Made by a program: the position numbers and the translations under genes
Source: Phormidesmis priestleyi BC1401
GTDB taxonomy: Bacteria > Cyanobacteriota > Cyanobacteriia > Leptolyngbyales > Leptolyngbyaceae
NCBI RefSeq assembly: GCF_001650195.1
Contig: NZ_LXYR01000003.1
Location: forward strand, 62,001 to 126,000
Direction of reading: 5' to 3'
DNA length: 64,000 nucleotides
Notes under the pieces: generated by a model
The model's input: the letters and a program-made list of their open reading frames with translations, nothing else
Database searches by the model: none
Told to the model about the DNA's origin: nothing
Part shown: piece by piece, positions 1-64,000 of the stretch
Layout: the number at the start of each line of letters is the position of its first letter
Numbering within the stretch: position 1 is the first letter of the stretch

Positions 1-443
1 GCGATCGTCAGATTCGCGTCAATGTCGTCGAAGTAGCTCGCGTCGATGCCGATGCTGCACTGATCGGTGAATATATTGCCGAACAGCTAGAGCGTCGGGT
101 TTCATTCCGCCGCGTCGTTCGTCAAGCGATTCAACGCGCTCAACGGGCGGGCGTTGAAGGCATCAAAATTCAGGTCAGCGGTCGTCTAAACGGGGCTGAA
201 ATCGCGCGTCCTGAATGGACTCGTGAAGGTCGAGTTCCTCTGCACACGCTGAGAGCCGACATTGATTACGCTTATGTCACCGCTCAAACGATCTACGGGA
301 TTTTGGGTATCAAAATTTGGGTCTTCAAGGGTGAAATTATTCCCGGTCAAGAACTCATTGATGCCGCTCCACCTTCTAACCAACCGCGTCGTCGTCAACA
401 GCGTCGTCGTCAACAATTTGAAGACCGATCGAACGAAGGATAA
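1..443 (+). CDS. rpsC: Ribosomal protein uS3, 3' part
   Basis: The reading frame is open from base 3 to the TAA at 441-443, giving the last 146 residues; the start lies outside the window. It matches the S3 C-terminal domain: a [13 protein letters not shown] segment near the middle, then [22 protein letters not shown]3 sits at the mRNA entry channel of the 30S subunit. The tail is very basic, with two RRR clusters followed by a short acidic end. It is followed 64 bp later by rplP, the normal S10-operon order. Confidence 0.97.
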
Positions 444-460
444 AGGATGCAGGATTAATC

Positions 461-488
461 CTCCTGACTCCTGACTCCTGACTCCTGA
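461..488 (+). repeat. Heptanucleotide tandem repeat, 4 units
   Basis: The 7-bp unit CTCCTGA is repeated four times without error between rpsC and rplP. It resembles the short tandemly repeated repetitive (STRR) heptamers known from filamentous cyanobacteria. It lies about 20 bp upstream of the rplP start and may vary in copy number by slippage. Confidence 0.85.
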
Positions 489-507
489 ATTTAATTGGTA
501 TCGAGTC

Positions 508-936
508 ATGTTAAGCCCAAGAAGAACTAAATTCCGCAAACAGCAGCGCGGTCGCATGAGAGGAATGGCTTCTCGCGGCAGCGATCTCAACTTTGGAGAT
601 TTCGGTCTACAGGCTCTAGAGCCGTCCTGGATTACCTCTCGTCAAATCGAAGCCAGTCGTCGTGCAATGACTCGCTACATTCGTCGGGGTGGCAAAATCT
701 GGATTCGCGTCTTTCCTGACAAGCCTGTCACAATGCGCCCCGCCGAAACCCGAATGGGTTCAGGTAAAGGTGCGCCTGAGTTTTGGGTCGCAGTCGTCAA
801 GCCAGGTCGCATCATGTTTGAGATTGCAGGCGTGACCGAAGAAATTGCTCGTGAAGCCATGCGTCTCGCGGCATTCAAACTGCCTATCAAGACGAAGTTT
901 ATTGCCCGTCAAGCCCAAACCACGGAGGAGTCTTAA
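508..936 (+). CDS. rplP: Ribosomal protein uL16
   Basis: 142 residues, close to the family length of about 139. It begins [17 protein letters not shown], the diagnostic L16 start, and contains the conserved [14 protein letters not shown] and [14 protein letters not shown] segments. L16 binds 23S rRNA near the A-site tRNA elbow and is needed for late 50S assembly. ATG start; the rpmC start follows only 3 bp after its stop, so the two are translated together. Confidence 0.98.
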
Positions 937-939
937 CCT

Positions 940-1152
940 ATGCCTCTTCCTAAGATCGAAGAAGCCAGAAATCTAGGCGACCAAGAATTGGCAGATCAAA
1001 TTGTTGCCGTCAAAAAGCAGCTTTTTACACTGAGAATGCAAAAAGGCACTCGCCAATTAGAAAAGCCTCACCTGTTCAAGCACACACGCCATCAGTTGTC
1101 TCAACTGCTGACTGTTGAGCGAGAGCGGCAGTTGAAAAAGACTGAAGACTAA
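940..1152 (+). CDS. rpmC: Ribosomal protein uL29
   Basis: 70 residues, all predicted helical, with the L29 pattern E.R...D.EL...I...K..LF.LR.Q..T.QLE.P. L29 lies beside the peptide exit tunnel and helps form the SRP and trigger factor docking site. An AGGAG within the end of rplP serves as its ribosome binding site. It is followed by a 70-bp gap to rpsQ. Confidence 0.96.
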   Translation: MPLPKIEEARNLGDQELADQIVAVKKQLFTLRMQKGTRQLEKPHLFKHTRHQLSQLLTVERERQLKKTED

Positions 1153-1222
1153 AGGGCTGAACTCAAGATCTGGTTCTAAATTCACCTTTTTGTTTCATCC
1201 TTTTTTACCGGAGTAAATCGCA

Positions 1223-1474
1223 ATGGCAGTCAAAGAAAGAGTTGGTGTAGTGGTCAGCGACAAGATGGACAAAACCATTGTCGTGGCGATCGAGAACCGA
1301 TCCGCCCACCCTAAATACGGCAAAATTGTCGTCAACACCCAGCGCTATAAAGCGCACGATGAAGAAAACAAGTGCAAAACGGGCGATCGTGTCCGTATTC
1401 AGGAAACCCGACCTCTCAGCCGCACCAAGCGTTGGGTCGTGTCCGAAATCCTGGGTACTGCCTCTAAAGGTTAA
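1223..1474 (+). CDS. rpsQ: Ribosomal protein uS17
   Basis: 83 residues with the S17 signature: [19 protein letters not shown] at the N-terminus and [18 protein letters not shown] in the OB-fold C-terminal half. It is a primary 16S rRNA binding protein of the 30S body. ATG start preceded by CCGGAG. Next gene rplN begins 17 bp downstream. Confidence 0.97.
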
Positions 1475-1491
1475 ATGCGAGGGACTTAGAC

Positions 1492-1860
1492 GTGATTCAA
1501 CAAGAAAGTTATTTGAATGTGGCGGATAACAGCGGCGCTCGAAAGCTGATGTGTATCCGAGTCATCGGCGGCGGCAATCGTCGCTATGGCGGAGTCGGTG
1601 ACGTGATCATTGCCGTGGTGAAGGATGCCCTTCCCAACATGGCGGTCAAAAAATCCGATGTAGTGCGTGCGGTAATTGTGCGAACTCGACACACCATGCG
1701 GCGTGATAGTGGCATGAGCATTCGGTTTGACGACAACGCAGCCGTGCTCATAAACCAGGACGGCAACCCCAGAGGTACGCGGGTATTTGGTCCCGTTGCT
1801 CGTGAATTGCGCGACAAAAACTTTACCAAAATCGTTTCCCTCGCTCCGGAGGTTCTGTAA
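1492..1860 (+). CDS. rplN: Ribosomal protein uL14
   Basis: 122 residues starting at GTG, which reads [22 protein letters not shown], the standard L14 N-terminus. The family segment [26 protein letters not shown] closes the protein. L14 forms part of the 50S face contacting the 30S subunit and is also the known docking site of RsfS, whose gene is at 14713 in this window. The stop shares one base with the rplX start (TAATG). Confidence 0.98.
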
Positions 1861-2207
1861 TGGCAAGGGTTCAAAAAGAAGTCGTGCGTCACAAGATGCA
1901 CGTCAAGAAAGGCGACACCGTGAAGATTATCGCGGGCAGTGACAAAGGCAAGATTGGCGAAATCCTGCAAACCCTTCCTAAGTTGAGCAAAGTCGTGGTC
2001 AAGGGCGTAAATGTTCGCACCAAACACGTCAAACCTCAGCAAGAAGGCGAATCGGGTCAAATTGTCACCCAAGAAGCCCCGATTCATAGCTCAAACGTCA
2101 TGGTTTACTCCGAAAAGCAGAAAGTGGCAAGCCGCATCTGCTACACCGTTAACACCGACGGTAAGAAAGTTCGGATGCTAAAAAAGACGGGCGAGATCAT
2201 TGACTAA
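1860..2207 (+). CDS. rplX: Ribosomal protein uL24
   Basis: 115 residues. The KOW motif [20 protein letters not shown] is at residues 17-36, followed by [16 protein letters not shown]24 starts 50S assembly by binding the 5' domain of 23S rRNA. Its start overlaps the rplN stop by one base, implying coupled translation. A 70-bp gap separates it from rplE. Confidence 0.97.
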
Positions 2208-2277
2208 GAGACGCACTACTCTGCGTTTCAACAATCCACTAGCCCCTGACCAAGCCCAGGGAAGAGGAACCCAAACT

Positions 2278-2823
2278 ATGGCTCAACGATTAAAAGGCAT
2301 CTATCAAGAAACGATCGTTCCGAAGCTGACGGAGCAGTTCAGTTACACGAACCTTCATCAGGTTCCGAAAGTGGCAAAAATCACGATCAACCGAGGACTC
2401 GGTGAAGCCTCACAAAATGCGAAAGCGCTGGAAGCTTCGATCAACGAGATTGCGACGATCACCGGGCAGAAACCTGTTGTGACCCGCGCCAAGAAGGCGA
2501 TCGCGGGCTTCAAAATCCGCGAAGGAATGCCCGTTGGCGTGATGGTAACTCTGCGCGGCGATCGCATGTTTACCTTTCTCGATCGGTTGATCAATCTTTC
2601 GCTGCCTCGCATTCGTGACTTTAGAGGCATCAGCCCCAAGAGCTTCGACGGACGAGGCAACTACACGCTAGGTCTGAGAGAGCAGTTGATCTTCCCGGAG
2701 ATCGAATATGACAGCATCGATCAGATTCGCGGGATGGACATTTCAATCATTACCACTGCAAACTCCGACGAAGAAGGTCGCGCCCTGCTTAAAGAACTGG
2801 GCATGCCATTCCGGGACAACTGA
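2278..2823 (+). CDS. rplE: Ribosomal protein uL5
   Basis: I place the start at the ATG of [10 protein letters not shown] (base 2278), preceded by a GAAGAGGAA ribosome binding site. This gives 181 residues, the usual L5 length; the frame is open further upstream to 2200, but that extension is not conserved L5 sequence. The family segments [11 protein letters not shown] and [17 protein letters not shown] are present. L5 binds 5S rRNA and contacts P-site tRNA. rpsN, which follows rplE in many bacteria, is absent: rpsH is next. Confidence 0.97.
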
Positions 2824-2846
2824 TGCAGTTTCATTAAGAGGGAACT

Positions 2847-3248
2847 ATGGCGGTTAACGACACAATTTCAGATATGCTGACTCGCATCCGAAATGCAAGC
2901 CTAGCAAGACACCAAACGACCAAAGTGCCATCGACCAAGATGACGCGCAGCATTGCCAATGTTCTTAAAGCAGAAGGCTTTATTGCTGACCATGAAGAAG
3001 CGGGAGAAGGCGTTGAGCGTCATCTCGTGCTGAGTCTCAAATATCGGGGCAAAAGTCGCAAGCCGATTATCACTGCCCTCAAGCGAGTCAGCAAACCTGG
3101 ACTGCGAGTTTACGCAAACCGCAAAGAACTGCCTCGTGTATTAGGCGGCATCGGCATTGCGATCGTCTCGACATCCAGCGGCATCATGACCGATCGCGAA
3201 GCTCGGCGCACCGGAGTCGGCGGCGAAGTCCTTTGTTATGTCTGGTGA
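2847..3248 (+). CDS. rpsH: Ribosomal protein uS8
   Basis: 133 residues, full length. Starts [17 protein letters not shown] and ends with the conserved [30 protein letters not shown]8 binds helix 21 of 16S rRNA and in E. coli represses the spc operon by binding its mRNA. A GAGGGA box precedes the ATG. Confidence 0.98.
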
Positions 3249-3318
3249 GTCTGGATATTAGTCGTTGCTGTTGACTGGCTCACAGCGAACAGCTTCTATT
3301 CAAAAAAGGTGATCAGTT

Positions 3319-3867
3319 ATGTCTCGGATTGGTAAGCGCATTATTGATGTTCCCGCAACGGTGACGGTCACCCTTGATGGGCAACACGTTTCAGTCAAAG
3401 GTCCTAAGGGCGAACTCTCTAGAGTTTTGCCGCCCGAAGTGATCGTCGAGCAAGATGGAACGACGATCGAGGTCAAGCAGCGAGATGATTCTCGCGCAGC
3501 TCGTCAACGTCATGGTTTATGCCGCACCCTCGTTGCCAACATGGTTGAAGGGGTCTCTACCGGATTCCAGCGAAAGCTCGAAATTCAGGGTGTCGGTTAT
3601 CGTGCCCAAGTTCAAGGGCGAAACCTAATTCTCAATGTGGGCTACAGCAAACCTGTAGATATTGCCCCACCCGAAGGAATTCAGGTCGCGGTTGAAGGCA
3701 ACACTAACGTGACTGTCAGCGGCATCGATAAAGAAATTGTTGGAAACACTGCCGCCAAAATTCGGGCGGTACGTCCTCCTGAACCCTACAAAGGTAAGGG
3801 CATTCGATATGCTGGCGAAGTCGTCAGACGCAAGGTTGGCAAGACTGGTGGTAAAGGGAAGAAATAG
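3319..3867 (+). CDS. rplF: Ribosomal protein uL6
   Basis: 182 residues made of the two repeated L6 domains. It has [12 protein letters not shown] at the start and the C-terminal signature [19 protein letters not shown] at about residues 153-171. L6 lies near the factor-binding site of the 50S subunit. rplR starts 3 bp after its stop. Confidence 0.98.
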
Positions 3868-3870
3868 ATC

Positions 3871-4233
3871 ATGAAAATGACTCGTCGAGAATCAACCCGT
3901 CGTCGTCACGCACGGGTTCGTCGCACCGTTACCGGAACCTCAGAGCGTCCTCGTCTCGCGGTGTTTCGCTCTAACCAACACATTTATGTCCAGGTGATTG
4001 ACGATACCAGTCAACACACCTTAGTTTCTGCTTCGACCACTGAGCCAGAAATCAAAGGGCGGGTTGAGTCAGGTTCTAACTGCGAGGCTTCGACCGAAGT
4101 CGGCAAGTTGGTGGCTCAACGGGCGATCGCTAAGGGCATTCAAAAAGTGGTCTTCGATCGCGGGGGCAACCTCTATCACGGACGGGTAAAATCGCTAGCC
4201 GAAGCTGCCCGCGAAGCTGGTCTAGACTTCTAG
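3871..4233 (+). CDS. rplR: Ribosomal protein uL18
   Basis: 120 residues. It shows a basic N-terminus rich in RRR, then [20 protein letters not shown] and the C-terminal [26 protein letters not shown], both diagnostic of L18. L18 bridges 5S and 23S rRNA with L5. rpsE follows after 10 bp. Confidence 0.98.
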
Positions 4234-4243
4234 GAGAAACAAC

Positions 4244-4768
4244 ATGGCAAAAGGTCGTAAGAGTAACAAGCCTCGCGAAGAGAAATCAGACTGGCAAGAG
4301 CGGGTCGTGCAAATCCGTCGGGTGACCAAGGTGGTTAAGGGCGGTAAAAAACTCAGCTTCCGCGCGATCGTCGTCGTCGGGAACGAAAAGGGTCAAGTCG
4401 GCGTGGGTGTCGGCAAAGCCAGTGATGTGATCGGCGCGGTCAAGAAAGGCGTGGCAGATGGCAAAAAGCACCTCGTTGAAGTGCCTCTAACCAAATCGAA
4501 TTCCATTCCTCACCCGGCTCAAGGTGCAGGCGGTGGTGCAAAAGTAATGATGCGCCCCGCCGCTCCGGGTACCGGAGTCATCGCTGGGGGAGCGGTTCGC
4601 ACCGTTCTCGAACTGGCGGGTGTCAAGAATATCTTGGCGAAGCAGCTCGGTTCTGGCAACCCGCTCAACAATGCGCGGGCTGCGGTCAGCGCGTTAGATA
4701 ACCTCCGCACCTTTGCTGATGTGGCAGAAGAGCGGGGCGTTCCGATCGAAAATCTCTACGCAACTTGA
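4244..4768 (+). CDS. rpsE: Ribosomal protein uS5
   Basis: 174 residues. The double-stranded RNA binding fold is seen in [25 protein letters not shown]-type sequence near residues 18-42 and the [13 protein letters not shown]-like loop. The second domain has [24 protein letters not shown]5 shapes the decoding centre and mRNA helicase site. No rpmD (L30) follows, as is usual for cyanobacteria; rplO comes after exactly 70 bp. Confidence 0.98.
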
Positions 4769-4838
4769 GCAATGGGTGAATCGCGAGTCTTTACGGTTCA
4801 CCTACTTCTTGAGTAGTCCTTACTAAGAGCAACGAATT

Positions 4839-5315
4839 ATGAGATTAGAAGATGCTGTGCCTCAAGAAGGCTCAACCAAGCGCAAGCGCCGAATTGGTCG
4901 AGGTATTGCGGCAGGACAAGGCGCAAGCGGCGGCTTCGGGATGCGGGGTCAGAAGTCTCGATCGGGTCGTCCGACTCGCCCCGGTTTTGAGGGGGGTCAA
5001 ACGCCTCTCTATCGCCGATTGCCTAAATTAAGCTATTTCACCGTCATCAATCGGAAGCATTTCACGATTTTGAACGTCGGTGATTTGGCATCTCTTCCCG
5101 CCAATACTGAAGCGAATTTGTCTTCACTGATGGACGCTGGAATTGTCACAACTGATGATGGTCCGCTCAAGATTTTGGGCGATGGCGATCTGTCGGTGAA
5201 ATTGACCGTTCAAGCAACCGTGTTTACAAAAGGTGCCCGCGCTAAAATTGAGGCGGCAGGTGGAACGTGTGAAGTGCTGGCTGGAAAACCGACTTGGCAT
5301 CGCGCTAAAGCGTAG
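4839..5315 (+). CDS. rplO: Ribosomal protein uL15
   Basis: 158 residues, about ten longer than the typical cyanobacterial L15. The N-terminal glycine- and arginine-rich region ([25 protein letters not shown]) is the classic L15 tail that threads into 23S rRNA. The C-terminal globular domain ends near [10 protein letters not shown]. It precedes secY, as in the spc operon, with a 141-bp gap. Confidence 0.97.
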
Positions 5316-5456
5316 ATTTAGGGTCTGTGATGAGCCATCTGAACGGATATGTGAACGTCGTCCTTCGCTGTGAGAGAAGGTGATTTGCAGTCTGTGGCAC
5401 CTGTCGATGGGTGATTGTGAAAAACCACTTCAAGTGTATGTAAGAGGTATCCCTTT

Positions 5457-6761
5457 ATGGTCGTTAGTCGAGATAAAGCTCCAACCGCGCAGGAAACCTT
5501 TGTTCAGATGGCTCAAGCCGCCGGACTGCGAGGGCGTTTGCTGTTGACCATCGGCTTACTGGTTCTGGTTCGTCTGGGCATCTATATTCCACTTCCAGGC
5601 ATCGATCGCGCCGCGTTTGCCGCCAATATTCAAGGCAACTCAGCCTTGAGTTTTGTTGACTTATTCGCTGGGGGCGGTTTAGGAACGTTGGGGATTTTTG
5701 CGTTAGGCATTCTTCCCTTTATTAACGCCTCGATTATTTTGCAACTGCTAACCGCCGCGATTCCAGCGCTAGAAGATTTGCAGAAGAATGAGGGCGAAGC
5801 TGGACGGCGCAAAATTTCCCAAATCACAAGATACGTGGCAGGGGGATGGGCAGTGGTTCAGAGTTTGATGCTAACGATCGGGTTACTCCGTCCGTTTGCT
5901 TCAGATCCAGGTCCGCTTTTCATTACTGAAACGGTGCTTGCCTTAACCGCAGGCTCAATGTTTGTGATGTGGGTGGGCGAGCTAATCACCGAGCGAGGGA
6001 TCGGCAACGGAGCTTCTCTGCTGATTTTTCTCAACATCGTCTCGACGCTGCCTAAGTCATTGGGTAAGACCTTTGAGCTGGCGCAGAGCGGCGATCGCAA
6101 CGTGGTCGGTGGAGTCGTAATTCTGCTAATTGTCTTTCTAGCAATGGTCGTTGGTATTGTCTTCGTACAAGAAGGGAGTCGCCGAATTCCGATTATTTCT
6201 GCTCGTCGTCAAGTGGGTCGTCGGACTTATTTGGAAAAAAGCAGCTATCTGCCGCTGCGTCTTAATCAAGGCGGTGTGATGCCAATTATTTTCGCCTCCA
6301 CTGTTCTGACGCTTCCTGCTCTAGTCGCTCAAGCATTCCAGAATGCCTCGATCAGTCAGTTCATCAGCACCTATCTGGGTCCTACCTCCTGGCAGCACAG
6401 TGTTTTTTATCTTGTCCTGATTCTTTTCTTCAGCTACTTTTATGCGTCTTTGGTGGTTCAACCCGATGAGATGTCAAAGAACCTGAAGAAGATGGGAGCG
6501 AGTATTCCAGGCATCCGTCCCGGAAAGGCAACGACTGAGTACATTGAACGCGTCTTGAATCGGTTGACGTTTTTGGGTGCGATTTTCTTGGGCATTGTGG
6601 CGATCGTGCCGACATTTGTCGAAACTGCAACGCGAGTTCCGACCTTTCAAGGCTTTGGAGCTACGTCGCTGCTGATTTTGGTGGGTGTTGCGATCGACAC
6701 CGCAAAACAGATTCAGACCTACGTGATCTCGCAACGCTATGAAGGAATGGTGAAACAATAG
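5457..6761 (+). CDS. secY: Preprotein translocase subunit SecY
   Basis: 434 residues with about ten hydrophobic helices, the SecY architecture. Conserved pieces include [11 protein letters not shown] in the plug region (residues 41-51), the [11 protein letters not shown] loop and the cytoplasmic [19 protein letters not shown]. SecY forms the protein-conducting channel for Sec export into or across plasma and thylakoid membranes. ATG start preceded by AGAGGT. The stop overlaps the adk GTG start by one base. Confidence 0.98.
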
Positions 6762-7309
6762 TGACGCGATTAATCTTTCTAGGACCACCAGGGGCAGGCA
6801 AAGGAACTCAAGCGAAAGTGTTAGCTGACTCGCATCATATTCCTCACATTTCAACGGGGGACATTCTGCGGGCAGCCGTTTCCGAGCAGACGGCTCTGGG
6901 CATCAAAGCCAAAGGCTATATGGATCGGGGTGAACTGGTTCCAGATCAACTCGTGATCGATTTGATTCGAGAGCGATTAGGACAACCTGATGCCAAACCT
7001 GGTTGGATTCTAGATGGATATCCGCGCACCGTTGTTCAAGCAGACTCGCTTGATGGACTGCTCACAGAACTCAATCAGAGTTGTGATCGAGTCGTCAATT
7101 TCGATGTTCCCGACGAGGCACTGGTTGAGCGAATGTTTAGTCGAGGTCGCAAAGATGACCACGAAGATGTAATTCGTCGCCGCCTAGAAGTTTATCGGGA
7201 GCAAACCGTACCCCTGATTGATTACTATCAGACGCGTGAGAAGCTGACCTCGATCGACGGCAACCAATCAATGGAAGATGTAGCCACATACCTCAGTCAG
7301 GTCATTTAG
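6761..7309 (+). CDS. adk: Adenylate kinase
   Basis: 182 residues starting at a GTG that overlaps the secY stop. The P-loop [10 protein letters not shown] is at residues 8-17, and ISTGDILR and DGYPRT are the AMP-binding motifs. The LID region is the short form ([17 protein letters not shown]), lacking the 25-30 residue insertion and zinc cysteines of long adenylate kinases. It interconverts ATP plus AMP and two ADP in the cytoplasm. The secY-adk pairing is common in bacterial spc operons. Confidence 0.97.
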
Positions 7310-7498
7310 CCAATGATTCTGTCAGACTCTTTGAGCAGACAATTATTTGTGATACACCCTTACCACAGATTGAGATTAGCAAACTGTGTTTAGGAGGTTA
7401 AAAACAAATTTAATGATCTAAACTCAAAGAAGCGGACAAAAACCCGCTTAGGTTCTGTTGACTTCTGAAATTATTCACAGTATTGGAGGCGCTCAAGT

Positions 7499-7726
7499 TT
7501 GTCTAAGCAAGATCTGATCGAAATGGAAGGAACCGTCATTGATTCCTTGCCGAATGCGATGTTTCGCGTTGACCTTGATAACGGATTCAACGTTTTGGCA
7601 CACATTTCAGGGAAGATTCGTCGGAACTACATCAAGATTCTTCCAGGCGATCGAGTCAAAGTTGAACTCACTCCTTATGACCTGACAAAGGGTAGAATTA
7701 CCTATCGTCTGAGAAATAAGAAGTAG
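7499..7726 (+). CDS. infA: Translation initiation factor IF-1
   Basis: 75 residues of an S1/OB-fold protein: [43 protein letters not shown], and [11 protein letters not shown]. The start codon is TTG, supported by a TGGAGG box ending 9 bases upstream and by the conserved N-terminal sequence. IF-1 blocks the A site during initiation. It is preceded by a 189-bp gap that may hold its own promoter. Confidence 0.96.
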
Positions 7727-7831
7727 GGTTCACAAAAGCCGTTTAAACCCAGTCATAGAATGATATCTTTGACAACTCCTATAAAAAATTGTTAGGATAC
7801 TGTGTTTGTTGTAGTGTTGCCAGGTTAGGGC

Positions 7832-7945
7832 ATGAAAGTTCGAGCATCCGTTAAGAAGATTTGTGAAAAGTGCCGCGTCATCCGCCGTCGGGGTCGCGTC
7901 ATGGTGATTTGTGAAAACCCTAAGCATAAACAGCGCCAGGGCTAG
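7832..7945 (+). CDS. rpmJ: Ribosomal protein bL36
   Basis: A 37-residue gene. It reads [20 protein letters not shown] and ends NPKHKQRQG. The zinc ligands C11, C14, C27 and H32 form the zinc ribbon of the C+ type L36. It lies between infA and rpsM in normal bacterial order. L36 stabilises the 23S rRNA around the factor-binding region. Confidence 0.97.
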
Positions 7946-8041
7946 ATCAAGTAGTTGGTCAGAGAGGAAGAGGGCTTCTTTGGCTGAGATTCTGTGTAAT
8001 TATAAACATCCTCAAGCAGTTCAAGTTAGGGAGAGAGAAGC

Positions 8042-8425
8042 GTGGCACGGATTGCCGGAGTAGACCTTCCCCGCGATAAGCGCGTCGAGATTGGTCTAAC
8101 TTACATTTACGGAATTGGATTGACCCGGGCAAAAGAGGTGATCGCCAAAACGGGCGTAAACCCTGATACCCGCGTCAAAGATTTGAGCGAGGCAGATGTT
8201 TCGACTCTCAGAGAAGCCGTTGAGAGTGGCTATCAGGTTGAAGGCGACTTGAGACGTGTAGAAAACATGAACATCAAGCGATTGATGGACATTGGCACCT
8301 ATCGAGGTCGTCGTCATCGTTTAGGCTTGCCCGTGCGCGGACAGCGAACTCGCACCAACGCTCGGACTCGTCGCGGAGGTCGTCGTACCGTTGCAGGTAA
8401 GAAGAAGGCACCCGGTAAGAAGTAG
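8042..8425 (+). CDS. rpsM: Ribosomal protein uS13
   Basis: 127 residues from a GTG start. Begins [21 protein letters not shown] and ends in the basic [23 protein letters not shown] tail that reaches tRNA in the P site. S13 contacts the 50S subunit across the head bridge. A GGGAGAGAG stretch upstream is the likely ribosome binding site. Confidence 0.98.
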
Positions 8426-8432
8426 TTAATCC

Positions 8433-8482
8433 CTGGCAACTGTGTAGTTGCGCTTGAGACTCGTGTTCAGGCAGGTTGCCAG
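8433..8482 (+). promoter_or_regulatory. Inverted repeat between rpsM and rpsK
   Basis: Perfect 8-bp arms CTGGCAAC (8433-8440) and GTTGCCAG (8475-8482) with a 34-base loop, in the 101-bp gap between rpsM and rpsK. In mRNA this would form a stem between the two cistrons. It could be an RNA-processing or autoregulatory site; no T-run follows, so it is not a standard terminator. Confidence 0.4.
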
Positions 8483-8526
8483 CTTAGTCACACATTGATT
8501 TAGAACCTTAGATCTAGAGTTTAGAC

Positions 8527-8922
8527 ATGGCGAGACAACCAACCAGAAAGACCGGACCCCGTAAGCAAAAGAAAAATATACCGAGCGGGGTAGCATACAT
8601 TTCATCTACGTTTAACAACACGATCGTCACCATCTCTGACACAGGTGGTGAGGTTGTGTCTTGGGCATCGGCTGGCTCCAGTGGATTCAAGGGCGCAAAA
8701 AAAGGAACTCCTTTCGCAGCTCAAACGGCGGCTGAGAGTGCAGCCCGTCGTGCGATGGATCAAGGGATGCGCCAATGTGAGGTCATGGTCAGCGGACCCG
8801 GAGCAGGACGTGAAACGGCAATTCGGGCGCTGCAAGGCTCTGGATTGGAAATCACCCTGATTCGTGACGTGACTCCTATTCCTCACAATGGTTGTCGCCC
8901 ACCCAAGCGCCGTCGGGTATAG
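8527..8922 (+). CDS. rpsK: Ribosomal protein uS11
   Basis: 131 residues. Contains [23 protein letters not shown] near the N-terminus and ends with the conserved [23 protein letters not shown]11 lines the 30S platform near the E-site mRNA. In many bacteria rpsD follows; here rpoA is next. Confidence 0.98.
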
Positions 8923-9048
8923 CTGCGCGAATTTCTGTAGTGAGTGATGAGCGCTGCAAGATGTCTTTTAGCATCAAGCAGCAAGATGTGATTTCAGAGT
9001 CAAATGAGGGTAAGTCGCCCTCAGCGAGAAGGAGAAGGAGGTCACTCC

Positions 9049-9993
9049 GTGGCACAGTTTCAGGTTGAATGTGTAGAGTCCACTACGGACAAAGACCAGA
9101 GCCAATACAGTAAATTTGTTCTGGAACCCCTCGTGCGTGGTCAAGGAACCACTGTCGGGAATGCTCTGCGGCGCGTGTTGCTCTCTAATCTAGAAGGAGC
9201 AGCCGTGACAGCAGTGCGGATTGCGGGTGTCAGCCATGAGTTCGCTACGATTCCAGGGGTGAGAGAAGACGTACTCGACATCATGCTGAACATGAAGAAG
9301 CTGGTTTTTAGGAGCCATTCTTCTCAGCCTCAGATTGGACGGTTGCTCGTGCAAGGTCCAGCGACCGTGACCGCAGAGCAGTTCGATTTGCCCACTGATG
9401 TCGAGCTAGTTGATCCCGATCAATACATCGCGACGTTAGCTCCTAACTCAACGTTGGAGATGGAGTTCAGAATCGAGAAAGGCAAAGGCTATCGGACGGT
9501 TGACAAAGCTCGTGAAGACGCGGCGGCGCTCGATTTTCTCCAAATTGACTCTGTTTTCATGCCTGTCCGCAAGGTGAACTACAGTGTTGAATCCAGAGCA
9601 GGTGGTTTTTTAGAGAAAGACCGTCTGATTATGGAGATTTCGACGAACGGCAGTTTGACTCCTCAGGAGGCGTTGAGTCAAGCGGCAACGATGCTTGTAG
9701 ACATGTTTAACCCACTCAAAGACATCCCCTCTGAGCCAGTGGATGATGACTTTACGGGTGACGAGGGTCCTGAGAGCCAGATTCCGATCGAGGAACTTCA
9801 ACTCTCGGTTCGTGCCTATAACTGTCTCAAGCGGGCGCAAATCAATTCTGTCGCTGACCTGCTCGACTATACTCAGGAAGACCTGCTCGAAATAAAGAAT
9901 TTCGGTCAGAAATCTGCCGAAGAAGTGGTTGAAGCCCTTCAGCAACGCTTAGGAATTACCCTACCGATGGAGAAGTCTTCTAAGCCCAGTTAG
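9049..9993 (+). CDS. rpoA: RNA polymerase alpha subunit
   Basis: I start the gene at the GTG of MAQFQVECVE, preceded by AAGGAGG seven bases upstream; a longer frame from 9004 lacks family conservation. This gives 314 residues. The N-terminal dimerisation domain includes GTTVGNALRRVLLSNLEG, and the C-terminal DNA- and activator-binding domain is ELQLSVRAYNCLKRAQINSV through SAEEVVEALQQRLG (about residues 246-305). Alpha dimers nucleate polymerase assembly and contact activators and UP elements. Confidence 0.97.
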   Translation: MAQFQVECVESTTDKDQSQYSKFVLEPLVRGQGTTVGNALRRVLLSNLEGAAVTAVRIAGVSHEFATIPGVREDVLDIMLNMKKLVFRSHSSQPQIGRLLVQGPATVTAEQFDLPTDVELVDPDQYIATLAPNSTLEMEFRIEKGKGYRTVDKAREDAAALDFLQIDSVFMPVRKVNYSVESRAGGFLEKDRLIMEISTNGSLTPQEALSQAATMLVDMFNPLKDIPSEPVDDDFTGDEGPESQIPIEELQLSVRAYNCLKRAQINSVADLLDYTQEDLLEIKNFGQKSAEEVVEALQQRLGITLPMEKSSKPS

Positions 9994-10007
9994 TTCACGA
10001 TTTGTGA

Positions 10008-10040
10008 GTAGGGACGTTCAATGTGAGCATCCCTATCTAC
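10008..10040. repeat. GTAGGGAC-type palindromic repeat, copy 1
   Basis: An imperfect palindrome in the rpoA-rplQ gap begins GTAGGGACGTT and ends ATCCCTATCTAC. A related palindrome (GTAGGGAC ... GTCCCTAC) lies at 56451-56478. This resembles a dispersed palindrome common in cyanobacterial intergenic DNA. Confidence 0.55.
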
Positions 10041-10107
10041 ACGATGGCGACTTTCCTCGCGGACACTGATGTCCCAACTCTTGTAACTGACCCCCTCCCT
10101 TAAAGCT

Positions 10108-10458
10108 ATGCGGCACCGTTGTAAAGTTCCAATGCTAGGCAAACCTGCGGATCAGCGTCGAGCGCTCTTGAGAGCCTTGACCACTGAGCTGATTCGCAAC
10201 GGTCGGATTAAAACGACCAAGGTTCGCGCTCAGGCTCTCCGATCGGAAGCTGAGAAAATGATTACTCTCGCCAAAGATGGCTCTCTGTCTGCTCGTCGTC
10301 AAGCGATGGGATACATTTTCGACAAGCAACTCGTTCATGCGTTGTTTGAGCAAGCGCCTCAGCGATACGCCGATCGTCAAGGTGGCTATACTCGTATTCT
10401 TCGCACTGTTCCTCGTCGCGGCGATAACGCTGCGATGGCAATCATTGAGTTAACCTGA
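10108..10458 (+). CDS. rplQ: Ribosomal protein bL17
   Basis: 116 residues. Begins [24 protein letters not shown] and ends [20 protein letters not shown], the L17 signature. L17 lies at the outer side of the polypeptide exit tunnel. truA starts 11 bp downstream, so the two are likely cotranscribed. Confidence 0.98.
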
Positions 10459-10469
10459 TTTCTTCTACC

Positions 10470-11348
10470 ATGCTGGCTGCTGAATCACAATCCACTCAAC
10501 GGGTTGCCCTGGTTATTCAATACCTGGGCACTCATTTTCATGGGTGGCAACGGCAGCCAAATCAACGCACGGTGCAGGAAGAGATCGAGACAGCGCTGCG
10601 ATCGGTGCTTAACCGCCCTGTGGTAATCCACGCGGCAGGAAGAACCGATGCTGGAGTTCACGCAGCCGCTCAAGTGGCTCATTTTGATGCAGAAACCTTG
10701 ATTCCGGCACATCGCTGGGCAGACGTTTTGAACTCGCGGTTGCCAAACGATATCTTAATTCGGGCTTCTGCGTTGGTCGATTCAACCTGGCACGCTCGAT
10801 TTTCTGCCGCATGGCGACGTTACCGTTACACCTTATTTACGGAAGCGCGTCCCAACTTGTTTGTCTGCCCCTTTGCGTGGCATTACTATCACGCACCCTT
10901 GGACGAAACGCTGATTCAGGCGGCACTCGACCCAATGATGGGGCGGCATCACATGGCAGCGTTTCACCGGGCAGGTTCGACTCGTCCGCACTCTTGGGTA
11001 GACATTCAGGCGGCAGAGTGTCAGCGTCAAGGATCACTCCTGACGATCGAAGTGCAGTCCAGCGGGTTTCTCTATGGAATGATGCGGCTCTTAGTTGGCT
11101 TGCTGGTGCAGGTTGGACGAGGAGAGCGATCGCCCGATGACTTCACTCAACTCTGGACGGCACAGCGACGAGACGAAGTGAAATATGCAGCACCTCCTCA
11201 AGGCTTGTGTCTGCTGCGCGTGGGCTATCCTGAATCGCCCTTTCCGCCCGAACTTTGGTATGACACTCAACCCAAGTTTGTCTTACCCACTGCGATAACC
11301 CCAGAGAAACATTCCTCTGAGACGGCTCCTGAATATTGCTTGAGTTAG
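10470..11348 (+). CDS. truA: tRNA pseudouridine(38-40) synthase
   Basis: 292 residues. The catalytic aspartate is in GRTDAGVHA at about residues 58-66, and the fold is supported by LVIQYLGTHFHGWQRQPNQRTVQEEIE and FLYGMMRLLVG. TruA isomerises uridines 38-40 of the tRNA anticodon stem. The C-terminal 30 residues after LRVGYP look like a variable tail. Position between rplQ and rplM is typical for cyanobacteria. Confidence 0.96.
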   Translation: MLAAESQSTQRVALVIQYLGTHFHGWQRQPNQRTVQEEIETALRSVLNRPVVIHAAGRTDAGVHAAAQVAHFDAETLIPAHRWADVLNSRLPNDILIRASALVDSTWHARFSAAWRRYRYTLFTEARPNLFVCPFAWHYYHAPLDETLIQAALDPMMGRHHMAAFHRAGSTRPHSWVDIQAAECQRQGSLLTIEVQSSGFLYGMMRLLVGLLVQVGRGERSPDDFTQLWTAQRRDEVKYAAPPQGLCLLRVGYPESPFPPELWYDTQPKFVLPTAITPEKHSSETAPEYCLS

Positions 11349-11408
11349 TTAAGCGATCGCCCAGTCAGGTTCTTCTAGAACCGCCTAACCCTTTACCGAA
11401 ACACTGTC

Positions 11409-11864
11409 ATGGAAAAAACCTATCTCCCCCCTCAAGCGACTCTAGAGCGTAATTGGTACGTTGTAGATGCGACCGATCAGCGACTCGGACGGCTCGCGAC
11501 TGAAGTTGCGATGATTCTGCGCGGCAAGCGAAAGCCGACCTACACTCCTTCAATGGATACGGGCGATTTTGTGATCATCATCAATGCCGAAAAGATTGAA
11601 GTGACGGGCAAAAAGCGCAGTCAGAAACTCTACCGTCGTAACTCTGGTCGCCCCGGTGGTATGAAGACCGAGACTTTTGAGAAACTGCAAGCGCGCATCC
11701 CTGAGCGCATTATCGAACAAGCCGTCAAAGGAATGTTGCCGAAGAATTCGTTGGGTCGCCAACTGTTCACTAAGATGAACGTCTATGCAGGTCCCAATCA
11801 TCCTCACGCGGCTCAAAAGCCTCAAGTTCTCGAAATCAACACCATCCCGAAAGGAGCTAACTAA
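11409..11864 (+). CDS. rplM: Ribosomal protein uL13
   Basis: 151 residues with [44 protein letters not shown] and [11 protein letters not shown], all L13 hallmarks. It is an early 50S assembly protein. Its stop overlaps the rpsI start by one base, the usual rplM-rpsI coupling. Confidence 0.98.
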
Positions 11865-12271
11865 TGCAAGCCACTGAAGGTCGCGTCGTCTATCTAGGCA
11901 CAGGTCGCCGTAAATCTGCGGTAGCACGGGTTCGCCTCGTTCCCGGTGAAGGTCAAATCACTGTCAACGGCAAGCCTGGGGATCTGTATCTCCAATTCAA
12001 TCCAGAATATTTGTCGGCAGCCAAAGCTCCTCTCGAAACGTTGGGACTGGAAGGCGAGTATGACATTCTCGTCAACGCTCACGGAGGCGGTTTGACCGGA
12101 CAAGCGGATGCCATTCGTCTGGGTGTGGCGCGTGCGCTTTGCCAACTCGACCCTGAAAATCGTAAGCCTCTCAAAACCGAAGGCTATCTGACTCGTGACC
12201 CTCGTGCTAAAGAGCGGAAGAAATACGGTCTGCGGAAAGCTCGTAAAGCTCCTCAGTTCTCGAAGCGCTAG
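11864..12271 (+). CDS. rpsI: Ribosomal protein uS9
   Basis: 135 residues. Contains [43 protein letters not shown] and the C-terminal [17 protein letters not shown], whose last arginine touches P-site tRNA. A strong GGAG in the end of rplM supports the ATG at 11864. Confidence 0.98.
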
Positions 12272-12350
12272 TGGTGTTATCCACTGGGAGTTGATCGCTG
12301 ATGACTCCCTGACCAAAGTGTTAAAATTAATATAGCAACGGAGACTCTCA

Positions 12351-13807
<1,457 letters not shown>

Positions 13808-13978
13808 GTTCAAGACTAAAGAAATGCTGTGGATCAGGCAATACAAGAAGTCAAAGCAAAGAACGGTGGCTGAGGTTTCTATCGAGCAGAATAATTAGAG
13901 ATGTAATGCTCACTGAAGCGATCGAGTCTAGTACGCTAAAATGAGAACAGCAAATCCAGGAGTTTTCTGACTTCTACT

Positions 13979-14611
13979 GTGTCTCAATCTTTAAACCCAT
14001 TAACGCCACCCAAACATCGCGATCGACGCGAGGTCATTCTGAGGTGGCTAAAAGCAAATGTCCCCGAAGCTAGGGTGCGACATATTTTGCGCGTGGAAGA
14101 GATGGCGATCGACCTGGCAAACTGCCATGAGTTAGATACAGAAAAAGCTGCCCAAGCTGGATTGATGCACGATTTAGCAAAATTTTTTAAGCCGCTGAGA
14201 CTGCTGCAGATGGCAGAAAAGGAAGGGTTAACGCTTGACTCGGTAGACATCACAAACCCGCATTTGCTGCACGCCCAAGTGGGCGCGATCATGGCAAGAG
14301 ATGAGTTTGGCGTTCACGACCCAGAAGTCTTGCAGGCAATTCGAGATCACACGTTGGGCAGTCCGGGGATGAGTCCTTTAAGCTGTGTCGTTTATCTGGC
14401 AGACGGGTTAGAACCCGGACGTGGCAATAGCCCTGAGTTAGAAGAATTACGGCAGCTCAGTCGGCGAGATTTAGATCAAGCCGTTTGGCGATCGGCTGAT
14501 TGCTCATTGAGACATTTATTAGAGTCTCGTCATCCCATTCATCCGCGCACTGTTTTGACGCGCAACTGGTTTTTACAAAGAGTTCTCAAACGCAGTCCTA
14601 GAAAATATTAA
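13979..14611 (+). CDS. yqeK: HD-domain YqeK-type hydrolase
   Basis: 210 residues from a GTG start, preceded by AGGAG. HD-domain metal ligands appear as RHILRVEEMA, GLMHDLAK, NPHLLHAQVGA, IRDHTLG and YLADGLEPGR. YqeK family members hydrolyse diadenosine tetraphosphate symmetrically to two ADP. The NadD gene that often precedes yqeK is not here, but rsfS is the next gene, the usual yqeK-rsfS pairing. The assignment rests on family motifs, not on measured activity. Confidence 0.9.
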   Translation: MSQSLNPLTPPKHRDRREVILRWLKANVPEARVRHILRVEEMAIDLANCHELDTEKAAQAGLMHDLAKFFKPLRLLQMAEKEGLTLDSVDITNPHLLHAQVGAIMARDEFGVHDPEVLQAIRDHTLGSPGMSPLSCVVYLADGLEPGRGNSPELEELRQLSRRDLDQAVWRSADCSLRHLLESRHPIHPRTVLTRNWFLQRVLKRSPRKY

Positions 14612-14712
14612 CGGTTTGGACTTTACGCCAATGCCGCCGCCCCTATAGCGATGAGTTTACGCGCTCGCAGCTCTTTCTCAACCACAATCACCCATCAGGA
14701 ACTTAACGATTC

Positions 14713-15135
14713 ATGACAGATTTCACCCAAGAGCAAATGCTTTCTGCCTTTTCTAACACTACTCAAACTGCATCCGACGATCGTAGCTACCAGCTAGCAA
14801 TGCTGGCTGCTGAAGCTGCCGACGATCGTAAAGGAGAAGAAATCACTCTGATGAAAGTCGGCGAAGTGACGGTTTTGGCAGATTATTTTGTGGTGATCAC
14901 GGGCTTTTCTAAAGTGCAGGTTCGGGCGATCGCGACTTCGATCGAAGACAAAATTCTTGAGAAAATGAATCGCAGACCCTTGCGTTCAGAAGGCGTGTCA
15001 GAAGGAACGTGGGTGCTCGAAGACTATGGCGATGTCATCATCCATGTTTTGATGCCCCAAGAGCGAGAGCGCTATGACCTGGAAGCCTTTTGGGGACACG
15101 CACCCCGCATGACTTATGCAGAGATAGCCCGTTAG
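14713..15135 (+). CDS. rsfS: Ribosome silencing factor RsfS (Iojap family)
   Basis: 140 residues. Iojap core: KGEEITLMKVGEVTVLADYFVVITG, RSEGVSEGTWVLEDYGDVIIHVL and RERYDLEAFWGHAP. RsfS binds ribosomal protein L14 and blocks subunit joining when nutrients are scarce. A 30-residue N-terminal extension precedes the core. Upstream yqeK and downstream CGLD27 genes face the same way, a neighbourhood I know from other cyanobacteria. Confidence 0.95.
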   Translation: MTDFTQEQMLSAFSNTTQTASDDRSYQLAMLAAEAADDRKGEEITLMKVGEVTVLADYFVVITGFSKVQVRAIATSIEDKILEKMNRRPLRSEGVSEGTWVLEDYGDVIIHVLMPQERERYDLEAFWGHAPRMTYAEIAR

Positions 15136-15254
15136 AGAAGCGTTGAGTTTTAAGCAAACCGTCGTCACACCCCGTCTCAAGTGACCCAAAACGTAACCCT
15201 CAAAGCTCAAAACTCTTTTATACTGACGGATAGATTCAACTTCTCGGCTTGGCT

Positions 15255-15749
15255 ATGAACTCATCCGTCGTTTGCCCAGTCCCTTTAGAACAGAGACCGA
15301 TTAACGAATATCAAGACCTCAAAGAGTCCTGGTTTTTCCGGTGGGCGACCCTTAGTCTGTTTGCTTATGTCAAACCGATCGTCGTGCTCTGGGGTTTGAG
15401 CTGGTTGATTGCAGGTCCGGTTGCGGCGGTGAGTTTTTCGCCCGCTAAACACCTGACTCAATTTGCGTTATTAGCAGCAGCCGGAGCCAGCGTCATTCCT
15501 GCGCTAGCGCTGCTGCGCCTCTATTTAGGGTGGCGCTATGTCAAGACTCGTCTGCTCAACACCACCGTTTTTTATGAAGAATCGGGCTGGTATGACGGGC
15601 AAACGTGGGAAAAGCCCGCAGAGGTCTTGACTCAAGATAGACTGATTGTGAGCTATCAAGTCGAACCTATTTTGCAACGCCTTAGCCGCACGTTTCAAAT
15701 GGTAGGTCTGGCGTTCTGCGTCGGCAGTGTAGCTTGGTGGTCTTTATAA
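15255..15749 (+). CDS. CGLD27/Ycf36 family membrane protein (DUF1230)
   Basis: 164 residues from the ATG at 15255. The N-terminal CPVPLEQRPINEYQDLKES is the DUF1230 signature. Two hydrophobic helices follow, around residues 40-62 and 70-92, and a conserved YEESGWYDGQTWEKP segment lies in the middle. The family is conserved in cyanobacteria, algae and plants (Ycf36 in red algal plastids, CGLD27 in green lineage). Its biochemical role is not settled; links to iron nutrition have been proposed in plants and algae. Confidence 0.9.
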   Translation: MNSSVVCPVPLEQRPINEYQDLKESWFFRWATLSLFAYVKPIVVLWGLSWLIAGPVAAVSFSPAKHLTQFALLAAAGASVIPALALLRLYLGWRYVKTRLLNTTVFYEESGWYDGQTWEKPAEVLTQDRLIVSYQVEPILQRLSRTFQMVGLAFCVGSVAWWSL

Positions 15750-15791
15750 ATTTTTTCTACCTGGTCTCCCTCTAATGATAAAGTTCTACAC

Positions 15792-16748
15792 ATGACAAGG
15801 GGAAGAAGAACTCACGCATCAGCAGAGCTTGAAGTCAGGCTCTTGCGCGAAGGAATTGTAGAGTCTGTGCATCATGCTCAGGCGGCGATTTGTGACGATC
15901 GCGGTCGCATTCTATTAATGGCGGGGGATGCGGAAACGGCAACGTTTGCCCGTTCTGCGCTGAAACCATTTCAGGCATTGGCAGTTACGACGACTGGAAC
16001 CTTGGAGCGCTATGGGTTGACCGATCGAGATCTGGCGATTATCTGTAGTTCTCACAAAGGATCGATTCATCAAGTCAGACAAGTGTTTAACATTCTTTGG
16101 AGAGCAGACATCGACCCGGGTGCGGTGCAGTGTCCTACTCCAATCGGTAAACAGAGTCCGCTGCAAGATAACTGCTCTGGCAAACACGCCGGAATGTTAG
16201 CCGTCTGTCAGCAGCGTGGGCTGCCGCTCAACACATATCTTCAAGCCAATCACCCGATTCAGCAGTTGATTTTGGCGAAGATTGCCGAGCTATTGAAGAT
16301 TCCGGGCGCAGAATTTATTGTGGCAAAAGACGACTGCGGCGCGCCGACCTATTTTATGCAGCTACGGCAGATGGCTTGGCTCTATGCCCAACTTGCATCG
16401 GGCAACAGCCTAGACATGGAGCGCATTTCACGAGCAATGACGCACCACCCGATCATGGTGTCAGGCGATGGCGAATTTGACACGGAACTGATGCGCTTGA
16501 CGGAAGGCGAGATTGTCAGCAAATCGGGTGCTGAAGGAATCCAATGTGTGGGACGAGTGGGCGAAGGTTTGGGGTTAGCGATCAAGGTAGCAGATGGAGC
16601 GAAGCGGGCGAAATATGCGATCGCCATTCACGTTCTCAAACAAATGGGCTGGATTACGCCCTCGGTTGCCGAAGCGCTGTCAGAAACATACCTCACGATC
16701 GGGCGCTACAAACGTCTGGATGTCGTAGGCGAACTGTCGATGCTTTAG
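15792..16748 (+). CDS. Rhizobial-type (class 3) L-asparaginase
   Basis: 318 residues of the asparaginase II family (PF06089), unrelated to the E. coli type. The SxxK catalytic pair is S55 and K58 in RSALKPFQ. The zinc ligands known from Rhizobium etli ReAV map to C128 and K131 (DNCSGKHAG) and C182 (KDDCGAPT), and SSHKGS at 86-91 supplies the second serine. All expected catalytic residues are present. It would convert asparagine to aspartate and ammonia in the cytoplasm. Confidence 0.92.
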   Translation: MTRGRRTHASAELEVRLLREGIVESVHHAQAAICDDRGRILLMAGDAETATFARSALKPFQALAVTTTGTLERYGLTDRDLAIICSSHKGSIHQVRQVFNILWRADIDPGAVQCPTPIGKQSPLQDNCSGKHAGMLAVCQQRGLPLNTYLQANHPIQQLILAKIAELLKIPGAEFIVAKDDCGAPTYFMQLRQMAWLYAQLASGNSLDMERISRAMTHHPIMVSGDGEFDTELMRLTEGEIVSKSGAEGIQCVGRVGEGLGLAIKVADGAKRAKYAIAIHVLKQMGWITPSVAEALSETYLTIGRYKRLDVVGELSML

Positions 16749-16877
16749 AGCGTCATTGGTCAGGAACAAATGACAAACAAGTGATGACAGGTGACTTAGG
16801 CGCGATCGTGATCTCGCAACCCTTGTTAAGATCCACGTAATTCAGATTACAACCCGCTAACTGCGCTCTTGCCACCT

Positions 16878-18785
16878 ATGAGTGAGATTATCCTAGACGT
16901 TCGTGACCTTCATGTGCAGTTTAAAACCGATACCCGAACGGTGAAGGCGGTTGACGGCATCTCTTTTCAGGTGAAGCGGGGGCAAACGCTGGGAATTGTC
17001 GGAGAATCGGGTTCAGGAAAATCGGTCACGTCGCTAGCAGTGATGGGGTTAGTGCCCAATCCCCCAGGTCGAGTGACAGGGGGCGAAATCTGGTTTAGAG
17101 ATGCTGAGACGATCGGAGAACCTGTTGATCTGCTGCGGGTTCCGACCAAGCAGTTGCAAAACTATCGCGGCGATCGGCTGTCGATGATCTTTCAGGAGCC
17201 GATGAGTTCGCTCAACCCGGTCTATACGTGCGGGTTTCAACTGACGGAGGCAATTCGTCTACACCAAAAGATTTCTGAATCTGAGGCACAGCGCAGAGCC
17301 GTTTCACTCTTACAAGAAGTGCAACTGCTGCCATCAGACGAGGAGCTTAAACGCCGTTTTCTAGAAGAGTTTTATCCAAACGGAACGCAGCCTAGCGGAG
17401 TCGTGATCGATCGTCAGATTAATCGACAGAAATTGGCGATGCTCGATCGCTATCCTCACGAGCTTTCGGGCGGACAGATTCAGCGTGTGATGATCGCGAT
17501 GGCGATTTCCTGCAACCCCACACTGCTGATTGCGGATGAGCCGACCACCGCGCTCGATGTCACCGTGCAGGCTACCATCTTGGATTTGCTGCGAGAACTG
17601 CGCGATCGACGCGGCATGGGCATGATGTTTATCACGCACGATTTGAGCTTGATTGCGGAGATTGCGGATCAGGTTGCCGTAATGTATGAAGGCAAAATCG
17701 TCGAATGTGGCTCGGTTTTAGACATCTTCTCTAATCCCCAACATCCTTACACAAAAGGATTGTTGACCTGTCGCCCTCAGCCCGATCGTCGCCTTCGCTA
17801 TCTGCCCACCGTCTCAGACTTCATGGAAGTGTTTAGACTGCCAACGGGCGAAACCTTGATCGAAGCCAAACAGCAGGACGTGAATGCAGCGCTGCGAAGT
17901 GCCGAGGAAATCAGCGAGGTCGAATTTAATTTTCGCTTGCAGGAGCTTCAAAAAAAGCCGCCGATCGTCTCGGTTCAAAATCTTCAGGTTGCCTTTCCGG
18001 TGCGGGGAATCTTTGGGCAAACCAAGCGCTATGTGATGGCGGTCAACGATGTCTCGTTTGACGTGTATCCCGGTGAGACGTTGGGATTGGTGGGTGAGTC
18101 GGGCTGTGGAAAAACAACGCTGGCACGAACTCTGCTGCGGCTGATTGAAGCGAAGCAAGGAAGAGTTTTATTTGAAGGAAAAGACATTCTATCGCTGCCG
18201 TCAAAGCAGATTCGACAGTTGCGACGAGAAGCACAAATCATCTTTCAAAATCCCTATAGCTCTCTTGATCCGCGCCTCAACATTGGCGAAGCGGTAATGG
18301 AGCCGCTGCAAATTTTCGGTCGCAGTAAGGGCAAACAACATCAAGAACGAGCGGTGTATCTGTTGCAGCGAGTGGGACTCGATCCTGATTTGATGAAGCG
18401 CTATCCTCACGAGTTTTCGGGCGGTCAGAGACAGCGAGTTTGCATTGCCCGATCGCTGGCTCTCAACCCCAAATTTATCATCTGCGACGAGTCGGTTTCT
18501 GCCCTGGATGTTTCGGTTCAGGCACAAGTTCTCAATCTGCTCAAAGAACTGCAATCTGAGTTTGGACTGACCTATATCTTCATTTCTCACGATTTGAGTG
18601 TGGTGAAGTTTATGAGCGATCGCATCGTTGTGATGAATCGCGGCAAAATCGAGGAAGTCGGCACGGCTGAGAATATTTATCGCCATCCGCAGCAAGCCTA
18701 CACGCGTCAATTAATTTCTGCTATTCCGGTTGGGACGCTCGATCGGATTCGCGAACGCCAACAACAACGCGAAATTTCTGCGTAG
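16878..18785 (+). CDS. Dipeptide/oligopeptide ABC transporter, fused double ATPase
   Basis: 635 residues from ATG 16878, with two complete ABC domains in one chain. Domain 1: Walker A GESGSGKS near residue 41, signature LSGGQIQRV, Walker B LLIADEPT. Domain 2: Walker A GESGCGKT near residue 407, signature FSGGQRQRV, Walker B FIICDESV, where the usual DEP is DES. Both carry the C-terminal extension of the DppD/DppF and OppD/OppF family. Domain 1 has an insert between the Q-loop and signature (about residues 150-190). No permease or binding-protein gene is adjacent, so partners are encoded elsewhere. Confidence 0.94.
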   Translation: MSEIILDVRDLHVQFKTDTRTVKAVDGISFQVKRGQTLGIVGESGSGKSVTSLAVMGLVPNPPGRVTGGEIWFRDAETIGEPVDLLRVPTKQLQNYRGDRLSMIFQEPMSSLNPVYTCGFQLTEAIRLHQKISESEAQRRAVSLLQEVQLLPSDEELKRRFLEEFYPNGTQPSGVVIDRQINRQKLAMLDRYPHELSGGQIQRVMIAMAISCNPTLLIADEPTTALDVTVQATILDLLRELRDRRGMGMMFITHDLSLIAEIADQVAVMYEGKIVECGSVLDIFSNPQHPYTKGLLTCRPQPDRRLRYLPTVSDFMEVFRLPTGETLIEAKQQDVNAALRSAEEISEVEFNFRLQELQKKPPIVSVQNLQVAFPVRGIFGQTKRYVMAVNDVSFDVYPGETLGLVGESGCGKTTLARTLLRLIEAKQGRVLFEGKDILSLPSKQIRQLRREAQIIFQNPYSSLDPRLNIGEAVMEPLQIFGRSKGKQHQERAVYLLQRVGLDPDLMKRYPHEFSGGQRQRVCIARSLALNPKFIICDESVSALDVSVQAQVLNLLKELQSEFGLTYIFISHDLSVVKFMSDRIVVMNRGKIEEVGTAENIYRHPQQAYTRQLISAIPVGTLDRIRERQQQREISA

Positions 18786-18814
18786 TGTTAATCAGAAAAA
18801 CATCAAATCGCTTG

Positions 18815-19078
18815 CTACCACTCCCACTCTGCCTGATCCCAATCGGTTGTACTTGCTTCATCAAGAAGGATGTCGTCGCGTTGGGTTGCCATTGAGGAAA
18901 ATGCAATGTCCCAGCCATTTCGTAACTGTAGGGCTGCGGCACGAATAATAAGCTGATCGCCTTGCACTTCGATCTCAACGTCTGAAAAAATCCCGCTTTG
19001 CTCTAGGAGGGTTTTGGGAATACAAATTCCTTGAGAGTTGCCAATTCTAACGATTCGAGTTCTAATGCTTGCGCTCAT
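18815..19078 (-). CDS. MazE/AbrB-type DNA-binding antitoxin, orphan
   Basis: 87 residues. The N-terminal 50 form a SpoVT-AbrB swapped-hairpin domain: RTRIVRIGNSQGICIPKTLLEQSG, then VEIEVQGDQLIIRAA. The C-terminal tail is acidic and tryptophan-rich (DWDQAEWEW), as in antitoxins that block a MazF-type toxin. No toxin gene follows: the sequence downstream runs into the convergent ABC gene after 29 bp. It is either an orphan antitoxin or a stand-alone regulator. A perfect 12-bp palindrome lies 23 bp upstream of its start. Confidence 0.85.
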   Translation of the reverse strand: MSASIRTRIVRIGNSQGICIPKTLLEQSGIFSDVEIEVQGDQLIIRAAALQLRNGWDIAFSSMATQRDDILLDEASTTDWDQAEWEW

Positions 19079-19100
19079 GGTGAGATCATCGCAAAAACAA

Positions 19101-19112
19101 ATGTAATTACAT
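19101..19112. promoter_or_regulatory. Palindrome upstream of the MazE-like gene, candidate operator
   Basis: ATGTAATTACAT is a perfect 12-bp palindrome, 23 bases upstream of the start of the minus-strand MazE/AbrB-like gene. MazE-type proteins bind palindromes in their own promoters, so autoregulation is a reasonable inference. The rest of the 328-bp stretch 19079-19406 has no gene I can support. Confidence 0.45.
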
Positions 19113-19406
19113 TGTTGCTACAAATGAGGCGATCGACCAGCGAAGCCAGGAATTAGGCTCACGTCAATTGAGTGCAGTCATCAAAGCATGGGGAATGACG
19201 GGGCGATCGCCGACAGCCATACTAAATCTGAAAATATGCAGAAAGATTCCGTCTATCTACCTGATTTGGGATGATATGCATAAACTTTCTCTCTAAAAAC
19301 AAGTTAGACGGCTCAGCTTTCGACTATACGATAGCTCAACATAAACTGTGTTGGCGTTAAGATAATTTCTAGAGCGCTCCCTGAACGGGTATACGAGTTA
19401 ATTGGC

Positions 19407-20396
19407 ATGGATAAACCGCAGCGCAATCGAATAACTGCGATCATCAAAAATCGAAATCAGCACTATTTGGATTCTGTAGCAAGCGCAGACTACTACTCAA
19501 AATTTCAGCAGAAGTTTACTAATTTAACCCGTAAAACTCGTTCACTAACACGCAAAGAGTATGGTTCTGAAAACTCCATCGCAGAAGCCTCACGACTAGG
19601 TAGGCTCATAGCAGGATTTATAGAAGATATGAGACAGAAAAAGGCACCTGTCTTTGACTTCCTTGAATACAAGGCTGTACTTAATGAGTATCTAATCAAT
19701 TATTTAGAGGCAAAACGAAAGAGTAATTATGATGGAGGATGTGCGTCCTATGGAGAAACTTTATTTGTTTTGTATCTAGATCTCTTCATTACTGCAACTA
19801 TCAATGAGATAGATAGAGAACTGCAAGCAAATCCTCCATTCCTCATTAATCCTAAGACTTCAGCGGTTCTAGAGATAGACGTATTTTTTGAAAATTTCAA
19901 ACTAGGCTTTGAATTTCAAGGAGAACATCACTATACTGATCTAAAGACTCAAGAAAAAGATTTATTTAAGATAAATGAATGCCGAAATAAGGAAATTGTT
20001 CTAATCCCTGTTAATATTTCTCAGTTAAACGGTAAAATAATTCAGGCTCTCGTTATAAACTCAATTAAAGTTTTTCTGGGAATTCATGATCTTTTTACTT
20101 TGAAGAGAGACACATTCAAGCCACCGACTACTATTAAGTCAAAACAATTACTAAACTTCTGCAAAATTACTGAAAGGTTATATACATCAACAGCTATTTT
20201 TGATACGTCTACTGCATGGCTTGATGGTGAGGCTGCAAAGTATATAAGTAATGTTCAGTTCCGAAGTCCAATCTCAAGTAATATCCCTGCTCCTAGACAA
20301 ACGCCAGCGACAGGGGATTTTGATATTGTTACTTTGTATAGAGGATTGAAGCGTATTGCAGTTTTTCGTAAAGTGTTTCGCAAATCTACAAAGTAG
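19407..20396 (+). CDS. Predicted PD-(D/E)XK nuclease, lone and AT-rich
   Basis: 329 residues; I cannot name the family. The middle shows a restriction-nuclease core: SYGETLFVLYLDLF with E117, then LEIDVFF with D158, then GFEFQGEHHY with E169-x-Q171, followed by KDLFKINECRNKEIVLIPVN. This E...D...ExQ arrangement is typical of Vsr-like and DUF559-like nucleases. The N-terminal 100 residues are charged and helical. The gene is clearly richer in A and T than its neighbours and has no methyltransferase or helicase beside it, which points to transfer. Start is the first ATG, without a clear ribosome binding site. Confidence 0.7.
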   Translation: MDKPQRNRITAIIKNRNQHYLDSVASADYYSKFQQKFTNLTRKTRSLTRKEYGSENSIAEASRLGRLIAGFIEDMRQKKAPVFDFLEYKAVLNEYLINYLEAKRKSNYDGGCASYGETLFVLYLDLFITATINEIDRELQANPPFLINPKTSAVLEIDVFFENFKLGFEFQGEHHYTDLKTQEKDLFKINECRNKEIVLIPVNISQLNGKIIQALVINSIKVFLGIHDLFTLKRDTFKPPTTIKSKQLLNFCKITERLYTSTAIFDTSTAWLDGEAAKYISNVQFRSPISSNIPAPRQTPATGDFDIVTLYRGLKRIAVFRKVFRKSTK

Positions 20397-20437
20397 TCTG
20401 TATACAAAGTAGTCTTGAGTACATGCCACCTCCTAAC

Positions 20438-20480
20438 AATTCAACCCAAGCGGCTTTGGTCAAGCCGCTTGGGTTGAATT
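20438..20480. terminator. Bidirectional hairpin between convergent genes
   Basis: A perfect 19-bp inverted repeat (arms 20438-20456 and 20462-20480, loop TGGTC) lies between the plus-strand nuclease gene and the minus-strand DUF3352 gene. It can end transcription from both sides, although no strong T-run follows. Confidence 0.65.
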
Positions 20481-20587
20481 CAAATACCCTAGAAACTGCT
20501 GACCCGAACCGTTAGCGATCGCAAGATTCTTCTCTGCGTGATGCAGAGGTGTTTAATGATGAAACGATCGGACTCCTAAAACATGCG

Positions 20588-23200
20588 TTAGCCCAACTTC
20601 GCAATCTCCTTCTCAACGCGCTGCTGACTCACTGTGTCTCCTATCTGCTCAAAGATCTCAGCCGCCTTTTGTAAGTCTGCTAACGCCGCTTTTTTGTTGT
20701 CTAATGCAGCGTGGGCAAGTCCTCGATTTTCGTAAACATCTGAGGATTCGGGGTCAAGTTCTAAGGCTCGATCGCAGTCTTCGATCGCTTTTTTATCATC
20801 CACATTCGCTCGACTATGACAGACATTGTTGATCACAGTGTCAACCGCAGCCGTCAACTTAGTGGAGATTTGAATCGCTTTATCACAATCGGCGAGTGCT
20901 GCTTTAAAGTCACTGATACGAACGTGAGAATAACACCGGGCAGCGTAACCTTTGGCGCTCTCAGGCTCAATTCGAATTGATTGCGTGGCATCGGCGATCG
21001 CGCCTTTATAGTCTTCCTGCACTGTGCGAATCTTTGAGCGTCTCACATAAAAATCGGAGTTGTCTGACTCTAATTGGATGGCTTGATCAAGGTCTTGACG
21101 CGCTCCGTCATAATCAAAGCGTTGTTCTTTAATGATCGATCGCCCCGAATAAGCATTGATGTTCTTAGAATCAATTCGCAGTGCTTGCGTGTAGTCGTCA
21201 AATGCGCCCGCAGCAGCATCATCGAGGCGCGCGTCTGCTCTTTTAGAGTAAGCGTCAGCGTTATTGGGGTCTAGTCTAATTGCGCGAGTAAAGTTAGCGA
21301 TCGCTCCATCCACTTTTTCCTCATCTAGTTTCTGTTGCCCTAATTCAATCAGTTCGCTTGCTGTTAGAGGAGCGGTGCGAGTCGTCGCCAATGCCATAAA
21401 GCCTTCAGACTGGATTTTTTCAGGAGTCACTGAACTGGCTCCGCTAATGCTGCGAATGCTGCTCAAAGGCGTGCTGATGGAATCGGGGAGTCTTGTACGT
21501 GCAAAGAAGGGGACGATCGAGGTGTTAATCAACGACATCATCGCTCCGCCATTTACATACGAATAGCCCAAGTTGGCATTTGAGAAAGGCGCGATCGCGG
21601 CTTTAAAGTTGGCAGATTGAGGCAGCGATCGAGACGGTTTAGGACTGAATTCTGTAATCGCTCCGCCACCACCCAAGATCAAAACCGTATCGTCATCAAT
21701 CCAGCCATGAGATAGAAAGCTCAGAGGTTTACGGTTAGCAGTGGCATCCCAGGTCGTCACGGTTTGCCCCTGGATTTTGCGAGTGTTGACCACATCTTTG
21801 CCAATGCGAGTACGAGCGAATTGATCGAGTTTGCTGAGAGCAGCTTCGGCAGCAGGACGATCGCGCGTTTGAATCATCAAGCCAAACCCTAAATCGAGAT
21901 TAGGAAGCGCGGCTGGAAGGAAGCCTTGACGAGTCGGATACATAAACGTTGCAATCTCACCGTTCATCCAGGGGAAGAGGTCTCGATCGTCGATGCCCAC
22001 CAGCGTTTGGCTAAATTGACGAAACTGATCTAATCCTTTTTTAGTCGCGGGGTCGGCGGCTAATCCAGTGGTTAAGGCTTGCCAAAACATGGCTAAGTTT
22101 TGACCATTAGACGCAACATAACTCACTTCTGGAAGCCGTTCTAAAAGCTGATTTCGAGTCACCATTGAAGTCAGCAATGCTGGAGGCAACGGTTTTTTAA
22201 AGTGAACTCCGCTTTGGATATGAAGTCCGTCAGGCTGCGCCCAGACAGAGCCATCCACCACGTCATAATAGCGACTCAAAACATCTAGCTTTTTAGGGTC
22301 AAATTTGGGAGGAGCGGGAAACCCAGGAGGCAGCGCATTGATTTGAGCTTGATTAAACGCAGTCGCGGCGGTCAGAATTTGAACGTAATCTCCATATCCG
22401 GTGATCAAGATTTGCTTTGCAGTTCCTTCAGACGATTGCCGAATCGTGCGCTGAAACAAGGGATTCGCGGCGAGTTTGCCCTCTGCTTGAGCATCAATCA
22501 ATTGTTGGATCGGCTGAATTGTAAAGGCTGTGACGACATAGCCCGGAAGAATCGCGATCGCCAAGCCTTTGGGCGCAAATGGTGAGCTTTTCTCGTCTGG
22601 AGAAGGCAAGTTAGGAAGGGGAATTGCCAATAGATCAGGGCTTGCAGGCGTTGAGAAAGAGTTGCTGACATCCGGCAATCGAACTCGTGCTTCAGGACAA
22701 GGTTTTTCCTCAGCACCTTCACCGCAGGGTTTGGCTTTGGGCTTTGGGGGCAACCATTCCAAAATCGTGATGCCTTTATATTGATGCTCGATCGCCCCAT
22801 CTTTACGGGCTGCTTTCAGTCGCTCTAAGAACTTTGGGATCAGTGTCGTGTCTTTAACAGATGCAATGGTGAGCGCCCGATCGGGACTCGATTTGAGAGG
22901 GAGAAACGCGATCGCGACCTCATTTCCAAGCCAGGGCTGAATGTCGGTGTGAAAGTTAATCCCTGCCTGAATCGGGTAGAAACTGCCAGGAAAGGAAAAG
23001 TCTTCAGGAAATAACCCAAAGCGGCTGAGTCCTTGCCAAGTTTTCTCGTCGGTATTGATCAGGATCACTCCAGCGGTGTCAGTGGGCAGCAAATCTGCGA
23101 CAGACGAGGATGTTGGAGCCGTTTGAGCGATCGCAGCAGGAGCAATGAGCAGAGCAGACAGAGCAGGCAGAGCAGGCAGCAAAAATCGACGGTGCAGCAT
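20588..23200 (-). CDS. Exported DUF3352 protein with C-terminal TPR repeats
   Basis: 870 residues if started at the ATG of MLHRRFLLPALPAL (23200), which gives a clean signal peptide cut near AIAQTA. Residues 30-600 match DUF3352 (VADLLPTDTAGVILINTDEKTW; PWLGNEVAIAFLP). The last 250 residues hold seven or so tetratricopeptide units (for example DGAIANFTRAIRLDPNNADAY and KAAL.DCDKAIQI). It is probably periplasmic, and the TPRs suggest a scaffolding role; function is unknown. The signal peptide is coded by near-identical 9-bp DNA repeats giving LPALPAL. Confidence 0.85.
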   Translation of the reverse strand: MLHRRFLLPALPALSALLIAPAAIAQTAPTSSSVADLLPTDTAGVILINTDEKTWQGLSRFGLFPEDFSFPGSFYPIQAGINFHTDIQPWLGNEVAIAFLPLKSSPDRALTIASVKDTTLIPKFLERLKAARKDGAIEHQYKGITILEWLPPKPKAKPCGEGAEEKPCPEARVRLPDVSNSFSTPASPDLLAIPLPNLPSPDEKSSPFAPKGLAIAILPGYVVTAFTIQPIQQLIDAQAEGKLAANPLFQRTIRQSSEGTAKQILITGYGDYVQILTAATAFNQAQINALPPGFPAPPKFDPKKLDVLSRYYDVVDGSVWAQPDGLHIQSGVHFKKPLPPALLTSMVTRNQLLERLPEVSYVASNGQNLAMFWQALTTGLAADPATKKGLDQFRQFSQTLVGIDDRDLFPWMNGEIATFMYPTRQGFLPAALPNLDLGFGLMIQTRDRPAAEAALSKLDQFARTRIGKDVVNTRKIQGQTVTTWDATANRKPLSFLSHGWIDDDTVLILGGGGAITEFSPKPSRSLPQSANFKAAIAPFSNANLGYSYVNGGAMMSLINTSIVPFFARTRLPDSISTPLSSIRSISGASSVTPEKIQSEGFMALATTRTAPLTASELIELGQQKLDEEKVDGAIANFTRAIRLDPNNADAYSKRADARLDDAAAGAFDDYTQALRIDSKNINAYSGRSIIKEQRFDYDGARQDLDQAIQLESDNSDFYVRRSKIRTVQEDYKGAIADATQSIRIEPESAKGYAARCYSHVRISDFKAALADCDKAIQISTKLTAAVDTVINNVCHSRANVDDKKAIEDCDRALELDPESSDVYENRGLAHAALDNKKAALADLQKAAEIFEQIGDTVSQQRVEKEIAKLG

Positions 23201-23324
23201 GACTATAGAAATGAATGGGAACCGTGAAAGAGTCTCCGTATCGATAAGCATCAAATGCAACCTGTGCGGAGACTATGATCAGAGTGCCACCCTTTTTAGA
23301 AAGAACGCCGAGTCTTAACCTTTC

Positions 23325-25577
23325 TCAAACAGTTTCTTGTCGTCGCCACCAGGCTCGAACCAGTCGAATCTCGTCATAGCCATACACATCTCCGAGAAAA
23401 TCACGGATTTGAGTTAGAGAATTGTCTCCTACTGCTTCCATCGCTTCGATGATTTTGGCTTTGCGATCGCCCATCACTAACTGATCGAGTTCTACGTCAT
23501 AGCCCATCTCTAACAACTCAGCTAAATGACTGGTGACAGTGCTCAAGCGGATGTTTCGCTGCTCGGCAATATCCGCAGGTTTTAAGCCTTGTTTCAATAG
23601 CTCTAGGGTGTGAAGCTGCGTGTAGGTTGCCTCGCTCAATTCTGGCTTGGTCGGGGGCGCAATAGGCGTAACGGGCGCGAGAAACGAATCGATTTCAACA
23701 GGCAATCCCTTTTCTTCTCGAAAGTCGCGAATCTCATCTAAAAATGCGTCCCCGTATTGAGAAAGTTTGCGATCGCCCACCCCCGAAATTTCTCGAAACT
23801 GAGCGCGAGTCTGAGGCTGCTGTTGCGCCATTAATCGCAAACTCGAATTTGAGAAAATCACGTAAGGCGGCACCGCTTGTTTGTCTGCCAACTGCTTCCG
23901 CAATTTTTGCAGCAGATCGTAGAGTTCTTCCGTCTCCGGCGTGTTGAGATCTGGCGTTTTGGTAACGCTAAGTTTTTGCTTGAGTTGCACGACAGCAATG
24001 TTGACGGTTCGCTGTTTTCGCAAGACTTCCCAACTCAGATCGTTCAGCTTTAGAACCGAATAACCATCGGTCGCTTCTTCGACTAATCGTTGATGAAGCA
24101 GCGATCGTCCCAGCATTCGCCATTCTTCAACACTGCGGTCTTTGCCGATGCCATAGGTTGACAGTTTGTCGTGTCCATTTTTGACAATCCGCTCTGCTTT
24201 TGAGCCGCGCAGCACGTCGATCGTGTGTCCCATTCCAAAACTCTGCCCACGCTGGGAAAAGCGGGCGATGCAGGAGAGAAATTTCTGCGCGTCGATCGTC
24301 CAATCTTCGATCGGTTTGGGATAGCGACAGTTATCACAGTTGCCACAGTTGCCCGGAAAGTCTTCACCAAAGTAAGCAAGCTGGATCGTCCGACGACATT
24401 CGGTCGCTTCGGCGTAGTTGATCACACGGCGTAACTGCTGCGTTGCAATTCGCTGTTCATCCACTAATGGCTCACCCGATATCGGATCGACTTTTTGACC
24501 AATCAGAAACTCAATTGTCTTAATGTCACCCACACCAAAGTAAAGCGTGCAGTGCGACGGTTCACTATCCCGTCCGGCTCGACCTGATTCTTGGTAGTAG
24601 CCTTCGATGTTGCGAGGCAAATCATAGTGAACTACAAACCGTACATCTGGTTTGTTAATTCCCATTCCAAACGCGACCGTTGCCACCATCACCCGCACAT
24701 CATCTCGAATGAACCGAGTTTGATTTTCGCTGCGTGTTTTGTTGTCTAATCCCGCGTGATAAGGCAGTGCAGCGATGCCATCTTGTTTGAGTTTTCCTGC
24801 GATTTCTTCGACTCGTTTGCGACTGAGACAATAGACAATGCCTGACCCTTGACTTTGGCGAATCTGCTGCACTAACTCTCGATAAGAGTTACTCGTCTTT
24901 TGACGAACTTCATAATATAGATTAGGACGATTAAAACTCGCAACGTGAACGCTAGGAACACGCAATTGCAATTGCTGAATGATATCGTGACGAACACGCT
25001 CTGTTGCGGTCGCGGTTAACGCAATCACAGGCACATCTGGATAGTGCTCACGTAAATAATTTAACTGCCGATATTCGGGACGAAAATCATGTCCCCACTC
25101 AGAGACACAGTGAGCTTCGTCGATCGCAAACGCCGAAATGCCCACGCGATCGCGAATGTGCGGCAATACAGAATTCAAATAATCTTCGCTCAACAGCCGT
25201 TCAGGAGCGACATACAGCAGCTTAATCCGACCTTCCATCACGGCTCTGCCCCGCGATCGTAGCTCGTCAGCCCCTAGACTACTGTTCATAAACGTTGCCG
25301 AGATGCCATTGTCTTGCAGCAGCGTCACCTGATCTTGCATCAGGGCAATCAGCGGCGACACGACAATCATCAACCCCGGTTTCAGCAGTGCCGGAAGCTG
25401 AAAGCACAGCGACTTACCGCCCCCCGTCGGCATGACGACAAGCTGATCGCGATTCTCGATCGTCTGCTCAATAATCTGACGTTGACCGGGACGAAAGCTG
25501 TCATAGCCAAAGTAGTGCTTGAGCGCTTGCTCTAGTGAAATAAAATCGGTGGTGGCGGTCGGAGGGCTGGCTGACAT
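23325..25577 (-). CDS. recQ: ATP-dependent DNA helicase RecQ
   Basis: 750 residues from ATG 25577; the frame continues upstream to a TTG at 25658 but that part is not conserved. Motif 0 is [15 protein letters not shown], Walker A is MPTGGGKS, the DEAH box is in [19 protein letters not shown], and motif VI is QESGRAGRD. Zinc cysteines appear in [24 protein letters not shown]. The HRDC domain ([24 protein letters not shown]) is at about 520-590. A C-terminal helix-turn-helix domain ([22 protein letters not shown]) is attached, as in Bacillus-type RecQ and YpbB-like proteins. It unwinds 3'-5' for recombination repair. Confidence 0.96.
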
Positions 25578-25778
25578 TAAACTCACTGGTGATGCGCTAC
25601 CGTCATGGTTCCCGTCAAAGTTACCCAATTCTCTCAAACGGGGCAGATATTGAAGCAATTTGCATCGTATCAGGTTCTACGATTCTCTATCTGACATCGT
25701 AATACTTTTGATCTGGTTTAATGGATTTTTTGCCGCGATCGCAGACACTAAAATAAAGGTTTGTACAGTGGAGGCAGC

Positions 25779-26366
25779 ATGAATCTACTACAAACGGTTC
25801 AAGAGGTCAAAGAGCAGCGCTTTCTTCTGTCTGGAGTGACGTGGGAACAGTATGAAACGCTGCGATCGACTCTGGATGAAAGTCATCGTGGCTTACGGAT
25901 GTTTTATCTAGAAGGGACGCTTGAACTATTTATGCCATCTGAAGAACACGAGGGACTGTCTACACTCATCGGTCGAATCTTAGAGCTATATGCGTTGGAG
26001 GCAAATATTCGACTGTATGGCTATGGTTCGACCACATATCGGAAAAAGGCTAAACAGCGTGGGTTAGAGCCAAACGAATGTTATTACGTAGGCACCAAGA
26101 GAGAAATTCCTGACATCGCGATCGAGGTGATCATCACCAGCGGTTTGCTTGACAAACTAGAAATCTATCGCGGGTTGGGCGTGGGTGAAGTCTGGGTGTG
26201 GCAAGACGGACAGCTTCTAATTTATCGCTTGCGAGAAGACCAATATGAGCAGATTCCTCGCAGTGAATTTTTACCCGAATTAGATTTAGCGTTGCTGATC
26301 CGATGTGCCGCGATTCCCGATCAACACGATGCGGTGACTGCCTTTCGCGATGCGTTGCGGAGTTAG
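25779..26366 (+). CDS. Uma2 family predicted endonuclease (DUF820)
   Basis: 195 residues from the ATG preceded by GTGGAGG. Family pattern: FLLSGVTWEQYETL, GLRMFYLEGTLELFMPS, HE, IPDIAIEVIITSG..KLEIYRGLGVGEVWVW. The D and E of PDIAIEV and the K of KLEIY form the PD-(D/E)XK-like core. Uma2 genes are strongly expanded in cyanobacteria and have no proven role. A second, more distant member is at 38612. Confidence 0.88.
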   Translation: MNLLQTVQEVKEQRFLLSGVTWEQYETLRSTLDESHRGLRMFYLEGTLELFMPSEEHEGLSTLIGRILELYALEANIRLYGYGSTTYRKKAKQRGLEPNECYYVGTKREIPDIAIEVIITSGLLDKLEIYRGLGVGEVWVWQDGQLLIYRLREDQYEQIPRSEFLPELDLALLIRCAAIPDQHDAVTAFRDALRS

Positions 26367-26419
26367 CAAACGAAGCGCGATCGCAATTGTGGATAATGAA
26401 ATTAGTTTAAAAGCCTTCT

Positions 26420-26668
26420 ATGGAAACTGCGGATATTCTCAAGGCATTACCAAACCTGTCAGTTAACGATCGACTCGCGATCGCTGAAAAAGCGTTGCAA
26501 CTAAGTCACGAAGAAGCACGATCGCTCACCCAAACTCAACGCAGACACCTACCCGCGATAGCTGCTGCGTCTGCAATCTCAGACTACACGCCTGGTAGCG
26601 AACTTCTTGCTTTTGCCGACCTCGACGGAGAAGACTTTTACGAGGAACCCAACGAAGCACATGCTTAG
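26420..26668 (+). CDS. Putative antitoxin upstream of MazF-type toxin
   Basis: 82 residues, start METADILKALPNLSVNDRLAIAEKAL, ending in an acidic tail (DLDGEDFYEEPNEA). It has no obvious MazE fold, but its size, acidic C-terminus and 8-base overlap with the following MazF/PemK gene fit a type II antitoxin. The N-terminal LSVNDRLAIAEKAL resembles helices found in several cyanobacterial antitoxin-like proteins. Role inferred from context. Confidence 0.7.
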   Translation: METADILKALPNLSVNDRLAIAEKALQLSHEEARSLTQTQRRHLPAIAAASAISDYTPGSELLAFADLDGEDFYEEPNEAHA

Positions 26669-26996
26669 CAAAGTCTGGCTCGTCAACCTAACCGTCGGCA
26701 CAGAAATCAGCAAAACTCGCCCCTGTGTGATTGTTAACGATAACGCGATCGGGATTTTGCCACTAAAAGTCATCGTTCCGATTACTGACTGGAAAGGTCG
26801 GTACGCTGCAAGATCTTGGATGGTAAGCCTTGACATCACTTCTAAAAATGGCTTGACTAAACTTTCTGCGGTTGATACATTCCAAATTCGCTCAGTCTCA
26901 GAGACTCGATTGATCAGAAAGTTAGGACACCTACCAGACTCAGACATACCGCTAGTTTCTCAAGCATTGGCAACTGTCTTGAGCCTGCGAGAATAA
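26661..26996 (+). CDS. MazF/PemK-type endoribonuclease toxin
   Basis: 111 residues from ATG 26661, overlapping the upstream antitoxin gene by 8 bases. MazF fold: KVWLVNLTVGTEISKTRPCVIVND at the N-terminus, LPLKVIVPITDWKGR, then LTKLSAVDTFQIRSVSETRLIRKLGHL. The K-TRPC-V strand and the S-AVD segment carry the residues usually needed for RNA cleavage. Likely cleaves single-stranded RNA at a short sequence; the cognate antitoxin is the 82-residue protein upstream. Confidence 0.88.
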   Translation: MLSKVWLVNLTVGTEISKTRPCVIVNDNAIGILPLKVIVPITDWKGRYAARSWMVSLDITSKNGLTKLSAVDTFQIRSVSETRLIRKLGHLPDSDIPLVSQALATVLSLRE

Positions 26997-27004
26997 CGTT
27001 CAAT

Positions 27005-27121
27005 GAAACGATCGCCCTCGAAATCTTGAAGCATCAATGCGACATCAGCGATCGCCAAGCCGACGAACTTGCAGCCTTTTTTCACGTGTCACCTCAATTG
27101 CTGCGTTCAGTCAAACCGTAG
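27005..27121 (+). pseudogene. Remnant of a HigA-like antitoxin C-terminus
   Basis: An open frame of 38 codons ending at TAG reads ETIALEILKHQCDISDRQAD then ELAAFFHVSPQLL. This resembles the end of HigA/XRE antitoxins, where an ISKRQA-type helix is followed by LA.FF.VSP..F. There is no start codon and no DNA-binding half, so it looks like a decayed tail. It directly follows the MazF gene. Confidence 0.5.
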
Positions 27122-27155
27122 ATTATCCTAGCTAAGTCCCCCATTCTCAGACGTT

Positions 27156-28382
27156 ATGCGATTACTCTGCCTCAGCAACGGTCATGGAGAAGACACGATC
27201 GCCGTTCGCGTTTTGCACGCCCTTCAGCAAGAAGGCTTTTCGCAGATTGATGCTCTCCCGATCGTCGGAGAAGGACACGCCTACACTAAGCTTAATATCC
27301 CCGTGATTGGAGCGGTCAAAGCCATGCCATCTGGTGGCTTTATCTACATGGATAGTCGGCAGTTGGCGCGAGATATTCAGGGCGGTTTGGTGCAGCTAAC
27401 GTGGGCACAAATCAAAGCAGTCCAGGCTTGGGCGAGACAAGGAGACGGGTTTATTCTTGCAGTCGGAGATATCGTGCCGCTGCTGTTTGCGTGGCTGAGT
27501 GGCGCACCCTTCGCCTTCGTCGCAACTGCAAAATCAGAATATTATCTGCGCGATGAGACAGGGTGGCTGCCGCGCAAATCATGGTGGGACGATCGCTTAG
27601 AACGTTCGACAAACTGCATCTTTCAACCGTGGGAACGCTGGCTGATGCGTCGCCCTCAATGTAGAGCAGTCTTTCCTCGCGATCGCATCACCGCCGATAT
27701 TCTCAAACGCTTCGACGTTCCAGCGTTTGATCTGGGCAACCCAATGATGGACGGGCTTGAGTGGCATCCTGAAGGCGAAATCAATCAATCCTCGCTGACG
27801 ATCGCGCTCATTCCCGGTTCTCGTCCGCCCGAAGCCTATCACAACTGGGAAATCATGTTGCAATCACTCGATCGATTACGAGAACAACTAGAAAAACCAT
27901 TACAATTCTTAGCATCGATTGCAGCCGGATTAGATTCAGAAAGATTACATCAGCTACTCGTCTCTTATCGCTGGCAGAAGTCTGGAGAGAATACCTATAC
28001 GATTGGGTTTAGTGAAAAACAAGTAACGCTAGAGTTATCGCCTAGATTTGCAGAATGCTTGCATCGATCGCAGGTCGCGATCGCAATGGCAGGCACCGCC
28101 ACCGAACAATTTATCGGACTCGGCAAACCTGCCATCATCATTCCAGGAAACGGTCCTCAATTCACTCCTGCCTTTGCAGAAGCTCAAACTCGCTTATTGG
28201 GAGCTTCTGTGACGCTCGTTGAGCAGCCGACTCAAGTTGCCAAGGCAATGCAGTCATTGCTAAATGATCCCGATCGACTCCAGACGATCGCCGAAAATGG
28301 TCACCGTCGCATGGGAGATCCCGGAGCCGCTCACCGCATTGCAACCTGTCTTCTCAAAGAGATGAACCTCAGCCGTTCTTGA
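27156..28382 (+). CDS. Lipid-A-disaccharide synthase-related protein
   Basis: 408 residues. The N-terminus [20 protein letters not shown] and the segments [24 protein letters not shown] and [11 protein letters not shown] match the cyanobacterial LpxB-related family (TIGR03492). It has the two-domain glycosyltransferase layout, with a C-terminal [22 protein letters not shown] donor-binding region. Substrate is unknown; true LpxB makes lipid A disaccharide. The 3' end overlaps the convergent comB gene by 14 bases. Confidence 0.85.
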
Positions 28383-29106
28383 CCAACACGCCAATTTCTC
28401 GCTGAATCGGCAAGACATCTAGCACATCGGTTTGAGCGCAATATTTGAGGTCGTCTTGGCAATCGAGACGCAGTAATCGCTTCCCGTGGCTCGCATGATG
28501 CAGGAGTCCTAACAGGTCATCCTTCCATTGGTCATAGAGGGCGACGGCTCCTGTCAATTCATCATTTCCGGCGATGTCTTCCAACGTGCAGTTTAAGTCT
28601 GCGATCAGACTGTGAGCGATCGCGCCCGCACAGACCGTATCTTCAAGCGCAAACGATCCTTCCCAGCCTGCGCCGACAATCCAAACCGTTTCGGGGCGAT
28701 GGCTCACCACATAATCCACCACAGCGCGGCGATTAATCAGCGCTGCCGCCAACACACTTGGAGATGCCTGAATGATTTCTAAGGCGCGGGTGCCGTTGGT
28801 CGTCGTCATAAACAAGCGACGATCGTGCATCAATTCTGACGTGCAGTCTAAAGGCGAGTTGCCCAAATCACACCCTGCAACCTTCGCGCCGCCTCGCTCT
28901 CCGGCTCTGAGCCGCTTTTCGGGTGCCCACGATTCACTCTCCTGCATCAGCTTATCGAGATCACTAAATACCTGAACCGCTTCTGCACCCACCGATAGCG
29001 CCGTGACAATCGTGCTCGTTGCCCTCAGCACATCAATCGCGATCGCGCAGTCTGCGACATTTTGAACAGGCGTTAGCTCAGGCGTGTGATAGAAGAAAAT
29101 TTTCAT
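28369..29106 (-). CDS. comB: 2-phosphosulfolactate phosphatase family protein
   Basis: 245 residues from ATG 29106 ([11 protein letters not shown]); upstream in-frame sequence lacks conservation. ComB motifs: [51 protein letters not shown] and [19 protein letters not shown]. The archetype makes sulfolactate for coenzyme M in archaea, but cyanobacteria lack coenzyme M, so the real substrate here is uncertain. Tail-to-tail 14-base overlap with the LpxB-like gene. Confidence 0.85.
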
Positions 29107-29411
29107 AGGGGGAGAGAGTAACTCGCGAGCGACTGAGTTCATAGCGGGAGGCAATTCTGAGCCGGGATGCGTAGGGTGCAAGTCCGCCGTTGGAGAATCG
29201 CTAAGACACTAGAATAGCGGATGCTCAGGCTGAGAAGATCATAATTTTTTTAAGGATCACCATAGAGTTCGAGCGATGTAAAACGCCGATCGTCGCGCTT
29301 CGCAATGATTCTTGAGCTAATTAGCATTGCCTCACTCCGCATTCCTCCCTAAGATTAGACCTAAAGTAAGTTGTCGCTGAAACGATTTAGACATCTGTAC
29401 AGGAGGACTTC
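29107..29411. other. Divergent intergenic region, no gene seen
   Basis: 305 bp between the divergent comB and PRK-like genes. It must hold both promoters. I see no RNA gene or strong hairpin; an AGGAGG ribosome binding site at 29401-29406 belongs to the PRK-like gene. Confidence 0.5.
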
Positions 29412-30347
29412 ATGATGCAACGCCCCATCATCCTTGGCATTGTTGGCGATAGCGCAGCAGGCAAGACCACGCTAACAAAAGGAATTGCCCAGGTTTTGGG
29501 AGAAGAAAACGTCACGACGATCTGCACCGATGACTATCACCGCTACGATCGCACCCAGCGCGCTAAATTGGGCATCACTGCCCTGCATCCAGACTGCAAT
29601 TATCTCGATATCATGCAGCAGCATTTGTCTCTGCTGAGAGATGGACAGCCGATTCTCAAACCTGTCTATAATCACAAAACAGGCACCCTTGAAGCACCCG
29701 AATATATCAAGCCGAGTAAGTTTTTGATCGTTGAGGGGCTGTTGGGCTATTCGACTCGCGGAGTGCTCGATTGCTATGATATCAAGGTCTACCTGGCACC
29801 TCCTGAGACATTGCGAACTCAGTGGAAGGTGAAACGCGACACGCAAAAGCGAGGCTATACCCCAGAGCAGGTTCTCGCAGAGTTGCAAAAGCGCGAATCA
29901 GACTCAGATCAATATATTCGACCTCAGCGATCGTGGGCTGACATGGTGGTTAGCTTTTATCCACCCGCTGATCAGCTACAAGAAATGAACGGACGTTTGA
30001 ATGTGCGCCTCGTGTTGCGTCCGACGGTGCCTCAGCCTGATCTGAGTCAGGTCATCACGTCTTCTGATGGAAATGCAAAACCTGCGATTCGGATAGGACT
30101 CGATCGAGACATGGGTAAACCCGTCGATGTGCTAGAAATTGATGGAAACGCTACGAGTGACCAAGTGCATGAATTAGAAAAGTTTATCTGTAGTGAGGCT
30201 CCGCACTTATTAAACGTCTGCAATCGAGAAATGAATCCAGAGATCGGCAGAGTGGCAGGCACAACGGGAGAAATCATTCAAAGCTACCCGCTTGCGCTGA
30301 CGCAGCTATTGGTGGTCTACCACATGCTCAAAGCGACCACGCGCTAG
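29412..30347 (+). CDS. Phosphoribulokinase paralogue (PRK/uridine kinase family)
   Basis: 311 residues, about 20 shorter than canonical cyanobacterial PRK. Walker A is GDSAAGKTT at residues 12-20; CTDDYHRYDRTQR, LDIMQQHL, KPVYNHKTGTLEAPE and LIVEGLLGY are PRK landmarks. The canonical thioredoxin-regulated pair is Cys19 in the P-loop and Cys41; here the P-loop position is Ala16 and only Cys38 remains, so light-dependent disulfide control through that pair cannot occur. It probably is a second PRK-like kinase; the substrate could be ribulose 5-phosphate or another sugar phosphate. Strong AGGAGG precedes the ATGATG start. Confidence 0.85.
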   Translation: MMQRPIILGIVGDSAAGKTTLTKGIAQVLGEENVTTICTDDYHRYDRTQRAKLGITALHPDCNYLDIMQQHLSLLRDGQPILKPVYNHKTGTLEAPEYIKPSKFLIVEGLLGYSTRGVLDCYDIKVYLAPPETLRTQWKVKRDTQKRGYTPEQVLAELQKRESDSDQYIRPQRSWADMVVSFYPPADQLQEMNGRLNVRLVLRPTVPQPDLSQVITSSDGNAKPAIRIGLDRDMGKPVDVLEIDGNATSDQVHELEKFICSEAPHLLNVCNREMNPEIGRVAGTTGEIIQSYPLALTQLLVVYHMLKATTR

Positions 30348-30417
30348 TCCTCCTGCCTAAGTCTGGGAAGCCCCCCAATTTTGGAGGACTTTGAACTCTC
30401 AGACTTGGGGATTAGGC

Positions 30418-30508
30418 AGTGTTTAAAAACTCTGGTCTTCGTTGCTATCCCGCCCTGAACTGAAGTTCGGGGCGAGGCAGAATCGCAGCGAGAAAGCTTT
30501 AAAACACT
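30418..30508. repeat. Small inverted-repeat element, MITE-like
   Basis: 91 bp with ends AGTGTTTAAAA and (reverse complement) AGTGTTTTAAA, and an inner palindrome CGCCCTGAACT/AGTTCGGGGCG. Most of the unit can fold on itself. It lies between the PRK-like gene and dcd. The inner part resembles the CCCGCCC...GGAATTCCGGGC stretch inside the element at 46348. Confidence 0.55.
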
Positions 30509-30509
30509 T

Positions 30510-30544
30510 AAATCCCTGACCTTCTGCGAGAAAGCTAGGGATTT
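30510..30544 (-). terminator. Hairpin downstream of dcd
   Basis: AAATCCCT (30510-30517) pairs with AGGGATTT (30537-30544), just past the dcd stop on the minus strand. Further downstream on that strand comes AAGTGTTTTAAAG, a weak T-run. Confidence 0.5.
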
Positions 30545-30550
30545 CACTAT

Positions 30551-31132
30551 CTACACTCGCGCCAAAGTCACCCGCTCCGACTGATCCTGATACTTGCCAC
30601 GTCGAGTTTCATAGCTCACTGAACAGGGTGCCCCTTCTAAAAAGAGCAACTGCACGATTCCTTCGTTGGCATAGATCCGACAGTCAGCACTCGAAGAATT
30701 AGAAAATTCCAGCGTCAAATGTCCCCGCCATCCCGCTTCAGCAGGAGTCAGGTTTGCAATCAGCCCGATCCGTGCATAAGTTGATTTACCGATGCAAATC
30801 ACCGTCACATTGTCGGGCACTTCTAGCCGCTCTAGGGCGACCCCCAGCCCATAGGTGTGAGCAGGCAAGATGAAATAGCTGCCGTTCTCATCTTCGTGCA
30901 GTGCCGCAGGTTCTAAATTGGCAGGGTTGAAGTGCTTCGGGTCAACGACTGTGCCAGGAATGTGACGAAAAATCCGAAACTCAGAGGGTGACAGCCGCAA
31001 GTCATAGCCAAAGCTGCTCAACCCATAGGAGATCACAGGCGCACTCTCGACCCGTCTGATCAGTTGCGGCACAAAAGGACTGATCATACCCTTCTGCGCC
31101 ATTTGCGAAATCCAATTATCGTTTTTAATCAT
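30551..31132 (-). CDS. dcd: dCTP deaminase
   Basis: 193 residues. Motifs SSFGYDLRLS, CIGKSTYARIGLIANLTPAEAGW and GHLTLEFSNSS are those of Dcd, with the catalytic Glu and Ser/Arg in ARIGL..TPAE. It deaminates dCTP to dUTP for thymidylate synthesis. The CobO-like gene ends 9 bp upstream on the same strand, so the two are probably one operon. Confidence 0.96.
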   Translation of the reverse strand: MIKNDNWISQMAQKGMISPFVPQLIRRVESAPVISYGLSSFGYDLRLSPSEFRIFRHIPGTVVDPKHFNPANLEPAALHEDENGSYFILPAHTYGLGVALERLEVPDNVTVICIGKSTYARIGLIANLTPAEAGWRGHLTLEFSNSSSADCRIYANEGIVQLLFLEGAPCSVSYETRRGKYQDQSERVTLARV

Positions 31133-31141
31133 GGTGATTTT

Positions 31142-31678
31142 CTAGGGTTGGTGGCTGCGACGAAGTTCAGTAATTTGATCCGCTACATCTAGAATCGCTT
31201 GAGGCATCTCAGGACCTGTCAAAATCACATCTACTTGACGGGGACGCTGCTTTAAAAATGCCAACACCTCCGCTTGAGGAATCAACCCAAAGTTGATCGC
31301 CAGACTCAACTCATCCAACACGACTAGATCGTATTTGCCTTGATGCACCACCGCTTGAGTATATTGCCACAGCTCAAGCAGAGACGCGAGTTCGGCATCA
31401 TCTAGCTCTGGCGTGTCAATGCAACGAGGAATGTCACACCGAATCCAATCCAGGTTTTGGCTAAGCTGCACCGGACGATCGTGCCCCTGTCCAATCCCCC
31501 CCTTGAGAAACTGCACTACCAGAACCGAAGTGCCCTGCCCCGCGATTCGCAGCGCTTGCGCCATCACGCTCGTAAAAAAGTTGCGGTGAAAAGACGTAAA
31601 CACCTGCACCAAGCCCTCAACACTGAGATTGAGGACACGATCGGAGTCAAAAACCGGAGTTTCTACTTGTGAAACCAT
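31142..31678 (-). CDS. CobO/BtuR-like protein with degenerate P-loop
   Basis: 178 residues. The sequence follows corrinoid adenosyltransferase CobO: GLVQVFT, RIAGQGTSVLVVQFLKGG, and YDLVVLDELSLAINFGLI. But the Walker A that should read TGDGKGKTT is TSFHRNFFT at residues 28-36, with no lysine or glycines. It therefore probably cannot bind ATP in the usual way, so adenosyltransferase activity is doubtful. I recall similar proteins in other cyanobacteria, so the change is likely a conserved subfamily trait. It precedes dcd by 9 bp. Confidence 0.8.
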   Translation of the reverse strand: MVSQVETPVFDSDRVLNLSVEGLVQVFTSFHRNFFTSVMAQALRIAGQGTSVLVVQFLKGGIGQGHDRPVQLSQNLDWIRCDIPRCIDTPELDDAELASLLELWQYTQAVVHQGKYDLVVLDELSLAINFGLIPQAEVLAFLKQRPRQVDVILTGPEMPQAILDVADQITELRRSHQP

Positions 31679-31935
31679 AAGGGGCTATCTAAGCGATGAA
31701 GGGTGATCGGGAATGACTATAGATATAGCGTACTTCAAAAAATCGTTTCCCTATGAAACACTACATACATGAAAACGTCAAGCTGGAATGTTCGCGATCG
31801 TCTCTAAATCGACGATTCGCAGAATTCAAAAGATTGTTTCTTTAATCGTGCTTGACGATCGGTTGGCATTCACCCTTAGAAAATAGAATACAAAAAAAAT
31901 CGAGAGAAGTACAGACGTTCTTGAAAAGGAATGCC

Positions 31936-32736
31936 TCAAAGTCCTCGGTTCACCGCGCTTCCGGTGCCTTGAAACATCAGCCACGAAAGGAAGAAATTAG
32001 AAATAAAGATTGCCAGCAGCGAAGTCACCACGGCAGTTGTGGTGGATTGCCCGACTCCCTTTGCGCCCCCGGTCGTGGTCAAACCCCAACTAGAGCCAAT
32101 GATCGAGATCAGCGCCCCAAAGAAAAAGCCTTTGATCGGCGCACTGCACAGATCCCAAACGCTCAGGAAGTTGCGAGCCGAGTTGAGAAACACCGTATTG
32201 GGAATGCTATAGAGAGACTCTGCGACCAACATTCCTCCAGCAATGCCGACGATTAGAGCCAAAACCGTGAGAATCGGCAGCATCAAACAACACGCGATCA
32301 CACGGGGGATCACGAGATAATCGATCGGGTCAGTTCTCAGCATATAGAGCGCGTCAATCTGCTCAGTCACTTTCATCGTGCCGATTTCTGCTGCAAACGC
32401 CGACCCAACTCGACCCGCCAACACCACAGCAGTCAGCACCGGAGCCAACTCTCGCGACAGGGAAATCGTCAGCACTCCCCCTACTGCGGTGCCTGCCCCT
32501 AGATTGATAAACTCTCGTGCCACCTGAATGGTAAACACTGCCCCAACAAACCCTGCTGTAATTAAAGTAATCAGCAGCGACTCAGGACCGACCGCTGCCA
32601 TCTGGTCGATCGTGTTGCGTCGATTGATCTTGCCCTTAAGCAGATGCACTAAGACCTGTCCACCGAGCAGCACCGCAGAAAGGAGGCGATGGCTCCAAAG
32701 TTCTAAAGATGAAGAAGGGGAGGGCGTTTCAGTCAA
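31936..32736 (-). CDS. MlaE/YrbE-type ABC lipid transport permease (Ycf63)
   Basis: 266 residues with about five hydrophobic helices. Family landmarks: TLITAGFVGAVFTIQVAREF, SLSRELAPVLTAVVLAGRVGSAFAAEIGTMKVTEQIDAL and GFFFGALISIIG. MlaE proteins form the membrane core of phospholipid transporters; in cyanobacteria and plastids (Ycf63, TGD1) they work with an Mce-domain protein and an ATPase. Those partners are not adjacent. The gene is divergent from corA. Confidence 0.92.
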   Translation of the reverse strand: MTETPSPSSSLELWSHRLLSAVLLGGQVLVHLLKGKINRRNTIDQMAAVGPESLLITLITAGFVGAVFTIQVAREFINLGAGTAVGGVLTISLSRELAPVLTAVVLAGRVGSAFAAEIGTMKVTEQIDALYMLRTDPIDYLVIPRVIACCLMLPILTVLALIVGIAGGMLVAESLYSIPNTVFLNSARNFLSVWDLCSAPIKGFFFGALISIIGSSWGLTTTGGAKGVGQSTTTAVVTSLLAIFISNFFLSWLMFQGTGSAVNRGL

Positions 32737-32836
32737 CGGAATGATCTCTCAGAGCCTACGTTAGCAGGATATCAGGTAAGTCAAATAGTGGGATTGCAGA
32801 TTACAGTATTGACATCAGAACGCGAGGTAACTTGGC

Positions 32837-33997
32837 ATGGTGGGAAAGCGGCTTCAGGCTTCAAGATTCGTTGCGCCACCTGACGATGACGACTCTACGA
32901 TCGATTACTTCTATGATGTCCCCGGTAGTATGCCAGGGACGTTGAGCATTGAGCCAGACGCGCCCCACCCCGTCATTGTGCTGATTGACTACAACGAGCA
33001 CACCGCCACTCGTCTGCAAGTCGAAACGCCCGAAGAGTGCGCGCCTCATCTCGACACTGAATCGGTGTCTTGGGTGGATGTTAAAGGCTTGGGCAGTGAA
33101 GATATCTTAAAGCGATTGGGAGCAGTCTTTACGCTGCATCCTCTAGTGCTAGAAGACATTGTGAACGTGCCTCAACGTCCCAAAGTTGAGGAGTATGAAG
33201 GGCAGCTCTTGATTATTGCTCAGATGGTGATGTTGCGGCGATCGGGCAAAAGTTTTCTCACCGAGCAAGTTAGCCTGATCTTAGGAAAACACTACCTACT
33301 CACGGTGCAAGAGGAGCCAGAACACGATTGTTTTGCGTCTGTACGAGAACGAATTCGCCTCAACAAGGGCACGATTCGCAAGCACAATGCTGACTATCTC
33401 GCTTACACGCTTTTAGACTCGATCATCGATGGCTTTTTTCCCATTCTTGAGCGATATGGAGAGGAAATCGAAGACTTAGAAAGCGAAGTCGTCGCCGACC
33501 CGACGCGCCAAACGTTGGAGAAGATTCACAAGATCAAGCGAGATTTGCTGACGCTGCGGCGATCGATTTGGCCTCAGCGCGATGCCATCAATTCTCTAAT
33601 TCGCGATGGCAGCGACTTAATTAGTGATGAAGTTCGGGTCTATTTACGCGATTGCTATGATCACGCCGTTCAGGTGCTAGATATGGTGGAGACCTACCGA
33701 GAACTCGCCTCTAGCTTAATGGATGTCTATCTGTCGTCCGTCAGCAACCGCATGAATGAAGTGATGAAGTTTTTGACGATCGTCTCCACCATCTTCATTC
33801 CTCTCACCTTCATCGCCGGAGTTTACGGCATGAATTTCAACACTGAAAAGTCTCCGTTTAATCTACCCGAACTCAATTGGTATTGGGGATATCCGTTGTG
33901 CTGGACGGTGATGGTGACGATCGCGGCTATCTTAGTCGTCTTCTTTAAGCGCAAAGGCTGGTTTGAGAATTTCTCGACAACTAGCAATCGAGATTGA
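32837..33997 (+). CDS. corA: CorA-type magnesium/cobalt channel
   Basis: 386 residues. The C-terminus has two transmembrane helices, the first ending in the signature YGMNFN (about residues 330-335), followed by a short loop and the second helix. The N-terminal cytoplasmic domain includes VSWVDVKGLG and LHPLVLEDIVNVPQRPKVEEYEG. It forms a pentameric divalent-cation channel in the plasma membrane. Confidence 0.95.
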   Translation: MVGKRLQASRFVAPPDDDDSTIDYFYDVPGSMPGTLSIEPDAPHPVIVLIDYNEHTATRLQVETPEECAPHLDTESVSWVDVKGLGSEDILKRLGAVFTLHPLVLEDIVNVPQRPKVEEYEGQLLIIAQMVMLRRSGKSFLTEQVSLILGKHYLLTVQEEPEHDCFASVRERIRLNKGTIRKHNADYLAYTLLDSIIDGFFPILERYGEEIEDLESEVVADPTRQTLEKIHKIKRDLLTLRRSIWPQRDAINSLIRDGSDLISDEVRVYLRDCYDHAVQVLDMVETYRELASSLMDVYLSSVSNRMNEVMKFLTIVSTIFIPLTFIAGVYGMNFNTEKSPFNLPELNWYWGYPLCWTVMVTIAAILVVFFKRKGWFENFSTTSNRD

Positions 33998-34023
33998 TTA
34001 AACTTTTTGCGATTGTCCAAAGA

Positions 34024-34112
34024 TACCCTCATCCCCCAGCCCTTCTCCCCAAGGAGAAAGGAGTCAGAACTCTTGTCCCCTCTCCTTTTGGGAGAGGGCT
34101 AGGGTGAGGGTA
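34024..34112. repeat. Palindromic dispersed repeat (TACCCTCA type)
   Basis: 89 bp with ends TACCCTCATCC and GGGTGAGGGTA and an inner CCCTTCTCCCC/GGGAGAGGGCT pairing. The core sequence CCCTCATCCCCCA...GGGAGAGGG is shared with the elements at 37847, 48592 and 56636. It fills the corA to phasin gap (33998-34158). Confidence 0.75.
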
Positions 34113-34158
34113 AAATTTGCGCTTGATCGGTTCAACAACGCCCGTCCCTACAGTCTAA

Positions 34159-34530
34159 TTAATCGCGCTTTAGTCGTCGCAGTTCTTCTTGCAGATCCAT
34201 CACTTGCTGGCGCATCGCGTCAACACCGCTAGGAGGCGTAGAGGGTGACTTTGGATCTTCGTCATCATCTAGAATTTCAATTTTGCGAGGCTCGGCAGGT
34301 TTTTTGTCGGTCGATTCAACCGTAGGCATTTGTTGAGCGCGGCTCACCATCTCATCGACAAAGCGACGACCTTCTTCAGCCGTCATCTCACCTCGATCGA
34401 CCATCTCATCTGCCAGCTTTTGCACCTGCACTCGCAGTTCGCCAAGCTTTTCACCCGCTTTCTCACCTGCGTAAGAGGCAACGCCGATGCCTAAATAAAC
34501 GGCTTTCTGAACGAGATCTCCCAAACCCAT
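34159..34530 (-). CDS. Phasin-like small protein
   Basis: 123 residues from ATG 34530, with AGGAG ten bases upstream; a TTG at 34539 is less likely. The N-terminus MGLGDLVQKAVYLGIGVASYAGEKAG is amphipathic, followed by KLADEMVDRGEMTAEEGRRFVDEMVSRAQ, like the polyhydroxyalkanoate-regulator phasin family. The middle is acidic and low complexity (EILDDDEDPKSPS), and the last 20 residues are a predicted coiled coil. A role in granule or membrane binding is inferred only from resemblance. Confidence 0.7.
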   Translation of the reverse strand: MGLGDLVQKAVYLGIGVASYAGEKAGEKLGELRVQVQKLADEMVDRGEMTAEEGRRFVDEMVSRAQQMPTVESTDKKPAEPRKIEILDDDEDPKSPSTPPSGVDAMRQQVMDLQEELRRLKRD

Positions 34531-34617
34531 ATGCTTCAAGCTCCTGTATGATCAGTTTCTTCCAGGATACGAAGAAAACGAGAGAGCTGACACGGGGGTT
34601 TACCGTCCCCAAAAAAA

Positions 34618-34714
34618 GTGACCCGGAGACTACGCCTACCGTGAGCATCCCGTATTGCTGCTACCTTCCGGTCCTGACAAGATTTGGGTGTCGCGATCGC
34701 ATAGATCCGAGTCA
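34618..34714 (-). ncRNA. ffs: Signal recognition particle RNA, small bacterial type
   Basis: On the minus strand the sequence GTCAGGACCGGAAGGTAGCA is the conserved apical domain that binds Ffh, with its GGAA tetraloop. The 5' end GACTCGG (34707-34713) pairs with 3' CCGGGTC (34620-34626), closing a stem about 95 nt across, the normal length for a 4.5S-like RNA. A run of T residues follows the 3' end, consistent with termination. Ends are set from pairing and may be off by a few bases. Confidence 0.92.
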
Positions 34715-34793
34715 TTTACTAGAATAGCACCAGAAGAGAGGCAGGTGTTAAATCTTGAATTCTGAACTCAATTTTCTGACTTGGAATTCCAAT

Positions 34794-35060
34794 CTACTCA
34801 ACGACGATGCACCACTCGTAAAGCTGGTAATGGACACAGCCATTTTGGACGAGGGGATCTTGAGCCACGATCGCTTTTGCCTGATCCATTGAAGTCGCTT
34901 TGAACAGAAGCATTCCGCCCCCATAGTGAGACCAGTAGCCAGTGCGGGCTTCGTGACCTTTGGCGATTAGCTCTTTAACAAACGCTTTGTGAGCAGACAC
35001 ATGGCGATCAAAGCTGACTTTATCGACAGTTCCTTCTTCGATCTTGACAAACCAGGGCAT
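34794..35060 (-). CDS. YciI family protein
   Basis: 88 residues from ATG 35060 (MPWFVKIEEGTVDK). Ferredoxin-like YciI fold: DRHVSAHKAFVKELIAKGHEARTGYW and GGGMLLFKATSMDQAKAIVAQDPLV. His and Asp residues typical of the YciI active site are in the HKAFV region and AQDPLV. Function unknown; members are dimeric and may act on small molecules. Confidence 0.85.
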   Translation of the reverse strand: MPWFVKIEEGTVDKVSFDRHVSAHKAFVKELIAKGHEARTGYWSHYGGGMLLFKATSMDQAKAIVAQDPLVQNGCVHYQLYEWCIVVE

Positions 35061-35190
35061 CGTAGTTTTCTTCCTTCGATCGGTCTTTGGCACAATGGTT
35101 TCCATCCAGTAAGTAGCTTACCGCCCTGGTTTGTTAACGGAGTAATTTTTAACTCCAGTTTAGAAATATGTACATTTGTGAGAGTGAGCC

Positions 35191-35742
35191 ATGAGCCACG
35201 CGCAACGCTTCTTCATCGCTCTGCTGCCGCCCCAAGCGATTCGAGACTATGTGGATGACATCAAACACCATTTTGCGGTTCACTACGGGAGTTATCAGGC
35301 TCAAAAATCGCCGCCCCACATCACTTTACAGCCGCCGTTTGAGTGGGCATCTGATCAACCTCATCTAGAGCAAGGCTTGCGAGAGTTTGCACAGGTTGCC
35401 CCGGTGCCAGTTACCCTAGAAGGCTTTTCTGCCTTTCCTCCACGAGTCATTTACATTGATGTTGTGAAAACTCCCGAACTGCTGACCCTGCAAAAGCAGT
35501 TGATGGACTATTCAGAAGCCAGGTTTGGGATCGTCGATCGTGCCTCAAAAAACCGTCCGTTTGCGCCCCACATGACGGTTGCCTTTCGCGATTTGACAGA
35601 GCAAAATTTCAGCGCGGCATGGCAAGAATTTCGAGACAGGTCACTTCACTTTGAGTTTATGGCGAATGAGTTGACATTACTGGTTCACAACGGTCAACGC
35701 TGGACGATCGCGGCTGAGTTTCCCTTGATCAAGCCGTTTTGA
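35191..35742 (+). CDS. 2'-5' RNA ligase family (2H phosphoesterase)
   Basis: 183 residues. The two catalytic HxT motifs are PPHITLQPPF and APHMTVAF, and the N-terminus MSHAQRFFIALLPP fits the ThpR/LigT family. Enzymes of this fold hydrolyse or ligate 2',3'-cyclic phosphates in RNA. The 3' end overlaps the convergent downstream gene by 14 bases. Confidence 0.88.
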   Translation: MSHAQRFFIALLPPQAIRDYVDDIKHHFAVHYGSYQAQKSPPHITLQPPFEWASDQPHLEQGLREFAQVAPVPVTLEGFSAFPPRVIYIDVVKTPELLTLQKQLMDYSEARFGIVDRASKNRPFAPHMTVAFRDLTEQNFSAAWQEFRDRSLHFEFMANELTLLVHNGQRWTIAAEFPLIKPF

Positions 35743-36499
35743 AGAACCGAATCATCTCACGCACATGGTCGAGAAACTGTCCGTCGGTCGTGAGTTGAGC
35801 GATCGCCTGCTTTGCCTCACGAGAAAGCTGAGTGTGTTCGGCTTGATTGGTCGATCGTAAGTCTTCTTGACTCGCCGCCACATTAGTTAAGTCGTGACGA
35901 ATCGCCTCCGATTGACGCTGCTGTATCGACACCCAAGAACTCGGCTCGTCGGGATCAAGCTGGGAGGCTAACCGCTCGACCGTTGCTTCTAATTGCTGAA
36001 ATCGGCTCCGCAGCTCAATCACATCTTCACGAGGATATCGAAACTGCTCTCGCAGCGTGGCGATTCGAGTCGCAAAATATCGATAGGTTCGCACTGCCGG
36101 ACGCAACCCCGTCAACAGCGACGCCGCTCCAGAACTGAGATAGCCCACTTGACTGATCCCCTTAGCTGCTAGTCCATATAAGCCGATCGCTGAAAAAATG
36201 TGCAGAGCGATTACGACCCATTTCGATCGCTGGGCAACCACTCGGATGTAGTCAACTTGATTTTGATCAACAGGAATGCCCTTCTCATCCGAAAGGGCGG
36301 CTTCTGCAAGCGCTTCTTTTGCGTCAAAGTAAATATTCCACGGGATGGTGACGATCGCCAGCAGCCAGCCAAAACACGCCACCGCGATCGCCCAATCCAC
36401 AAAGCTGCCTGTCGGAATCTGCAACCAGTGCAGCCCCCCAAACAGCAGCAGCAATAGGGTTACAAGTCCAAAACTCAAGCCAAGGTAGCTAGAATACAT
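35729..36499 (-). CDS. Predicted membrane protein, function unknown
   Basis: 256 residues. Hydrophobic helices are at about residues 5-25, 34-53 and 93-112; the C-terminal half is cytoplasmic-looking with a predicted coiled coil (VIELRSRFQQLEATVERLASQLD) and a charged end. I do not recognise the family; it looks like a conserved cyanobacterial protein. It overlaps the 2'-5' RNA ligase gene tail to tail. Confidence 0.7.
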   Translation of the reverse strand: MYSSYLGLSFGLVTLLLLLFGGLHWLQIPTGSFVDWAIAVACFGWLLAIVTIPWNIYFDAKEALAEAALSDEKGIPVDQNQVDYIRVVAQRSKWVVIALHIFSAIGLYGLAAKGISQVGYLSSGAASLLTGLRPAVRTYRYFATRIATLREQFRYPREDVIELRSRFQQLEATVERLASQLDPDEPSSWVSIQQRQSEAIRHDLTNVAASQEDLRSTNQAEHTQLSREAKQAIAQLTTDGQFLDHVREMIRFFKTA

Positions 36500-36588
36500 C
36501 TCAACCTAATTCTCCCAACGGTCGTCGTCTCGATCATGATCAGGAAAACTGGAATAGTTAGAGATTTTGTGCCACTTTCAAGAGTTTC

Positions 36589-36804
36589 CTAATCGATTGA
36601 AATCGACTGAGGACCGTTGCCATTTCCGCTGTGACCGCCACTGCTAGATGAGTAGGAAGTCGTGCCCGTCTGCTGGTCTAACCAGGTTTTGACCGGATCA
36701 TCAGAGAGACTCAAGCGCAGTAGCCCAGAGACCAGCCCACCAAAAAAGGCAACAGGCTGTTGAGCAATTTCTTTCACGATGGGCGAGAGTTCATCAAAGA
36801 ACAT
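36589..36804 (-). CDS. Small conserved cyanobacterial protein
   Basis: 71 residues from the ATG of MFFDELSPIVKEIAQQPVAF. The first 45 residues form an amphipathic, partly hydrophobic helix pair (FFGGLVSGLLRLSL); the rest is Ser/Gly-rich. The frame is open further upstream but without conserved sequence. No known domain; reported because the composition is protein-like. Confidence 0.55.
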   Translation of the reverse strand: MFFDELSPIVKEIAQQPVAFFGGLVSGLLRLSLSDDPVKTWLDQQTGTTSYSSSSGGHSGNGNGPQSISID

Positions 36805-36981
36805 GAGTCGATTCCTTATTTTGTTGAACTTAAGATTCTTTTTGGATGGTAGCGCGTCTGCACTGTGAGTAGACGATAAATCAAGTGGCTGTCTGATCAA
36901 ACATTCCATGAAAGCACTGGGCGAATAAACCAAGCGAGATAAGATAGAAGCTGGTCTATCGTGCCACAAGGGGTGTCACCT

Positions 36982-37779
36982 GTGCTGAAAGCGCTGATTG
37001 CTGACTTTAAAATCATTTTCGATCGCGACCCTGCTGCCCGAAACTGGCTAGAAGTCGTGTTTTGCTATCCGGGTCTGCAAGCGTTGGTTCTTCACCGCTT
37101 CGCTCATTGGCTCTACTCGCTGGGGTTGCCCTTCTTGCCTCGGTTTATTTCTCATCTCGCTAGATTTTTGACTGGAATTGAGATTCACCCCGGAGCCACG
37201 ATCGGAAAAGGAGTTTTCATCGATCACGGCATGGGCGTTGTGGTCGGCGAAACGGCGATCGTCGGTGACTATGCCTTGATTTATCAAGGCGTGACCCTCG
37301 GTGGAACGGGGAAGCAAAGCGGCAAACGGCACCCAACCTTGGGCGAAAACGTGGTCGTGGGTGCGGGCGCTAAAGTGCTGGGCAACCTCCAAATCGGCAA
37401 CAACGTGCGGATCGGCGCAGGCTCGGTGGTGCTGCGGGATGTGCCGTCTGATTGCACAGTAGTGGGCGTTCCGGGTCGGATTGTCTTTCGATCGGGTGAA
37501 CGCGTTGAGCCGCTAGAACACGGGCGACTCCCCGATTCTGAGGCGCAAGTGATTCGAGCACTGGTCGATCGCATTGAGTCGCTAGAGCAGTCACTTCAGC
37601 TTGTACAAACTCGCCAATCGCTGGCAGCTTGCTATGCAATGGCTGCGGTGATTCCTCAAGAAGGCGCTCAAAATTTCATCCCTTCAGAGCCGCCAACTGA
37701 GGGAACGGATGCCCCTTCCCCCAAGTGTCGATTGAGCGATCGAGCGATCGACGAATTTCTAGACGGTGCCGGAATCTAG
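36982..37779 (+). CDS. cysE: Serine O-acetyltransferase
   Basis: 265 residues from the GTG of [22 protein letters not shown], preceded by AAGGGG; earlier GTG codons at 36961 and 36973 are alternatives. The left-handed beta-helix hexapeptides run [61 protein letters not shown]. Catalytic His and the GGTGK loop are present. It makes O-acetylserine for cysteine synthesis. The C-terminus extends about 70 residues beyond the helix. Confidence 0.95.
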
Positions 37780-37844
37780 CCGCAACAGATTTAGTGATAA
37801 GAGTGGGCAGATGGCTAGTTTCTACTAACCAGCGATCTGCTCAT

Positions 37845-37990
37845 TAGACTTCTTGCAAAAGTCTGAAGATGCCCTCATCCCCCAACCCCTTCTCCCAAGT
37901 TTGGGAGAAAGGGAGCCAGATCTCAAAGTCCCTCTCCCAGGTTTGGGACAGGGATTTAGGGTGAGGGCAGGGACTTTTGCAAGAGGTCTA
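37845..37990. mobile_element. TA-flanked MITE family A, copy 1
   Basis: 142-bp element at 37847-37988 with 17-bp inverted ends GACTTCTTGCAAAAGTC and (reverse complement) GACCTCTTGCAAAAGTC, a single mismatch. A TA dinucleotide flanks each side (37845-37846 and 37989-37990). The interior is the CCCTCATCCCCCAACCCC palindrome. A second copy is at 48590-48727. TA duplication and such ends point to a Tc1/IS630-type or related transposase acting in trans. Confidence 0.85.
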
Positions 37991-38011
37991 TTCTTTTTAA
38001 AGGCAAATCAC

Positions 38012-38587
38012 TTAGGGATTGACTTCCTGCTTGTTCCAGCTTTGGTCAGCTTCTTGATGATAGAGATAACGATTTTGCGGCTCTCCTCTCAGTTCTAAAT
38101 GGTCAACCTGACTAGGTTCTAATAGCAGCAGACAAAAGTGCGGCAACGGTTCGGTCGGGCTAGGCGGCGGAGGCGAAGAACCCTCAGTTTTTGGTTTGCC
38201 AGGATGCGCCCAATCAAATTGAACTCGCGCACTGTCAGAGAGATTTTGCCACATCGATCGCCGAGCCTGCTGTAAGTCCTCTTCAAGATAATCCTGCTTC
38301 ACGATCGTCAACGTCCCTAATAAGCGAAACTGTTCGCGGGTGTTGGGGAAATACCAGCAGACTTCTGCCCAGGCGGAATGCTCGACCTGCTCAATTTTCT
38401 CACTGCGATCGTCGGCGATAAACATCAATTGATTGGTGTCGTCTCGAAACCCTCGAAACACCACCGTGCGGTTGGCGGGTCTGCCGTCTGGGCGAACTGT
38501 TGCGAGTTGAAGATAGCGGGCATAAACGAGAGAGCGATTGCGGTGAAGGGCACGGGCGATCGGAGATCTCCAGGGAGCAAGAACCAT
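38012..38587 (-). CDS. Pyridoxamine 5'-phosphate oxidase-like FMN protein
   Basis: 191 residues of the Alr4036 group. The FMN-binding split barrel shows YLQLATVRPDGRPANRTVVFRGF, NQLMFIADDRSEKIEQV and AEVCWYFPNTREQFRLLG. The C-terminal third includes a proline-rich loop (SSPPPPSPTEP) and FCLLLLEPSQVDHLEL. It may oxidise pyridoxamine phosphate or another substrate; not shown to be the main PdxH. Confidence 0.88.
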   Translation of the reverse strand: MVLAPWRSPIARALHRNRSLVYARYLQLATVRPDGRPANRTVVFRGFRDDTNQLMFIADDRSEKIEQVEHSAWAEVCWYFPNTREQFRLLGTLTIVKQDYLEEDLQQARRSMWQNLSDSARVQFDWAHPGKPKTEGSSPPPPSPTEPLPHFCLLLLEPSQVDHLELRGEPQNRYLYHQEADQSWNKQEVNP

Positions 38588-38611
38588 TTAAACCAGATGT
38601 AGGAGGACAAA

Positions 38612-39496
38612 TTAGAGCGCGTCGGGGTCGATTCCTCTAGCTCTTAACTTAGCAATCAACTCTTCTCGCAGTTGACGTTCTTGTTCTGCGCGTTGACGTT
38701 CTTGACCGACTTGTTCTAATGCCAGTTCTGTCTCCTGTCGCGCCTGCTCGGTGTCTGTCAGCACCCAGTTGCCCTGGGTGTCAACCCATCTCAGCCACGG
38801 GCGATCGACTCCCTCAAAGGTGCCCTCCCAGATTCCTAGCCCTAGCTCTAATTCAGAGATCCAAATGCGAGGATTTTCTGAGTCGAGGGGCTGCTCTTGA
38901 TAGTGTCCTCCCACCAGTTGAAAGAAGTGCAGCCGATGGGTGTAGCGACTAAACACGACATAGTAAGGAACGCGCAAGATCTGCTCATAAACCTCCCATT
39001 TGCGAGGCGGAATCTCTTTAGGCGGCTCACTTTGACCGTTACTCAATGCAGGTGTCGCACCTTCTAACTCAGAACTGACTTCAGACTGCAACTCTGACTC
39101 AGCATAGATTCCGAGGTCTTCTTTCTCGGTGCCAGGAGACAAAAGCTCGACGACGACAAACGGATTCACCCCTTCTTGCCAGATCACATAGCTAGAGCGT
39201 AGGTCTTTGCCTTCATAGAGACGCGACACGCCGACTACGCCAAACCAGTCGGGGCGTTTATACCATTGAGGGTGGCGAGAATCGTAGTAGAGATTGAGGT
39301 CTGAGCCTGTGAAAATCTTGTCGCCTGGAAATCGCGGACTGCGGAAGGCGCGAGTCAGAAGTTGAGGCTGTAGGGCGTGATATTCGTCAGGCAAACCAGG
39401 TTCCTCTGGGTCTTCGCTGGGCAGATCATACATTGTGGGCAGCGTTACCCTCGGAGACAGAGGCGGATCGGGAAAGAAACGTGCGATCGGGGGCAT
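38612..39496 (-). CDS. Uma2 family protein with C-terminal coiled coil
   Basis: 294 residues from ATG 39496. The Uma2 core includes KIFTGSDLNLYYDSRHPQWYKRPDWFGVVGV and NPFVVVELLSPGTEKEDLG. The last 45 residues are a charged coiled coil (EQVGQERQRAEQERQLREEL), a common tail in cyanobacterial Uma2 proteins. Function unproven. Confidence 0.85.
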   Translation of the reverse strand: MPPIARFFPDPPLSPRVTLPTMYDLPSEDPEEPGLPDEYHALQPQLLTRAFRSPRFPGDKIFTGSDLNLYYDSRHPQWYKRPDWFGVVGVSRLYEGKDLRSSYVIWQEGVNPFVVVELLSPGTEKEDLGIYAESELQSEVSSELEGATPALSNGQSEPPKEIPPRKWEVYEQILRVPYYVVFSRYTHRLHFFQLVGGHYQEQPLDSENPRIWISELELGLGIWEGTFEGVDRPWLRWVDTQGNWVLTDTEQARQETELALEQVGQERQRAEQERQLREELIAKLRARGIDPDAL

Positions 39497-39771
39497 AGAT
39501 ATCGATCGTGGCAAGGTTACTTTTATTGTGCCTGATGGATAGAAGAAGTTGCGCGCTCTGTTTAGCATGAGAGATGATTTTATGGGTCTCGATCGAACTC
39601 CCAAATTGCGTCTATGCTCGATCGACCTGTGGATAGTTCGCCTGAACTATAAAAATACTGGTTGTCAAAATCAAATACTAGATGTAGAGTGTATAAACTT
39701 ATTTTTATATGATCGCGCCCTATATAGCGTTAATTCATTTCAGCGATTACCCCTAACACACGGAGTCACTC

Positions 39772-42096
39772 ATGGTTCGAGACATTATCAGACCCAAAGA
39801 TATTTCTGACTCAAGCGGTCAGCCTGTTCATCAGTTTGAAGGGCAATTTCCCGCTTCTGCCCCGGCTGCAAACCCAGTTTTTTATCGCACTTATAGCCGC
39901 AAGCTGAGTGACGATCGCCGCGAGTCATGGCAACAAGTCAGTCAACGCACCATTCAAGGCATGACGGATTTGGGACAGTTTACGCCAGAAGAGCGGGCAC
40001 TCGTCGAAAAAATGCAGCAAACCATGCGCTGTTTACCATCAGGGCGTTGGCTTTGGGTCGGCGGCACGGGTTGGATCGAGAAACCCGAAAACTTCTCTGG
40101 TGCCTATAACTGCACAAGCACCAACGTCATTGACTGGAAAGCCTTTGGGCTGATGATGGACTTGGCGATGATGGGCTGCGGCACCGGAGCCGTTCTGGAA
40201 TCTAAATACACAAATCAGCTTCCTGCTGTCCGCAATCACTTAGTCGTAAAGCACGTCAGCGACATTGGCACCGCTTCTGTAGAAAAGCGCCAAGAGAAAA
40301 CGCAGACCACCGTTGACGGAAATCAAGTCACCATCTGCGTAGGGGATAGTCGTCAGGGTTGGGTCGCGTCTTACCAAGGGTTACTAGAACTCTGCACCGA
40401 CGATCGCTTCACCAGTGATGTAGAAGTCATGATCGACCTCAGCCACGTTCGTCCCGCCGGAGAGCGCCTCAAAGGATTTGGCGGCATGGCAAATCCTGTC
40501 CGTCTACCGGGGTTATATGAGCGGTGCGCCAAAATTCTGAATCGCGCGATTGGTCGTCAATTGACCTCGATCGAGTGTTGCTTGCTGATTGATGAAGCCG
40601 CCGCTTGCGTAGTTGCCGGAAACATCCGAAGATCAGCGGGGATGCGTCAAGGCGGCAGCGAAGACACTGAGTTTGCGGGAGCCAAAGAAAATCTGTGGCA
40701 GCAAGACGCTGAAGGCAATTGGAGAATTGACCCCGATCGCGATGCGCTGAGAATGGCAAACCACACTCGCGTCTATCACCATCAGCCCACCGCCCAGGAA
40801 TGTAACGATGCGGTTCGCAAGCAGTTTTATTCAGGTGAGGGTGCGATTCAATATGCGCCAGAGGCGATCGCCCGATCGAACGCCGACATTCTCACCACGG
40901 CTGAGTTAAAAACCGAATTTTTGCAGGCTTATCAGTCGGGTCATGGCAGTCAGTGGATTCAAGCAAACTGTCCACAGATGACCGAGCGAGAATTAGAGCA
41001 TCGGTTAGGACGCTATGGTCTCAATCCTTGTGGTGAAATTTTGGGTGAAGATTTCCACTGCAACTTGGCTGAAGTTCACCTCAATCAGCTTGATCCGTTT
41101 GATCACAAAGAACAGGAAGAGGCGTTTACAGCCGGAGCGTTATCGGTAGCGGCACTGCTGAACCATCAGTTTCAAGAGCCGCGCTATCAATATTCTCGTG
41201 AGCTTGACCCGATCGTCGGAGTCTCCTTCACCGGGTTATTCGACTTTTTCGTAAATGCGTTTGGCGTAGAGTGGCTGCGCTGGTGGGAAGCAGGCAGACC
41301 CGATACGGTCAATGGCTTGGAGTTTAGACAAAAAGAGCAAGATTATCTGACTCGCTGGCGCAGCACCGTGCATCAAGTGGTGTGGGAGTATTGCGATCGC
41401 CACAACATCAAGCGTCCAAACCGCTGCACGACCGTTCAACCTGCGGGCACCAAGTCGCTGCTGACGGGTGCGAGTCCTGGGTGGCATCCGCCCAAAGCCC
41501 AACGCTTCATTCGGCGGATTACGTTCCGCAAGAACGATCCCGTTGCGATGGCGTGTTTAGACTACGGGTATAGCATTGTGCCGTCGCAGTCTGACAAAGA
41601 CGACACGGGAAACTTGCTCAACGATCCGTTTGATCCTCGCTGTACTGAATGGCTGGTTGAGATTCCGGTTGAGGTGCCTTGGGCAGTGTTGCCAGGAGCC
41701 GATCGGGTGGAGATCGAGAAGTTCTCTGCGGTGGCTCAGATGGATTTCTATATGCAGGTGCAGCGGTTCTACACGACGCATAATACGAGTGCGACGATCG
41801 AGCTTCGTGAAGACGAGATCGATGGGTTGGCAGCGCGGATTTATAGCGCGATCGAGCACAACGAAGGCTATATCAGTGCGGCGTTGCTGGCTCGATTTGA
41901 TGCACCTTTTCCACGGTTGCCGTTTGAGAAGATCGATCGCGAAACCTATGAGCGGCTTCAGCAGGAAGTCAAAGTCCGTCAAAAGACCTCAGACTTTTAT
42001 GCGGCGCTGACTCGCTACGATTCGGGTGAGGTGGCGGCTGAAGGTCCCGCAGGGTGCGACAGCGACAAGTGCATGATGCCTGAGAAAAAAGGCTAA
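39772..42096 (+). CDS. nrdJ: Adenosylcobalamin-dependent ribonucleoside-triphosphate reductase
   Basis: 774 residues, a monomeric class II reductase of the Lactobacillus leichmannii RTPR type. The radical-site motif NPCGE holds N418, C420 and E422. The disulfide pair is C114 (AYNCTSTN) with C430 (FHCNLAEV), and the C-terminal shuttle cysteines are C762 and C767 in GCDSDKC. All key residues are in place, and there is no intein, unlike some cyanobacterial nrdJ genes. It makes dNTPs from NTPs using coenzyme B12. ATG is preceded by CGGAG. Confidence 0.96.
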   Translation: MVRDIIRPKDISDSSGQPVHQFEGQFPASAPAANPVFYRTYSRKLSDDRRESWQQVSQRTIQGMTDLGQFTPEERALVEKMQQTMRCLPSGRWLWVGGTGWIEKPENFSGAYNCTSTNVIDWKAFGLMMDLAMMGCGTGAVLESKYTNQLPAVRNHLVVKHVSDIGTASVEKRQEKTQTTVDGNQVTICVGDSRQGWVASYQGLLELCTDDRFTSDVEVMIDLSHVRPAGERLKGFGGMANPVRLPGLYERCAKILNRAIGRQLTSIECCLLIDEAAACVVAGNIRRSAGMRQGGSEDTEFAGAKENLWQQDAEGNWRIDPDRDALRMANHTRVYHHQPTAQECNDAVRKQFYSGEGAIQYAPEAIARSNADILTTAELKTEFLQAYQSGHGSQWIQANCPQMTERELEHRLGRYGLNPCGEILGEDFHCNLAEVHLNQLDPFDHKEQEEAFTAGALSVAALLNHQFQEPRYQYSRELDPIVGVSFTGLFDFFVNAFGVEWLRWWEAGRPDTVNGLEFRQKEQDYLTRWRSTVHQVVWEYCDRHNIKRPNRCTTVQPAGTKSLLTGASPGWHPPKAQRFIRRITFRKNDPVAMACLDYGYSIVPSQSDKDDTGNLLNDPFDPRCTEWLVEIPVEVPWAVLPGADRVEIEKFSAVAQMDFYMQVQRFYTTHNTSATIELREDEIDGLAARIYSAIEHNEGYISAALLARFDAPFPRLPFEKIDRETYERLQQEVKVRQKTSDFYAALTRYDSGEVAAEGPAGCDSDKCMMPEKKG

Positions 42097-42107
42097 GTTG
42101 ACGCAAT

Positions 42108-42139
42108 GAAGTACCCCATCTAAAACAGCGGGGTACTTC
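42108..42139 (+). terminator. nrdJ terminator hairpin
   Basis: GAAGTACCCC (42108-42117) pairs perfectly with GGGGTACTTC (42130-42139), followed by GTTTAG, 11 bases after the nrdJ stop. Confidence 0.75.
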
Positions 42140-42215
42140 GTTTAGTAAAATCAAGCGGCAGATAGCCTTGAACGCAACACAAACAGACTTTCGATATATT
42201 CATTTAAATTGAATA

Positions 42216-43142
42216 ATGCACGAATCTAATGTACTGACGCACGGATCTAACGCACTTCGGAGACTGGAAGAACTGCTTACCGAAGCAGTTACTAATGGAG
42301 ATGGGAATGAACTATCGGGACTTATTTTGTTGAGAGCAATGAAGCTTAGTGAGCAGCCACAAAATATTGTGGACTTTTACGAGCTTTTGAGTAAGGCTGA
42401 GGAAGAAGCAAAAAGTATAAGAAATAAAACAAAGATCGATAGGTACATTCAGACACTAGAAGAACTGCATAAAGTTTTTGTTGTTAGCCATATATGGAGC
42501 ACACAATGGGCTATTTTTGCTGGTCAAATTAACAACAATATTCTTAATACATTGGATTCCCTAGCGGATCTTTTTGATAAGCAAAATCCTGCAATATTTC
42601 TAGACCAAGAATTTCTAGAGAAACTCAAAGATGAATTTAGTGATCTTTTGACTAAAATCCTCGAATCTGATTTGTCTAGAGACTTAAAGATATTTTTGAG
42701 AGAGCGAATTGAAGATATTCTGAGAGCAATACGTAGATACCCCATAGACGGAACTGAAGGATTGGAAAAGGCTACTAAATCATTCGTGAGTGATTTAGCC
42801 ATGACAGAGCATAGTCTTCAGGAGAAGGACAAGGATGCTCCCATCTACAGGAGAGTTAAAGCATTTGTGCTCAGCTCGATTATGTATACCGCTCCTATCA
42901 TTGGAGCTATTCCTGATATTGATGGTTATTGGAGACCTAAGTTTGAGGAGTTAGTTGCAGGTCATGAAAAGGTCGAGAAGATCCTTTGTGAATCACCAAA
43001 TATTCAAGAAGCTTTTGAAAAGTCTTCCAAGATATTTGATAGGCAACCACAGAAGATCATCACAGGTAATAGAGAGCCGAAAGCCCTTCCTGCTTCCAAG
43101 CAAGAGCTAGAAACTAATACAAACAATAAAAGTAATCCATAA
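42216..43142 (+). CDS. Unknown helical protein, AT-rich
   Basis: 308 residues. I do not recognise it. It is almost entirely helical, acidic in the middle, with a hydrophobic stretch at about 216-233 (AFVLSSIMYTAPIIGAIP), perhaps membrane-associated. The C-terminus is a low-complexity, Asn/Thr/Lys-rich tail. The DNA is richer in A and T than its neighbours. It is followed by toxin-antitoxin genes, so it may belong to an acquired island; a defence role is only a guess. Confidence 0.65.
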   Translation: MHESNVLTHGSNALRRLEELLTEAVTNGDGNELSGLILLRAMKLSEQPQNIVDFYELLSKAEEEAKSIRNKTKIDRYIQTLEELHKVFVVSHIWSTQWAIFAGQINNNILNTLDSLADLFDKQNPAIFLDQEFLEKLKDEFSDLLTKILESDLSRDLKIFLRERIEDILRAIRRYPIDGTEGLEKATKSFVSDLAMTEHSLQEKDKDAPIYRRVKAFVLSSIMYTAPIIGAIPDIDGYWRPKFEELVAGHEKVEKILCESPNIQEAFEKSSKIFDRQPQKIITGNREPKALPASKQELETNTNNKSNP

Positions 43143-43169
43143 CCTTTAATTGTGTTGTCAGGCAGTGCC

Positions 43170-43520
43170 TCAAAGGGGGAGCTTTGCAATGCGATCGACC
43201 CACTCTTCTGCACTAGAAGCCGCCCAAATCAGCAATAGTTCGTCGATAATCACTTCGATCGTTACCTTCCTAGAGACAATGATCACGCCTGAGCTTTGAT
43301 TGCTGGTGATGAAGTCAGCAAACTCTAATGGCATTGTTTTCTGATCGTGACTCACAAGAATGCGCGCTTGTTGTGCTGCGATCGCCAAAACTTCTGCATC
43401 TTTAACACCATCTAACCCAGCAGCAAAGGCAGTTTGAAATTCTATTTTAGGTTCTCGTCGTAAAACCCCTGTGACGATCGCTTGATTCAAATCAGCATCA
43501 GCTTGATAGCGAACATTCAC
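43170..43520 (-). CDS. DUF5615 PIN-like toxin
   Basis: 116 residues. MNVRYQADADLNQAIVTGVLRREP, DAEVLAIAAQQARILVSHDQKTMP and FADFITSNQSSGVIIVS match the DUF5615 PIN-like fold, with acidic residues at D8, D10, and D59 of SHDQ. It overlaps the DUF433 gene by 4 bases, a typical toxin second in a type II pair. Confidence 0.85.
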   Translation of the reverse strand: MNVRYQADADLNQAIVTGVLRREPKIEFQTAFAAGLDGVKDAEVLAIAAQQARILVSHDQKTMPLEFADFITSNQSSGVIIVSRKVTIEVIIDELLLIWAASSAEEWVDRIAKLPL

Positions 43521-43846
43521 GACTTCACCTGCTGTTTCCTAGCTTTAGCAGCGATGAGTTTGTTGTATAAAGCAGGATCAGTTGATTGCAACGGCTGAGG
43601 CGTAGCATTAAATTCGGCTTCCTCAGCTTCCAGGTAAGCATCGATTTCGGCACGATTGGCTAGATAGAACGCGATCGCTCCATAAACTTGTTCTAGGGTC
43701 AGCAACGGAAAAGACTGAACGATAGTTTCAGGGGATGATCCATCTCGAAACGCATACACAATAGAGTCAAGAGAAATCCGAGTTCCTTCAACCCAATAAG
43801 CCTCGTTGCGATGCTCTACATAAGATTTAGCTGAAACAACTGTCAT
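43517..43846 (-). CDS. DUF433 antitoxin
   Basis: 109 residues. The DUF433 helix-turn-helix core includes YWVEGTRISLDSIVYAFRDGSSPETIVQSFPLLTLEQVYGAIAFYL. It is the first gene of a DUF433/DUF5615 pair (VapB45-like). The tail carries basic KARKQQVKS. Confidence 0.85.
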   Translation of the reverse strand: MTVVSAKSYVEHRNEAYWVEGTRISLDSIVYAFRDGSSPETIVQSFPLLTLEQVYGAIAFYLANRAEIDAYLEAEEAEFNATPQPLQSTDPALYNKLIAAKARKQQVKS

Positions 43847-44046
43847 ACATTTGTTTTGGCTCTACACACCTTTAATCGTAAACGGATATCGAATCTGTGC
43901 CCGATCGCTCACAACTCCTTCGAGATCACTTCGCTATAGAATTCTGCGGTTCTAGCGCTTGGAGGAAGGGTAAATTCTAAGAAAAGAGCTAATCTAAGGT
44001 CAGATTTCCCACCTGACAAACCTTTTCTATCCTAAAAGGCAAAACT

Positions 44047-44301
44047 ATGCAGACGGTTCAAATCCAGCTTCCTGACACGGTTTTCTCTGCGCTTCGCAAG
44101 GCTCCCGATGAATTTGTTCAGGAAATGCGAATCGCGGCGGCTGTCAAATGGTACGAATTAGGTGAAGTCTCTCAGGGCAAAGCTGCCGAGGTCGCTGGCT
44201 TATCTCGCTCAGACTTTATCTCCGCCCTCACTCGCTACAAAGTCTCTGTCCTGCAATACACCGATGAAGAACTCGCTCAGGAGTTATTGAATGCCGATTG
44301 A
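44047..44301 (+). CDS. UPF0175 antitoxin
   Basis: 84 residues. QTVQIQLPDTVFSALRKAPDEFVQEMRIAAAVKWYELGEVSQGKAAEVAGLSR is the UPF0175 domain, a helix-turn-helix found beside DUF3368 toxins. Its last 11 bases overlap the start of the disrupted DUF3368 gene. Confidence 0.88.
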   Translation: MQTVQIQLPDTVFSALRKAPDEFVQEMRIAAAVKWYELGEVSQGKAAEVAGLSRSDFISALTRYKVSVLQYTDEELAQELLNAD

Positions 44302-44908
44302 TCGAGTTGTCATTAACGCTTCTCCATTAATTGTGTTGTTCAAAAGTAGTCAAGCTGACCTATTGCCGCAACTATTTAACGAAATCTTGGTTCCTCAATC
44401 CGTTTGGGAAGAAGTGACCCTTTCCCAAAGCGATATTGCCTCTCAACAATTACCCAACGCTCCTTGGGCAAGGCAGATGGAGGTTGCTATTCATCCCTCG
44501 ATCCAATACTCCGGACATTTTTTGAGGCAGAGGCTGAAACCCGCATTCCACCGTTGGTATTTGCCTCAGTGATGATGCTGAAACCCGCATTCCACCATTG
44601 GCGATTTAAAATTGTCCGGACTGTTGTCGATCGCGACCTGGGATTTAGGTGCAGGTGAATCCACCGCTTTGAGCTTTGCCCTGAAAAATCCAAGCTATCG
44701 TGCAATGGTGGATGACACCGCCGCAAGACGCTGTGCCCAGACTTTGGGGATCTCAACATTGGGCACCGGGGGCGCGATCGTACTCGCAAAACAACGCGGC
44801 TTAATCGAATCGGTGGGCAATCGCTTACAACTCCTTCGAGATTCAGGATTATGGCTTTCGGAAGAAGTTTTTAACTTACTGAAGCAGAAAGCAGACGAAG
44901 GAGCGTAA
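44291..44908 (+). pseudogene. DUF3368 PIN-like toxin disrupted by miniature element
   Basis: The 5' part encodes MPIDRVVINASPLIVLFKSS through VAIHPSI, and the 3' part IATWDLGAGESTALSFAL through LLKQKADEGA. They are the two halves of a DUF3368 PIN-like toxin. Removing 129 bp (one target copy plus the element) rejoins the halves as HPSIATWDLG in frame, giving 162 residues, the family length. Two in-frame stops (TGATGA at 44570) inside the element end translation early. A TTG at 44612 could in principle start the 3' half alone. Confidence 0.85.
44498..44632. mobile_element. 123-bp miniature element with 6-bp target duplication
   Basis: Element at 44504-44626, with related ends CAATACTCCGGACATTTT and (reverse complement) CAACAGTCCGGACAATTT. 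The direct repeat TCGATC flanks it (44498-44503 and 44627-44632). Inside are two 25-bp direct repeats starting GCTGAAACCCGCATTCC (44533-44557 and 44577-44601) with one difference, and the pair TGAGGCA/TGCCTCA. It has no transposase, so it is a MITE-like element moved in trans. Confidence 0.85.
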
Positions 44909-44937
44909 GCACAGCAGGCTGGCAGAAATCGAGAGAT

Positions 44938-45771
44938 TTAACTCGCGCTCGTTACCTGCTGAACCAAATCCATCACTTGACTACGACTGAGCTTTTCAGA
45001 GCCGTGCAGCATCGCATCTAGCGTGGCATGACCCAACATTAAAATAATCTGACAAAAATCAGACGCAGGACTGCCCACTGGCAGCGACGCAGTGTAAGCA
45101 TCCGCTAACTGAATGTTGCGACGAGCGTAGGTTTGCACATCATCATTCGTCCAACCGTGGGGATAAAACGTGACCCCACGAGTCAAGTCCTCGCCGTGAT
45201 TGCGGAGAATGTTGACCGCTTGCAGCCCCCGACCAAAGCCGATCGCTTCCGTCCGATCAGTCTGAGTGCCGTCATACCAACCCCACAGATCTGAGAGCAG
45301 CAGACCCACCGATCCGGCAACGCTGAAGGTATAGCGATCGAGATCTGTCTCGGTCTGAATCGTCCAATTGCAGTCCGCCCAGTGTGCCATGCGATCTGAC
45401 ATTGCAGCCGTCGATTCCCAAATGCGAGGCGCGATATCAGTCGGAGCCAGGGTTGCCCATTCGCCAATTCTCAGCGAGACTTCGGGGAGTTGCTCGGCAT
45501 ATTCGCCAAACGCTGGAGCAAAATCGCCGTCTTTAAACCCAGTCACACCGGACTGTAGAATCAAGCTGATTTCCCTTAAAATCTTGGCTTTAACGGCGTT
45601 TTCTAGCTGGGGATCATCTTCGATTTCGTCGATCGCTCTCATGCACAGATAAGCAGACGAAACCGCTTCCTGCAAACCCGATGGCAGCCGACTAATGGGA
45701 ATATAGAAGGTTCGACTCGTTTCTTTAAGAATCTCTAATGCGTCTTTACGTAGGTTCATGCTTGTGTTCAC
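44938..45771 (-). CDS. Squalene/phytoene synthase family protein
   Basis: 277 residues. The first aspartate-rich motif is DEIEDD at about residues 48-53 and the second is NILRNHGED at about 191-199, which bind the two prenyl diphosphates via Mg2+. It lacks the usual CrtB sequence context, such as YCRRTDE, and looks closer to squalene synthase-like proteins. The product is a C30 or C40 head-to-head terpene; which one cannot be told from sequence. Confidence 0.85.
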   Translation of the reverse strand: MNTSMNLRKDALEILKETSRTFYIPISRLPSGLQEAVSSAYLCMRAIDEIEDDPQLENAVKAKILREISLILQSGVTGFKDGDFAPAFGEYAEQLPEVSLRIGEWATLAPTDIAPRIWESTAAMSDRMAHWADCNWTIQTETDLDRYTFSVAGSVGLLLSDLWGWYDGTQTDRTEAIGFGRGLQAVNILRNHGEDLTRGVTFYPHGWTNDDVQTYARRNIQLADAYTASLPVGSPASDFCQIILMLGHATLDAMLHGSEKLSRSQVMDLVQQVTSAS

Positions 45772-45890
45772 TCCTCTCCGAAACCTTTATACCAGGTTGT
45801 GATTTAAAAAGGCGATTTCCTCTGACAAAGCGTGTTTTCTAGGCACATCATCCAGTAAGCTTCTAAATCGCCTTGCCGAGAGTTTTTATC

Positions 45891-46343
45891 ATGAATTATT
45901 GGCTGATGAAATCTGAACCAGATGTTTATGGAATCAGGGATCTGAAGCGCGATCGACAGACGATTTGGGATGGAGTGCGAAATTATCAGGCGCGAAATTT
46001 CTTGCGCTCAATGCAGCCAGGGGATCTCGTCTTTTTTTATCACTCAAATGTCGTTCCTCCCGGCATTGCGGGTTTGATGAAAGTGGTCGAATCAAACATT
46101 GCTGACCCAACCCAATTTGATTTCGCTAGCCGCTATTACGATGTTAAGTCTACAAAAGAGTCGCCCCGATGGCAGACAGTCTGTGTTGAATTTGTCGAAG
46201 AACTGTCCACTTTAGTTTCCCTGGATACGTTACGATCGCAGTTCTCGCCCGATGACCTGCTCGTCGTTAGACCGGGCAATCGCCTTTCGGTGATGCCAAT
46301 TAACCCCGAAGTGGCGCAAAAAATTCTAGTCTTAGCCAGATGA
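45891..46343 (+). CDS. EVE domain protein
   Basis: 150 residues from ATG 45891 (MNYWLMKSEPDVYG). The EVE/PUA-like fold shows WDGVRNYQARNFLRSMQPGDLVFFYHSN, PPGIAGLMKVVE and DLLVVRPGNRLSVMPI. EVE domains read modified bases in DNA or RNA. The element at 46348 starts 4 bp after its stop. Confidence 0.9.
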   Translation: MNYWLMKSEPDVYGIRDLKRDRQTIWDGVRNYQARNFLRSMQPGDLVFFYHSNVVPPGIAGLMKVVESNIADPTQFDFASRYYDVKSTKESPRWQTVCVEFVEELSTLVSLDTLRSQFSPDDLLVVRPGNRLSVMPINPEVAQKILVLAR

Positions 46344-46347
46344 TGCA

Positions 46348-46578
46348 TTAACTTAGATCTTGCACCAGTCTATTCGCTGCGGTTCTGTCCCGCCCGTGAA
46401 TGGAATTCCGGGCTAGCCTTGCGAAGTCCGTTGAAACGGACTGAATACCTCAAACCCTCTTGCAGTCCCTTCAGTGGACTTCGCACCGTTAGACCGTGAT
46501 TTTCAATCACGGGCGGGTCTGAGCCAAAAACGACCCGATCGAACGGGGCTGATTGAGTGGGTGCAAGATCTCAGTTAA
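46348..46578. mobile_element. 231-bp MITE with 19-bp ends and nested hairpins
   Basis: Ends TTAACTTAGATCTTGCACC and (reverse complement) TTAACTGAGATCTTGCACC, one mismatch. The outermost TTAA on each side may be the target duplication. Inside, CCCGCCCGTGA pairs with TCACGGGCGGG, and two more hairpins use AGTCCGTT/AACGGACT and AGTCC/GGACT. No coding potential. It fills most of the 386-bp gap between the EVE gene and typA. Confidence 0.8.
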
Positions 46579-46729
46579 AGTCACATCTCTGACCCATCCC
46601 CTATTTAAGGAACCGCTAAGATAGAATCATTAAAGCTTCTTTACTATTTCCGACGCAGGTGCTAAACCGTGATAGCGATCGAAGCCTCCTAACCCCACAG
46701 TCCTAATCCTTTTCACTGGAACCTTTTCT

Positions 46730-48526
46730 ATGACTATCCCGATTCGCAACGTTGCTATCATTGCTCACGTTGACCACGGCAAAACGACGCTCGTGGATGC
46801 GCTGCTCAAACAATCTGGGACGTTCCGAGAAGGGGAAACGGTTCCAGATTGCGTCATGGACTCGAACGAACTTGAACGCGAACGTGGCATCACAATTCTG
46901 TCTAAAAATACGGCAGTTCACTACAAAGAGACGCTGATCAATATTGTCGATACGCCGGGGCACGCAGACTTTGGCGGTGAAGTCGAGCGCGTGTTGGGCA
47001 TGGTCGATGGCTGTCTGCTGATTGTCGATGCCAACGAAGGTCCGATGCCTCAAACGCGCTTTGTGCTGAAGAAAGCACTAGAGAAAGGACTGCGCCCGAT
47101 CGTCTTCATCAACAAGATCGATCGTGTTCGCGCCAACCCTCACGTTGCTGTTGACAAAGTATTAGATCTCTTTTTAGAACTCGGTGCTGACGATGCTCAG
47201 TGCGAGTTCCCTTATTTGTTTGGGTCGGGTATGGCAGGATATGCCAAAGAAACCCTGGAAGAAGAGACCTCTGATATGCAGGCGCTCTTTAATGCGATTC
47301 TGCGCCACGTTCCGCCTCCCATTGGTGACGCAACCAAGCCGCTACAGCTACAAGTCACGACGATAGATTACTCTGATTATCTGGGTCGCATCGTCATCGG
47401 CAAAATTCATAACGGCACGATTCGCGTCGGTCAACAAGCGGCGATCGTCACCGACACAGGCGCGATCGTCAAATCTAAAATCTCGAAGCTGATGGGCTTT
47501 GAAGGTCTAAAGCGCATCGACATCGAAGAAGCTACGGCTGGAAACCTGGTCGCGGTTGCCGGATTTGCGAACGCCAACATTGGCGAAACGATCACCGATC
47601 CCAACGATCCCCAAGCGTTGCCGTTGATCAAAGTAGACGAACCCACGTTGCAGATGACCTTCTCAGTCAACGATTCGCCGTTTGCGGGTCAAGAAGGTGA
47701 TTTTGTCACATCGAGACAGTTGCGCGATCGTTTGTTCCGTGAGCTAGAAACCAACGTTGCTCTCCGCATCGAAGAAACCGAGTCTCCCGACAAACTGGCG
47801 GTTTCGGGTCGGGGTGAACTGCACCTTGGCATCTTGATCGAAACTATGCGTCGAGAAGGCTATGAGTTTCAAGTTTCCCAGCCTCAAGTCATCTATCGCG
47901 AAGTCAGCGGTCAGCCCTGCGAACCGTTTGAAACGCTCGTGCTAGACGTGCCTGAAGAAGCGGTCGGCGGCTGTATTGAGCGGTTGGGTCAGCGCAAGGG
48001 CGAGATGCAGGATATGCAGGTCGGCACCACCTCACGCACTCAGCTAGAATTTGTGATTCCAGCGCGGGGTTTGATTGGCTTCCGAGGCGAGTTTATGCGA
48101 ATGACTCGCGGTGCGGGGATCATGAACCACAGCTTCCTCGATTACCGTCCAATTAGCGGCGAAATCGAGACGCGACGCAACGGTGTGCTGATTTCCTTTG
48201 AGGAAGGCGTTGCCACATTCTACGCGATGCAAAACGCAGAGGATCGCGGAGTCTTCTTCATCAGACCTGGCGTTAAAGTCTATCGGGGCATGGTTCTCGG
48301 TGAGCATAACCGTCAACAAGACTTAGAGTTAAACGTCTGCAAAGCGAAACAGTTGACCAACCACCGGGCTTCTGGCGGTGAAGAACTGGTGCAGTTAAAA
48401 GAACCGATCGACATGAGCCTCGAAAGAGCGCTGGAGTATATCGGCTCGGACGAACTTCTCGAAGTCACACCCAAGTCGATCCGGTTACGGAAGGTGGCGA
48501 AGGCGAAGAAACTCGCGAAGAAATAA
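46730..48526 (+). CDS. typA: Ribosome-binding GTPase TypA/BipA
   Basis: 598 residues. GTPase motifs: G1 AHVDHGKTT at residues 12-20, ERGITI, G3 DTPGHADF, G4 NKID. The BipA-specific C-terminus [16 protein letters not shown] and [16 protein letters not shown] is present. It acts in late 50S assembly and stress adaptation. Confidence 0.97.
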
Positions 48527-48582
48527 GAATAGGGATTACATAAATCCCTATTCAAAAGGGGCGTACTCGATACGCCCCTTTT
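48527..48582 (+). terminator. Two tandem terminator hairpins after typA
   Basis: Hairpin 1 pairs GAATAGGGATT (48527-48537) with AATCCCTATTC (48543-48553). Hairpin 2 pairs AAAAGGGGCGTA with TACGCCCCTTTT (48554-48582), with its T-run in the stem. Both follow the typA stop directly; the second stem can work in both directions. Confidence 0.85.
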
Positions 48583-48589
48583 GATTGAC

Positions 48590-48727
48590 TAAACTTCTTG
48601 CAGAAGTCCGAAGATGCCCTCATCCCCAACCCTTCTCCGTGGGGAGAAGGGAGCCAGACTTCAAAATCCCTCTCCCAGATGTGGGAGAGGGATTTAGGGT
48701 GAAGCAGAGACTTTTGCAAGAGGTCTA
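48590..48727. mobile_element. TA-flanked MITE family A, copy 2
   Basis: 134-bp element at 48592-48725, ends AACTTCTTGCAGAAGTC and (reverse complement) GACCTCTTGCAAAAGTC, TA on each side. The interior is closely similar to copy 1 at 37847. It lies between the typA terminator and the convergent pilT-like gene. Confidence 0.85.
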
Positions 48728-48744
48728 CTGAATGTTTCGCGGAT

Positions 48745-50022
48745 CTAAACTGGGTTATACTCCCGTGCGGTTGGATCAAACTCGCGGTTAGAAGACCGTC
48801 CGGGATCATAGCCTTCGTTGCGAACTCGGCGACGCAAATCTCCCACATCAGGAGAGGCTTTCACCGCATCGTCTGGGCTAATTCTCCCCAGCAGAATCAG
48901 TTCGCAAAGCGCCTGGTTCATCACCTGCATTCCTTCACTGGTGTCAGTCTCCATTAACTGAAAGGCATCGGTTTCTTGACCTTTGAGCAAATAGTCTTGC
49001 ATCGCGGCGGTGTTGAGCAAAACCTCGTGAACGGCGGTGCGTCTGCCGTCGGTGGTTGGCAACAACTGCTGCGAGACGATCGAAACCAGAGACTCTAGAA
49101 TTTGAGTCCGCATTGCCTGCTGTTCATCAGGGTTATATATGTTAAGCAATCGATTGACGGTGCCGATCGCGCTTTTGGTGTGCAGAGTCCCCAAAACCAA
49201 GTGACCCGTCTGAGCCGCTTTTAGAGCCGTATCGACCGTGACGCGATCGCGCATTTCTCCGATCAAAATCACATCGGGGTCTTCGCGCAGCACTGCCCGC
49301 AGCGCTTCATGAAATTCGTGGGTGTGCAATCCCACTTCTCGCTGGCTGATCAGACACTTAGCAGACGCGTGGACATATTCAATCGGGTCTTCGATCGTCA
49401 CAATATGACGACTATCTGAATGATTCAATTCGCGAATCATCGCAGCGATCGACGTTGACTTCCCTGATCCCGTCGGACCGGTCACCAAAATCAAGCCCTG
49501 CGGATACGTCACCAAATGCTTGAGAACAGGAGGCAGCCCCAACCCATCGATCGAGGGAACATCAAGAGGAATCAGACGCAGCACGATCGCGCCGCCCGTC
49601 AGCGTCTCAAAGCAGTTGACCCGACAGCGCAGAAATCCTGGATAGTAAATAGCGGTATCTAGCTCTTTTTTCTCGATAAACAGTTTTTTCTGCTGCTCAG
49701 TGAGCATTTCAGTCAAATAGTTCTCAAACAGATCGGGTGATACAGCAATGTGATCCGACAACCGGACGATTTGACCTCGAATTCTCAAACGGGGCGGCTC
49801 ACCCACTCGGATGTGAATGTCTGACGCTTGACGCGCATGGGCATCTTTGACCATTTGCTCGATCGTCAGCATCGTTCCGCTGAGTTTTGCACGGGGGGCG
49901 GCGAGTTGAGCAGGGGGGGGCGGCGGTGGAGTGGAAGGATCAGCCTGGGAGCGGAAGGAAGGAGTGCCCTGCATGTTTAATTCCTGTTTAGCTTTCTCGT
50001 CTGATGGGTTGGAGTTAGTCAT
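48745..50022 (-). CDS. PilT-family type IV pilus ATPase (PilT2/PilU-like)
   Basis: 425 residues. Walker A GPTGSGKST, HIVTIEDPIEYVH (Asp box), GEMRDRVTVDTALKAAQTGHLVLGTLHT (Walker B and His box). The PilT retraction motif AIRNLIREGK is not conserved: the matching place reads AMQDYLLKGQ, and the C-terminus is a disordered, Arg/Asp-rich tail. The N-terminus has a proline-rich stretch with PPPPPP. It is more likely an accessory PilU or PilT2-type motor than the main retraction ATPase. Confidence 0.9.
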   Translation of the reverse strand: MTNSNPSDEKAKQELNMQGTPSFRSQADPSTPPPPPPAQLAAPRAKLSGTMLTIEQMVKDAHARQASDIHIRVGEPPRLRIRGQIVRLSDHIAVSPDLFENYLTEMLTEQQKKLFIEKKELDTAIYYPGFLRCRVNCFETLTGGAIVLRLIPLDVPSIDGLGLPPVLKHLVTYPQGLILVTGPTGSGKSTSIAAMIRELNHSDSRHIVTIEDPIEYVHASAKCLISQREVGLHTHEFHEALRAVLREDPDVILIGEMRDRVTVDTALKAAQTGHLVLGTLHTKSAIGTVNRLLNIYNPDEQQAMRTQILESLVSIVSQQLLPTTDGRRTAVHEVLLNTAAMQDYLLKGQETDAFQLMETDTSEGMQVMNQALCELILLGRISPDDAVKASPDVGDLRRRVRNEGYDPGRSSNREFDPTAREYNPV

Positions 50023-50230
50023 AATTAATCAGGCTGAGTCCAGTTTGATAAGCTCCCTGCTCAAACTAGGTTGAGCACATCAAAATCGTTTCTTGTTTTG
50101 ATGAATGTATCTAGAATTCTATCGATCATGAATAGTATGGCTCAGGTTTTTTACGATTTTTGTCAAACTTTTAAAAGCTTAAGCTGAGTCATAGAAAACG
50201 CATCCATCCTTTACGGAATTATGGGCTGTT

Positions 50231-51373
50231 ATGAGCGTCAGATCTCAATCGACCCGCTGGCTAGAAACTCATTGGGTGAATCCTGCTTATATCGGCTGGA
50301 TATTGGGCGCACTTGCCTTGTTCTTCTTCATTGCGGCGACCAACACGCTATCAGGCTGGCTCTATGTGATGAGCGGCGTGATTTTTGCTCTGTTGGCGAT
50401 CGCTGCTACTTTATCAGCCCGCAGCCTCAAAGGAATTGAAGTCGCTCGCCGCCCTATCTACCCAGTCAGCGCTGGCGACGATATCACGGTGGAATTGCTG
50501 ATTCAAAACACGATGCCCCAATCTAAAAACCTGCTGCAAGTCTCTGACTTCATTCCTCATCGGTTGGGCGAACCTGTCGTCAAAGTGATGGAGAGCTTGA
50601 GTTCTAATGCGACTCAATATTGGGTTTATCAGCATCCGACTCAGCGACGGGGCGTTTATCGCTGGCAAACAGTGCGGATTAGATCGGCGGCTCCTCTAGG
50701 CTTATTTTGGCGACGACAGGGTTATGAGATTGGGGCAACGGCGATCGTCTATCCGACGGTTCTCCCTCTAACTCGTTGCCCGTTGATTGACGAAATGGGA
50801 CGAGAATCAAGCTTGCAGTTCAACAGCGATCGACGTGCTAAAACCGCGACTGAAGGATTGACTCGATCGCTGCGTCCCTATCGGTGGGGCGATCCCACTC
50901 GTCTGATTCACTGGCGTACGAGTGCCCGCTATGGAGAACTGCGAGTTCGAGAATTAGAATTATTTACCGGAGGTCAAGAACTCGTGGTCTGTCTGGATAG
51001 TGCCGCTGTTTGGGAGTCAGAATTGTTTGAGGCAGCCGTGATCGCTGCTGCATCTCTCTATTTTTACGCCGCGCACCAGTCGCTCAATATCCGACTCTGG
51101 ACAGCCAGCACCGGGCTTCTGCAAGGAGAACAGAGCGTGTTAGAAACCCTGGCGGCGACCTATGCTGGAGAAGACGATCGCGCCATCGCCCTGCCGAACC
51201 TGCCTTTAATCTGGCTGACTCAAAACTCTGACAGTCTCAAAACTTTACCTTCAGGAAGTCGCTATGTGTTGTGGTCTCCACAATTCACTGAGAAACGATC
51301 GTCCGCGTCTCTAGGATTGGTGATCGGTCAAGAACGATCGCTGCAATCACAGCTTCAAGATTTTCTGACTTAA
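50231..51373 (+). CDS. DUF58 domain protein
   Basis: 380 residues. Two N-terminal transmembrane helices (about 18-55), then RRPIYPVSAGDDITVELLIQNTMPQSKNLLQVSD and the DUF58 signature LRPYRWGDPTRLIHWRTSARYGELRVRELE. DUF58 proteins often sit beside MoxR ATPases; none is adjacent. DUF309 follows after 5 bp, probably cotranscribed. Confidence 0.9.
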   Translation: MSVRSQSTRWLETHWVNPAYIGWILGALALFFFIAATNTLSGWLYVMSGVIFALLAIAATLSARSLKGIEVARRPIYPVSAGDDITVELLIQNTMPQSKNLLQVSDFIPHRLGEPVVKVMESLSSNATQYWVYQHPTQRRGVYRWQTVRIRSAAPLGLFWRRQGYEIGATAIVYPTVLPLTRCPLIDEMGRESSLQFNSDRRAKTATEGLTRSLRPYRWGDPTRLIHWRTSARYGELRVRELELFTGGQELVVCLDSAAVWESELFEAAVIAAASLYFYAAHQSLNIRLWTASTGLLQGEQSVLETLAATYAGEDDRAIALPNLPLIWLTQNSDSLKTLPSGSRYVLWSPQFTEKRSSASLGLVIGQERSLQSQLQDFLT

Positions 51374-51378
51374 AATCT

Positions 51379-51810
51379 ATGACAGACGAGCAACCAAAAG
51401 AATTTTTGCAGGCGATCGAGCAGTTTAATCAAGGCGATTTCTATACGTGTCACGACACTCTAGAAGCCATCTGGAGCGAAGCCCCTACCTTTGAAAAGAA
51501 CTTCTATCAGGGAATCCTGCAAGTTGCGGTTGCGCTCTATCACTTGGGCAATCACAACTGGCGCGGAGCCGTCATTCTCTTAGGAGAAGGGCTAAACCGA
51601 CTGCACCGCTATCAGCCAGACTATAGAGATATCGACCTCGATCGCTTCGTTCTTGAAGGCACCGACTTGCTGACTTCGTTGCAGAAAATAGGAGCCGATC
51701 GAGTCAGGGAGGTTGTGTTAGTCCAGTCCCCTCAAAAAGAACCTAACCGCGACGGCAAGGTTATTCTACAGATTCCAATCATCCGGGAAGTGAGCACATC
51801 AGTGGAATAA
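51379..51810 (+). CDS. DUF309 domain protein
   Basis: 143 residues. Core EFLQAIEQFNQGDFYTCHDTLEAIWSEAPTFEKNFYQGILQVAVALYHLGNHNWRGAVILLGEG, an all-helical family with conserved His and Glu. Function unknown. Starts 5 bp after the DUF58 stop. Confidence 0.88.
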   Translation: MTDEQPKEFLQAIEQFNQGDFYTCHDTLEAIWSEAPTFEKNFYQGILQVAVALYHLGNHNWRGAVILLGEGLNRLHRYQPDYRDIDLDRFVLEGTDLLTSLQKIGADRVREVVLVQSPQKEPNRDGKVILQIPIIREVSTSVE

Positions 51811-52040
51811 TCAGATTAAGTGATCCACGTCAAGACTATTATTTGTAATCTTAGGGAAGACTGGATCATCGCGAAACTTCTCTAAGCAGGAGTCGTCAAA
51901 TTGAGAAGCCGCGCTAGTCTCTGGCTCTCGACGATCAGCAAGCCAAAGTAAGCGTTATTAAACTATCTAAAATGATATATTCGAGGTCATCTAGAGTTAC
52001 TTTGCAGAATTGCTCTCTCAAATCTCTTGCCATCGTCACA

Positions 52041-52565
52041 ATGACATTTTTAAAATGCGTTTCCCTCGATCGTTTAGGGCTGGCATTGCTTCTCCCAGTA
52101 AGCCTAACGTTAAGCTTGACTGCGCCAAATCTCTCTGCTGATGCAGTGCCAACTCGCACGGCTCAAGCCACTTCTGCGGCACCTGCTCAACCGTTGACCC
52201 TGAGAGCCAACAGCACCGAAGCCAACGCTAAAACGGGGGTTGTGGTTGCACGAGGAAATGTCCAAATCAGCTACCCGTCTCGTCAGATTCAAGCAACATC
52301 GGCTCAGGCTATCTATTTCAGCAAAGAGCGGCGCATCGTTTTGACGGGTGATGTCTATGTTTTGCAGCAGGGCAATAGTTTGCGAGGCGAAAATATCACT
52401 TACCTCGTCGATGAAGGGCGATTTGTGGCTTTGCCTCAAGCCAGCAAGCAGGTTGAAGCGATTTATTTGATTACCGATACGCCTGCGCCTGTTTCGGGTG
52501 CTGCTAGCCCGACTCCATTTGGCACCAGCCCACAGTTTCAGTCAAATCCACCGGGTAAGCGATGA
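52041..52565 (+). CDS. lptA: LptA/OstA-like lipopolysaccharide transport protein
   Basis: 174 residues from ATG 52041, which gives a signal peptide ending near NLSADA; a start at 51972 would place it further inside. The OstA-like beta-jellyroll core is TLRANSTEANAKTGVVVARGNVQISYPSRQIQATSAQAIYFSKERRIVLTGDVYVLQQGNSLRGENITY. It is followed by lptB and lptF/G in the same direction, a standard lipopolysaccharide export set. Confidence 0.88.
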   Translation: MTFLKCVSLDRLGLALLLPVSLTLSLTAPNLSADAVPTRTAQATSAAPAQPLTLRANSTEANAKTGVVVARGNVQISYPSRQIQATSAQAIYFSKERRIVLTGDVYVLQQGNSLRGENITYLVDEGRFVALPQASKQVEAIYLITDTPAPVSGAASPTPFGTSPQFQSNPPGKR

Positions 52566-52611
52566 CTTTCTGACTCGATTCCCTCTGTTGGTTAGTCTGA
52601 GGAGTAGGCTG

Positions 52612-53340
52612 TTGAGGATTGTATTAGACAACATTCATAAGTCTTATGGCGCTCGATCGGTGGTGAATCGGGTCAGTCTTTCTGTGGGTCAGGGCGAAGT
52701 GGTTGGGCTGTTGGGTCCAAATGGGGCAGGAAAAACGACGACGTTCTATATTGCAACTGGGTTAGAAAAGCCTGACAGCGGCAAAGTTTGGCTAGACGAT
52801 CAGGAAGTCACTGCCCTCCCTATCAACAAACGAGCGGCGCTAGGAATCGGCTATCTGGCACAAGAACCCAGCATTTTCCGATATCTCACCGTTCAAGACA
52901 ATATTCTGCTGGTCTTAGAGCAAACCAAAGTTCCGCGCTGGCAGTGGAACGAGCGGTTAAGTGGGTTGCTCAAAGAATTTCGGTTAGAGAAAGTCGCCTC
53001 TACGCTGGGAGTGCAGGTGTCTGGAGGAGAACGTCGGCGCACAGAATTAGCGCGAGCGCTGGCTTCTGGAGTCGAAGGACCAAAGTTTCTGCTGTTAGAT
53101 GAGCCATTTGCCGGAGTTGACCCGATCGCCGTTGCTGAAATTCAAGAGATTGTGGCTCAACTGCGCGAGCGTGGAATCGGCATTCTGATCACCGATCACA
53201 ATGTGCGTGAGACACTCGCGATCACCGATCGTGCTTACATCATGCGCGACGGTCAAATTCTTGCTTCTGGCAATGCTGAAGAACTTTACGCAAATCCTTT
53301 AGTGCGGCAATATTATCTGGGAGATAATTTTCAGCGTTGA
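52612..53340 (+). CDS. lptB: Lipopolysaccharide export ABC ATPase
   Basis: 242 residues from the TTG of MRIVLDNIHKSYGARSVVNRV, preceded by GAGGAG; a longer frame from 52498 is not conserved. Walker A GPNGAGKTT, signature VSGGERRRTE, Walker B FLLLDEPFAGVDP. It drives LPS extraction with the LptF/G permease. Confidence 0.95.
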   Translation: MRIVLDNIHKSYGARSVVNRVSLSVGQGEVVGLLGPNGAGKTTTFYIATGLEKPDSGKVWLDDQEVTALPINKRAALGIGYLAQEPSIFRYLTVQDNILLVLEQTKVPRWQWNERLSGLLKEFRLEKVASTLGVQVSGGERRRTELARALASGVEGPKFLLLDEPFAGVDPIAVAEIQEIVAQLRERGIGILITDHNVRETLAITDRAYIMRDGQILASGNAEELYANPLVRQYYLGDNFQR

Positions 53341-53374
53341 TCGGTAGTTTCTAAGCCTTTGGCTCTTTTCTCTC

Positions 53375-54559
53375 ATGTCCTCTGGGTTTTCTCAACCATC
53401 TCAGCCACCCTTTCGACCCATTAGCCGACTTGCGTTTTTGTCGGTGATGGATCGCTACATCATCACGCAACTGATTCCGCCGCTGCTATTTGGGGTGGCT
53501 GCTTTTTCATCGGTGGTGTCATCAGTCGGAACGCTGTTTGACTTGATTCGCAAAGTCACTCAGTCGGGGTTGCCGTTCTCGATCGCCTTTCAGGTTTTTT
53601 TCCTACAACTGCCTTATTTTGTGAGTCTGGCGCTGCCGATGTCGATGCTCTTGTCGGCATTGATGGTCTACAGCCGTCTTTCGACCGACAGCGAACTGAT
53701 TGCGCTTCGCAGTGCCGGGATTAGCGTCTATCGGCTGATTTTGCCCGCGATCGTGCTCAGTTTGATTGTGACGGGCATAACCTTTGGGCTGAATGAAACG
53801 ATCGTGCCTGCTGCCACTTATCAAGCTGCTCGCACGCTCGACTCGGCGCTTAAAGAAGGCAAGCCGACCTTTCGAGAAAAAAATATTCTGGTGACGCAAT
53901 TCAGCAATGGCAAACAGACAAATGGGTCAAGCGATCAGACCCTAGAGCGAATTTTTTATGCCCGTCAATTTGATGGGCGGCAGATGAAAGGCTTGACCGT
54001 TCTTGATTTTTCCCAAGGCGGACTCAATCAAATCATCGCGTCAGAGTCAGCCGTTTGGAACCCCAAAGATACTACTTGGGATTTCTTTAATGGCACAATT
54101 TATATCGTCGCTCCCGATGGGTCTTATCGCAACATCGTCAAGTTTGCCAAGCAAAAGCTTGAGTTACCTCGCACACCGCTAGATTTAGCAAACCGTAAGC
54201 AAGACTCTGCCGAGATGAATATCGCAGAACTGCGAGAGTCGCTCAATATTGTCACTCAAAGCGGCAATGAAAAAGAAGCGCGCAACGTGCGGCTGCGAAT
54301 TCAGCAAAAACTTGCCTTTCCGTTTGTGTGTTTAGTGTTTGGCTTGACGGGGGCAACGTTGGGCACTCGTCCTCAGCGAGGAGGGAGAGGCACCAGCTTT
54401 GCCATTAGCGTCGTGATTATCTTCAGCTATTATTTGCTGTCATTTGTCTGTGACTCTTTGGGGCTGCTAGAAATATTGGCTCCCTATGTCGCGGCTTGGC
54501 TCCCGACCGTGTTGGGACTGATCACAGGCGGCTTTTTGCTGGTTCGGGCGGCGCGTTAA
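53375..54559 (+). CDS. LptF/LptG family permease
   Basis: 394 residues with six hydrophobic helices (three at each end) and a periplasmic middle. YjgP/YjgQ landmarks: MDRYIITQLIPPLLFG, YFVSLALPMSMLLSALMVYSRLSTDSELIALRSAG, and PFVCLVFGLTGATLGTRP. Only one such gene is here, as usual in cyanobacteria. Confidence 0.93.
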   Translation: MSSGFSQPSQPPFRPISRLAFLSVMDRYIITQLIPPLLFGVAAFSSVVSSVGTLFDLIRKVTQSGLPFSIAFQVFFLQLPYFVSLALPMSMLLSALMVYSRLSTDSELIALRSAGISVYRLILPAIVLSLIVTGITFGLNETIVPAATYQAARTLDSALKEGKPTFREKNILVTQFSNGKQTNGSSDQTLERIFYARQFDGRQMKGLTVLDFSQGGLNQIIASESAVWNPKDTTWDFFNGTIYIVAPDGSYRNIVKFAKQKLELPRTPLDLANRKQDSAEMNIAELRESLNIVTQSGNEKEARNVRLRIQQKLAFPFVCLVFGLTGATLGTRPQRGGRGTSFAISVVIIFSYYLLSFVCDSLGLLEILAPYVAAWLPTVLGLITGGFLLVRAAR

Positions 54560-54670
54560 GGAACTGGCTCTGCCCGATCGCTGATGCTTCTCAGTCGTTC
54601 GATCGACTACAATTCAACTCATCAGGGCTGTTTTGCTAAATCCGCCTCGTCCCCCTGCCCTATCTGAACT

Positions 54671-55642
54671 ATGCGTCGTCAATCGCCTCCCGTCGCTGCT
54701 CGATATTTGTTGGCTAGGCTGCGTCCTCTAACCCGACCTGTTTTTTGGGGACCTTCGATCGCGCTAATGTTGGTGGTTTTGTTCACCTGGCAATATTGGA
54801 TGCGCCCTGAATGGGTGAGCTATTTTGAGGGCGACTCTAGTCTTGATGCAAACAATGGGCTGTCGTCAGAAGATCGCGCGATCGGGGCAGACATTGACAC
54901 GCTACCGCTATTGTTTAACGACTTCAAATTCTCCTCTAGCCCGACTTCTAAACAGTCTGATCTCGCCAAATCTGCTTCAGCCACTCCTTCTGACTTAGGA
55001 AATCTGCCCAAAATTCCTATACCGGGTTCTTTGACGAGCGCTCAATCTCAGCCTTTTGATTTGAGTGGGGCAGGCAGTTTGGGCAATGCTTTTTCTGGAA
55101 CAATGCAGCAATTTGGGCTACCTGCTGGTGGCTTGACGGGTGACTCGACTCTGAGCCGACAGTCCGCAGTGACTTCGACTCAAACAGATCTGGGTCAGAC
55201 TGCCCCAAAAACTGGCTCCTCACCTGAAGCGCTAGTGACCTCTACAAACAATCGTTCGCCTCAAGCGCCCTATGGCTTTACGTCAAATGCGCCTGCCCCG
55301 ATCGAGGGCGCTACCAGTTTGGGCGGGTTTGGCGTGAATGCCGCTTCGACCACAAATCCCTACGCTAATTCCTACACAAGCCTTGTTGAAGGCACGCAGC
55401 CTCTCTCTGCGACTACGGCTCCTAGCGTGGTGGCACCATCGATCGCGCCTATTTCACCCCCGTTAGGGCAGTCGTATCTGTCGCCTCAACCTCTCAATTC
55501 ACCTAGTTTAAACGCGGCTCCTTCTTCTCTAATGCCGCAACAGTCGCAAATTCCAATCAATGATGCCCCGTTCACGGCTCCGCGTCCGATTCCGGGTCGG
55601 GTGCTAGGAGGTGGAGAGATTAACACATTCTCGAATCCATGA
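54671..55642 (+). CDS. Low-complexity Ser/Pro-rich membrane-anchored protein
   Basis: 323 residues. One transmembrane helix at about 23-44 (PVFWGPSIALMLVVLFTWQYWM) near the N-terminus, then a long Ser/Pro/Thr/Ala/Gly-rich region, probably disordered and periplasmic. I do not recognise a domain. It lies between the lpt genes and another exported gene, both in the same direction. Confidence 0.75.
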   Translation: MRRQSPPVAARYLLARLRPLTRPVFWGPSIALMLVVLFTWQYWMRPEWVSYFEGDSSLDANNGLSSEDRAIGADIDTLPLLFNDFKFSSSPTSKQSDLAKSASATPSDLGNLPKIPIPGSLTSAQSQPFDLSGAGSLGNAFSGTMQQFGLPAGGLTGDSTLSRQSAVTSTQTDLGQTAPKTGSSPEALVTSTNNRSPQAPYGFTSNAPAPIEGATSLGGFGVNAASTTNPYANSYTSLVEGTQPLSATTAPSVVAPSIAPISPPLGQSYLSPQPLNSPSLNAAPSSLMPQQSQIPINDAPFTAPRPIPGRVLGGGEINTFSNP

Positions 55643-55798
55643 GAACGGGTTGGAACACTTCTTTTGGAGGACTCACAAAATTGGTGGGAATGAGTCGAGA
55701 ACTACCTTGTGATGGAGTTAAAGATGTCTTTGGGTAGGCAGACTCAGAACAGTAGGCTGCTAAATTATTCATCACAAGAACAGAATGTGCGATCGACC

Positions 55799-56443
55799 AT
55801 GAACCGACGATTGGTAATCTGTCTGATAGGGTGTTTGGGTTTGACGATCGCAGGGTGGGCAGTGTCTCTAGTAGCCGCAACTCCAGAAGAAGCGCTCCGT
55901 CGTCCGTTTTCATGCCCAAGTCAATCTGACACTGAGGCAAAAAGCTTTCAAGTGTTAACGACCCGCAAATGGTCAAAGGGCATCGTCGCACTCTATCGAG
56001 GAAACTGTGCTGCTTTAAACAAACCGGGAGTTGATCAGCCCCTGCTGAGCTATCGCGTGATGAAGCAAAACGGCATGGAATGGCAACTCAGCGGCAGTGG
56101 CAGTTATCCGATGACTATAGAGAAGTCTAAGCCGGGTTCTTTAATTGATTATGGGGTCGGTCACACACGCGGTAAGGGTAACGATCGTCAAACAATCCTC
56201 TATGGTCAGGTGCTCTCGCCTCAAGTTTCAGCGATAGAAGTAACGTTTAATAACGGCAAGAGTCTGCGGGATGAAAGCCCTGATGGGCTGTTTGCTCTGG
56301 TGGCTTCGGGTGCGACGGGCATCTGTGATATTCGGGCATTTGGCTATGACAATCAGATTTTGCAGCGAGATGAATTGATATCGCCTCGAAAATCTGACGC
56401 TCAAGATGGAAACACCTGTCAGCCCATTTCAGGTCAGCTATAG
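55799..56443 (+). CDS. Exported protein, function unknown
   Basis: 214 residues from ATG 55799 (MNRRLVICLIGCLGLTIAGW), giving a signal peptide or N-terminal helix. Four cysteines (CPSQS, GNCA, GICDIRAF, NTC) could form disulfides. The rest is beta-rich. No recognised domain. It ends just before the GTAGGGAC palindrome at 56451. Confidence 0.65.
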   Translation: MNRRLVICLIGCLGLTIAGWAVSLVAATPEEALRRPFSCPSQSDTEAKSFQVLTTRKWSKGIVALYRGNCAALNKPGVDQPLLSYRVMKQNGMEWQLSGSGSYPMTIEKSKPGSLIDYGVGHTRGKGNDRQTILYGQVLSPQVSAIEVTFNNGKSLRDESPDGLFALVASGATGICDIRAFGYDNQILQRDELISPRKSDAQDGNTCQPISGQL

Positions 56444-56450
56444 AACTACT

Positions 56451-56478
56451 GTAGGGACGTTTCATCGAATGTCCCTAC
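56451..56478. repeat. GTAGGGAC-type palindromic repeat, copy 2
   Basis: GTAGGGAC (56451-56458) pairs perfectly with GTCCCTAC (56471-56478), downstream of the exported protein gene. Related to the palindrome at 10008. Confidence 0.65.
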
Positions 56479-56588
56479 TAGCGAAACCCTGGGAGCAATC
56501 CGTGGATTTCAACTTCGCTCAACCCACTCAACGAGAGTCGAGGGCTAAACGAAGTCGAAGCACAATCCGTTAGAACTCTAACCGCAAT

Positions 56589-56610
56589 TTCCTAAGGCTT
56601 CTCTTAGGAA
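56589..56610. terminator. Short hairpin
   Basis: TTCCTAAG (56589-56596) pairs with CTTAGGAA (56603-56610). It may end transcription of the exported gene 146 bp upstream, or of pgk from the other side. Confidence 0.4.
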
Positions 56611-56635
56611 CGTGGATTTATTAAGGTGCAACTTC

Positions 56636-56722
56636 TCACCCTCACCCTAGCCCTCTCCCCCAGGAGAGGGAACAAGACTCTAACTCCCGTCTCCTGGGGG
56701 AGAAGGGTTGGGGAGGGCTTGC
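56636..56722. repeat. Palindromic dispersed repeat (CCCTCACCCTAGCCC type)
   Basis: Starts CACCCTCACCCTAGCCCTC and ends GAGAAGGGTTGGGGAGGGC, with inner CTCTCCCCCAGGAGAGGG and CTCCTGGGGGAG palindromes. Related core to the repeats at 34024, 37847 and 48592. Confidence 0.7.
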
Positions 56723-56794
56723 CCCACTTCGTGAGGAGGGCAGAAGACGCTCACAAGTCTTACAGGTTATTTAATCCACGATCCCTAGTTGGAT

Positions 56795-57997
56795 TTACAC
56801 TTCATCTAGTGCTGCGATTCCGGGAAGTTCTTTACCTTCTAACAGCTCTAGACTTGCGCCACCTCCGGTCGAAATGTGGCTCATCTGACTTGCAAGACCG
56901 ACTTTCTCAACGGCTGCTACCGAGTCACCGCCACCGATGATCGTCGTCGTGCCTTTGGGAGTTAGCTCTGCTAGGGTGTGCGCGATCGCTTCGGTTCCTG
57001 CCGCAAACTTATCAAATTCAAACACCCCCATCGGACCATTCCAAATCACGCTCTTGCACTGATTGAGCGCATCTTGGAAGACTTTGATTGAGTCGGGTCC
57101 GATGTCTAAGCCCATCCAGCCATCGGGGATATTCTCGATGCTGACGGTTTGAGCGTTGGCATCGGGGGAGAAGCTGTCAGCGACAACGACATCGGTGGGC
57201 AGCAGCAACGAAACGCCTCGCTCTTTTGCTTTCGCTTCTAGGGTTTTTGCTAGTTCTAGTTTGTCTTCTTCGACGAGCGATTTGCCTACGTTGAGACCAC
57301 GAGCTTTATAAAAGGTGAAGATCATGCCGCCGCCCAAGAGCAGATAATCGACTTTATCTAACAGAGTATCGATTACGCCAATTTTGCTGGAAACTTTTGA
57401 GCCACCGACGATCGCCGCTAAGGGACGCTGAGGATTCTCGATCGCGTTTTGCAAATACTGCAATTCTTTTTCAACGAGCAATCCTGCGACTGAAGGCTTC
57501 AGGTAGTGAGTTACCCCTTCGGTTGAAGCGTGGGCGCGGTGAGCGGTACCAAACGCATCGTTGACGTAAAGATCGGCGATCGAGGCTAACTTTTTCGCAA
57601 ATTCTGAGTCGTTCTTTTCTTCTTCTGGGTGAAATCGGACGTTTTCTAGCAGGATCACGTCTCCGTTAGTCATCGCGCTGACTTTGGCAGCGACTTCATC
57701 GCCAATGCAATCATCGCACTTGACGACAGACTGACCCAACACTTCAGACAGGCGTTTTGCCACTGGAGTTAGACGCAGCTTTTCGTCAACTCCTTTAGGG
57801 CGACCAAAGTGACTGCACAAAATCACTTTTGCCCCTTTCGAGGTCAAATTTTGAATCGTTGGCAGCGCGGCTCTAATTCGCGTATCGTCAGTGATGTTGC
57901 CCTGATCATCGACAGGCACATTAAAATCAGCCCGAACTAAAACGCGCTTTCCTTTCAAATCAGAGGATGATAAATCGTTTACAGTCTTCTTGGACAC
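56795..57997 (-). CDS. pgk: Phosphoglycerate kinase
   Basis: 400 residues. [22 protein letters not shown] at the N-terminus, HFGRPKG, and [11 protein letters not shown] near the C-terminus, with GPMGVFEFD in the hinge. It interconverts 3-phosphoglycerate plus ATP and 1,3-bisphosphoglycerate, in both Calvin cycle and glycolysis. Full length, all motifs present. Confidence 0.97.
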
Positions 57998-58166
57998 AGA
58001 ACCAGGCTCCTAATAAGTCTTTCTACTCATTCTTATTTTCCATGAAAGTGTCCTGATGTCGATCGCGAATTCAATCTAATGCGTTAAGTTCAAAATCATG
58101 GGGCAAATCGGGAACGGATAAAGGCTTCATCCTCATTCATAATCTTTTTTACAGCATGGAGATCTT

Positions 58167-58574
58167 ATGTTTAAAACTGTTCTATTTCCAGTCGATCGAA
58201 GTCAAGAGTCGCGGCAGGCGGCTGAAACCGTTGCCACTCTGGTTAAAACTCATCAGAGCCGTTTGATTATTCTGTCGGTCGTCGAGCCTCGTGAAGCTGA
58301 TGCCCCTGCTGCAGATGCGATGGCATCACCAGAGGCAGTCGCTGAGTTGCTGCAAAATGCCAAAAAGATGTTTTCTCAACAGGGTATTGAGGCTGAGATT
58401 TTAGAGCGCGAAGGCAAACCTGCATTTACGATCTGCGATGTGGCTGATGATATTGCTGCGGATTTGATTATCATGGGCTGTCGAGGATTGGGACTCACCC
58501 ACGAGGGCACGGACGAAAGCGTCACGAATCGGGTGATTAGCTTATCGCCCTGTCCGGTGCTGGTGGTTCCATAG
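58167..58574 (+). CDS. Universal stress protein (UspA family)
   Basis: 135 residues. MFKTVLFPVDRSQESRQAAETV and the ATP-binding GCRGLG...VTNRVISLSPCPVLVV (G-2x-G-9x-G type) are present. A cytoplasmic ATP-binding stress protein. The end of the gene sits in a short tandem duplication: GTGGTTCCATAGATTTC occurs twice in 58562-58600. Confidence 0.92.
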   Translation: MFKTVLFPVDRSQESRQAAETVATLVKTHQSRLIILSVVEPREADAPAADAMASPEAVAELLQNAKKMFSQQGIEAEILEREGKPAFTICDVADDIAADLIIMGCRGLGLTHEGTDESVTNRVISLSPCPVLVVP

Positions 58575-58882
58575 ATTTCGAGGTGGTTCCATAGATTTCA
58601 AACAGATCCCCAGATTCTTTAAGGAGCCTAGCGTGCACACACCAGTGGATTGACCTGTCATTGCCAAAATCTTTCGCTCCCCAAATCCCCCAATCTGGGG
58701 GACTATGAGGTAAACAGAGGTTCAAAAGTGTGCTATGGCTCCAGTTCAAAGTCCCCCAATTTTGGGGGATTTGGGGGGCACCAGCCGACTGAACCGAATC
58801 GATGTCTTCGGCACAGGCAAGTCTGGCAACGATTTGGGTGCATACGGTAGATTCCTTTAAAAAGCTGGGGAGGGTTAACCGC
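58575..58882. other. Gene-free stretch with inverted repeats
   Basis: 308 bp between the usp gene and hemA. It holds the second copy of GTGGTTCCATAGATTTC near its start and a large imperfect inverted repeat at 58677-58780: CCCCAAATCCCCCAATCTGG against CCAATTTTGGGGGATTTGGG. This type of palindrome is common in cyanobacterial intergenic DNA. No gene is seen. Confidence 0.7.
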
Positions 58883-60178
58883 TCAGACTCTTGCCTGCTG
58901 ATTAGACGGCGGCTCTAGGTTAAACAAGACGGTCAGCGTCTGCATGGCTTGACGACGCACCTCGATATCCTGCTGTGCCCTCAATTGCACCATCGGATCG
59001 TGCAAAATCTTGTTGACGATTCCGCGAGTCAGCGCTTCGATCACATCTTTGTGGCGATCGCCAAATTCATTGCCCAATCGTGACAGCGCTTTCTCTAATT
59101 CTTGGGCGCGAATGGTTTCGACTTTATCTCGCAGACTGCTGATGGTTGAGACGGTTTCGAGCGATCGTAGCCACAGTTCAAAGGAGTCGATCTCTTCATC
59201 GAGCAGCAGTTCAGCTTCCATTGCCATTTGGCGGCGACTTTCTTGGTTTTGGGCAACGACGGCTTTGAGATCATCCACATTAAAGACTTGGACGTGGGGC
59301 AGCTCGTTCACATTCGCATCTACGTTGCGCGGAACGGCGATGTCAATCAACATCAAATGCTGATTTGGCTGCAACACCATCTCTAGTTTTGCACCGTCCA
59401 GAATCGGCTCGGTGGCAGACGTGCTGGTGAAAATAATATCGGAATCAGCGATCGTGGGCATCATCTCCGACATCAGACCGAGATGCAGCGTTGCGTCGGG
59501 GAATAGTTTGGCTAACTCGTGGGCGCGCTCGATCGTGCGGTTCAAAATCGTAATGTGAGTGGCACCTTTCGAGAGCAAATGCTGAACCAACAGTCGAGAC
59601 ATCTTGCCTGCGCCTAAAATCAAGACACGACAGGCAGCTAAATTTTGGGCTTTGATCTGCGCTAATTCGACGGCTGCCGAGCTAATGGAAACGGCTCCGG
59701 TGCCAATGCTGGTCTCAGTGCGAACGCGCTTTCCGGCGGTGATTCCCTGCTTGAAGAGTTGATTGAGAATCCGTCCTACGCCGTTGTGCTGTTGACCAAG
59801 CTTGTGACACTGTTTCACCTGAGCGAGGATTTGTCCTTCCCCTAGAACTAAGCTGTCTAACCCGGCTGAGACGCGCATCAAGTGCATAACGGCATCTTGG
59901 TGCAGCAGCGTGAAGAGATATTGACGCAAATAGATTGTGGGCAGTTTGCTGTGCTCTGAGAGAAACTGAATCACTTCGCGAATGCCCTGCTCAGTGTCAG
60001 GGGTGACGATATAGATCTCTAACCGATTGCAGGTGCTGAGAACGGCGACCTCTTCGAGATGAGGATAGCTGCATAACTCGGCGATCGCTTTGTCATAAAC
60101 AGGTTCGGGAATGCTTAATTTTTCGCGAACTTCAACGGGGGCGGTTTTATGACTCAGCCCCACGACGGCAATATTCAT
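58883..60178 (-). CDS. hemA: Glutamyl-tRNA reductase
   Basis: 431 residues. [19 protein letters not shown] at the start; the nucleophile is C50 in LSTCNRLE; the NADPH domain has [16 protein letters not shown]. It reduces glutamyl-tRNA to glutamate-1-semialdehyde, the first committed step of heme, chlorophyll and phycobilin synthesis. Confidence 0.97.
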
Positions 60179-60296
60179 CTTAAATCCACTCTAAATGACG
60201 AGGCTAAACGCAATGAGTTTGAAAATTTAATGGGTGAAAAATAACCGATAGGTAGTGAATAGCAGCGGGTTCTACTATTCACTACGTTCTTAAAGC

Positions 60297-61334
60297 CTAG
60301 TGCAGTTGCACCAATTTGGGTTGTCCAGTCATGTGAATGGTATCGACAAAGCGAGCCGTCTGAGACTTGTTGGAGATGACCAGAGACTGAGTTCTTGCGC
60401 CGCCTTTAAAGAAGCGCACTCCCTCCATCAAGTTGCCTGGGGTGATGCCGCAGCCTGCAAATAGCACCGTGTCACCCGATGCGAGTTCAGACGCGTCATA
60501 GACCTTATCGGGGTCAGTGATGCCCATGCTCTTGAGGCGATCGATATTAGCTTCTTTGCTTTCGCCGATCAGACCTGTCTTTACCACTTCTGGATCATAG
60601 ATCAGTTGCCCTTGGAAGTGCCCGCCCATTGCCCGCATTGCAGCGGCTGAGATCACGCCTTCAGGAGCCGCGCCGATGCCCATTAGCGCGTGAATGTTGG
60701 TGCCTGCAAAGCCGCAGGAGATGGCAGCGCCTACGTCACCATCGCTGATCAGTTGGACTCTGGCACCTGCTTCCCGGATTTCGGCAATTAGCCCATTGTG
60801 GCGTTCGCGCTTCATGACGACGATGACGAGTTCTTCGATCGCGCGATCTAAGCACTCAGACAAAATCTTTAAGTTCTCAGTGGCAGACTTGTTGATGTCA
60901 ACTTTGCCTTTAGCAGCCGGAGGAGCCGCGATTTTCTTCATATAGAAGTCGGGGGCTGCAAACAGACCGCCTTTCTCGGAGATTGCCAGCACTGCCATTG
61001 AGCCAGGTTGACCATAGGCGCAAAGGTTAGTGCCTTCGCAGGGGTCAACGGCGATGTCAATCTCGACTAGCTCGTCAGGGTTGCAGAAGTTTTTGGCATC
61101 GGGCTGGGTGCAAACCCCAACTTCTTCGCCGATGTAGAGCATCGGAGCGTCGTCGCGCTCTCCTTCTCCAATCACGATCCGACCCCGCATATGGATTTTG
61201 TTCATTCGCTCCCGCATGGCTTCAACTGCCACATGGTCAGCCATGTTTTTATCGCCTTTTCCCATCCAGCGAGCGGAGGCGATCGCAGCCTGCTCTACTA
61301 CTTCAATAATCTCTAAGCCCAGCGTGTTTTCCAC
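60297..61334 (-). CDS. glpX: Class II fructose-1,6-/sedoheptulose-1,7-bisphosphatase
   Basis: 345 residues. [18 protein letters not shown] and the [23 protein letters not shown] metal-binding region define the GlpX family; cyanobacterial members act on both FBP and SBP in the Calvin cycle. CP12 is encoded about 230 bp away, divergently. Confidence 0.96.
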
Positions 61335-61565
61335 GAAGTAAGTCCTCCAACTGCTGATTTTGCGCTACTTCAAAAGCGCTCTCAGTTTACAAGTCTACCA
61401 AAAGGGGGTTATGCCTTCTTGTTTGCAACCGTATTAAGTTTTGCGATGAATTCATTAAGAGGAGATCTGTCTGAAGAGGAAGCCCGATCGGGGTGATGAG
61501 GGCTAGGTTGAGATCAAGGATTCCAGAGTCCGATTTAAGTCGATATAAATCAGGAAAATAAGCAG

Positions 61566-61799
61566 ATGACTTCAGAAACCAGCGTCGATCGTGCGAATCA
61601 GATTCAAGAATTGACGGAACAAGCACAGACTGCATGTGCGACAACCGGGGCGGCATCTAGTGAATGTATTGATGCTTGGACGGCGGTTGAAGCGGCTCAA
61701 TTAGAGAGTTCTAGCCCTCAAACTGATAAACGATCGAGCCTCGATCGCTATTGTGCCGATAGCCCTGATGCGGCTGAGTGTCGAATTTTCGACGTGTAG
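61566..61799 (+). CDS. CP12 Calvin cycle regulator
   Basis: 77 residues. Both redox cysteine pairs are present: C24/C34 and C63/C72. CP12 bridges GAPDH and PRK into an inactive complex in the dark. The core normally reads AW..VEEL; here it is AWTAVEAAQLE, with two changes in the conserved acidic stretch. It sits next to glpX, in the opposite direction. Confidence 0.93.
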   Translation: MTSETSVDRANQIQELTEQAQTACATTGAASSECIDAWTAVEAAQLESSSPQTDKRSSLDRYCADSPDAAECRIFDV

Positions 61800-61812
61800 A
61801 TAACCGATAATG

Positions 61813-61862
61813 AGTCAGCGATCGCCAGAACTTCGATTCATCTAGACTGGCGATCGCTGACT
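61813..61862 (+). terminator. 16-bp HIP1-containing hairpin after CP12
   Basis: A perfect 16-bp inverted repeat (61813-61828 and 61847-61862), each arm carrying a GCGATCGC-type HIP1 site. It starts 14 bases after the CP12 stop and ends 3 bases before the next start, so it can act as a terminator for CP12 or shape the next leader. Confidence 0.65.
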
Positions 61863-61865
61863 GAC

Positions 61866-62084
61866 ATGGTGGATTTATTTCTCTGGTTAGCGGCGGCTTG
61901 GATTGGTGGAACGGCGGCAATTTTGGGAAGTTTGATGACGATCGGATGTCTACTTCTCTGGCTGGTTCCTGATCGATCTGAAGACTGGCGAAATCGATTA
62001 AAGCTGTTGGGATTTTCGGTAGGAATGGCGATCGTGGGGTTTATCGTTCTGTCATTTCGTCTTGCCGTTCCCCATATCAGTTGA
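61866..62084 (+). CDS. Small two-helix membrane protein
   Basis: 72 residues with two hydrophobic helices (about 4-31 and 49-67). I do not recognise it. It begins 3 bp after the CP12 hairpin. Confidence 0.55.
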   Translation: MVDLFLWLAAAWIGGTAAILGSLMTIGCLLLWLVPDRSEDWRNRLKLLGFSVGMAIVGFIVLSFRLAVPHIS

Positions 62085-62318
62085 GTTTTTTAGACGGGCT
62101 GGATTTGTTCCTACCGTCTTTTCGTTTTTAAAGTTGTGGTTCATGCAAGCAGAGAAACCTTCCAAACTGGGTTTTGCTTGTACAATTGCTCAAAATCATT
62201 AGATAAATATCTAGAACATTTGTTCTGACTGTGGTATCACTGTAGGAATTGGCTCATTTCCATTCACAACGCTTTTTTCGAGATACGCTAAACACTCACT
62301 TTTCGGTCAGAACAGCCT

Positions 62319-64000
62319 GTGTACGTCAAGCGCGTCGAACTGACTAACTTCAAATCTTTTGGTGGCACGACTCCGATTCCGTTGTTGCCGGGGTTTACTG
62401 TGATTTCGGGTCCTAACGGCTCTGGTAAATCTAATTTGCTGGACGCATTGCTGTTTTGCTTGGGCTTGGCAGGGTCTAAAGGAATGCGGGCAGAACGCCT
62501 TCCCGATTTGGTCAATCACACTCAAAGCACACGCGGACGATCGACCGTTGAAGCCTCTGTCACCACCACGTTTGATCTCTCTGACGAACTCGATTTGCTG
62601 AATACACTGGGCAAACCTGAAGGCAAAGAAGTCGAATTAGAATCTAATCAGAACGGACACGCGAATGGGAATAGCAACGGTGCAGGTAAAACTCCTAACA
62701 CCGAATGGAGCGTGACTCGAAAGCTGCGGGTGACACAGCAAGGCACTTACACATCCAATTATTTTATTAATGGCGAATCCTGCACTCTGACTGAGCTACA
62801 CGAGCAGTTAAACCGACTTCGGGTGTATCCAGAAGGCTATAACGTCGTGCTGCAAGGAGACGTGACGCGGATCATTTCGATGAACGGACGCGAACGGCGA
62901 GAAATCATTGATGAGTTGGCTGGGGTGGCATCGTTCGATCGCAAGATCAACCAAGCCAAAGACAAGCTCGACGCGGTAAAAGAGCGAGAAGACAAATATC
63001 ACATCGTCGAAAAAGAATTAATCGATCAGCGCGATCGTCTCGCCCAAGATCGCATTAAAGCCGAGAAATATCAAAAGCTTCGCGCCGAACTGCAAGCCAA
63101 AGAACAGTGGGAAGTCGTGATTCGCTATCGGCAAGCGGCTCGAAGCGCCGAGCAATTGCAGGCGCAGATTCGGACGGGTGAAACCGAGATCGTCGAGTTG
63201 ACCACGCAAATTGCCGCGATCGCCACCGAAATCGAGACCACTTCCGTCGAATTAGAAAAACTCAACGCTCACGTTCGGTCTTTAGGCGAAGAAGAACAGA
63301 TTGCGATTCAATCCACACTTGCGACTCGCGAGGCAGAACTTCGTCAACTCCAGCGACAGGAAAAAGATCTGCAAGCTGCCAGCCAAAGTTTGGTGGAGAA
63401 CTTGGCACGATCGCAGCAAGACATTCACGAACAAACCCAAACGCTGACCGCCTTAACCCAAGAACAGCAAACGGTAGAGACTCGCGATCTTGCGTCAATG
63501 CGACATCAGCGTGGCGAAGCCAAACAAACTTTAGAAGCCAGTCGCGAAGCCGCCAATGCGTCTGCTGCCAGCGCTGAAGCTTGGGTGCAAGAACAAACCG
63601 ATTTGCGTCGTCGCCTCGATACGTTATTGACCAATCTGGAGCCAAAACGCACCGAGCAAGCCCAACTGCGAGAACGTGCCAGCCAACTCGATCGCCAGAT
63701 TCAAGAACAGACGCGATCGCAGCAAACCTTCCACCACCAACTCGCCGAAAAGCAAGCCGAACAGACTCAATTCGCCACGGCTCTAGAGCAGACCACGACT
63801 CGAATTCAGTCTCTCGCGCAAGCGGTGTCTGCTGCCGAGCAAGAAGCCCAGATTCAGAAAGAGACGCAAACCCGCCTATTGAGTGAGCAGCGAAACAAAC
63901 AGCGCACCTTAGACAAGCTAGAGGCACAATCTCAGGCGATTCAAGAAGCGCAGGGCACTCATGCAACGCAAGTCATTCTCAAAATGGGACTGTCAGGCGT
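62319..64000 (+). CDS. smc: Chromosome segregation SMC protein, 5' part
   Basis: Starts at the GTG of MYVKRVELTNFKSFGGTTPI. Walker A GPNGSGKSNLLDALLF (about residues 31-46) and NVVLQGDVTRI (Q-loop) follow, then a long coiled-coil arm to the window end; about 560 residues are seen. SMC condenses chromosomal DNA with ScpA and ScpB. The cyanobacterial GLAGSKGMRAERLPDLV segment is present. Confidence 0.96.
   Translation, partial: MYVKRVELTNFKSFGGTTPIPLLPGFTVISGPNGSGKSNLLDALLFCLGLAGSKGMRAERLPDLVNHTQSTRGRSTVEASVTTTFDLSDELDLLNTLGKPEGKEVELESNQNGHANGNSNGAGKTPNTEWSVTRKLRVTQQGTYTSNYFINGESCTLTELHEQLNRLRVYPEGYNVVLQGDVTRIISMNGRERREIIDELAGVASFDRKINQAKDKLDAVKEREDKYHIVEKELIDQRDRLAQDRIKAEKYQKLRAELQAKEQWEVVIRYRQAARSAEQLQAQIRTGETEIVELTTQIAAIATEIETTSVELEKLNAHVRSLGEEEQIAIQSTLATREAELRQLQRQEKDLQAASQSLVENLARSQQDIHEQTQTLTALTQEQQTVETRDLASMRHQRGEAKQTLEASREAANASAASAEAWVQEQTDLRRRLDTLLTNLEPKRTEQAQLRERASQLDRQIQEQTRSQQTFHHQLAEKQAEQTQFATALEQTTTRIQSLAQAVSAAEQEAQIQKETQTRLLSEQRNKQRTLDKLEAQSQAIQEAQGTHATQVILKMGLSG

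Follow-up and report, generated by a model that had tools for sequence, protein, structure and literature searches.

Introduction

The nucleases closest to the protein described here are the EDxHD homing endonucleases, a group represented by I-Bth0305I, for whose motif we use the name given in PMC3943268. A large and mostly unannotated outgroup of EDxHD/Vsr endonucleases has been found through phages (PMC12350094). With regard to integrons, screens reported in PMC12409362 found phage protection by about 10% of the Vibrio cholerae integron cassettes that were tested, and the same paper reports that cassette-borne type II and type IV restriction enzymes are shortened or streamlined. Integrons also occur in archaea, and exchange of their cassettes with bacteria is possible (PMC9668308).

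Here we analyze a gene in a 64,000-nt stretch of the genome of the cyanobacterium Phormidesmis priestleyi BC1401, referred to below as the window. The gene encodes a new sequence family within a known nuclease superfamily, located on a known kind of vehicle, and we consider it almost certain that both assignments, integron cassette and nuclease fold, hold.

Results

An earlier note on this DNA, made from the sequence alone, described a lone, AT-rich gene for a PD-(D/E)XK-like nuclease of unknown family. The open reading frame is exactly as described there (Table 1), and its composition is indeed unlike that of its neighbors, with a GC content of 35.8% and a GC3 of 28.8% compared to 50.0% GC for the whole window. 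When relatives were sought in approximately 85,000 species genomes, three full-length ones were found, in an uncultured archaeon (L001, a MAG; 52% identity to the 329-aa protein), in a Candidatus Methanoperedens archaeal MAG (L002; 50%) and in a Nitrospinae MAG (L003; 40%). The N-terminus MDK..R is common to all four proteins, and the identity matrix places the cyanobacterial nuclease nearer to the archaeal copies than to the Nitrospinae copy. Since full-length relatives at these levels of identity occur in three unrelated genomes, the frame is a real gene and not a chance ORF, conserved from end to end and very sporadic in its distribution. A whole-genome search of sampled relatives and phyla gave no full-length copies beyond those already known, a search of phage and plasmid collections with the nuclease gave nothing, and viral contigs gave no result when searched with the single nuclease protein. 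The label of unknown family was likewise borne out, as searches of Pfam, NCBIfam and PADLOC, and of the PDB by single sequence, left the 329-aa protein without a significant match; it matched neither of the Vsr family models PF03852 (Pfam) and TIGR00632, and showed only weak matches to homing/HNH endonuclease families in PHROG (E ~6e-5). No methylase, helicase or reverse transcriptase is found in an operon with the gene, and the earlier note was also correct in calling it lone; it stands alone because it constitutes a single integron gene cassette. On either side of it lie recombination sites, attI and attC, which had been overlooked. Elsewhere in the window, a second AT-rich stretch (42216-43142, + strand, ~41% GC) contains a 308-aa ORF of unknown kind, which adjoins a pair of small genes on the - strand resembling a toxin-antitoxin module.

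The stretch upstream of the gene (~19166-19308) is one of several repeats dispersed through the genomes of the host and its relatives, and shares 72-83% identity with attI repeats of the host and of same-genus genomes over stretches of 75-100 nt. In one genome of the same genus (G001, contig C58) the attI repeat immediately precedes an intact integron integrase, in divergent orientation to it, and ends with ...CTCTCTAAAAAGAAG/TTAGC at the first cassette (the slash marks the recombination point). Homologues of the repeat precede intI by ~75-300 bp in several further genomes of the family. Because the same repeat precedes an intact intI in G001 and in these further genomes, the repeat at 19222-19303 is taken to be attI. 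Homology ends at G19303, and the recombination point follows this base (...CTCTCTAAAAACAAG/TTAGAC), so that the insertion is at the attI core site G/TT. Just upstream of attI, a gene for a MazE/AbrB-like antitoxin (18815-19078, - strand; PF04014, E 3e-6) was observed, with no toxin partner seen adjoining it. The host genome (G000) contains six further attI-like sites distributed over different contigs (L052, L053, L054, L057, L058 and L061), most of which are followed by an ORF and several then by an attC, the encoded proteins being a methyltransferase, a MazF/PemK-like protein and unknowns; attI-cassette modules are scattered through this genome despite the lack of an intact integrase.

The site downstream of the gene matches sites in arrays of the host and of sister genomes with blastn E-values of 3e-10 to 1e-9. 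In one of the sister genomes (G005), three such attC sites are spaced 1 kb apart between ORFs and form a cassette array. A covariance model was built from 13 attC sites of sister-genome loci, with the window site left out. These 13 sites form an attC-type hairpin in which 11 of 20 pairs are changed on both sides, and the model finds the window attC with 25.3 bits (E 0.0014 over 138 kb). With E-values of up to 0.1 accepted, it matches 40 sites in the host, 59 in G001 and 67 in G005. The left arm of the window attC is replaced by the palindrome (fold z ~-6), having become an exact inverted copy of the site's inner half; four pairs of the normal fold are broken and the fold is probably crippled, and the change looks like a template-switch conversion, or correction, of one arm. 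A reading of the palindrome as a mere terminator was rejected, since homology to attC sites extends over all 87 nt of the stretch.

Comparison of these flanks shows that the attI and the attC enclosing the nuclease gene are of the same type as those of the family's chromosomal integrons, and because the gene is flanked in this manner we regard it as an integron cassette, which the gene fills. The pattern of a lone AT-rich gene is thereby accounted for as that of a captured cassette. When matches over the TIGR02249 cut-off were called as integron integrases, 29 of 42 genomes of the family had one. In the host genome attC sites number in the dozens and there are several attI sites, yet no intact integrase, as no match exceeded this cut-off; a complete integron, which includes an intI with its specific domain, was accordingly not found in the host, and no intI remnant was detected within the window. 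Without an integrase acting in trans, the cassette can probably no longer move.

Table 1. Features of the cassette locus in the window and of the Nitrospinae locus (L003; positions on its own contig). A slash in a sequence marks the recombination point.
Feature	Position	Strand	Basis and remarks
Orphan attI	19166..19303	+	homology to attI repeats; strong at 19222-19303, weaker similarity from ~19166
Integron gene cassette, 1208 bp	19304..20511	+	TTAGAC to ...GAACCG; bounded by attI and attC core sites
Nuclease ORF	19407..20396	+	ATG start, 329 aa; sole gene of the cassette
N-terminal all-helical region, residues 1-114	19407..19748	+	AF2; no family match
Nuclease core, residues 115-224	19749..20078	+	AF2 secondary structure and invariant alignment columns
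C-terminal helical region, residues 225-329	20079..20393	+	AF2 and alignment of full-length relatives; conserved P-AP-R stretch
attC	20431..20517	+	CCTAACAATTC ... GAACCG/TTAGC; left arm degenerate; blastn and covariance model
Perfect 19-bp palindrome	20438..20480	.	arms 100% complementary; in place of attC left (L'') arm
L003 repeated 5' flanks	4786-4854 / 6884-6953
L003 repeated 3' flanks	5972-6041 / 7471-7540
L003 putative Nitrospinae cassette	4853-5961

The structure of the 329-aa protein was predicted with AlphaFold2 (AF2) from a 24-row alignment of nuclease cores and resulted in a model with a pLDDT of 91.4 and a pTM of 0.89; it superseded an initial run on four sequences, in which the core was poor (pLDDT 66). 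The predicted core consists of a helix (115-127), three strands (137-141, 157-161 and 166-171), a helix (179-194), a strand (198-203) and a final helix (209-224), and the order alpha-beta-beta-beta-alpha-beta corresponds to the PD-(D/E)XK topology. D158 lies on the strand 157-161 and E169 and Q171 on the strand 166-171, and E117, H175, D185 and K188 are likewise placed in the core. Four long helices (3-23, 30-49, 55-77 and 86-105) make up the N-terminal part, which is possibly involved in DNA binding or dimerization, and several helices within 227-328 the C-terminal part. E117, D158, E169 and Q171 are invariant, together with many flanking residues, in all four full-length proteins. In the wider set of 24 aligned cores D158, E169, Q171, G172, D185 and K188 are invariant, E117 is kept in most rows, and a histidine after the third strand (H175 here) was found by inspection in every row.

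Profile searches of viral contigs recruited a broad range of proteins that share this core. Predicted structures of viral proteins, including restriction and homing endonucleases and DUF559 proteins, match the core with a probability of 1.00, and one short viral target superposes on it with 2.1 angstrom over 102 columns. The best and only plausible PDB match of the core profile is 3r3p (I-Bth0305I; E 0.005), in Pfam individual core relatives match MTES_1575, DUF2726, PvuRts1I-like_N and Vsr, and in PADLOC core relatives match restriction and homing profiles. A fold search of the PDB with the full-length nuclease model yielded nothing significant, which is probably due to the predominance of its helical regions; AbaSI and PvuRts1I were among the weak matches. 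No SRA-like modified-base reader domain was recognized in the protein. Structure prediction therefore shows a metal-dependent PD-(D/E)XK nuclease core of the Vsr/EDxHD branch between two helical regions. The earlier note had asked for such a prediction, and the nuclease core is present in it; its assignment to the PD-(D/E)XK-like nucleases is supported by the model, the conserved active-site residues and the profile matches, and is now narrowed to this branch, its active site of E117, D158 and E169-x-Q171 agrees with the conserved columns, and the 115-residue N-terminal helical region that it described is seen in the model, the C-terminal region being helical as well.

Linkage to housekeeping genes, named earlier as a finding that would speak against such a nuclease, was looked for and is absent; the four copies occupy four unrelated neighborhoods and unrelated intergenic places. 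No Rfam intron was found around any of them at the gathering threshold, and no defense gene is linked to the nuclease at any copy. The insertion points resemble integron core sites at two of the four copies. On the Nitrospinae contig, the flanks of the nuclease recur around a second gene (Table 1), and the R' sequence formed by the first bases of the cassette, GTTAGGGGCG, is complementary to the R'' sequence CGCCCCTAAT at the stop-codon end. The circularized site folds at -46.7 kcal/mol, a value that 1 of 300 shuffles reached. On the basis of this complementarity and fold, the Nitrospinae gene too is probably carried on a cassette, whose attC is of a different type; the site was not detected by the cyanobacterial attC model. 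The second gene enclosed separately by the same 5' and 3' flanks is hemerythrin-like. The model, which is specific for cyanobacterial attCs, recognized no attC at either archaeal copy. Simple attC candidates at these copies were rejected because they were not clearly above shuffles. The XerC/D-like recombinases of the archaeal genomes were likewise not accepted as integron integrases, because their matches to the IntI model skip its middle and score below the cut-off. One archaeal copy (L001) is located between mutS and mutL, on the strand opposite to both, and a VapC-like gene lies with it in this interval (941-7215). The other adjoins CBS-domain and ligase-like genes (names read from translations) close to the end of its contig.

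Discussion

Our best guess for the function of the nuclease is single-gene restriction or anti-phage defense, to which, as the complete explanation together with the cassette, we give an even chance. Insertion of the cassette would have been the work of an integron integrase, since lost or acting in trans, that recombined attC x attI, and a promoter located in attI or close to it, or within the 103-nt leader, would drive expression of the gene. The helical regions of the protein would bind DNA or dimerize, and the core would cut one or both DNA strands by means of metal-activated water, resulting in one-gene restriction of invading phage or plasmid DNA. If the nuclease restricts, the host must be spared by other means because there is no methylase, and this might be achieved by dependence on modified bases, by a target that is rare or missing, or by activation during infection only. 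Defense is favored because the nuclease is solitary, mobile, sporadic and borne on an integron cassette, and this single-gene distribution across two domains was counted toward it. The lack of a linked defense gene at the four copies is to be expected for single cassettes, yet the genomic context gives defense no support. The protein itself, moreover, has no PADLOC match, the nearest recognized cores belong to homing endonucleases of phages, whose nature is selfish and not defensive, and integron cassettes carry many other functions. The more specific proposal of a previously undescribed, Vsr/EDxHD-type one-protein anti-phage restriction system, with an integron cassette as the vehicle of its spread between bacteria and archaea, is put forward only tentatively.

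The main rival to defense is a free-standing, homing-type selfish endonuclease, which would cut the allele without the gene and be copied by repair, the cassette context being secondary. Such a gene would fit the sporadic distribution, and the closest cores by sequence and fold are those of phage homing endonucleases and I-Bth0305I. However, the four copies are not inside an intron, an intein or a conserved gene, the integron-like core sites at two insertion points explain mobility without homing, and the zinc-finger repeats of the phage relatives are absent, which makes homing unlikely. Toxin-antitoxin genes are often carried on integron cassettes, and another attI cassette of the host genome encodes a MazF/PemK-like protein, so that a stand-alone toxin or another cassette function, such as RNA cleavage or array stabilization, was considered as well. 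RNA is indeed acted upon by some Vsr-fold proteins, for example the RAP domain of FASTKD4 (PMC11879112). We nevertheless hold a role of this kind to be improbable, given that the ORF fills the cassette and leaves no antitoxin partner in it, while the MazE-like gene lies outside the cassette on the other strand. Similarly improbable is the function of a Vsr-kind DNA repair enzyme, nicking at mismatches or lesions and gained as a cassette, even though the core is Vsr-like, one archaeal copy is found between mutS and mutL, and recQ is only 3 kb away in the window. The archaeal nuclease is encoded on the strand opposite to mutS and mutL and adjoins the VapC-like gene, an unrelated gene separates recQ from the nuclease gene, the remaining copies have no repair neighbor, and a sporadic distribution is ill-suited to housekeeping repair.

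Compared with the known systems, the nuclease most closely resembles I-Bth0305I and the other EDxHD homing endonucleases, in that our alignments put E117, D158, H175 and D185 at the E, D, H and D positions that give the motif its name, as putative catalytic residues. In contrast to these enzymes, it is neither intron-encoded nor found in a phage, its gene being an integron cassette around which no intron was found, and its core is flanked by all-helical regions instead of zinc fingers or NUMODs. It shares its fold class with Vsr, MTES_1575, DUF2726 and PvuRts1I-like_N (PF03852, PF18741, PF10881 and PF21598), models that are matched by core relatives but not by the 329-aa protein itself. Links to the type IV restriction enzymes PvuRts1I and AbaSI are weak, in fold and core, and the reader domain was not recognized. 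Similar to the cassettes of chromosomal integrons, the locus has G/TT boundaries and attI and attC sites homologous to those beside the intact IntI of the family, although its host has no intact integrase and the left arm of its attC is a perfect palindrome. The nuclease family, for which the libraries searched contain no model, spans bacteria and archaea, between which integrons may act as vehicles of transfer (PMC9668308), although the archaeal copies are without a recognized attC. Finally, like the defense genes in the integron reservoirs described in PMC12409362, the nuclease is a single compact gene on a cassette, its defense role here being a proposed one, and thus represents a compact single-gene candidate for integron-borne defense beyond Vibrio and the mobile integrons, in which such defense has been shown.

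Follow-up and report, generated by a model that had tools for sequence, protein, structure and literature searches.

A stretch of 64,000 nucleotides from Phormidesmis priestleyi BC1401 (the window, whose numbering is used below) contains a gene pair in which the second gene breaks off halfway and resumes further downstream in the same frame, which raises the question of what has come between its two halves. The first gene of the pair (44047-44301, + strand) encodes an 84-residue putative antitoxin of the UPF0175 (COG2886-type) family (Pfam PF03683, 101.6 bits), and its end overlaps the start of the second, a DUF3368 putative toxin gene running in the same direction, by 11 nt. These activities are assigned from family membership, and the DUF3368 gene presumably encoded an active toxin. 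Its frame starts with the ATG at 44291 and meets its first stop at 44570. The ORF list accordingly gives a truncated frame (44291-44572, + strand) made of 71 native codons, which contain no internal stop and align with uninterrupted orthologues (44291-44503, + strand), followed by 22 foreign codons and a stop. The 3' part (44627-44908, + strand) lies in the same frame as the upstream half, is open to the native stop at 44906-44908, and carries the PF11848 domain (38 bits, cut-off 27.3). The intervening 123 bp (44504-44626, + strand) have the features of a miniature element (MITE), and we are highly confident that a MITE has inserted into the toxin gene of this UPF0175/DUF3368 pair of a filamentous-type cyanobacterium, moved most likely by the transposase of a ~1.3-kb insertion sequence (IS).

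The element starts with CAATACTCCGGACA, its left terminal inverted repeat (44504-44517, + strand), while its right-hand end reads TGTCCGGACTGTTG on the + strand and forms the right terminal inverted repeat CAACAGTCCGGACA on the - strand (44613-44626). The two 14-bp ends of this copy are identical at 12 of 14 positions, and 17 terminal and subterminal pairs are retained in most of 16 divergent copies. A target duplication, TCGATC, borders the element on the left (44498-44503) and on the right (44627-44632). An earlier note made from the letters alone had reported the element, its inverted ends and its TCGATC repeats, and these are confirmed with their coordinates. Its statement that only a TGATGA inside the element stops translation needs correction, as the stops number three: the toxin frame reads TGA TGA TGC TGA at 44570-44581 (+ strand), with stops at 44570, 44573 and 44579, and this copy of the pair thus has no intact toxin gene. 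Since the element brings in these three codons, the gene product is limited to 71 native and 22 foreign residues, and this truncated 93-residue product is presumably inactive. The element is open in one frame on each strand (+ and -), and no transposase-like frame is found in its 123 bp. Short and devoid of a transposase gene, ending in inverted repeats, flanked by a target duplication, dispersed in many copies and sharing its ends with an IS, the element shows these attributes of MITEs.

The site as it was before the insertion can be read from orthologous loci. Two genomes from other families of the class (G050 and G041) contain the gene pair at ~80% DNA identity, and their matches to the two flanks both stop where the element lies, overlapping by 5 bp at the junction. 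Their toxin ORFs are uninterrupted and 162 residues long, and these orthologues, instead of artificially rejoined window flanks, serve as the reference for the intact gene. In the alignment the orthologues read CCC-GCGATCGC-TGCTTGG, and the window reads CCC-TCGATC-element-TCGATCGC-GACCTGG. The net difference from both loci is exactly 129 bp, the length of the element plus one repeat. The proposal that removing 129 bp would restore a 162-residue frame is thereby borne out, and the search for an empty site, suggested as a check, succeeds twice. A sequence identical to that of G050 is also recorded under Leptolyngbyaceae cyanobacterium MP9P1.79. The intact orthologues contain the segment VVINASPLI; opposite its Asn, the segment VISDTS of one intact paralogue in the P. 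priestleyi genome has an Asp, which may be the catalytic Asp usual in PIN domains. The Asn is older than the MITE insertion. A search by sequence with an intact orthologue returns no relative in the PDB. Two other uninterrupted DUF3368 genes, each with a small upstream partner gene, are present in the same genome, and the insertion therefore leaves the family in the cell; the antitoxin next to the split gene does lack a full toxin, as had been claimed, in the sense of its own partner.

The 5.55-Mb genome (213 contigs) returns 25 matches to the element, corresponding to about 22 full-length copies at 78-100% identity plus fragments, and these fall into at least three subfamilies. Four copies, the one in the window included, are identical. 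Among related genomes the 123/124-bp element is patchily distributed, with 18 matches in a related genus (G018), 11 in G008, 7 in G024 and a single one in the other genome of the genus; the plasmid collection contains no full copy. When 50 distinct copies from the P. priestleyi genome and its relatives, comprising the 123/124-bp type, a 174-bp type and their relatives, are read with their flanks, 33 display exact 6-bp direct repeats, against ~0.01 expected by chance, while no more than 2 of them display an exact repeat with another length in the 3-8-bp range. More than 20 copies in the genome, together with 6-bp duplications at 33 of 50, are far beyond chance. Likewise, the 14-bp end pattern CAATASTCCGGACA, allowing up to 2 mismatches, yields 152 matches as compared with 22 for a reversed control. 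Further copies of the 123 bp, which the earlier note had proposed to look for, are thus numerous, with the same ends and 6-bp duplications of their own. The family sits mostly between genes: when a copy is counted as genic if a frame stays open for 200 nt or more to each side of its target, 4 of the 34 own copies examined lie within ORFs, the window copy among them. On this count, an in-frame protein-fusion element of the kind of the Rickettsia RPEs was considered and rejected. With three other copies identical to it and its duplication perfect, the insertion is shown to be young when set against the divergence among the copies of the MITE family. The earlier description of the event as well dated goes too far, since this is a relative age and not an absolute date. 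The 174-bp type is a second element in its own right, with the same ends, mostly 6-bp duplications and more than 10 copies (L010:1522-1695 and L015:501-674, and on contigs C12, C14, C15, C24, C25, C27, C31, C33, C48 and C51), one of which lies inside an IS remnant (L082).

Matches to the MITE ends that have no partner end nearby lead to an intact IS of 1301 bp on contig C72 of the same genome (L092:695-1995), with ends CAATGGTTCGGACA/CAACACTCCGGACA. It encodes a DDE transposase of at least 381 residues (Pfam DDE_Tnp_1, E = 8e-14), for which the best NCBIfam model is IS701_3 (NF049999; 123.3 bits, below the cut-off of 170), and the IS701 model NF033540 scores 56.3 bits (cut-off 150), short of the curated threshold. 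A more abundant version of the IS, in about ten copies, is collapsed at contig ends, of which ten are right ends and eight left ends. Many contig breaks of the assembly lie inside the IS701-like element (for example C18:1-593, C65:1-593, C25:1-97 and C41:1-97), and the abundant copy is therefore not fully assembled. When the flanks are used to match left with right ends, 7 of the 8 left ends nevertheless find a partner (0.02 pairs expected), with repeats of 6, 6, 6, 6, 7, 7 and 8 bp; the abundant IS therefore mostly duplicates 6 bp, like the MITE. A relative of the IS on a Leptolyngbya boryana plasmid is flanked by the 6-bp repeat GTTAAA; 6-bp duplications, instead of the 4 bp of the IS701 family, are seen in L204 and L198. 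No intact duplication is seen at the full-length C72 copy or at several relatives. The transposase occurs in all 10 genomes of the order that match the MITE and in 16 of the 32 that do not (P = 0.004). Some matches in the 10-genome set are weak, and restricting the comparison to the five genomes with strong MITE matches gives P = 0.08; as the genomes are related, this co-occurrence counts as support and not as proof. A parent IS with the same ends had been named as something to look for, and the genome does contain a larger IS with matching ends and 6-8-bp duplications, which is the probable mobiliser of the MITE. The two have no common sequence beyond ~20 bp of their ends, and the MITE as a plain deletion derivative of the IS is rejected because the similarity ends there.

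The insertion may then be pictured as follows. The DDE transposase supplied by a ~1.3-kb IS elsewhere in the genome would recognize the MITE by its 14- to 20-bp ends, excise or copy it, and insert it at a TCGATC target opened by a 6-bp staggered cut, and gap filling at the staggered target would leave two copies of TCGATC. Three TGA codons have thereby entered the toxin frame, and the C-terminal half is missing from the product. A competing view is that the MITE was mobilised by a transposase other than the IS701-like one found here. The similarity between MITE and IS is confined to the ends with none internally, as such a reading would have it, but the ends of the IS and its main duplication length match those of the MITE, and the IS has multiple copies in this genome and is present in every MITE-matching genome of the order; we consider another mobiliser unlikely.

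That the 123 bp might instead be native and immobile, conserved in this DUF3368 subfamily as an insert or as a structured regulatory segment, has virtually no chance of being correct. It would account for element plus repeat being a multiple of three and for the good predicted RNA fold (z = -3.2). However, this fold is mainly due to the inverted ends, to which RNAalifold also gives most of its support with only 2 compensatory pairs, so that no RNA role is claimed, and Rfam has no match at the split-gene locus. The orthologues devoid of the 123 bp and the same sequence at more than 20 unrelated sites, most of them outside ORFs, rule out a native DUF3368 insert. A different objection accepts the insertion but supposes that it is tolerated, with a working or regulated toxin obtained by readthrough, by reinitiation in the second half or by excision of the element. 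Indeed, the insertion is in phase, both halves remain open frames free of additional stops and frameshifts, and a TTG-started ORF (44612-44908) spans the C-terminal half. Yet readthrough would have to pass three in-frame TGA codons within 12 nt, precise excision of such elements is not known, and with three identical sister copies this one may simply be too young for visible decay. A functional toxin is therefore very unlikely in our judgement, and we retain a MITE insertion that breaks the gene.

Prokaryotic MITEs are described as multi-copy elements shorter than 500 bp with terminal inverted repeats, target-duplication repeats, mostly intergenic placement and ends matching those of an autonomous IS, and gene inactivation by their insertion is documented (PMC10969869). 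The present element resembles them, including the cyanobacterial Nezha (PMC10969869), in size, ends, duplications, copies, mostly intergenic placement and IS-matched ends. From Nezha, with which it is compared by description only, the family differs by its 6-bp duplications and its two conserved internal direct repeats. Nezha belongs to another IS family. The IS is similar to the IS701 family in having a DDE transposase of the IS4 superfamily with an IS701 model as its best NCBIfam match. In contrast to that family, whose duplication is highly conserved at exactly 4 bp (PMC2266710), it duplicates 6 bp or slightly more, and its model score is below the cut-off. Members of the IS1634 family make AT-rich duplications of 5-6 bp, have ends starting with C and measure 1.5-2.0 kb (PMC2266710); the IS shares the duplication length and the initial C, but it is 1.3 kb long and scores only 14.3 bits with the NCBIfam IS1634 model (cut-off 100). 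As it fits neither family in full, it is termed IS701-like and is not filed as IS701. A relative in Deinococcus radiodurans (L205) has a transposase 36.5% identical, a 19-bp perfect inverted repeat CAATGGTTCGTGCAGTTTT, a span of ~1322 bp, its right end having been read by eye off the printed sequence, and the flanking repeat ATTCTTA. Its record bears no IS name; because its length and ends match those of IS2621 (1,322 bp, 19-bp repeats; PMC11219805), it is probably IS2621, and this would be the nearest characterised IS found, albeit distant from the IS of P. priestleyi. As for the gene pair, the UPF0175/DUF3368 (COG2886-PIN, VapBC-like) genes of Geobacillus overlap by 8 nt (PMC6929052), and the pair described here has the same gene order, the same two families and a similarly short overlap, but differs in that its toxin gene is split by a MITE. 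The MITE family is new, while the kind of event is known and its biology ordinary: the pair is left with its antitoxin and a broken toxin, and the view of MITEs or of toxin-antitoxin pairs is unchanged. The locus does offer a fully documented MITE-split toxin, for which the target duplication, the empty sites, further copies of the element and its likely mobiliser are all at hand, and the cyanobacterial mobilome gains one MITE family together with an IS group that is not yet filed.

Every 123-bp element contains two copies of the 25-bp motif GCTGAAACCCGCATTCYRCCGTTGG, which in the window form the internal direct repeats GCTGAAACCCGCATTCCACCGTTGG (44533-44557, + strand) and GCTGAAACCCGCATTCCACCATTGG (44577-44601, + strand). 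Over the 16 divergent elements, conservation is 0.76 and 0.79 in the motif copies and 0.53 in the stretch between them. Outside the P. priestleyi genome the motif is found in 8 of the 291 other cyanobacterial genomes sampled, with none for a reversed control; two of these (G259 and G255) contain whole MITEs, and the others have the motif solo. In G281 and G098 the solo motif forms a hairpin loop between a CRISPR array and a cas1-like ORF recognized by eye from the sequence, RT-cas1-like in one of them (L209:1501-1523; L210:1501-1523, - strand in the latter). Rfam searches of the solo-motif loci return chance matches only, in which a G-rich repeat is aligned with miRNA families of plants and viruses. 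The solo motif beside CRISPR may have been inherited with a single ancestral CRISPR locus, or may be left over from insertions. A broader reading assigns the MITEs to a cyanobacterial IS group not described before, with an IS701/IS4-like transposase and 6-bp duplications, and sees in their twice-present conserved 25-bp motif, which in other cyanobacteria stands in hairpin loops beside cas1-adjacent CRISPR arrays, a hint that mobile elements and CRISPR leaders have a functional sequence in common, for example a protein-binding site; this is a rather long shot. In the Allocoleopsis franciscana plasmid pMIC7113.02 (L206:601-627), the core of the motif, 27 bp identical, lies in an annotated hypothetical protein gene with the open frame EAETRIPP.

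The surroundings of the split pair include further genes and repeats. Directly upstream, on the - strand, a DUF433/DUF5615 gene pair (43170-43846) resembles another toxin-antitoxin pair. The other genome of the genus lacks the UPF0175/DUF3368 pair and has no match at the corresponding place for the segment ~42100-44950, which suggests that this segment, including the DUF433/DUF5615 pair, is an acquired island. Upstream of the antitoxin gene, a 39-bp stretch (43888-43926) is 87% identical to the toxin 3' part (~44804-44842) and is perhaps what is left of a previous copy. A ~53-bp sequence (46348-46400), located downstream of the neighbouring genes, is another dispersed short repeat and matches more than 20 other sites of the genome at 85-100% identity.
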